A stretch of DNA of 22,433 nt from Candidatus Bathyarchaeota archaeon (GTDB lineage: Archaea; Thermoproteota; Bathyarchaeia; RBG-16-48-13; GCA-020345945), in contig CP070773.1 in the NCBI GenBank assembly GCA_020345945.1, positions 1 to 22,433 on the forward strand, read 5' to 3'. Below the pieces are notes generated by a model, which had not been told where the DNA came from, made no database searches, and saw nothing but the letters and a program-made list of their open reading frames with translations. The position numbers were made by a program, and so were the translations under genes. Each line of letters starts with the position of its first letter. The stretch's first letter is position 1. Positions 1 through 22,433 of the stretch are shown one piece after another.

Positions 1-462
1 AGACGGCTTCGAAGCGAGAAGATCAATCCTGTCCCTGGTATGCAGATTGAGATTAGTGGGAGACCAGCTGTGATAAGGTCAGTCGGAGCTGGTCGGGTGC
101 AGGTCGATTTTAATCCCGCGCTCGCAGGAAAGACTCTGGAGTATAATATTACCTTGAGAAAGGTCCTCAACAAGAAGAAGGGTAAAATGGAAGCTTTACT
201 TCATCGAAGATTTCCCTCGATAGAACAAACAAAGTTCAAGACCAAGACTACGAAGAGGAGGATCACCTTGACGATTCCTGAAGAAGCATTTCTTGTTGGA
301 GGTCTTCAATACGCAAAACAAGGCTTCTTCACAGATTTGAAGAGGTACCTCCCAGGCTTCAAGGAACTGGTCTTTGAGGAAGTCTATATGGTGGAAGAGA
401 AGCGAGCGACTAAACCTAAGGATGAGGAGAAGCCTACTGAATCATCCGACGAAGGAGAATAA
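1..462 (+). CDS. FKBP-type peptidyl-prolyl cis-trans isomerase, C-terminal part (5' end outside window)
   Basis: The reading frame is open from base 1, so the gene begins upstream. The ATG at 40 is internal, because the residues before it (EKINPVPG) belong to the family. The visible part holds the GRPAVIRSVGAGRVQVDFN and LAGKTLEYNI stretches that close the FKBP/insert domain of long archaeal SlyD-like FKBPs. After these comes the C-terminal domain (about residues 45-120 of this part) and an acidic, low-complexity tail ending in SSDEGE. Long archaeal FKBPs are cytosolic isomerases and chaperones that assist proline-limited folding. The catalytic FKBP core lies mostly outside the window. The last 29 bases overlap the 3' end of the convergent UPF0179 gene. 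The family call is firm; substrate range cannot be read. Confidence 0.85.
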   Translation, partial: RRLRSEKINPVPGMQIEISGRPAVIRSVGAGRVQVDFNPALAGKTLEYNITLRKVLNKKKGKMEALLHRRFPSIEQTKFKTKTTKRRITLTIPEEAFLVGGLQYAKQGFFTDLKRYLPGFKELVFEEVYMVEEKRATKPKDEEKPTESSDEGE

Positions 463-934
463 CGGCTAGAGGATTTTCTCTTTCCAGAGCACATTCTATT
501 CTGTCCACTACCTCGACTATCTTGCACCTGTCTCCTGACTCGATTCCTAGTGGGAAACATAGATCCCGCTTATCACAGTCAGAGTTGTCGCATTCTTTTG
601 GGACAAAGGTGAAGACAGCACCTTCGAATCCTTCCTTCATAGGTATTGCCATCCTAGTCTGAGGTTCAACCACTTCCACTACCCGAGCCCCACTCTCGTG
701 AATTAGACAGGGGATTTCTCGCTCTCTGATTCCAACGACCTTGTATACTCGGTTCGGTTCAAGATTCTCTATGCAGACTCTGTGAAACTGACATCCAACG
801 CACTTAGCAGTTTCACCTTTATGAATGAAGACGAATCCCTCTCGTGCCTGCTTTTTTCCCACTATCGTAATCTTATGGTGTGGTTTTTTCAACGTAGGAA
901 TCTCTTCCTCAGTAAGTGATCTGGGTTTTATCAC
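434..934 (-). CDS. UPF0179 family cysteine-rich protein
   Basis: This 166-residue protein of unknown function matches the archaeal UPF0179 family by its overall pattern. It has a basic N-terminus, a CVGC motif (Cys45, Cys48) followed by Cys54, then Cys76, and a C-terminal group at Cys115, Cys120, Cys126, Cys137 and Cys148. Nine cysteines in a small archaeal protein suggest a metal or Fe-S site; that is inference. Start ATG at 934 gives the family's usual length. The gene is convergent with the FKBP gene and overlaps its stop by 29 bases. It is divergent from psmB, with a possible box A (TCTAAAAGAG on the minus strand, 975-984). No biochemical role is claimed. Confidence 0.75.
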   Translation of the reverse strand: MIKPRSLTEEEIPTLKKPHHKITIVGKKQAREGFVFIHKGETAKCVGCQFHRVCIENLEPNRVYKVVGIREREIPCLIHESGARVVEVVEPQTRMAIPMKEGFEGAVFTFVPKECDNSDCDKRDLCFPLGIESGDRCKIVEVVDRIECALERENPLAVILLRRMIQ

Positions 935-1064
935 GGACAGTTGTATAGTCTGATGGTCCTGCTTATTGGAATATCTCTTTTAGAGTTCGGGCCTCTCGCC
1001 GAGCTTCCTGTTCGACCTAGGAATCCCCAATTATCTTGCTAGTTTCCTCTGGATTCGCGAAACG

Positions 1065-1072
1065 TTTTTAAG
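1065..1072 (+). promoter_or_regulatory. Box A (TATA-like) of the psmB operon
   Basis: TTTTTAAG is preceded by a purine-rich BRE-like GCGAAAC (1057-1063). A start of transcription about 25 bases downstream, near 1096, would leave a leader of roughly 65 bases with GGGGGAG as ribosome binding site before the TTG at 1164. This is pattern recognition only. Confidence 0.45.
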
Positions 1073-1163
1073 TTCGGCAAAGTGAGGTAGTTTTGTCGCT
1101 TAGTTTTCTAGACTTAGGACAACTCAGTGACTTCTATCTTCAATCTTTCTGGGGGAGCAGCAG

Positions 1164-1817
1164 TTGAATGATGTGCAGCTCGAGTCGAAACAATTAGGTA
1201 TGATACTGAAAGGGACAACTACAGTCGGTGTAGTCTGTAATGATGGCGTGATCATGGCAACCGATACTAGAGCGACCGCCGGTTACTTTGTAGCCCATAA
1301 ACAAGCCAAGAAGGTCTTTCCAATCGATAATCATGTTGCGATGACTATCGCAGGGCTAGTAGCGGACTGTCAAGCCATGCATGAGATTCTGAAGGCAAAC
1401 GCCAACCTCTTCAGACTTGAAAGGGGAACCCCTATGCCTGTTTCAGCTGTCGCTCGTCTCGCTGCAAATATCCTCTTCTACTCTAGAGGAGCTCCTCTTC
1501 AGATGCAGGCGATAGTGGGAGGATTTGACTCAACAGGCCCTCGGATGTTCGCCCTTGACCCATTTGGAACAGTGACTGAAGAGACTTGCTTCTCAACAGG
1601 ATCTGGGTCACCGATTGCTATCGGTGTTTTAGAGAGTGATTTTAAGGAGGGAGCCTCAACCGATGAAGCTCTTCCTGTGGTGGTGAGAGCAGTCAGCTCT
1701 GCGATGAGTCGAGATATCGGTACTGGAGATAGCTTTGATGTGGCAACCGTGAGCAAAGACGGTTACCGTGAATTCTCAACCGAGGAGAAGGAGACGCTGC
1801 TTAAAGAATCCGTCTAA
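1164..1817 (+). CDS. psmB: 20S proteasome beta subunit
   Basis: Catalytic subunit of the archaeal 20S proteasome, the cytosolic protease chamber fed by PAN or Cdc48-type ATPases. Start is TTG at 1164 with GGGGGAG (1151-1157) six bases upstream. A 17-residue propeptide ends in KG, followed by TTTVG, so autocleavage exposes Thr18 as nucleophile (mature Thr1). The other active-site residues are visible: Asp34 and Arg36 in TDTR (mature 17 and 19), Lys50 (mature 33), the GSGS motif, and the Asp in SRDIGTGD. The length of 217 is normal. aCPSF1 follows 25-34 bases later on the same strand, a gene order common in archaea. This beta subunit should be active. Confidence 0.97.
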   Translation: MNDVQLESKQLGMILKGTTTVGVVCNDGVIMATDTRATAGYFVAHKQAKKVFPIDNHVAMTIAGLVADCQAMHEILKANANLFRLERGTPMPVSAVARLAANILFYSRGAPLQMQAIVGGFDSTGPRMFALDPFGTVTEETCFSTGSGSPIAIGVLESDFKEGASTDEALPVVVRAVSSAMSRDIGTGDSFDVATVSKDGYREFSTEEKETLLKESV

Positions 1818-1842
1818 CTTCCTTACCAATCATATCAATGTT

Positions 1843-3771
1843 GTGTTATTATTGCCGCAGCTCTTCAACGAGACTCAAGTAAAGATCAGAGACTCTATTC
1901 TTCGATACATTCCGAAGGAGGCAGAGATAACCCGAATTGAGTTCGAGGGTCCCCGAATCGCTATCTATACAAGGAAACCCGAGATTCTGATAGATCAAAG
2001 TTACATCATCAAAGATATCGTTGGTCTTATCCGCAAACGTCTAGTTGTACGCTCCGATCCTTCCGTACGTCTATCAGAACCTGAGACTGAGAAGCTGGTC
2101 CATAAGAAGGTGCCTCTGGAAGCTGAGATTACGGGTGTCAACTTCGACCCTACAATCGGAGAGGTGATAATAGAGGCAAAGAAGCCTGGGTTGGTCATCG
2201 GGAAAGAAGGCGTAATCCTACAGGAGATGACAAAGGAAACCCGTTGGAGACCGAGAGTTCTTAGGACACCACCTATATCTTCCAAGATTATTGCCAACGT
2301 AAGGCATTATATGCGCTCAGAATCCAAGGAGCGGGAGAGGATTCTGCGAGCTGTGGGTGAACGCATCTTTCGCCCTCAGATATTCGATAGTGGGGAGATA
2401 CGTCTTACCCCGTTAGGGGGATTCCAACAGGTAGGAAGATCCGCTATCCTGCTCAGAACAAAGGAGAGTATGGTACTTCTGGATTGCGGGATCAATCCAG
2501 GTGCCAAGAAACCTTCAGATATCTTTCCAAGATTGGGCGTTACAGATCTAGATTTCGATCTTCTGGATGCTGTTGTGATCTCTCATGCTCATCTTGATCA
2601 CTGTGGAGCTCTTCCCCTTCTATACAAGTACGGGTATGATGGCCCAGTCTACTGCTCTGAACCCACACTGAATCTGATGACCCTCCTTCAACTAGACTAT
2701 TTAGATGTCACTAGTAAGGAGGGACGTTACCTCCCATTCTCTCAGAAGGATGTGCGAGAAACAGTTCTCCACACGATCCCATTGGAGTTGGGGGTTGTCA
2801 CTGATATCACACCCGACATGAGGCTGACCCTCCACAATGCTGGACACATCCTTGGATCATCGATTATCCACATTCACATAGGGGAAGGAGAGCATAATCT
2901 AGTCTATACAGGAGACTTCAAATATGGTAGAACGATGCTTCTCGAACCTGCAACAACCAACTTTCCTCGTGTGGAGACTTTAATCACTGAGAGCACTTAT
3001 GGCGCTCGCAGAGACCAGATGCCTAATAGAAAGCTCGTTGAGGGGAAACTTGTCACTGTTGTGAATGAGACTCTGGAGAAGAATGGAAAGGTGCTCTTTC
3101 CAGTTCTTGCTGTCGGAAGAGCTCAAGAGGTGATGTTGATTCTGGATACATACATGAAACAAGGTTTGCTGAAGGAGGTGCCTGTTTTCATTGAAGGTAT
3201 GATCTCTGAAGTAACCGCAATCCATACAGCTTATCCTGATTATCTCTCTCGAGAGATAAGGGATCAGATTCTTCATCGAGACCTCAACCCCTTCGAGTCA
3301 GAGTTCTTCACAATTGTTCAGAGTCCCTCTACTCGACAGGAGGCTCTTGAAGGTGGACCTTGCGTCATCTTGGCCACCTCGGGTATGCTGGAGGGGGGAC
3401 CTGTAATTGAATACTTCAAGCAGATGGCTGGAGATTCAAGAAATGCTTTGGTCTTTGTAAGCTATCAGATTGAAGGCACTTTGGGACGGAGGATTCAGAG
3501 AGGTCTGGGAGAGATACCAATCATGGGGGAGAACAATCGATTAGGTATGGTAAAGGTGGGAATGAGAGTAGACTCCGTGGAGGGTTTGTCAGGGCACTCC
3601 GATTGCAGCCAGATAATTAACTACGTCCGACGTATTTCCCCCAAACCTGAGCGAATAGTTGTCTGCCATGGTGAACGGTCGAAGTGTCTTGGATTAGCTT
3701 CTACTATTCGCCGGGTGAATAGAATAAGCAGTCTAGCTCCCAGTATACTTGAGTCTTTGAGGTTGAAGTAG
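1843..3771 (+). CDS. fttA: aCPSF1/FttA: KH-domain beta-CASP metallo-ribonuclease, transcription termination factor
   Basis: Archaeal CPSF73 homologue, an endo- and 5'-3' exoribonuclease that cuts nascent RNA at U-rich sites and ends transcription. Order of parts with GTG at 1843 as residue 1 (642 aa): an N-terminal KH-like domain; a second KH domain with GXXG loop GKEG (120-123); the metallo-beta-lactamase core starting at LTPLGGFQQVG; motif 1 in LDCGINPG; motif 2 HAHLDH (248-253); motif 3 HNAGH; motif 4 YTGDF. The beta-CASP insert carries ITESTYG, AVGRAQE, GLSGHSD and the last His ligand H609 in VCHGE. The active site is complete. Start: an ATG at 1768 would lie inside psmB and give a basic, non-family leader, so it was rejected. 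GTG 1843 and TTG 1852 both give a normal length, and neither has a clear ribosome binding site. Confidence 0.96.
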   Translation: MLLLPQLFNETQVKIRDSILRYIPKEAEITRIEFEGPRIAIYTRKPEILIDQSYIIKDIVGLIRKRLVVRSDPSVRLSEPETEKLVHKKVPLEAEITGVNFDPTIGEVIIEAKKPGLVIGKEGVILQEMTKETRWRPRVLRTPPISSKIIANVRHYMRSESKERERILRAVGERIFRPQIFDSGEIRLTPLGGFQQVGRSAILLRTKESMVLLDCGINPGAKKPSDIFPRLGVTDLDFDLLDAVVISHAHLDHCGALPLLYKYGYDGPVYCSEPTLNLMTLLQLDYLDVTSKEGRYLPFSQKDVRETVLHTIPLELGVVTDITPDMRLTLHNAGHILGSSIIHIHIGEGEHNLVYTGDFKYGRTMLLEPATTNFPRVETLITESTYGARRDQMPNRKLVEGKLVTVVNETLEKNGKVLFPVLAVGRAQEVMLILDTYMKQGLLKEVPVFIEGMISEVTAIHTAYPDYLSREIRDQILHRDLNPFESEFFTIVQSPSTRQEALEGGPCVILATSGMLEGGPVIEYFKQMAGDSRNALVFVSYQIEGTLGRRIQRGLGEIPIMGENNRLGMVKVGMRVDSVEGLSGHSDCSQIINYVRRISPKPERIVVCHGERSKCLGLASTIRRVNRISSLAPSILESLRLK

Positions 3772-3785
3772 ACAGTCCTAACGCT

Positions 3786-4049
3786 TTAGGTTGGTCCCCG
3801 CCATATCCTAACACCCTTGGGTGTCAGTACTATCCGCTCCTCACCTAACCTAGCGATGTCTCCTTCTCTCTTTCCTATGATCTCTTTGATTTCTCTGATG
3901 GCTTCTTTGATTTGGGGTGCGTCTTCAACGACGAGTGGAGTTATCTTCAGAATCAGAATATTTCCAGCTTGGATCTCGCTATCAATGGTAGCAATATCTG
4001 TGTCGTCTTTCAGTGTCATGGCTTTTACATATCTCTGTTGAGCGTTCAA
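3786..4049 (-). CDS. sepF: Archaeal SepF (DUF552), FtsZ anchor
   Basis: A small 87-residue protein of the SepF/DUF552 family. It has YVKAMTLK near the N-terminus, GNILILKITPL in the middle, and the family signature GGD-like GDIARLGEERIVLTP ending in GVRIWR. In archaea SepF tethers FtsZ to the membrane. The membrane-binding amphipathic N-terminus seen in some SepFs is nearly absent here, as the conserved domain starts at residue 7. This may mean another anchor, or that the real start differs. Start TTG (4047-4049) follows AGAAGGAAGG by about 6 bases, with a stop codon directly before the TTG. It is convergent with aCPSF1, with 14 bases between the stops. A minus-strand CTATATACT (about 4128-4136) could be its box A. 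Confidence 0.88.
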   Translation of the reverse strand: MNAQQRYVKAMTLKDDTDIATIDSEIQAGNILILKITPLVVEDAPQIKEAIREIKEIIGKREGDIARLGEERIVLTPKGVRIWRGPT

Positions 4050-4153
4050 CTAGCCTTCCTTCTGGTAGTCAAACACCTTGCCGACCTGCTTGGAGATTCC
4101 AACTGTACTTTGAGTACATGCAGAACAGTATATAGCGATTGTTAGGGTATTGA

Positions 4154-4651
4154 CTAGGTGAATTGCTGCCAAGCATCGTCTCCGACGTAGTGAATATTCT
4201 CTATTACTTTTCCTTTTGGCTGCATCTTCATCTCTTCCGATCCTACTATTGCGCTGCCAACGATCAGACTTTTATGGAATCGCTCCTCTCGTACAACAAC
4301 CAACTGCCCAGGAGAGAATTCTCCGTCAACCTGTCTGACCCCTGGTGCCATAACGTTGGCTCCGGCACAGAGAAAAGGTACGGCTCCTTGGTCTACTATG
4401 ACCGATGGCAGTTTCGAGAGTGTTTCTTCGTTGATTAAACTAGGTACTATCCTGTTTCTCCTCTCAACGAAGAGGGGTTTTCTATTCAGGAAGAAGATCT
4501 TTGACTTCCTTGTATTGGCAATCTCTACGCTTTTCGCTCCTCGGGGAAGATTGCATGGTATGCCTCTCAAGGACTCTAGTATTTTCTGGGCAAAATGCTC
4601 CCACTTCTTCCTGTTAAGCGTGGATCTCTTCGATACTGCCTTTTTGTTCAT
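4154..4651 (-). CDS. MCT-1/Tma20-like pre-PUA and PUA domain RNA-binding protein
   Basis: The first half (about residues 1-75) has the pre-PUA pattern with KIFFLNRKPLFVER. The second half is a PUA domain with VDQGAVPFLCAGANVMAPGV and the FSPGQLVVV turn, ending in a beta strand near KVIENIHYVGD. The layout equals archaeal homologues of MCT-1 and of the N-terminus of eIF2D, which bind the small ribosomal subunit and initiator tRNA or the recycled tRNA. A role in translation initiation or recycling is inferred from the family. I chose ATG 4651 because GAGG lies 9 bases upstream on the minus strand; TTG 4666 would add five residues. It is divergent from alba, and upstream of sepF on the same strand with 104 bases between. 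Confidence 0.85.
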   Translation of the reverse strand: MNKKAVSKRSTLNRKKWEHFAQKILESLRGIPCNLPRGAKSVEIANTRKSKIFFLNRKPLFVERRNRIVPSLINEETLSKLPSVIVDQGAVPFLCAGANVMAPGVRQVDGEFSPGQLVVVREERFHKSLIVGSAIVGSEEMKMQPKGKVIENIHYVGDDAWQQFT

Positions 4652-4721
4652 TCCTTTTTTCCTCAACTGAGAGTCTGTCCTTGACTTCGACTACACAGAC
4701 TGTGTTTGGTAATTCCATACG

Positions 4722-4769
4722 CTTATACATAGTTTTATTAACGACTTTTCAAAGCTTGGTATAAACATA
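4722..4769 (+). promoter_or_regulatory. Promoter region of alba
   Basis: The AT-rich stretch contains two box A candidates, CTTATACATA (4722-4731) and TATAAACAT (4760-4768). The second would give a very short leader containing AGGAG (4787-4791) before the TTG at 4801. The sequence does not say which one is used. Confidence 0.4.
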
Positions 4770-4800
4770 ACAAAACAGTATCAACCAGGAGACAATCACT

Positions 4801-5097
4801 TTGGAAGGCAAAGAAGGAGCTAAAGAGACAGAAAATGATAACGTCGTCTTCATAGGACGAAAACCTACAATGAGCTATGTGCTGGCATGTATGACCATGT
4901 TTCAGCGCGGCTCGAACGAAGTCTGCCTAAAAGCGCGGGGACGGGCTATCAACACGGCGGTCGACGTTGCTGAAATAATGCGAAACAGGTTTATGACCGA
5001 CCTGAAAGTCAAGGAGATTGAGATAGGGACCGATGTTGTTCCAAGACCCGAAGGGCAAAGCAACGTAAGCACTATCGAGATTACTCTGACCAAATAG
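4801..5097 (+). CDS. alba: DNA/RNA-binding protein Alba
   Basis: Chromatin protein of 98 residues. A variable acidic leader of about 13 residues is followed by [18 protein letters not shown], where Lys22 of GRKP is the usual acetylation and DNA-contact lysine of Alba. [21 protein letters not shown] forms the central helix and the C-terminal strands end in STIEITLTK. It forms dimers that coat and bridge DNA and also bind RNA. Start is TTG at 4801 with AGGAG nine bases upstream. It is monocistronic by position: 182 bases separate it from lsm. The length and all core motifs are normal. Confidence 0.95.
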
Positions 5098-5212
5098 CCC
5101 CATCTTGGATACACATTGCTCTACCCCACTATATCAACTTCCGAGAATAATCTATACCTCGAACCACATCAGTACATGCTGGAAGTGCGCGGATATACCC
5201 AATAGCTAAACC

Positions 5213-5220
5213 CTTAAAAG
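5213..5220 (+). promoter_or_regulatory. Box A of the lsm-rpl37e operon
   Basis: CTTAAAAG preceded by the BRE-like AGCTAAAC. Transcription starting near 5243 would leave a leader of about 35 bases that includes AAAGGGAAG, five bases before the ATG at 5280. Confidence 0.45.
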
Positions 5221-5279
5221 AAACACAAAAAACCAAATAGACACGGCTACTTGACAACTAACTCTAAAGGGAAGATAAA

Positions 5280-5510
5280 ATGACCAACGACATGACCACA
5301 AAAATGCTCCAAGACAGCCTCGACAAGACAGTTCTGCTTCGGCTTAAAGGAAATAGAAGCATTCGCGGTATTTTGAAAGGTCATGACGTTCACATGAATA
5401 TTCTTTTAGCCGATGCTGAGGAGATATCAAACCCTGAAAACATACAGAAACTAGGAACTATTATCATCCGCGGAGATAACCTGATTCTTCTGTCTCCTGC
5501 TTCAGGCTAG
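5280..5510 (+). CDS. Sm-like archaeal protein (LSm/SmAP)
   Basis: 76-residue Sm fold protein. The Sm1 motif reads [25 protein letters not shown], with the conserved D-x-H-M-N turn that contacts uridine bases. The Sm2 motif is [13 protein letters not shown]. Archaeal LSm proteins form heptameric rings that bind U-rich RNA and act in tRNA and RNA metabolism. Start ATG 5280 is supported by AAAGGGAAG just upstream. rpl37e follows after 13 bases, the conserved archaeal lsm-L37e pair, so the two are almost surely co-transcribed. Confidence 0.95.
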
Positions 5511-5523
5511 GTCGTGTCTGTCG

Positions 5524-5712
5524 TTGACTAAGGGTACGCCGTCTAAAGGTAAATGGGGAAAGACCGTCCATATTAGGTGCCGTCGTTGTGGACGGAGATC
5601 TTACCATGTGAGGCATAAACGCTGTGCTGCTTGTGGTTATGGTGCTTCCAGCAGGATCCGTAGCTACAACTGGTCGACAAAGAATGTGAATCGGGCAAGA
5701 CGTACCATCTGA
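5524..5712 (+). CDS. rpl37e: 50S ribosomal protein L37e
   Basis: 62-residue zinc-ribbon ribosomal protein of the large subunit. [13 protein letters not shown] is the typical N-terminus. A CRRC pair and a CAAC pair, separated by [11 protein letters not shown], make the zinc site, and the basic tail NRARRTI binds rRNA. The TTG at 5524 aligns exactly with the family's first residue. No clear ribosome binding site is seen, so translation is probably coupled to lsm, which ends 13 bases upstream. Confidence 0.97.
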
Positions 5713-5761
5713 ACAATCGAAGTCTGGAAGGTTCGAGAAGACTATCGGCTGAGACAAGTGC

Positions 5762-6511
5762 TCAGTCAAGGTTTAGTCGTTTTATTCTTCTCGCCTTTCT
5801 TTCTGGTTCTCCGATCAGTTTTAGACTTACAGAGATGCTTTCGTCGGTTATTCGGATGATCGAGTAGTTCTGACTTGCCATTCCCCTGATTCTCGGTGAT
5901 CCCACGGTTCCTGCATGAACGATGGCTGTGTTCTCTATCTCCCATGTCCAAGATACATGTCGGTGACCGCTGAGGACGAGTTCTACGCCGTTCTCAATCA
6001 GCATCTTCAAGGTATCGCCTGCATCTATGAGTATATTTCTCTCTCTTCCGGCGTTGGGAATTGGGACAAGATGGTGATGAAGGGTGAAGATTTTGACCTT
6101 GTCTTCAGGGGCAGCGACTATCGATTCATGAATGTTCTTGAGGAAGACCCGGCCGATGTGTCCTTCGTCAACGTCGGGTGAGGTGCTGTCTACTCCTATC
6201 AGAAATACTTTGTCATCCTCGTAACTTACCATTCTTTCACCGAAATACTTCTCAAATGTCGTGTATCCAACATTTCTTGCATCATGGTTTCCCATGATAA
6301 CCAATGGTTCTGGCTCCAGCCTCTGTACCAACTCTTTAGCTGCTTTGAACTCCTCTGGAAGACCGCCCCAAGTGAGGTCTCCGGTGACTACTATGAGATC
6401 AGCTGAGAGGTTGTTGACCTCTCCTATGCATTCTAATACCTTCCCTTCCTTGAATCCTGACTCTCCGACGTGTATATCGGAGAGATGGGCGATGGCGTAT
6501 TCGTTTCTCAT
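5762..6511 (-). CDS. Calcineurin-like metallophosphoesterase (Icc/YfcE type)
   Basis: 249-residue cytosolic phosphoesterase with the full set of metal-binding motifs: LSDIHVG (Asp12, His14), VTGDLTWGG (Asp45), MGNHD (Asn75, His76), a LHHH motif in the middle and SGHRHVSW near the C-terminus, which supplies the last two histidines. The family hydrolyses phosphodiesters or monoesters such as cyclic nucleotides or nucleotides; the true substrate cannot be read. ATG 6511 is preceded on the minus strand by GGTGG with a spacer of 6. It is convergent with rpl37e, 49 bases away, and transcribed alone. Confidence 0.88.
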   Translation of the reverse strand: MRNEYAIAHLSDIHVGESGFKEGKVLECIGEVNNLSADLIVVTGDLTWGGLPEEFKAAKELVQRLEPEPLVIMGNHDARNVGYTTFEKYFGERMVSYEDDKVFLIGVDSTSPDVDEGHIGRVFLKNIHESIVAAPEDKVKIFTLHHHLVPIPNAGRERNILIDAGDTLKMLIENGVELVLSGHRHVSWTWEIENTAIVHAGTVGSPRIRGMASQNYSIIRITDESISVSLKLIGEPERKARRIKRLNLD

Positions 6512-6689
6512 CTTATACCACCATTGAATGTCTACCGTAGCTTAACGATGTCAGGGCTAATAGGTGCTCAGCCTAAGTACACTTTTCGTACAGCGTATTT
6601 ATTGGTCTGTTGGAGACAAGCGTCTACGCTTTTATCAGGAACATACGGATCCTGTGAGAGGATGTCTGTAGGTTTGGGGAAGAAATCGA

Positions 6690-6698
6690 TTTAAGATA
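6690..6698 (+). promoter_or_regulatory. Box A of tRNA-Ala
   Basis: TTTAAGATA with GAAATCGA upstream, about 30 bases before the mature tRNA 5' end, which is the usual spacing for archaeal tRNA genes. Confidence 0.5.
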
Positions 6699-6724
6699 CT
6701 CTCGTTATGTTTGCTTCGTGATGC

Positions 6725-6800
6725 GGGCCGGTGGCGCAGTGGAATGCGTACTGCGTTGGCATCGCAGAGGTCGCGGGTTCGAGTCCCGCCCGGTCCACCA
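6725..6800 (+). tRNA. tRNA-Ala(GGC)
   Basis: 76-nt tRNA with encoded CCA. Acceptor GGGCCGG pairs with CCGGTCC and contains G3:U70, the main alanine identity element. D stem is GCGC/GCGT. Anticodon stem CTGCG/CGCAG closes loop TTGGCAT, with anticodon GGC at 6758-6760. T stem GCGGG/CCCGC closes loop TTCGAGT. Discriminator is A. No intron. Confidence 0.97.
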
Positions 6801-6821
6801 TGAAAGACTCTTGAAACAGGC

Positions 6822-6840
6822 TTTTTTTCTAGTTTTTTCT
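6822..6840 (+). terminator. T-rich terminator of tRNA-Ala
   Basis: Two T runs (CTTTTTTTCT and GTTTTTTCT) lie 22-40 bases behind the tRNA. U-rich tracts are the usual archaeal termination signal and the recognition target of aCPSF1. Confidence 0.55.
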
Positions 6841-7588
6841 ATGCAGACATCCTACGATGACTTGACGCCAAATGGCATTACTTACACGTGTCTTCGAGGT
6901 TATGAGAAGGCAGACATCATTGATTCTATTACAACATTTAGTCCCCATAGCCACTCTTAGAGAAGCGCTGGCTAAGAACTGGGAGGGATACGAGCGGCTT
7001 AGACAGATGGCTCTAAATAGGGTTCCGAAATACGGCAACGACGACAATTACGTTGACACTCTCGCTGTGGAAGTTGCCGACCATTTTATACGGGAGGTTC
7101 TTCAGTACCGGAATTCAAGAGGAGGACGTTTCTACCCGGGCATCTTCACCTTCCACCATGTGACCAGAGGAAGATCCATCAAAGCCTCGCCCGACGGTAG
7201 AAGGGATAGGGAAGCGGTTACGACTCACATCTCTCCCGCAGTAGGTACAGACCTAAGCGGACCCACGGCGGTCGTCAACTCGGCCCTAAAGATATGTCGG
7301 TTGAAACCACCTGAGGGGGCGGCTCTAGGTGTCAGATTTCATCCCTCCGCGGTGCAGGGAGAAGTGGGAACGAAGAATTTTACGAGCTTCATCAAGACCT
7401 TCATGGATCAGGGTGGGATAGAGATCCAATTCAACATCGTTGATTCTGAGACCCTTAAGGATGCCCAGACACACCCAGAGCAATACAAGGACCTGATCGT
7501 GAGGGTCTGGGGTTTCAGCGCCTACTTCGTCACACTGACGAAAGATTATCAAGATGACATCATCGCTCGGACCGAACACGGGGTCTAA
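6841..7588 (+). pseudogene. Glycyl radical enzyme (pyruvate formate-lyase-like) remnant, 5'-truncated and frameshifted
   Basis: From the ATG at 6872 an open frame of 238 codons matches only the C-terminal quarter of glycyl radical enzymes: AKNWEGYERLRQ, RVPKYGNDDNYVD, ASPDGRRDREAV, GTDLSGPTAVVNSALK and the radical motif RVWGFSAYF with Gly214, ending IIARTEHGV. Full enzymes are near 780 residues and need an active-site Cys that lies in the missing part. Just upstream in another frame (6841-6939) the family continues with GITYTCLRGYEKADIIDSI, so a frameshift lies near 6935-6955. This is a decayed remnant, starting directly after the tRNA-Ala terminator. A functional stand-alone C-terminal repair domain (like YfiD/GrcA) is the less likely reading. 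No activating radical-SAM enzyme gene is in the window. Confidence 0.75.
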
Positions 7589-7750
7589 CGAGGACAACAC
7601 ATGCAAGAAATCTCCTGGAAAACAGCTTAGAATCTTTCATTCTCTCGATATTTATGGGAATCCGTATCTGCATCACAACGCATGAGAAGAAAAATGGATT
7701 AACCTTCACTTGAAGAATATATGTTTCGAGTTGTATTTGAGGTGAGAAGT

Positions 7751-8536
7751 TTGTCGGAGAGATTGTTGGGAAGAATCTCCTTTGTCACTGGTGGGGGAAG
7801 GGGGATTGGGCGTGGGATCTGCCTTGCCTTGGCGAAAGCTGGATCGGACGTGGTTGTATCGGATATAATCCTGGAGAACGCTGAGAGCGTGAGGGATGAG
7901 GTGAGGGATCTAGGTCGTGATGCACTTTCAATAAAGGTAGACGTCGCTGATAGAGGCAGCATCGAACGTGGTGTCAGACTTGCTTTGGACAAGTTCAAAA
8001 GAATCGATATACTGGTAAATAACGCAGGCGTTATCAAACAGGCTCCTGTTCATGAGTTGACAGAAGAGGACTGGGATCTCGTTGTTGGTGTGAACGCCAA
8101 AGGCATCTTTCTCTGCTCGAAAGCTGTAATCCACCACATGATGGAGAATAAGAGTGGTAGAATAGTGAATATATCCTCTATCTCTGGAAAAAACGGGTAT
8201 CCAGGTCAAGGTGTCTATGGGACCTCCAAGTTTGCAGCGATCGGTCTAACCCAAGTTCTCGCACGGGAACTAGCCAAGTACAATATTACTGTGAACGCTA
8301 TCTGCCCTGGGATTATCTACACATATATGTGGGAGTATCTCTCCTCCCTGCGTGCAGAGGAGATGGGGCTTACTCCTGATGAAGTTTTCAAGAAGATTAC
8401 TGCTGAGCGTATTCCTTTAGGACGACCTCAGAGCCCTGAGGATATAGGGAATCTGGTCGTCTTCTTGGCGTCAGATGAAGCTAAGAATATCACCGGGCAA
8501 TCGATAAATGTAGACGGCGGTCTCGTAACCCACTAG
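7751..8536 (+). CDS. SDR-family NAD(P)-dependent oxidoreductase, acetoin/2,3-butanediol dehydrogenase-like
   Basis: Short-chain dehydrogenase of 261 residues. The cofactor loop TGGGRGIG is at 13-20. Asp38 at the end of strand 2 favours NAD over NADP. Also visible are NNAG (90-93), Asn115, and the catalytic Ser143, Tyr156 and Lys160. The CPGIIYTYMWE segment with GRPQSPEDIGNLVVFLASD and TGQSINVDGG resembles acetoin reductase/butanediol dehydrogenases more than FabG, but sugar-alcohol dehydrogenases share it. I chose TTG 7751 because GGTGAG lies just upstream; the ATG at 7721 lacks a ribosome binding site and adds ten non-family residues. First gene of the run leading into E1 alpha, 90 bases downstream. 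Inferred role: oxidise butanediol to acetoin for the complex encoded next to it. Confidence 0.88.
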   Translation: MSERLLGRISFVTGGGRGIGRGICLALAKAGSDVVVSDIILENAESVRDEVRDLGRDALSIKVDVADRGSIERGVRLALDKFKRIDILVNNAGVIKQAPVHELTEEDWDLVVGVNAKGIFLCSKAVIHHMMENKSGRIVNISSISGKNGYPGQGVYGTSKFAAIGLTQVLARELAKYNITVNAICPGIIYTYMWEYLSSLRAEEMGLTPDEVFKKITAERIPLGRPQSPEDIGNLVVFLASDEAKNITGQSINVDGGLVTH

Positions 8537-8626
8537 ACTAAATACTTACGGTCTAGATGTGAGTAAATGGGAAAGGAGGATTCAAGCTGTTCAGGTGGGC
8601 TGCTTTGTAAGTGAGGTTTGATTGTA

Positions 8627-9601
8627 TTGGATAAAGAAATAATGACTGGTATGTATCGAAACATGTGTAAGATACGTAGATTTGAAGAAAAGGTAAGTGA
8701 ACTCTTTGCCGCGGGAAGAATACCTGGTTTTGTTCATGTATACATTGGAGAGGAAGCTGTTGCTGTAGGAGCCTGCTCAGCTCTAATGAAGAACGACTAC
8801 ATCACAAGTACTCACAGAGGTCATGGACACTGTATTGCCAAGGGAGGTGACCTAAAATCCATGATGGCTGAGCTATTCGGAAGGAGAACAGGCTACTGTA
8901 AAGGTAAAGGTGGTTCTATGCATATCGCTGATATAGACCTCGGCATACTTGGTGCAAACGGGATAGTGGCTGCTGGTATACCTATAGCAGTTGGTGCGGC
9001 GTTATCCGCCAAACTTAGAGGATCAGACCAGGTTGCGTTGAGTTTCTTCGGTGACGGAGCATCCAACCGCTCAACATTCCATGAAGGAATAAACTTAGCA
9101 GCGGTCTGGAAGCTACCGGTGATCTTCCTATGCGAGAACAACCTATACGCGCAGACAACCCCTGCTTGGGCTGAGACTGCTGTAGAGGATATTGCCGATC
9201 GTGCTGTCGCCTACTCGATTCCTGGAAAAATCGTCGATGGAAACGATGTCGTTGCTGTCTACGAGACGGTCGAGGAAGCGGTGAAACGGGCGCGAGAAGG
9301 AGGTGGACCAACTCTGATTGAGTGCAAGACATATCGTTGGAGGGGTCATTGGGAAGGAGACCCTCAGAGATATAGAGATCAAGGAGAGGTCGAGGAGTGG
9401 ATGAAGAAATGCCCTATACAACGCTTTGCAATTCACCTTATGAAGAAAGGAATACACACGGAGGAAGAACTCAAGGAGATCGATGATGCTGTGAAGAATG
9501 AGGTTGATGAGGCGATACAGTTCGCTGAGAAGAGTCCCCTTCCGGATCCAGAGGAGGCTCTCGAGGATATCTACGCCTCAACAGGCAGGCAGGTGACCTA
9601 A
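8627..9601 (+). CDS. Thiamine-dependent dehydrogenase E1 component, alpha subunit (acetoin/pyruvate dehydrogenase type)
   Basis: 324 residues. The thiamine-diphosphate motif begins with GDGASN (142-147) and closes with ENN (Asn171, Asn172). GKGGSMHIAD followed by GILGANGIV and GIPIAVGAAL is the pattern of acetoin dehydrogenase alpha subunits (AcoA) and close pyruvate dehydrogenase E1 alpha proteins. HRGHGH near residue 65 and YRWRGHWEGD near the C-terminus are also family features. With E1 beta it decarboxylates or cleaves the substrate and passes the acyl group to lipoyl-E2. Start: GTGAGG (8611-8616) is too close to TTG 8618 and better placed for TTG 8627. The beta gene follows after two bases, so translation is coupled. 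Branched-chain or pyruvate substrate cannot be excluded. Confidence 0.92.
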   Translation: MDKEIMTGMYRNMCKIRRFEEKVSELFAAGRIPGFVHVYIGEEAVAVGACSALMKNDYITSTHRGHGHCIAKGGDLKSMMAELFGRRTGYCKGKGGSMHIADIDLGILGANGIVAAGIPIAVGAALSAKLRGSDQVALSFFGDGASNRSTFHEGINLAAVWKLPVIFLCENNLYAQTTPAWAETAVEDIADRAVAYSIPGKIVDGNDVVAVYETVEEAVKRAREGGGPTLIECKTYRWRGHWEGDPQRYRDQGEVEEWMKKCPIQRFAIHLMKKGIHTEEELKEIDDAVKNEVDEAIQFAEKSPLPDPEEALEDIYASTGRQVT

Positions 9602-9603
9602 CA

Positions 9604-10569
9604 ATGGATCGAGAGATCACCTTTGGTGATGCTGTTATTGAAGCGTTACAAGAAGAGATGAGAAGGGATCCGTCTGTATACTTGGCTGGTGAATGTATAC
9701 AAGTTAGTTATGATAGATCCCCTCTTCTCGAGGAGTTTGGACCTGAACGTGTCAGGGATACACCGATATCCGAGACTGCAATCATCGCCAGTTCTCTAGG
9801 TGCAGCTGTTACGGGCATGCGTCCAGTGGCTCATATAATGTTCACCGATTTCCTCTGCTGTTGTATGGACGAGATTGTGAACCAAGTGGCGAAGATCAGG
9901 TACATGTTCGGTGGTAAGGCTAATCCTCATCTCGTGATCCGGGTTCAGTCTGCCGGTGGTGGGAGATCTGCAGCTGCCCAGCATGCTCAGAGTCTAGAAT
10001 CTTGGTTTATTCATGTCCCTGGGCTTAGGGTAGTCTTCCCGTCAACGCCTTACGACGCTAAGGGACTGATGAAGACCGCCATCAGATCGGACGACCCAGT
10101 AATGTTCTTTGAACACAATCAACTTCGACGCATCAAAGGCTTAGTTCCTGAGGAAGAGTATACAATACCTCTTGGGGATGCAGATCTTAAAAGAGAGGGA
10201 AAGGATGTCACTGTCTTTGCTTACGGTTATCTCCTGCACGCGGCACTCTCTGCTGCCGAAAGCCTGAAGAAAGAAGGGGTAGACGTGGAGGTCATCGATC
10301 CGAGGACACTGAGTCCATTGGATAAAGATGCGATTTTCAAGTCAGTCAAGAAGACCGGTCGTCTTGTAACCGTTGAGGAAGGGGCAAAGACGGGTGGTGT
10401 CGGTGCCGAGATATCGGCTCTGGTTGCAGACGAGGTTTTCGATTATATCGATGCCCCCATCAAGCGTGTCGCAGCATTGAACACACCTCTCCCAATGAGT
10501 CCTCCCTTGGAAAAGTTCGTCTTACCTAATGAATCAAAGATCATTGAAGCAGTCAAAACGATCGTCTGA
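9604..10569 (+). CDS. Thiamine-dependent dehydrogenase E1 component, beta subunit
   Basis: 321 residues, full length for AcoB/PdhB. The N-terminal pyrimidine-binding domain has TFGDAVIEALQEEM, GERV-like GPERVRDTPISETAI with the Glu that activates thiamine, and GAAVTGMRPVAHIMF. The C-terminal transketolase domain has DVEVIDPRTLSPLD and VEEGAKTGGVGAEI. ATG 9604 sits two bases behind the alpha stop, with AGGTGA (9591-9596) as ribosome binding site inside the alpha gene. It forms an alpha2beta2 tetramer with the previous product. E2 follows after about 105 bases. No missing catalytic residue is seen. Confidence 0.94.
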   Translation: MDREITFGDAVIEALQEEMRRDPSVYLAGECIQVSYDRSPLLEEFGPERVRDTPISETAIIASSLGAAVTGMRPVAHIMFTDFLCCCMDEIVNQVAKIRYMFGGKANPHLVIRVQSAGGGRSAAAQHAQSLESWFIHVPGLRVVFPSTPYDAKGLMKTAIRSDDPVMFFEHNQLRRIKGLVPEEEYTIPLGDADLKREGKDVTVFAYGYLLHAALSAAESLKKEGVDVEVIDPRTLSPLDKDAIFKSVKKTGRLVTVEEGAKTGGVGAEISALVADEVFDYIDAPIKRVAALNTPLPMSPPLEKFVLPNESKIIEAVKTIV

Positions 10570-10673
10570 TACGACTGCGTGTCTGGTTTGTTAGTATTGG
10601 AAAGTACTTGAATGGACGTTCAAACGGTGAAGATGGATCAACTCTAACAACTATCTGGAGCTGCAGTATCTTG

Positions 10674-11840
10674 GTGACAAAGGTAGTTATGCCTAAATGG
10701 GGATATATGCTTGAAGGCATCGTAGTTGAGTGGCTCAAGAAAGAGGGAGACGAAGTCGAAGAGGGCGAGCCGCTCTTGGTGGTCGAGACAGAGAAAGTGA
10801 CCCAGGAAGTGGAGGCCCCTGCAACTGGAATACTTTTGAAGATATTCTCTTCTGTAGGTAGCGTTGTTCCGGTAGGAGAAGTTATCGGTGCAATAGGTGA
10901 GGAAGAGGAGAGATTGTCGGTAGAACAGTTCCAAGCGGAGAAGGTTGTCAAACCTGTGGTTGAGGTGAATCAAGACGTGAAGCTGACTATTCCTGAGCGA
11001 CAGGGGCGTGTGCTGATCTCACCTGCAGCTAGGAAACTTGCCCGAGAACATGGGATAGACTTCTCAATCCTGATTGGTACAGGACCTGGACGCAGAATAG
11101 TGAGAGAAGACGTACTCAAGGCGATTGAGGCCTCAAGGAAGTCTCCTGAATTAAAGGAGCTCAAGGTAGCAGAAACAATCCCTCTAACTGGAAGAAGGAA
11201 GGCAATCTCTGATCGTGTATCGAGGAGTGTTCGTGAGGCGGCACACGGTACGATAAGCATGGAGATAGACGCAACCAATATGGTAGCAATCCGTGAAGGT
11301 TGTCAAGGGGGAGATGAGGCGAGAATCTCGTATACTGACATGGTTGTCTGGGCTGTCGCACGGATACTTCAAGAGACCCCCCTTATGAACTCAACCCTAG
11401 ACGGCGAAGCGATCAAGATCTTTGAGGACGTGAACATCGGCGTGGCTGTTGCATCAGAGTACGGTCTCATCGTTCCTGTAATAAAGAACGCGGACAAAAA
11501 GTCCATCTCGGAAATTGCATCTATACGGAAAGAACTTGTTGATCTTGCAAGGCAGAACAAGCTTTCTCTTCCCGATGTGATAAACGGTACGTTTACAGTG
11601 ACAAATCTAGGCATGTATGATGTTGATGTCTTCACACCGATAGTGTTCCCCCCTCAGACTGGAATCCTTGGCGTAGGCAGGATACGGAAGAAACCAGTGG
11701 TTGAAGAGGGAGAGATAGTCGCCAAATCGGTCTTGTCTCTAAGTCTCTCTTTCGATCATAGAGTAATCGATGGGGTTCCAGGTGCCAAGTTCTTACAGAG
11801 AATAAAAGAACTACTGGAAAGATCGGACTTCAAGAAGTAA
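10674..11840 (+). CDS. Dihydrolipoyl acyltransferase, E2 component
   Basis: 388 residues in three parts. A single lipoyl domain (2-78) has VVETEKV with Lys41 as lipoylation site. A peripheral subunit-binding domain has ISPAARKLAREHGID and GRRIVREDVLKAI. The catalytic acyltransferase domain runs from IPLTGRRKAISDR to the end, with FTVTNLGMYDVD and the active site DHRVIDG (His362, Asp366). It takes the acyl group from E1 on the swinging lipoyl arm and gives it to CoA. Start: TTG 10608 would add a 22-residue non-family leader. GTG 10674 gives MTKVVMPKWG, the family's N-terminus, and ATG 10689 is a second choice. No E3 gene follows; the next gene is a lipoate ligase. Confidence 0.94.
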   Translation: MTKVVMPKWGYMLEGIVVEWLKKEGDEVEEGEPLLVVETEKVTQEVEAPATGILLKIFSSVGSVVPVGEVIGAIGEEEERLSVEQFQAEKVVKPVVEVNQDVKLTIPERQGRVLISPAARKLAREHGIDFSILIGTGPGRRIVREDVLKAIEASRKSPELKELKVAETIPLTGRRKAISDRVSRSVREAAHGTISMEIDATNMVAIREGCQGGDEARISYTDMVVWAVARILQETPLMNSTLDGEAIKIFEDVNIGVAVASEYGLIVPVIKNADKKSISEIASIRKELVDLARQNKLSLPDVINGTFTVTNLGMYDVDVFTPIVFPPQTGILGVGRIRKKPVVEEGEIVAKSVLSLSLSFDHRVIDGVPGAKFLQRIKELLERSDFKK

Positions 11841-11862
11841 TAAAAGAAGGAACATCTGAGGA

Positions 11863-12717
11863 GTGGCTCTTCTGGACATCTGCGTCCCAACTGGGTTGGA
11901 TAACTCTCAATCTGATTCTTGGCGTCTTTTAGACTTAGAGTACGCGGATGCTCGTATGAACCTGGCAGTAGAGGAAGCTGTAGTGAGATACACTTTGGGG
12001 GGAGCTGGAACGAACACTCTTCGTCTCTGGAGGAACAGGAATACGGTTGTCCTTGGACGTTTTCAGTGTGCGAGGTTGGAGGTCGACCTTGAAGCCTGCA
12101 ATCGCCTTAGGGTCGATGTCATACGTAGATTCACTGGAGGCGGTACGGTCTACCAAGACATGGGGAACCTCAACTACTCACTCACTGTAAAGAAGTGTTA
12201 TCTCAATGGCATTGTCTCCCAGTCAGATTTCTATACTCTACTTTCACAAGGAGTTATCGAAGCACTCTCATCCCTTGGGATCTCAGCAGTCCCGAATTCG
12301 GGTCGTGGCATCTGGACCGAAGGGAAGAAAGTGTCTGGGATGGCAGGGTTTACAGACCGCGTATCATACTTCGGTCATGGGACCCTCCTTCTCAACTCAA
12401 ATCTTCAAATAATCAGCAAGGTCCTAAAGCAGAACGACTCAAGACATCTCAAGAAACCTGTCAGGAGCATCCCATCCGAAGTGGTCAACCTGAATGCTCT
12501 AACAGGATTACATATCTCGATGAACACCCTAAAGGACGCTCTTGTCATCGGTTTCGAGAATGTGTTCGAAGCCAAACTAGGAAGGAAGGGACTATGTACT
12601 GAGGAGACTAATCTGGCAGAAGAGCTTTACAAAGAAAAATACCTTCAGAATGTCTGTTCACGCAAGTGCCCAGTCAGAAATTGCCTTCCCCGAATGATAT
12701 GCCCCTACGCAGAGTGA
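11863..12717 (+). CDS. lplA: Lipoate-protein ligase A family, with cysteine-rich C-terminal tail
   Basis: Up to 284 residues. Family motifs: WRLLDLEYADARMNLAVEEA, RRFTGGGTVYQDMGNLNYS (lipoyl-AMP binding), then GIWTEGKKVSGMAGF with the catalytic Lys, and FGHGTLLLNSNL. It attaches lipoate to the E2 lysine and lies 22 bases behind the E2 stop, which fits. Archaeal LplA proteins often lack the accessory domain and need a separate LplB; none is seen here. The last 20 residues hold Cys265, Cys269, Cys274 and Cys280, an unusual metal-site-like tail. GTG 11863 overlaps a GAGGAG; the family pattern starts only at about residue 20, so TTG 11896 is also possible. Confidence 0.88.
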   Translation: MALLDICVPTGLDNSQSDSWRLLDLEYADARMNLAVEEAVVRYTLGGAGTNTLRLWRNRNTVVLGRFQCARLEVDLEACNRLRVDVIRRFTGGGTVYQDMGNLNYSLTVKKCYLNGIVSQSDFYTLLSQGVIEALSSLGISAVPNSGRGIWTEGKKVSGMAGFTDRVSYFGHGTLLLNSNLQIISKVLKQNDSRHLKKPVRSIPSEVVNLNALTGLHISMNTLKDALVIGFENVFEAKLGRKGLCTEETNLAEELYKEKYLQNVCSRKCPVRNCLPRMICPYAE

Positions 12718-12962
12718 AGTCAGGCTTCTCATTGGACCATTCACTCCATACGTAATTATAGGTCTTCAATTGGTATTTTGCTGGATAGGAGTTCTCGCCG
12801 ATAATTTTAATAGAGATCTCTCTGATTGGGATATGACGCAGCTTACGGAGGTCATTCTGTGAGGGATAGTGTTCTCTTCCACTTATTCTCCTAGGCAAAC
12901 GACTAACTACCAATCCTCCCAGAATAGCTGCCATATAACGAATCCAGTGTCAGGTGACTTAA

Positions 12963-14525
12963 TTGAAGATTAGAAAAAGCCATCCAAGCAACACTATGAA
13001 CATCGACAGAGAAGATTTTCGTCTTCCCAAGAGAGTTTTCGTCTATGACTCTACTCTGAGAGACGGGGAACAGACCCCTGGTGTCGCTCTCAGCGTTAAG
13101 GAGAAGGTGATTATTGCCAAACAGCTGGAGAAGCTAGGTGTCGATATAGTAGAGGCAGGATTTCCGGCAAACTCTAAAGGGGAGATGGATGCAGTGAGCA
13201 GAATTTCACGAGAGCTTACCAACTCAAAGGTCTCAGGTCTGTCAAGAGTCTTGAAGAAGGATATCGATGCCTGTATAGACTGCGATGTAGACATCGTCCA
13301 CACGTTTGTCTCCACCTCAGACGTCCATCTAAAGTACCAGATGAAGAAGTCCCAAGACGAGATCTACTCGATGGCGGTCGACGCTGTAGAATATGTGAAG
13401 GAACACGGCTTACCTTGCCTCTTCTCCGCAATGGATGCGACCAGGACTGAGATGGGGTACCTCTTGAAAGTTCTTAAGGGAACAGAGGAAGCCGGGGCTG
13501 ATATAATCAATGTCCCAGATACTGTGGGATTCATGATTCCGACCTCCATGAGGACATTCATGGGTCGCATACGTGATGAGATCAATGTAGTCCTTGACGT
13601 TCACTGTCACAACGACTACGGATTAGCTGTAGCAAATACATTGGCGGCGGTTGAGGCAGGTGCTGATGAGATCCAGGTTACCATCAATGGTATTGGTGAA
13701 CGAGCAGGTAACGCTGCTCTTGAGCCTATCGTAGTTGCACTTCTAACGATATACGGTGTAGAGGTCAATATAGAGCCTAAGTACTTGACTGAAACATCTC
13801 AGCTGGTGGAAAGATATACTGGAGTAGCCCTGAGTCCGTGTACTCCTATGGTTGGAAGACACGCGTTCGCGCATGAGAGCGGTATACATGTGCATGCCCT
13901 TATTGGGAAAGCCTCCACCTTCGAGCCAATCGAACCAGAGGATGTCGGGCAGAAGAGGCGTTTTGTCCTCGGAAAGTTGACTGGTAAACACTCGATAAAG
14001 GCTGCTTTAGATGAACTGGGGATTACTGACGTATCAGAGGAGTCGGTTCTTGAGATCACAGGAAGGGTCAAAGAACTCGCTGAAAGGAACAAACTCGTCA
14101 GCGACGTCGATCTGATATCGATCGCAGAGGACGTCATACAGACCAAGATGTTCCATCCCTATGTGACCTTGAAAGAACTGGTTGTCACAACCGGTTTGAA
14201 TATCCCTCCCTCCGCTACCGTCAAGGTGATGATCAACGGAGAGGAGAAGGTCGGTCAAGGTACGGGAGTTGGGCCTGTTGACGCTGCAGCAAACGCTATC
14301 GAGGAGATCGTTGGACCCATCGCGCATCTACGCCTCAGAAAGTTCGATCTCAGCGCACTAACCGGAGGAACTGACGCACTCGGCGCCGTCACAATTGCAG
14401 TGGAGGATAAGCAGAAGAACGTCTTCGAAGCAGGAGCAGTACATGAAGATATTGTCGTTGCATCTGTGAACGCCTTTGTACAGGCACTCAACAAGGCAAT
14501 GTATGCAGCCGACCAAGCCAAATAG
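12963..14525 (+). CDS. leuA: 2-isopropylmalate synthase family (LeuA; homocitrate/citramalate synthase possible)
   Basis: 520 residues, with the HMG-CoA-lyase-like TIM barrel and the C-terminal LeuA regulatory domain. DSTLRDGEQTPG (29-40) supplies the substrate Arg33 and metal Asp34. HTFVSTSDVHLKYQ, the metal histidines in HCHND (His214, His216) and NGIGERAGNAALE complete the active site. HAFAHESGIHVHA and LTGKHSIKAAL are linker motifs. The C-terminal 120 residues bind the feedback effector, usually leucine. The enzyme condenses acetyl-CoA with a 2-oxoacid. LeuA fits best, but AksA or CimA specificity cannot be excluded by eye. TTG 12963 has AGGTGA five bases upstream. The acetyl-CoA it uses could come from the complex encoded just before, but it is probably a separate transcript, 245 bases away. 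Confidence 0.9.
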   Translation: MKIRKSHPSNTMNIDREDFRLPKRVFVYDSTLRDGEQTPGVALSVKEKVIIAKQLEKLGVDIVEAGFPANSKGEMDAVSRISRELTNSKVSGLSRVLKKDIDACIDCDVDIVHTFVSTSDVHLKYQMKKSQDEIYSMAVDAVEYVKEHGLPCLFSAMDATRTEMGYLLKVLKGTEEAGADIINVPDTVGFMIPTSMRTFMGRIRDEINVVLDVHCHNDYGLAVANTLAAVEAGADEIQVTINGIGERAGNAALEPIVVALLTIYGVEVNIEPKYLTETSQLVERYTGVALSPCTPMVGRHAFAHESGIHVHALIGKASTFEPIEPEDVGQKRRFVLGKLTGKHSIKAALDELGITDVSEESVLEITGRVKELAERNKLVSDVDLISIAEDVIQTKMFHPYVTLKELVVTTGLNIPPSATVKVMINGEEKVGQGTGVGPVDAAANAIEEIVGPIAHLRLRKFDLSALTGGTDALGAVTIAVEDKQKNVFEAGAVHEDIVVASVNAFVQALNKAMYAADQAK

Positions 14526-14616
14526 ACTGGTTCTCCCCTATTTTACCCTCTTAGAGAAGAGAGAATATTAGAGAGTTCTCCCACCTAGTTCAAAGTATCA
14601 CTGGTGAGACTTCAAC

Positions 14617-15183
14617 ATGCGATCCGATATAACCTATTTCGATTCCCCTGGTCCCGAGAATACTGAACAGGTATTGAATCTAGCTCGAAGACGAGCAGAA
14701 GAATTAGGCATTCGCAACATATTAGTTGCTACAAGTTCCGGGAGAACCGGTGCCCTCGCATCCAAGATCTTCGAAGGATATGATCTGATAGTAGTCTCGC
14801 ACCATACCGGTTTCAAATCACCAGGAGCACAAGAACTCCAGGAAGATTTCCGAAAACAGATCCTCGCTAACAATGCCAGAATACTGACCACCTCACATGC
14901 GCTTAGTGGCGTGGAACGTGCAATAAGGAAACAGCTAGGATCTATCTTGCCGTTAGAGATCATGGCTCACACTCTGAGAACCTTCGGGCAGGGTATGAAG
15001 GTATGTGTAGAGATTACCATTATGGCGGCTGATGCCGGCCTTATCCCTGTTGATAATGATGTGATAGCGATCGGTGGAACAGGCAAAGGAGCAGACACAG
15101 CTACTGTCATGAGTCCCACGCACTCAAATACCTTCTTTGACCTTACTGTGCGGGAGATTATCGCAAAGCCCAGAACCAGATGA
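14617..15183 (+). CDS. Stand-alone pyruvate kinase C-terminal (alpha/beta) domain protein
   Basis: 188 residues, matching only the C-terminal domain of pyruvate kinase. A Rossmann-like repeat has NILVATSSGRTGALASKIF, LIVVSHHTGF and ILTTSHALSGVERAI, then EIMAHTLRTFGQGMKVCVEI and VIAIGGTGKGADTATVM. Families of such free-standing domains occur in archaea; their function is unknown and no kinase active site is present, so no glycolytic role is claimed. ATG 14617 has GGTGAG eight bases upstream. The stop is at 15181-15183, and the next small frame may overlap its end. Confidence 0.8.
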   Translation: MRSDITYFDSPGPENTEQVLNLARRRAEELGIRNILVATSSGRTGALASKIFEGYDLIVVSHHTGFKSPGAQELQEDFRKQILANNARILTTSHALSGVERAIRKQLGSILPLEIMAHTLRTFGQGMKVCVEITIMAADAGLIPVDNDVIAIGGTGKGADTATVMSPTHSNTFFDLTVREIIAKPRTR

Positions 15184-15217
15184 CTCCAAACCTACGGACA
15201 GCAATGGGTATTCAAAC

Positions 15218-15478
15218 TTGCTTTCCTATCCGTATGTAGCCTTTTCCCTCATCTCAGAGGGTTTCGAATTGCGAAGGCATGGTGGAGACTTCTTTATTCG
15301 GAAAGACGGGAAATTTGTCTGCTTCCTCTCCTTTCAACCGATGGAAGGTAAAGTCTATGTAGAGACGATGCACTGGAATCCTCAAGCAAGTCAAGCAGTC
15401 AGGGACATAATCCGTCTGCTTAAGGACATAGGAATCTCAATGAGTTTTGAGTTTCCCAATTCAAGATTGTTGGTTTGA
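15218..15478 (+). CDS. Small hypothetical protein
   Basis: I do not recognise it. It is 86 residues from TTG 15218, or 113 from TTG 15137, which would overlap the previous gene by 47 bases. The segment FELRRHGGDFFIRKDGKFVC, then FLSFQPMEGKVYVETMHW and AVRDIIRLLKDIG, alternates strands and helices like a compact alpha/beta domain; it reads like real coding sequence and has no low complexity. No signal peptide or membrane segment. It probably depends on the upstream gene for expression. The tRNA-Val promoter begins 18 bases after its stop. Confidence 0.55.
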   Translation: MLSYPYVAFSLISEGFELRRHGGDFFIRKDGKFVCFLSFQPMEGKVYVETMHWNPQASQAVRDIIRLLKDIGISMSFEFPNSRLLV

Positions 15479-15495
15479 GATATCTTTGATGAAAG

Positions 15496-15504
15496 CTATA
15501 TATT
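15496..15504 (+). promoter_or_regulatory. Box A of tRNA-Val
   Basis: CTATATATT with BRE-like GAAAG directly upstream, 31 bases before the tRNA. Confidence 0.6.
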
Positions 15505-15534
15505 GTGAGACTTCTCAAGAAACATCAAGACTTG

Positions 15535-15611
15535 GGGCCGGTGGTCTAGTCTGGTAGGACATCGCCTTGACGTGGCGAGAGTCGCTGGTTCAAGTCCGGC
15601 CCGGCCCACCA
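15535..15611 (+). tRNA. tRNA-Val(GAC)
   Basis: 77-nt tRNA with encoded CCA. Acceptor GGGCCGG/CCGGCCC, D stem GTCT/GGAC, anticodon stem TCGCC/GGCGA around loop TTGACGT (anticodon GAC at 15569-15571), T stem GCTGG/CCGGC with one G-U pair and loop TTCAAGT. Discriminator A. No intron. Confidence 0.96.
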
Positions 15612-15658
15612 CGATCAAGACTTTTCTCTAAAAATCGTTTATCGTCAGTTGAGAAAAA

Positions 15659-15667
15659 CCTTAAAGC
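15659..15667 (+). promoter_or_regulatory. Box A of tRNA-Phe
   Basis: CCTTAAAGC behind GAGAAAAA, 27-35 bases before the tRNA-Phe 5' end at 15694. Its position supports the 5' end proposed from the acceptor pairing. Confidence 0.5.
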
Positions 15668-15700
15668 ATTCTGCTTGAAATGATTCAAAGCACGCTGCGG

Positions 15701-15737
15701 AGTCCGCCGAGCACCTGAGATACGGTGCGCGGAACGG
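15701..15737 (+). other. tRNA-Phe intron 1 (acceptor/D junction, near position 7/8)
   Basis: 37 nt. It folds on itself: TCCGC (15703-15707) with GCGGA (15729-15733), then GCACC (15711-15715) with GGTGC (15724-15728) and an 8-nt loop. GG at both borders makes the exact cut ambiguous by two bases without changing the mature tRNA. A strict bulge-helix-bulge was not found, so it would be of the relaxed kind. Confidence 0.75.
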
Positions 15738-15749
15738 TAGCTCAGCCTG

Positions 15750-15766
15750 ACATAGACTTGGGCTAT
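15750..15766 (+). other. tRNA-Phe intron 2 (D loop)
   Basis: About 17 nt, borders uncertain by 1-2 bases. ATAG (15752-15755) pairs with CTAT (15763-15766) around a 7-nt loop. Removal leaves a D loop AGCCTGGGA with the conserved GG, between perfectly paired D-stem halves. Confidence 0.7.
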
Positions 15767-15785
15767 GGAGAGCGCCCGGCTGAAG

Positions 15786-15799
15786 AGAGCCTCTCGGAT
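15786..15799 (+). other. tRNA-Phe intron 3 (canonical 37/38)
   Basis: 14 nt at the standard site 3' of the anticodon. The bulge-helix-bulge is clear: CTGA (15780-15783) pairs with TCGG (15794-15797), the 5' bulge is AG/A (15784-15786) and the 3' bulge is AT/A (15798-15800), each cut after its second base. The inner hairpin is only a few bases. Confidence 0.85.
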
Positions 15800-15821
15800 A
15801 CCGGGTTGTCGCCGGTTCAAA

Positions 15822-15850
15822 ACCGAGGAAGACCCCTTTCTCGGGGAAAT
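15822..15850 (+). other. tRNA-Phe intron 4 (T loop, 59/60)
   Basis: 29 nt. The T stem is the outer helix. TTCA (15816-15819) faces GGAA (15845-15848; three pairs plus A-G) as central helix, with 3-nt bulges AA/A (15820-15822) and AT/C (15849-15851). CCGAG (15823-15827) pairs with CTCGG (15840-15844) as inner helix. Cutting after the second base of each bulge gives a normal 7-nt T loop. Confidence 0.82.
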
Positions 15851-15872
15851 CCCGGCCCGCGGCACCATCAAG

Positions 15873-15880
15873 TTTTAAAG
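15873..15880 (+). promoter_or_regulatory. Box A of tRNA-Gly(GCC)
   Basis: TTTTAAAG, 30 bases before the tRNA and 6 bases after the tRNA-Phe CCA end. Confidence 0.55.
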
Positions 15881-15909
15881 CAGACCCGTAGAGTTTCGGT
15901 TGTTGTCTT

Positions 15910-15987
15910 GCGGCCGTAGTCCAGTCTGGTCTAAGACATCGGCCTGCCACGTCGACGACCCGGGTTCGAATCCCGGCGGCCGCACCA
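15910..15987 (+). tRNA. tRNA-Gly(GCC)
   Basis: 78-nt tRNA with encoded CCA. Acceptor GCGGCCG/CGGCCGC, anticodon stem TCGGC/GTCGA (one G-U) around loop CTGCCAC (anticodon GCC at 15946-15948), T stem CCGGG/CCCGG with loop TTCGAAT. Discriminator A. No intron. Confidence 0.96.
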
Positions 15988-16042
15988 AAATTATGTGCTC
16001 GTGGAGAGGTTGCTAGAACGAAGGACTCTCCTCGGATTGCGG

Positions 16043-16073
16043 GACTAAAACCGTGGCCTGCCAACTCGACGCC
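16043..16073 (+). pseudogene. Partial tRNA-Gly(GCC)-like duplicate
   Basis: GACTAAAACC, then TGGCCTGCCA and TCGACG, repeat the D-loop to anticodon-stem part of the neighbouring tRNA-Gly (15929-15957) with few changes. No acceptor, T arm or CCA follows, so this is a fragment, not a gene. Confidence 0.4.
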
Positions 16074-16104
16074 GAAAGAACGACGGCAAATCTTCTGTTT
16101 ATCC

Positions 16105-16797
16105 TCAAGACAACTCTGTGGCAAGCTCGTTGAAGTCTTTCACTATCAGAGTAGGCTTGTACACGGTTTCTTCATATGGTAGGTCGTATCTTTTTACCCA
16201 TGCTGCCTGAAATCCACAGGCTCTAGCGCCCATCACATCAAAGGAGTTCGAGGATACCATCATCAACTCGCTAGGCTCACTGCTTAAGACCTTAGCACAG
16301 GCCCTATAGACTGCTGGGTGAGGTTTGAAGACTCCCACCCTCTGCACCGATATAACCTCATCAAACTCAAAATCTATCTGATTCTCTGTAAGATGTTGCA
16401 GGAACCAGTCCTCGCCATTCGATAAGACCACAAGTCGGTACTTCTTCTTTAGTTTGGTCAAGCCTTCTTTGGCATCCTTGAAAGGCTTTAACTCTTTCCA
16501 ACTCTCGATAAAATCTTCTATGTCTTCATCGGTGAAGGCGACTCCATTCCTTCGCAATGTGTATAGGAAAGCCCGACGTACCGCCTGGAGATATCCACAA
16601 TGTCCTAACATCAATAGGTTGTCTTGGTACTGTTCAATCCTCTGCCTGCTACGGAACTGTTCCCAGGCTTGGACAGCATCCAAGGAAGAACTATGTTCAG
16701 ATAGAAACTGTCTAAAAACTGGAGTAAGACTACGTGTTAGATCGAGTATGGTTCCAAAAACATCAAATGTCAGAGCCTTGATCGTTAGTCGAGACAA
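16105..16797 (-). CDS. HAD-superfamily hydrolase, haloacid dehalogenase type II-like
   Basis: 230 residues. Nucleophile Asp12 lies in TFDVFGTILD (motif I). Arg-rich FRSRQRIEQY corresponds to the substrate-binding arginine region of L-2-haloacid dehalogenases. LSNGEDWF is motif II, FKPHPAVYR supplies the motif III Lys and a Tyr, and SSNSFDVMGARACGF is motif IV. These are the class II dehalogenase residues, but many relatives act on phosphates or have unknown substrates. Start: GGAGGAG (16806-16812) stands eight bases before TTG 16797, which decides it; TTG 16818 would put that site inside the gene. It overlaps the upstream DinB gene's 3' end by 13 bases, so the two are translationally coupled. 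Confidence 0.85.
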   Translation of the reverse strand: MSRLTIKALTFDVFGTILDLTRSLTPVFRQFLSEHSSSLDAVQAWEQFRSRQRIEQYQDNLLMLGHCGYLQAVRRAFLYTLRRNGVAFTDEDIEDFIESWKELKPFKDAKEGLTKLKKKYRLVVLSNGEDWFLQHLTENQIDFEFDEVISVQRVGVFKPHPAVYRACAKVLSSEPSELMMVSSNSFDVMGARACGFQAAWVKRYDLPYEETVYKPTLIVKDFNELATELS

Positions 16798-17288
16798 GTT
16801 TTCATCTCCTCCAACCAATCGACGTAGCTAGTTACCGGTGGATCGACATTTTGCTGCCAGAACATGCAGTTGATTTCTCCCCTGTGTTGTAATTCCTCCT
16901 CGATCATATGCATTAGTAATTCTTCCATCGTCGTCCTAAGGCGTCCCTTCTTTGTTTGGATAGAGCAAACCTGTGATAGGTCATCTTCTTGCAGGCTTTC
17001 AACAAGAGACATCACCATTGAATCCACCTCGAGATTATACCTTCTCAGATCATTGACATTATTGAAATCCCCAAGGTCGGCACTGCCATATTCTTTCAGA
17101 TTATCCTTGATACCGTACTGAAACCAGTATCTGTAGGCATTCAATACATGTATGAAAACGTCGCGTATGGATGAGAAGGATGCGTCACGCTTCTTGACGA
17201 GCTCTTTCCAGGGAAGCCTCTCCATAGCATCCAAGTACTTCTCTCGGACGTCGCTGTTGTACCTGTAGAAACTTAATATACGCTTCAT
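16785..17288 (-). CDS. DinB-like four-helix bundle protein
   Basis: 167 residues, mostly helical, with the DinB/YfiT layout: FYRYNSDVREKYLDAMERLP at the start, DVFIHVLNAYRYW with His47 as the usual first metal ligand, and EELQHRGEINCMFWQ near residue 135 before a last helix. In typical members the third helix carries two ligand histidines before HRGQ; here Glu and Gln seem to stand there and only His135 precedes RG, so metal binding may be altered. The family includes thiol-S-transferase-like and stress proteins; no function can be assigned. ATG 17288 follows GGGG. Operon with the HAD gene. Confidence 0.7.
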   Translation of the reverse strand: MKRILSFYRYNSDVREKYLDAMERLPWKELVKKRDASFSSIRDVFIHVLNAYRYWFQYGIKDNLKEYGSADLGDFNNVNDLRRYNLEVDSMVMSLVESLQEDDLSQVCSIQTKKGRLRTTMEELLMHMIEEELQHRGEINCMFWQQNVDPPVTSYVDWLEEMKTCLD

Positions 17289-17416
17289 AGAACCCCAAAG
17301 TCAATGACATCAGGGTTCAGCCTAATATTTTGCGATATCCTTTTCGTTGACCCCACACCAACTGCGAATCTAGGAAACTGTGTATTTATCAGAGAGGTCT
17401 AGCATCAGGGGATTCT

Positions 17417-18466
17417 TCAGGTGCGTTGAATCTGCTCCAGAGTTTCAAGGTGTGGGAACTCTCCAATTAGCCACTCTACCTGTTCATTCATCATCTCACC
17501 GATTGGCAGATTGTAGGGGCACTTCTCTTCGCATTCCTTACATTCTATACATCCTTCTAGGCTCTTTATGGCTCGGAGCATCCTATCCTCTCTCCTTTTC
17601 AATCCCGTTCTTCTGATAAAGCTCTGGATACGCATCAGTCGTGTTATCTCTACTCCTTGCAGGCATGGGCTGCAGTATCCACAACCCCTACAGAATCTTC
17701 TCCCGATATCTTCTCCGATCGCCTCAAGTTTCTCTACTTCTTTGTCTGTCACATATTCGCCCTGTTTTAGGGCTGAGATGTTCTGTTCCAGCTCTCGTAT
17801 GAGAGCTATTCCTGGGATTGCTGTAGATATAGGATACCTTAGAACGTATCTCAATGTGTCTCTTGGATTATCTAAAGTGCCGCCGGCAAACGGCTTCATG
17901 CAGACGAAGCCTATATTCTTCTTCTGACAGAGAGGGATAATCTTCCTCTTTGCATCCGTAACAATATAATTGAAAGGGAACATTACTGCGTCAAAGAATT
18001 CTGTCTCAATAGCCTTCAGCATCACTTCCTCGCGATGACTGCTGACTCCAAGAAACCTGATTCTATCCTCATCCTTCATACTCTTCAAGAAATCAAGATT
18101 CTCTGGGGATATTGCTCTCTTCAGATCATCGTAAGTATTCACACCGTGTAGATAGTAAAGGTCGATAGTTGAGACTCCTAAATTGGAGATGCTTGTCTCC
18201 AGATCCGATCTGAGTCCTTTCGGATCATGAGCATGAGTCTTCGTACAGATATGGACTTCATCTCTCCTGTTTTTGATCGCTTTCCCGATCTTTTTCTCAC
18301 TGTCTGTGTAATTTCTAGCTGTATCAATGAAGTTGATGCCCATATCGATCGATCGGGTCACCAACTTTACCGCTCTGTTCTCTGAGATACGCTGAATAGG
18401 GATACCACCAAATCCGAGTTCGGACACTAGGATTCCTGTTCTTCCAAGCCTTCTCTTTCTTAACAT
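17417..18466 (-). CDS. Aldo/keto reductase with C-terminal [4Fe-4S] ferredoxin-like domain
   Basis: 349 residues. The TIM-barrel N-terminal part has the catalytic tetrad Asp48 and Tyr53 (FIDTARNYTDSE), Lys76 (CTKTH) and His107 (YYLHGV), followed by FLGVSSH. The C-terminal 90 residues add two cysteine clusters: CRGCGYCSPC, and CIECKECEEKCPYNLPI, the latter a classical 4Fe-4S motif. Such Fe-S aldo/keto reductases are common in anaerobes, but their substrates are mostly unknown. ATG 18466 has no clear ribosome binding site and may be translated from a short leader. It is divergent from tRNA-Gly(TCC). Confidence 0.9.
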   Translation of the reverse strand: MLRKRRLGRTGILVSELGFGGIPIQRISENRAVKLVTRSIDMGINFIDTARNYTDSEKKIGKAIKNRRDEVHICTKTHAHDPKGLRSDLETSISNLGVSTIDLYYLHGVNTYDDLKRAISPENLDFLKSMKDEDRIRFLGVSSHREEVMLKAIETEFFDAVMFPFNYIVTDAKRKIIPLCQKKNIGFVCMKPFAGGTLDNPRDTLRYVLRYPISTAIPGIALIRELEQNISALKQGEYVTDKEVEKLEAIGEDIGRRFCRGCGYCSPCLQGVEITRLMRIQSFIRRTGLKRREDRMLRAIKSLEGCIECKECEEKCPYNLPIGEMMNEQVEWLIGEFPHLETLEQIQRT

Positions 18467-18530
18467 AAATACTCAGAGCAAACAATGAAGATTCCGAGAA
18501 AAAAGGATGACGTGCCGTTTCCCCGTAAAG

Positions 18531-18538
18531 GATATTTT
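18531..18538 (+). promoter_or_regulatory. Possible box A of tRNA-Gly(TCC)
   Basis: GATATTTT preceded by GTAAAG, 27-34 bases before the tRNA. Confidence 0.4.
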
Positions 18539-18564
18539 CTAGCCTGCACGCATGAAGGTCTGTT

Positions 18565-18642
18565 GCGACCGTGGTCTAGCCTGGTCTAGGACATTGGCCT
18601 TCCAAGCCCATAACCCGGGTTCAAATCCCGGCGGCCGCACCA
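18565..18642 (+). tRNA. tRNA-Gly(TCC) with two stem mismatches
   Basis: 78 nt with encoded CCA. Acceptor GCGACCG/CGGCCGC has an A4-C69 mismatch. D stem GTCT/GGAC is paired. Anticodon stem TTGGC/GCCCA has a T28-C42 mismatch around loop CTTCCAA (anticodon TCC at 18601-18603). T stem CCGGG/CCCGG with loop TTCAAAT is perfect. Discriminator A. Compared with tRNA-Gly(GCC) the acceptor differs by one base. It could be functional, edited, or in early decay. Confidence 0.88.
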
Positions 18643-18679
18643 GCAAACCTGCGCACTTCTAAGGTATGTTGTCTGAGAA

Positions 18680-18719
18680 AATCGCAAGGGAATCGCAACC
18701 TTTCCATGTGAATCGTAAT
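18680..18719 (+). repeat. Three short direct repeats AATCG(C/T)AA
   Basis: AATCGCAAG at 18680, AATCGCAAC at 18691 and AATCGTAAT at 18711, spaced 11 and 20 bases, near one and two helix turns. They lie between tRNA-Gly and the first DUF362 gene. This could be an operator; no regulator is known. Confidence 0.4.
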
Positions 18720-18724
18720 CTTCA

Positions 18725-18737
18725 CCGTATTATACGG
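18725..18737 (+). promoter_or_regulatory. Perfect inverted repeat CCGTAT-T-ATACGG
   Basis: A 13-bp palindrome with a TATTATA core, 6 bases behind the direct repeats. It could be an operator or a TATA element covered by a repressor. The rest of the 396-base gap 18467-18862 holds only the tRNA, these repeats and a box A-like GTTAAAAG (18815-18822). Confidence 0.4.
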
Positions 18738-18862
18738 GCGTGTGCGCTGGACAAGCATATTCAATCAGTATTGGACTAACAGGAATAGAATTGGACAAGA
18801 AGTGATACGCAATAGTTAAAAGATTTCTTAATGAACAATAAGCTGTCAAGGCAGGTATTGGA

Positions 18863-19696
18863 GTGGGAATATCCAAAGTGGCTATCATAAGGGGGAAGAG
18901 GGGTCATGAACCGGTTTTTCAAGCTCTAGACTTGATAGACTACAAAAATGCCATTTCAGGCTGGAGAAGAATACTCGTCAAGGTTAATTTCATCGCGGTA
19001 AAGACGTGGGATACTGGGGCGACTACAGATCCTGTTGTCGTGGAGGCAATCATTGAGAGGCTTAGAGAGCTTCCTGTTGAGGTGTATGTTGTGGAGTCAG
19101 ATGCAACAACGACCAATGCTGACAAAGCATTTGAAGTTACAGGTATGAAAGAAATGTGCGCCCGCAACGGTGTTGAATGTCTCAACTTAAGACATGAAAA
19201 GGAGAAGGTCAAGATTGACATTCATAATGGAGAAGCCCTAAAAAAGATCACGGTCCCTCGGATTGTCGCCGAATCTGCAATCATAAGTGCCGCTAAACTC
19301 AAGACCCATAGAACAACAGGAGTAACACTGGGAATGAAGAACATGTTTGGACTGCTGTCTGACAAATTCAAAGCCAAATACCACTTCAAAGGGATCAATA
19401 AAGTCATAGTTGACATTAACACTGTACTCCGACCCGTTCTAACTGTAATAGATGGCTTCATTGGGATGGAAGGACGTGGACCAGCTGCAGGAAAGCCAGT
19501 TCAAATGGATCTAATAATAGCGGGGACGGACCAAGTAGCAACAGACTCAACTGCTTGTAGAGTCATGGGCATTGATCCTTACCAGATCGAGCACATCCAC
19601 AAGGCCTACAGGAAAGAGTTAGGCAACATTAATGATATAAAACTAGTTGGAGAAAGATTGGAAAATGTAGTACAAGTCTTCGAACGCGCACGCTGA
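18863..19696 (+). CDS. DUF362 domain protein, first of two tandem copies
   Basis: 277 residues. DUF362 pattern: VKVNFIAVKTWDTGATTDP (a nucleotide- or metal-site-like segment after strand 1), VVESDATTTNADKAFEVTG, AAKLKTHRTTGVTLGMKNMFGLL, HFKGINKVIVDIN, then DLIIAGTDQVATDSTACRVMGIDP. The extra ferredoxin domain of many DUF362 proteins is absent and no cysteine cluster is seen. The function of the family is unknown. GTG 18863 would have a leader of about 17 bases from the box A-like GTTAAAAG at 18815-18822; there is no strong ribosome binding site. Confidence 0.85.
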   Translation: MGISKVAIIRGKRGHEPVFQALDLIDYKNAISGWRRILVKVNFIAVKTWDTGATTDPVVVEAIIERLRELPVEVYVVESDATTTNADKAFEVTGMKEMCARNGVECLNLRHEKEKVKIDIHNGEALKKITVPRIVAESAIISAAKLKTHRTTGVTLGMKNMFGLLSDKFKAKYHFKGINKVIVDINTVLRPVLTVIDGFIGMEGRGPAAGKPVQMDLIIAGTDQVATDSTACRVMGIDPYQIEHIHKAYRKELGNINDIKLVGERLENVVQVFERAR

Positions 19697-19763
19697 TCCT
19701 CCTAAGAAAACCGATTACAATATAGTATAGTGTTACCCGTCAAAATACAACATGGATTCACGA

Positions 19764-19832
19764 GGTGTGAGGGATGATTCGAACCTCGTACGAGCGATCG
19801 ACCAAGGATCAAAGCAGATTACCCCATCATTC
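19764..19832 (-). pseudogene. Decayed tRNA-like segment (possibly tRNA-Pro-like)
   Basis: On the minus strand a D-arm-like TGGGGTAATCTG (19815-19826) with GGGT/ATCC pairing is followed about 30 bases later by the T-loop consensus GGTTCGAATC (19776-19785) and a CACACC end. Acceptor and T-stem halves do not pair. It lies in the 229-base gap between the two DUF362 genes, which otherwise holds a box A-like GATATAAAATC (19895-19905). Confidence 0.35.
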
Positions 19833-19925
19833 GAATAGGTATTGCAGAAAAGAGGTAAGGAGTTTACATTCCATAGGTCTACACACGATCGAAGGATATA
19901 AAATCAAAGGACAGAGGAGTGAATA

Positions 19926-20780
19926 GTGGATTCTGTAGTTCTAATAAAATCTGATGACGCTGTCAGCAACGCTCTTGAGCGCGGTATTGATCTACTCGGT
20001 GGCTTTCGAGTTCTGAAGTCGCCTTTTGTCATTAAGCCCAACATTTGTACAATTACGGACAAGACCGGATTTGCCACCACTGACGTGAAAATAGTTGAAG
20101 CGTTAATAGATTTGGTATACCCAGAGGATAGGAACCTGTCGATCAGGATAGTTGAGTCAGACAGCGAATCAAAGTACGCAGATGAAGCCTTCAGGAAATT
20201 CGGATACACAAATCTTGAGAAGAAATATACAGAATTAGATCTTGATGTCTCTCTGGAAAACCTCAGCCACTTACCTATCAATTCGATGAAACTTGACGGC
20301 CTTTATTTCAAAAACCTGGAGATCCCAAGATTAATCGTTGGTTCCAAGTACTTCGTCTCAGTCGCTGTTGCAAAGACCCATGGTCTGACTTTCATATCTG
20401 GAGCATTGAAGAATCTCTTCGGCCTGCTGCCGAGAAAAGATCAATCATTCTACCATCGACACATAAACGAAGTGATAGTTGACTTGAACAGGTTGGTGGA
20501 GCCAGACCTCTGCATTGTTGACGCCCGTGTAGGTCTGGAAGGCTGGGAAGGACCCAAGACAAGACGTCTTGACCTAATCGTGTTGGGGAGGAAACCAGTC
20601 TCAGTGGACGCCACGGTGGCCAGAATAATGGGTTTCAATCCCGACAAGATCCGTCATCTGGTTGAGGCAGAAAAATACGGTCTTGGATCTCTGCACCCAG
20701 AAGTCTTAGGAGCGAGCATCAATTCTGTCATGGTGCGATTCAAGCCTCCCTCTCAGTTGTCCTCCCGCGCCACCATATAG
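19926..20780 (+). CDS. DUF362 domain protein, second tandem copy
   Basis: 284 residues, paralogue of the preceding gene. Shared landmarks: IKPNICTITDKTGFATTDV, RIVESDSESKYADEAFRKFGY, VAVAKTHGLTFISGALKNLF, HINEVIVDLN and DLIVLGRKPVSVDATVARIMGF. Overall identity looks moderate, so the duplication is old. No ferredoxin cluster. GTG 19926 has GAGGAG (19914-19919) six bases upstream. The same two-gene arrangement with separate promoter-like sequences suggests separate control. Function unknown; the family is linked to Fe-S or one-carbon enzymes only by context in other genomes. Confidence 0.85.
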   Translation: MDSVVLIKSDDAVSNALERGIDLLGGFRVLKSPFVIKPNICTITDKTGFATTDVKIVEALIDLVYPEDRNLSIRIVESDSESKYADEAFRKFGYTNLEKKYTELDLDVSLENLSHLPINSMKLDGLYFKNLEIPRLIVGSKYFVSVAVAKTHGLTFISGALKNLFGLLPRKDQSFYHRHINEVIVDLNRLVEPDLCIVDARVGLEGWEGPKTRRLDLIVLGRKPVSVDATVARIMGFNPDKIRHLVEAEKYGLGSLHPEVLGASINSVMVRFKPPSQLSSRATI

Positions 20781-20850
20781 ACCACACGGAATTCACTGGA
20801 ACTGATAGAGAAGCGCAGCCGCCTTGCGTCTCAATGAGACTGAAATCTTT

Positions 20851-22140
20851 CTAGGTTTTTATCTCCTCGACTATTTCCTCTATCTTGATGGTTTTCTGGG
20901 TTCTTCTCTTGAAGTCTCGAACTACTACGGATCCATCTTTCAGTTCTCTTTCTCCTAAGATTACTGCATAGTCTGTCTTTCTCCTAGCTGCATCCTGCAA
21001 GGCATTAGCTAGTTTTCGTCCCATAACTTCCACTCTGGCAGTTACATCTGCTCCTCTCAGCATTTGGGAGATCTTTAATGCCTCCCCCTTCAAATGGTCT
21101 TCAATCGGGATGACAGCAACCATTATCTTTTCTTTCCTTTTCAATGCGGTCTTCTGTTCTTCCATGGCCAACATTATTCTATCTAGGCCGTGAGCAACGC
21201 CAACGGCAGGTGTTGGCTCTCCTCCAAACAATTCGATTAGCTTGTCGTACCTGCCTCCACCGGCTAAAGCTATCTCCATATCTGGGACGTAAACCTCGAA
21301 GATAATCCCAGTGTAGTACTCCAATCCCCTTGCAAAACCAGCCTCAACGCGAATATCAATCTTCTCTCCAGTCTCCAGAACCAATTCAATAATCTTTCTC
21401 AGTCTTCCTACTGCTTCAGTAGCCTTCTCATACGCTTCAACTTGCTCCTCCATCCTCCTTGAAACCTCGAAGGTTTTCTCACCCTTAATCTTGACTAGTC
21501 CTGTAAGAGTCTCCAGGCACCCTTCAGATGCCCCAGCTCCTTTTATCAGCGTGAAAGCGTTTTCGTACTCCTTCTTGTCCATGAAATGCATAGCTCTGTT
21601 TTGCGCTTCTTCCTCGATTCCTTCTTCGCTAAGAATACTCCTTAAGACCCCGACGTGCCCAATCTTGAAGACGAAGTTTTTCAATCCTACATCTCTCATC
21701 AGACTGTTCGTCAACAATATGATTTCAGCATCCGCTTCAGGTGTACTCGAACCCATTAATTCATAGTTAGACTGCCAAAACTCCCTGAAACGTCCATGCT
21801 GCGGTTCATCGTATCTGTACAAGCTTCCCACACAGAACAATCGTAATGGCTTCGGCTCAGTTCTGAAGGTGTCTGCAACCAGTCTCGCTACAGAAGCGGT
21901 AAACTCATATCTCAATGCCACCTTGCGGCCACCCAAATCCTTGAATGCATACATCCGGGAGCGAATCTCTTCTCCACTCTTCGCAGCCAATAGCTCATAG
22001 GGCTCTAGAACGGGCGTCATGATCTCCCTGTATCCGTAAAGCTGAGCCACTGTTCTGGCTTTGTCTTCGATGTACTCCATCAATTCGGCTTCTTTGGGTA
22101 AAAAATCTCTCATGCCTCGAACAGGTCTGAAAACAGACAC
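20851..22140 (-). CDS. hisS: Histidyl-tRNA synthetase
   Basis: Class II synthetase of about 429 residues that charges tRNA-His. Motif 1 region follows PVRGMRDFLP. Motif 2 is GRFREFWQSNYELMG. The histidine-binding signature is RGLEYYTGIIFEVY, AGGGRYDKL is the turn after it, and motif 3 reads AVGVAHGLDRIM. The C-terminal anticodon-binding domain starts near KEKIMVAVIPI and ends at IVEEIKT. The active site is complete. Start: GGAG just behind the endA stop is well spaced for GTG 22140; GTG 22149 and TTG 22146 are upstream options. It is the second gene of an operon with the endonuclease subunit, 13 bases behind its stop. Confidence 0.96.
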   Translation of the reverse strand: MSVFRPVRGMRDFLPKEAELMEYIEDKARTVAQLYGYREIMTPVLEPYELLAAKSGEEIRSRMYAFKDLGGRKVALRYEFTASVARLVADTFRTEPKPLRLFCVGSLYRYDEPQHGRFREFWQSNYELMGSSTPEADAEIILLTNSLMRDVGLKNFVFKIGHVGVLRSILSEEGIEEEAQNRAMHFMDKKEYENAFTLIKGAGASEGCLETLTGLVKIKGEKTFEVSRRMEEQVEAYEKATEAVGRLRKIIELVLETGEKIDIRVEAGFARGLEYYTGIIFEVYVPDMEIALAGGGRYDKLIELFGGEPTPAVGVAHGLDRIMLAMEEQKTALKRKEKIMVAVIPIEDHLKGEALKISQMLRGADVTARVEVMGRKLANALQDAARRKTDYAVILGERELKDGSVVVRDFKRRTQKTIKIEEIVEEIKT

Positions 22141-22153
22141 TCTCAACACTCCA

Positions 22154-22433
22154 TTATTTCAAGGTCAATTCCGAAATCGAGTAATAGACGATTTCTCCTC
22201 TGCGATTCATAACGGCCAGGACTAACTCCTTCTTGAGGGTTTGAGACTGTCTTAGAACGCGAATCAAATCCTCCAAAGAGATAGGCTTTCCTTCTCGCAT
22301 ACTCAAGATCAAGTACCGAGCCGTAACTTCGCCATATTTGCCACGCTCGTAAACCCGGAAATCAACACCCCAACCAAAACCTCCGCGAACGACATAACCA
22401 CGGCTCTTCAAATCTCGATAGATCAAGTATTTA
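22154..22433 (-). CDS. endA: tRNA-splicing endonuclease subunit, C-terminal domain (5' end outside window; catalytic His replaced)
   Basis: The frame is open to the window edge, with KYLIYRDLKSRGYVV running across it, so the N-terminal domain lies beyond. The visible 90 residues (counted from the Met-like TTG codon at 22426) are the nuclease fold. The general-base Tyr is present (Tyr26 in DFRVYERG) and the Lys is present (Lys66 in LKKELVLAV). The His of the usual EHS-x-YLV motif is replaced: the sequence reads VTARYLI, with Thr35 at the His position. This suggests the structural, non-catalytic subunit of a heterotetrameric enzyme. The subunit removes archaeal tRNA introns at bulge-helix-bulge sites. 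It is upstream of hisS in one operon. Confidence 0.88.
   Translation of the reverse strand, partial: KYLIYRDLKSRGYVVRGGFGWGVDFRVYERGKYGEVTARYLILSMREGKPISLEDLIRVLRQSQTLKKELVLAVMNRRGEIVYYSISELTLK

Follow-up and report, generated by a model that had tools for sequence, protein, structure and literature searches.

A tRNA-Phe(GAA) gene with four predicted introns and a leader copy of its acceptor strand in a Bathyarchaeota archaeon

How many introns can a tRNA gene hold while its exons still join into one normal tRNA? This question is raised by a locus in the genome of a Candidatus Bathyarchaeota archaeon, within an analyzed stretch of 22,433 nucleotides (hereafter the window), where an earlier note had described a single tRNA-Phe(GAA) gene at 15694-15867 with four insertions of 37, about 17, 14, and 29 nt. 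The locus lies on the forward strand between two uninterrupted tRNA genes, tRNA-Val(GAC) at 15535-15611 and tRNA-Gly(GCC) at 15910-15987, both on the same strand and both detected by ARAGORN and Rfam. The unspliced tRNA-Phe gene was missed by ARAGORN and by the Rfam tRNA model, and ARAGORN with its intron option gave no call at the locus either. As a separate observation, a 30-nt stretch at 16042-16071, 114 nt downstream of the tRNA-Gly gene, resembles the D-loop and anticodon arm in that tRNA-Gly (77% identity) and is possibly a tRNA fragment.

A tRNA-Phe profile was built from the uninterrupted tRNA-Phe genes of relatives and aligned with introns allowed anywhere. Four introns were placed at the locus with a score of 91.7, compared with a best score of 13.1 in 60 dinucleotide shuffles and 31.0 for the next-best 400-base tile of the window on both strands. 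With the junctions set in the register of the splice motif described below, the gene occupies 15706-15867 and consists of five exons and four introns, with CCA encoded. Exon 1 comprises 4 nt (GCCG, tRNA positions 1-4, 15706-15709) and is followed by a 25-nt intron 1 at position 4/5 (15710-15734). Exon 2 (15 nt, positions 5-18, 15735-15749) is separated by the 17-nt intron 2, at D-loop position 18/19 (15750-15766), from exon 3 (19 nt, positions 19-37, 15767-15785), which contains the anticodon GAA. The 14-nt intron 3 lies at the canonical position 37/38 (15786-15799), exon 4 (22 nt, positions 38-59) covers 15800-15821, and the 29-nt intron 4, at T-loop position 59/60 (15822-15850), precedes exon 5 (17 nt, positions 60-76 with CCA, 15851-15867). 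The 3′ end, the sizes of introns 2, 3, and 4, and the excess of intron over exon sequence (85 versus 77 nt) agree with the earlier description. Intron 4 is placed one base to the right of the register that gives the four sizes claimed earlier, and the 5′ end and the first intron had to be revised.

The joined exons (77 nt) form a full cloverleaf of one isotype. ARAGORN called tRNA-Phe(gaa) from a 76-base join near that of the earlier note and also from the corrected 77-base join. Moreover, the product is identical at 76 of 77 positions to an intact tRNA-Phe gene in a genome of another family (G026; 99% over 77 bases by BLAST). The window genome is one contig of 1,186,195 bases and is rated 66% complete, so that a second tRNA-Phe copy could be missing from it and the locus could be a decayed pseudogene with insertions whose working counterpart lies elsewhere. 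The full cloverleaf and the identity to the intact gene argue against such decay, as do the fit of all insertions to the splice motif, one with a mismatch, and the sharing of their sites with relatives whose exons stay intact; a decayed gene is extremely improbable. The earlier note had proposed a check for another intact tRNA-Phe gene, and a sequence pattern applied to this 66% complete genome gave a single match, at this locus. When the joined exons served as a BLAST query against the same genome, three matches came up at E ≤ 1, and both matches listed were this locus; the corrected join gave one match at E ≤ 0.001. Other unusual architectures were rejected as well. A split, trans-spliced tRNA does not fit five exons that lie in order within 162 bases, a permuted tRNA with the 3′ half first does not fit exons in normal order, and a pseudogene with broken stems or lost conserved bases does not fit the cloverleaf and identity given above. 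We consider it highly probable that 15706-15867 is a working tRNA-Phe(GAA) gene with four introns that would be spliced by bulge-helix-bulge (BHB) cutting.

The BHB motif has a 4-bp central helix and 3-nt bulges, and the cut falls after the second base of the bulge. In the window gene, this rule reproduces the canonical 37/38 site, and the motif fits all four junctions, the fourth with one mismatch. Intron 1 has the central helix CCGC/GCGG (4/4 pairs), whose 5′ strand includes two leader bases, together with bulges CGA and AAC, predicted to be cut after CG and AA, and an inner helix of 5 bp. The central helices of intron 2 (AGCC/GGCT) and intron 3 (CTGA/TCGG) also have 4/4 pairs, while that of intron 4 (TTCA/GGAA) has 3/4 pairs with one A-G mismatch and is accompanied by an inner helix of 9 bp. 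A full 4-bp central helix is present at three junctions, not at two as had been claimed for textbook geometry. When junctions were placed at random 20,000 times on one shuffled stretch, 4/4 central pairs arose in 8% of the cases. In the scored introns of the window and its relatives (n = 66, with two genes that are present in two loci counted twice, L180 left out and L194 absent), 55 had 4/4, 10 had 3/4, and 1 had 2/4 central pairs.

The folding of the precursor was less uniform. In the unconstrained fold at 37°C, the central helix had a probability of 0.90 in intron 1 and 0.68 in intron 3, compared with 0.01 in intron 2 and 0.02 in intron 4. The precursor structure with all four motifs had −64.4 kcal/mol compared with a minimum of −82.5 kcal/mol, that is, it was 18 kcal/mol weaker. 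The low probabilities of introns 2 and 4 and the weaker all-motif structure count against BHB splicing of all four introns, as do the mismatch in intron 4 and the detection, in the 66% complete genome, of a single endonuclease subunit that has no catalytic His. Such low stability would mean either that splicing is ordered, or that the enzyme selects the motif, or that the energy model misjudges bulged motifs.

The profile alone set intron 1 rightward of its final register by one base. The intron was moved to fit the BHB register, and the move also restores acceptor pair 5-68. The correction of the 5′ end concerns GCTGCGG at 15694-15700, on the same strand as the gene, which the earlier note had taken as the acceptor 5′ strand, with a 37-nt intron 1 at 7/8 behind it. 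In favor of this assignment, all seven bases of GCTGCGG can pair with CCGCGGC, the 3′ acceptor strand, with one G-U among the pairs, and this pairing is part of the precursor's minimum-energy fold. Against this assignment, the 37-nt intron has at most 3/4 central pairs in every register that leaves the product unchanged, and the join rebuilt from the four sizes is identical to the intact gene of G026 at 74/77 positions, compared with 76/77 for the corrected join. In relatives, moreover, the copy lies 3 to 10 nt before an acceptor strand that is complete or is broken by the 4/5 motif or an 8/9 intron. A 37-nt first intron is thus very unlikely. Since GCTGCGG duplicates the acceptor 5′ strand in the leader and is not that strand itself, the gene start was moved from 15694 to 15706 and intron 1 became the 25-nt intron at 4/5.

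The intron sites of the window gene were then compared with those of related genomes. An order-mate (G002, locus L142) has the same tRNA order Val-Phe-Gly and a tRNA-Phe gene with three introns at 4/5, 30/31, and 59/60. Sites 4/5 and 59/60 are common to both genes, and the intron sequences are unlike; the two 4/5 introns agree in central helix and bulges, and they differ in the inner hairpin and in length (33 nt versus 25 nt in the window). Two further genomes (G004 and G006) have introns at 18/19, 30/31, and 59/60, of which 18/19 and 59/60 are common with the window. Besides G004 and G006, the 18/19 site was found in G072, G093, G028, G078, G044, G066, G060, G084, and G023, and the 59/60 site recurred in G002, G004, G006, G072, and others.

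Among 101 genomes searched, a tRNA-Phe gene could be placed in 60, the window genome included. Nine loci with other tRNAs or low scores (L053, L141, L145, L146, L159, L168, L169, L173, and L176) were excluded from this count, and a break was not scored as an intron if it fell at profile column 73 or later (missing CCA). No intron was present in 29 genomes, one in 12, two in 3, three in 13, and four in 3 (the window, G023, and G048); fragmented hits were preferentially fetched, so the intron-rich share of this set is no rate. Four introns at 8/9, 18/19, 37/38, and 59/60 were found in G023, G048, and G057 (L225-L227), all of genus g18, and four at 8/9, 18/19, 37/38, and 46/47 in G103, G105, G075, and G036 (L233-L236) of genus g30. 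In total, eight genomes in three families have a four-intron tRNA-Phe gene, with three combinations drawn from a shared set of sites. From this distribution, rather than from a tree, we infer that the four-intron state was reached more than once.

The seven four-intron relatives of the window, which belong to two other families, each carry a leader copy of the acceptor strand. A leader copy was defined as a stretch within 20 nt upstream of the gene that pairs 7/7 with the 3′ acceptor strand. In the 60-genome set, it was present in nine genomes (the window, G002, G023, G048, G044, G066, G060, G084, and G063). All nine were among the 19 genomes with at least two introns, compared with none of the 41 with fewer, and the other 10 intron-rich genomes had no copy. 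All four genomes with a 4/5 or 8/9 intron had the copy, compared with 5 of the 56 others. No copy preceded any of 95 distinct tRNAs predicted by ARAGORN in the examined loci (33 called Phe), some of which rely on the intron option and may be wrong. The exact pattern of GCCGAGG, 3-12 bases, and GCCGAGGTAG matched in 16 of the 256 genomes of the class, and the reversed pattern in 3. The 16 matches comprised 4 unrelated sequences and 12 tRNA-Phe genes, of which 1 has two introns, 8 have three, and 3 have four; the pattern demands the copy, so the exactness of the copy among its matches proves nothing.

Because this pattern itself required the copy, a pattern of exon sequence that ignores the leader was run on 13 unmatched genomes of family f21 and on G012 and G032, and it matched in 7 of these 15 genomes. 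The four complete genes with an 8/9 intron (G103, G105, G075, and G036) all had a 7/7 copy 3 to 4 bases upstream. Neither an 8/9 intron nor a 7/7 copy was found in G012 and G032, the latter having a 6/7 match. G069 has the 8/9 intron on a contig that ends inside the gene, which places it outside the copy count, and 6 of the 18 genomes of genus g30 (G087, G101, G102, G090, G107, and G040) matched neither pattern. Altogether, eight genes whose introns include 4/5 or 8/9 were found independently of the copy, and all eight carry it; this count excludes G057, which was located through the copy. The letters of the copy track those of the acceptor strand: GCCGCGG or GCTGCGG occurs with the 3′ strand CCGCGGC, and GCCGAGG with CCTCGGC, while the spacers and flanks differ.

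The window has a TATA-like element, CTTAAAG, at 15660-15666 on the same strand, a consensus match only, 46 bases upstream of the mature 5′ end, and its leader copy is on this ground probably transcribed. In the nine genes with a copy, the TATA-like box is found 40-50 nt upstream, compared with 32-37 nt in 25 of 40 others (40-49 nt in 10 of the 40); the comparison leaves aside 11 of the 51 copy-free genomes, in which no good TATA-like match was present. The difference has p = 0.0008, which is no true probability because the genomes are related. The greater distance of the box in genes with a copy suggests that the copy lies inside the transcript.

The effect of the copy on folding was evaluated with 40 scrambled versions. 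Scrambling lowered the probability of the intron 1 helix of the window from 0.90 to 0.32 at 37°C and from 0.80 to 0.32 at 60°C. The values with the native and the scrambled copy were 0.13 and 0.05 (37°C) and 0.07 and 0.02 (60°C) in G023, and 0.23 and 0.18 (37°C) and 0.65 and 0.27 (60°C) in G048, which is weak support in both cases. G002 changed in the opposite direction, with 0.05 versus 0.41 at 37°C and 0.24 versus 0.40 at 60°C. In G084 and G060, which have no acceptor intron, the 46/47 helix reached 0.80 and 0.67 with the copy and 0.02 and 0.00 with scrambled versions at 37°C, and the 37/38 helix 0.05 and 0.71 compared with 0.67 and 0.99. Scrambling changed the helices of G044 and G063 little. 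These mixed results, lowered in the window and raised in G002, speak against a simple chaperone role of the copy.

Two explanations of the copy were weighed. It may be a placeholder that holds the 3′ acceptor strand while the true 5′ strand is split or held in a splice motif, and that is displaced after splicing. This role was strengthened by the four further 8/9-intron genes that were found without using the copy and all had it; we put it forward tentatively, at somewhat less than an even chance. Alternatively, the copy may be without a role in splicing, as a relic or as a by-product of duplication; it could, for example, stem from a former intron in the acceptor region. Copies before genes without a 4/5 or 8/9 intron fit a relic, as do the lack of either intron in 9 of the 12 tRNA-Phe genes that the copy pattern had located, the disagreement of the folding tests between genomes, and the intron-rich genomes that have no copy. 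The presence of the copy in all independently found genes with a 4/5 or 8/9 intron, its sequence following that of the acceptor while its surroundings differ, and the more distant TATA-like box argue against a relic, which we regard as having a chance not far from even. For the g30 genes without an 8/9 intron, an explanation of the 10-base repeat in front of them by an intron was rejected, since GCCGAGG has no self-complementary 4-base stretch and could form no central helix.

Genes for splicing proteins were searched in the same genome. The window contains a gene for a tRNA splicing endonuclease subunit (PF01974, E = 2.2e-23) at 22154-22433 on the minus strand, which runs off the window edge. 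The subunit was aligned with 1a79 and read by eye; we take the catalytic residues in this alignment to be the His, Tyr, and Lys positions. The Tyr and Lys positions are kept and the His position reads Thr, for which reason the protein is probably a structural subunit. Only this subunit, and no catalytic partner, was found in the 66% complete genome. An RtcB gene is present at G000:C1:1024968-1026275 (E = 1.9e-173). G002 has two endonuclease subunits, one with His at the catalytic position and one without, as compared by eye. According to the available text of a review, the two-subunit endonuclease is linked to non-canonical and multiple introns (PMC4090602), and the G002 pair, judged by its residues, fits this enzyme type. 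The RtcB match of G002 (G002:C2:90883-93678, minus strand) comes in two parts within one open frame of 1032 aa and looks like a protein carrying an intein.

Several other loci of the genome were noted in passing. A T-arm pattern search gave 20 matches, and a rough alignment of ten loci with the tRNAs of relatives gave hints of more tRNAs with two to four insertions. Two of these loci, L189 and L197, are other tRNA genes with perhaps three and four insertions, at scores too low to count; the query of 37 tRNAs included 21 Phe and lacked most isotypes, scores were low, and none was counted. In addition, two isolated tRNA 3′ ends (L203 and L204, on the minus strand near 240881 and 244692 of G000:C1) are separated by 3.8 kb, and an inverted T-arm copy precedes each of them (GGGCTTGAACC tttaaa GGTTCGAATCCC). 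They are perhaps attachment-site remnants or the 3′ halves of a split tRNA.

From the observed anatomy of the gene, its junction geometry, the shared sites, the endonuclease subunit gene, and the RtcB gene, we propose the following order of processing. The primary transcript would start just before the leader copy, and each junction would fold into a BHB. In each 3-nt bulge, the splicing endonuclease would cut behind the second base, and the exons would be joined by RtcB. Since two leader bases belong to the intron 1 central helix in the window and in G002, removal of this intron would have to come before 5′ trimming by RNase P. In genes with an 8/9 intron, the central helix CGAG/CTCG covers acceptor positions 3-6. 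As the true 5′ acceptor strand is split or lies in the splice motif in genes with a 4/5 or 8/9 intron, it would be unable to form its normal pairs until splicing is complete. During this time, the leader copy would pair with the 3′ acceptor strand, and after splicing it would yield to the true strand.

The earlier note had compared the gene with those of Thermoproteales; the host here belongs to Bathyarchaeia. A 667-aa protein encoded in the window shows 59-67% identity to the best 80 of 302 loci from the species genomes, most of them recorded as Bathyarchaeota, Bathyarchaeia, Bathycorpusculum, or Hecatella(les) and a few under broader names, among them the top match, 'Thermoproteota archaeon'; the second-best match, Candidatus Hecatella orcuttiae, is a member of Bathyarchaeia. 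The multi-intron tRNA genes of Thermoproteales (Pyrobaculum and Thermofilum) resemble the window gene in having several short BHB introns at canonical and non-canonical positions. However, in the published text available, the maximum in archaea is three introns per tRNA gene (PMC8450103, PMC4033280, PMC3218864, PMC3293823), in line with the earlier note's view that four would lie at or beyond the known range, and for Thermoproteales no leader copy is mentioned there, whereas the window gene has four introns and a leader copy of the acceptor strand. A literature search covering few subscription papers found neither an earlier archaeal tRNA gene with four introns nor a leader copy of an acceptor strand. 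In the Asgard archaea Atabeyarchaeia and Freyarchaeia, 92-95% of tRNA genes have introns, over half of them several and often at non-canonical positions as in the window (PMC11291895); the available text of that paper gives no maximum per gene, and a four-intron Asgard tRNA gene may exist. Split and permuted archaeal tRNAs share with the window gene a leader outside the mature tRNA that base-pairs during processing, as far as the available descriptions go (PMC3218864, PMC3293823). Unlike in those tRNAs, the exons of the window gene are in order within 162 bases, and its leader would pair with the acceptor 3′ strand and not with a junction trailer. Judged by its sequence, the window gene is a multi-intron BHB tRNA gene with one intron more than the published maximum that we found.

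With four introns in a 77-nt RNA, this gene is well suited for asking how fragmented an RNA gene can become and still be spliced. A splice motif that spans the mature 5′ end implies that splicing should precede 5′ trimming, and through the recurring leader copy the folding of multi-intron precursors can be tested directly. Since the window gene escapes ARAGORN and Rfam, these archaea may seem to lack more tRNAs than they actually do. If the placeholder role is true, the copy would be a built-in RNA folding aid that allows introns in and beside the acceptor stem.
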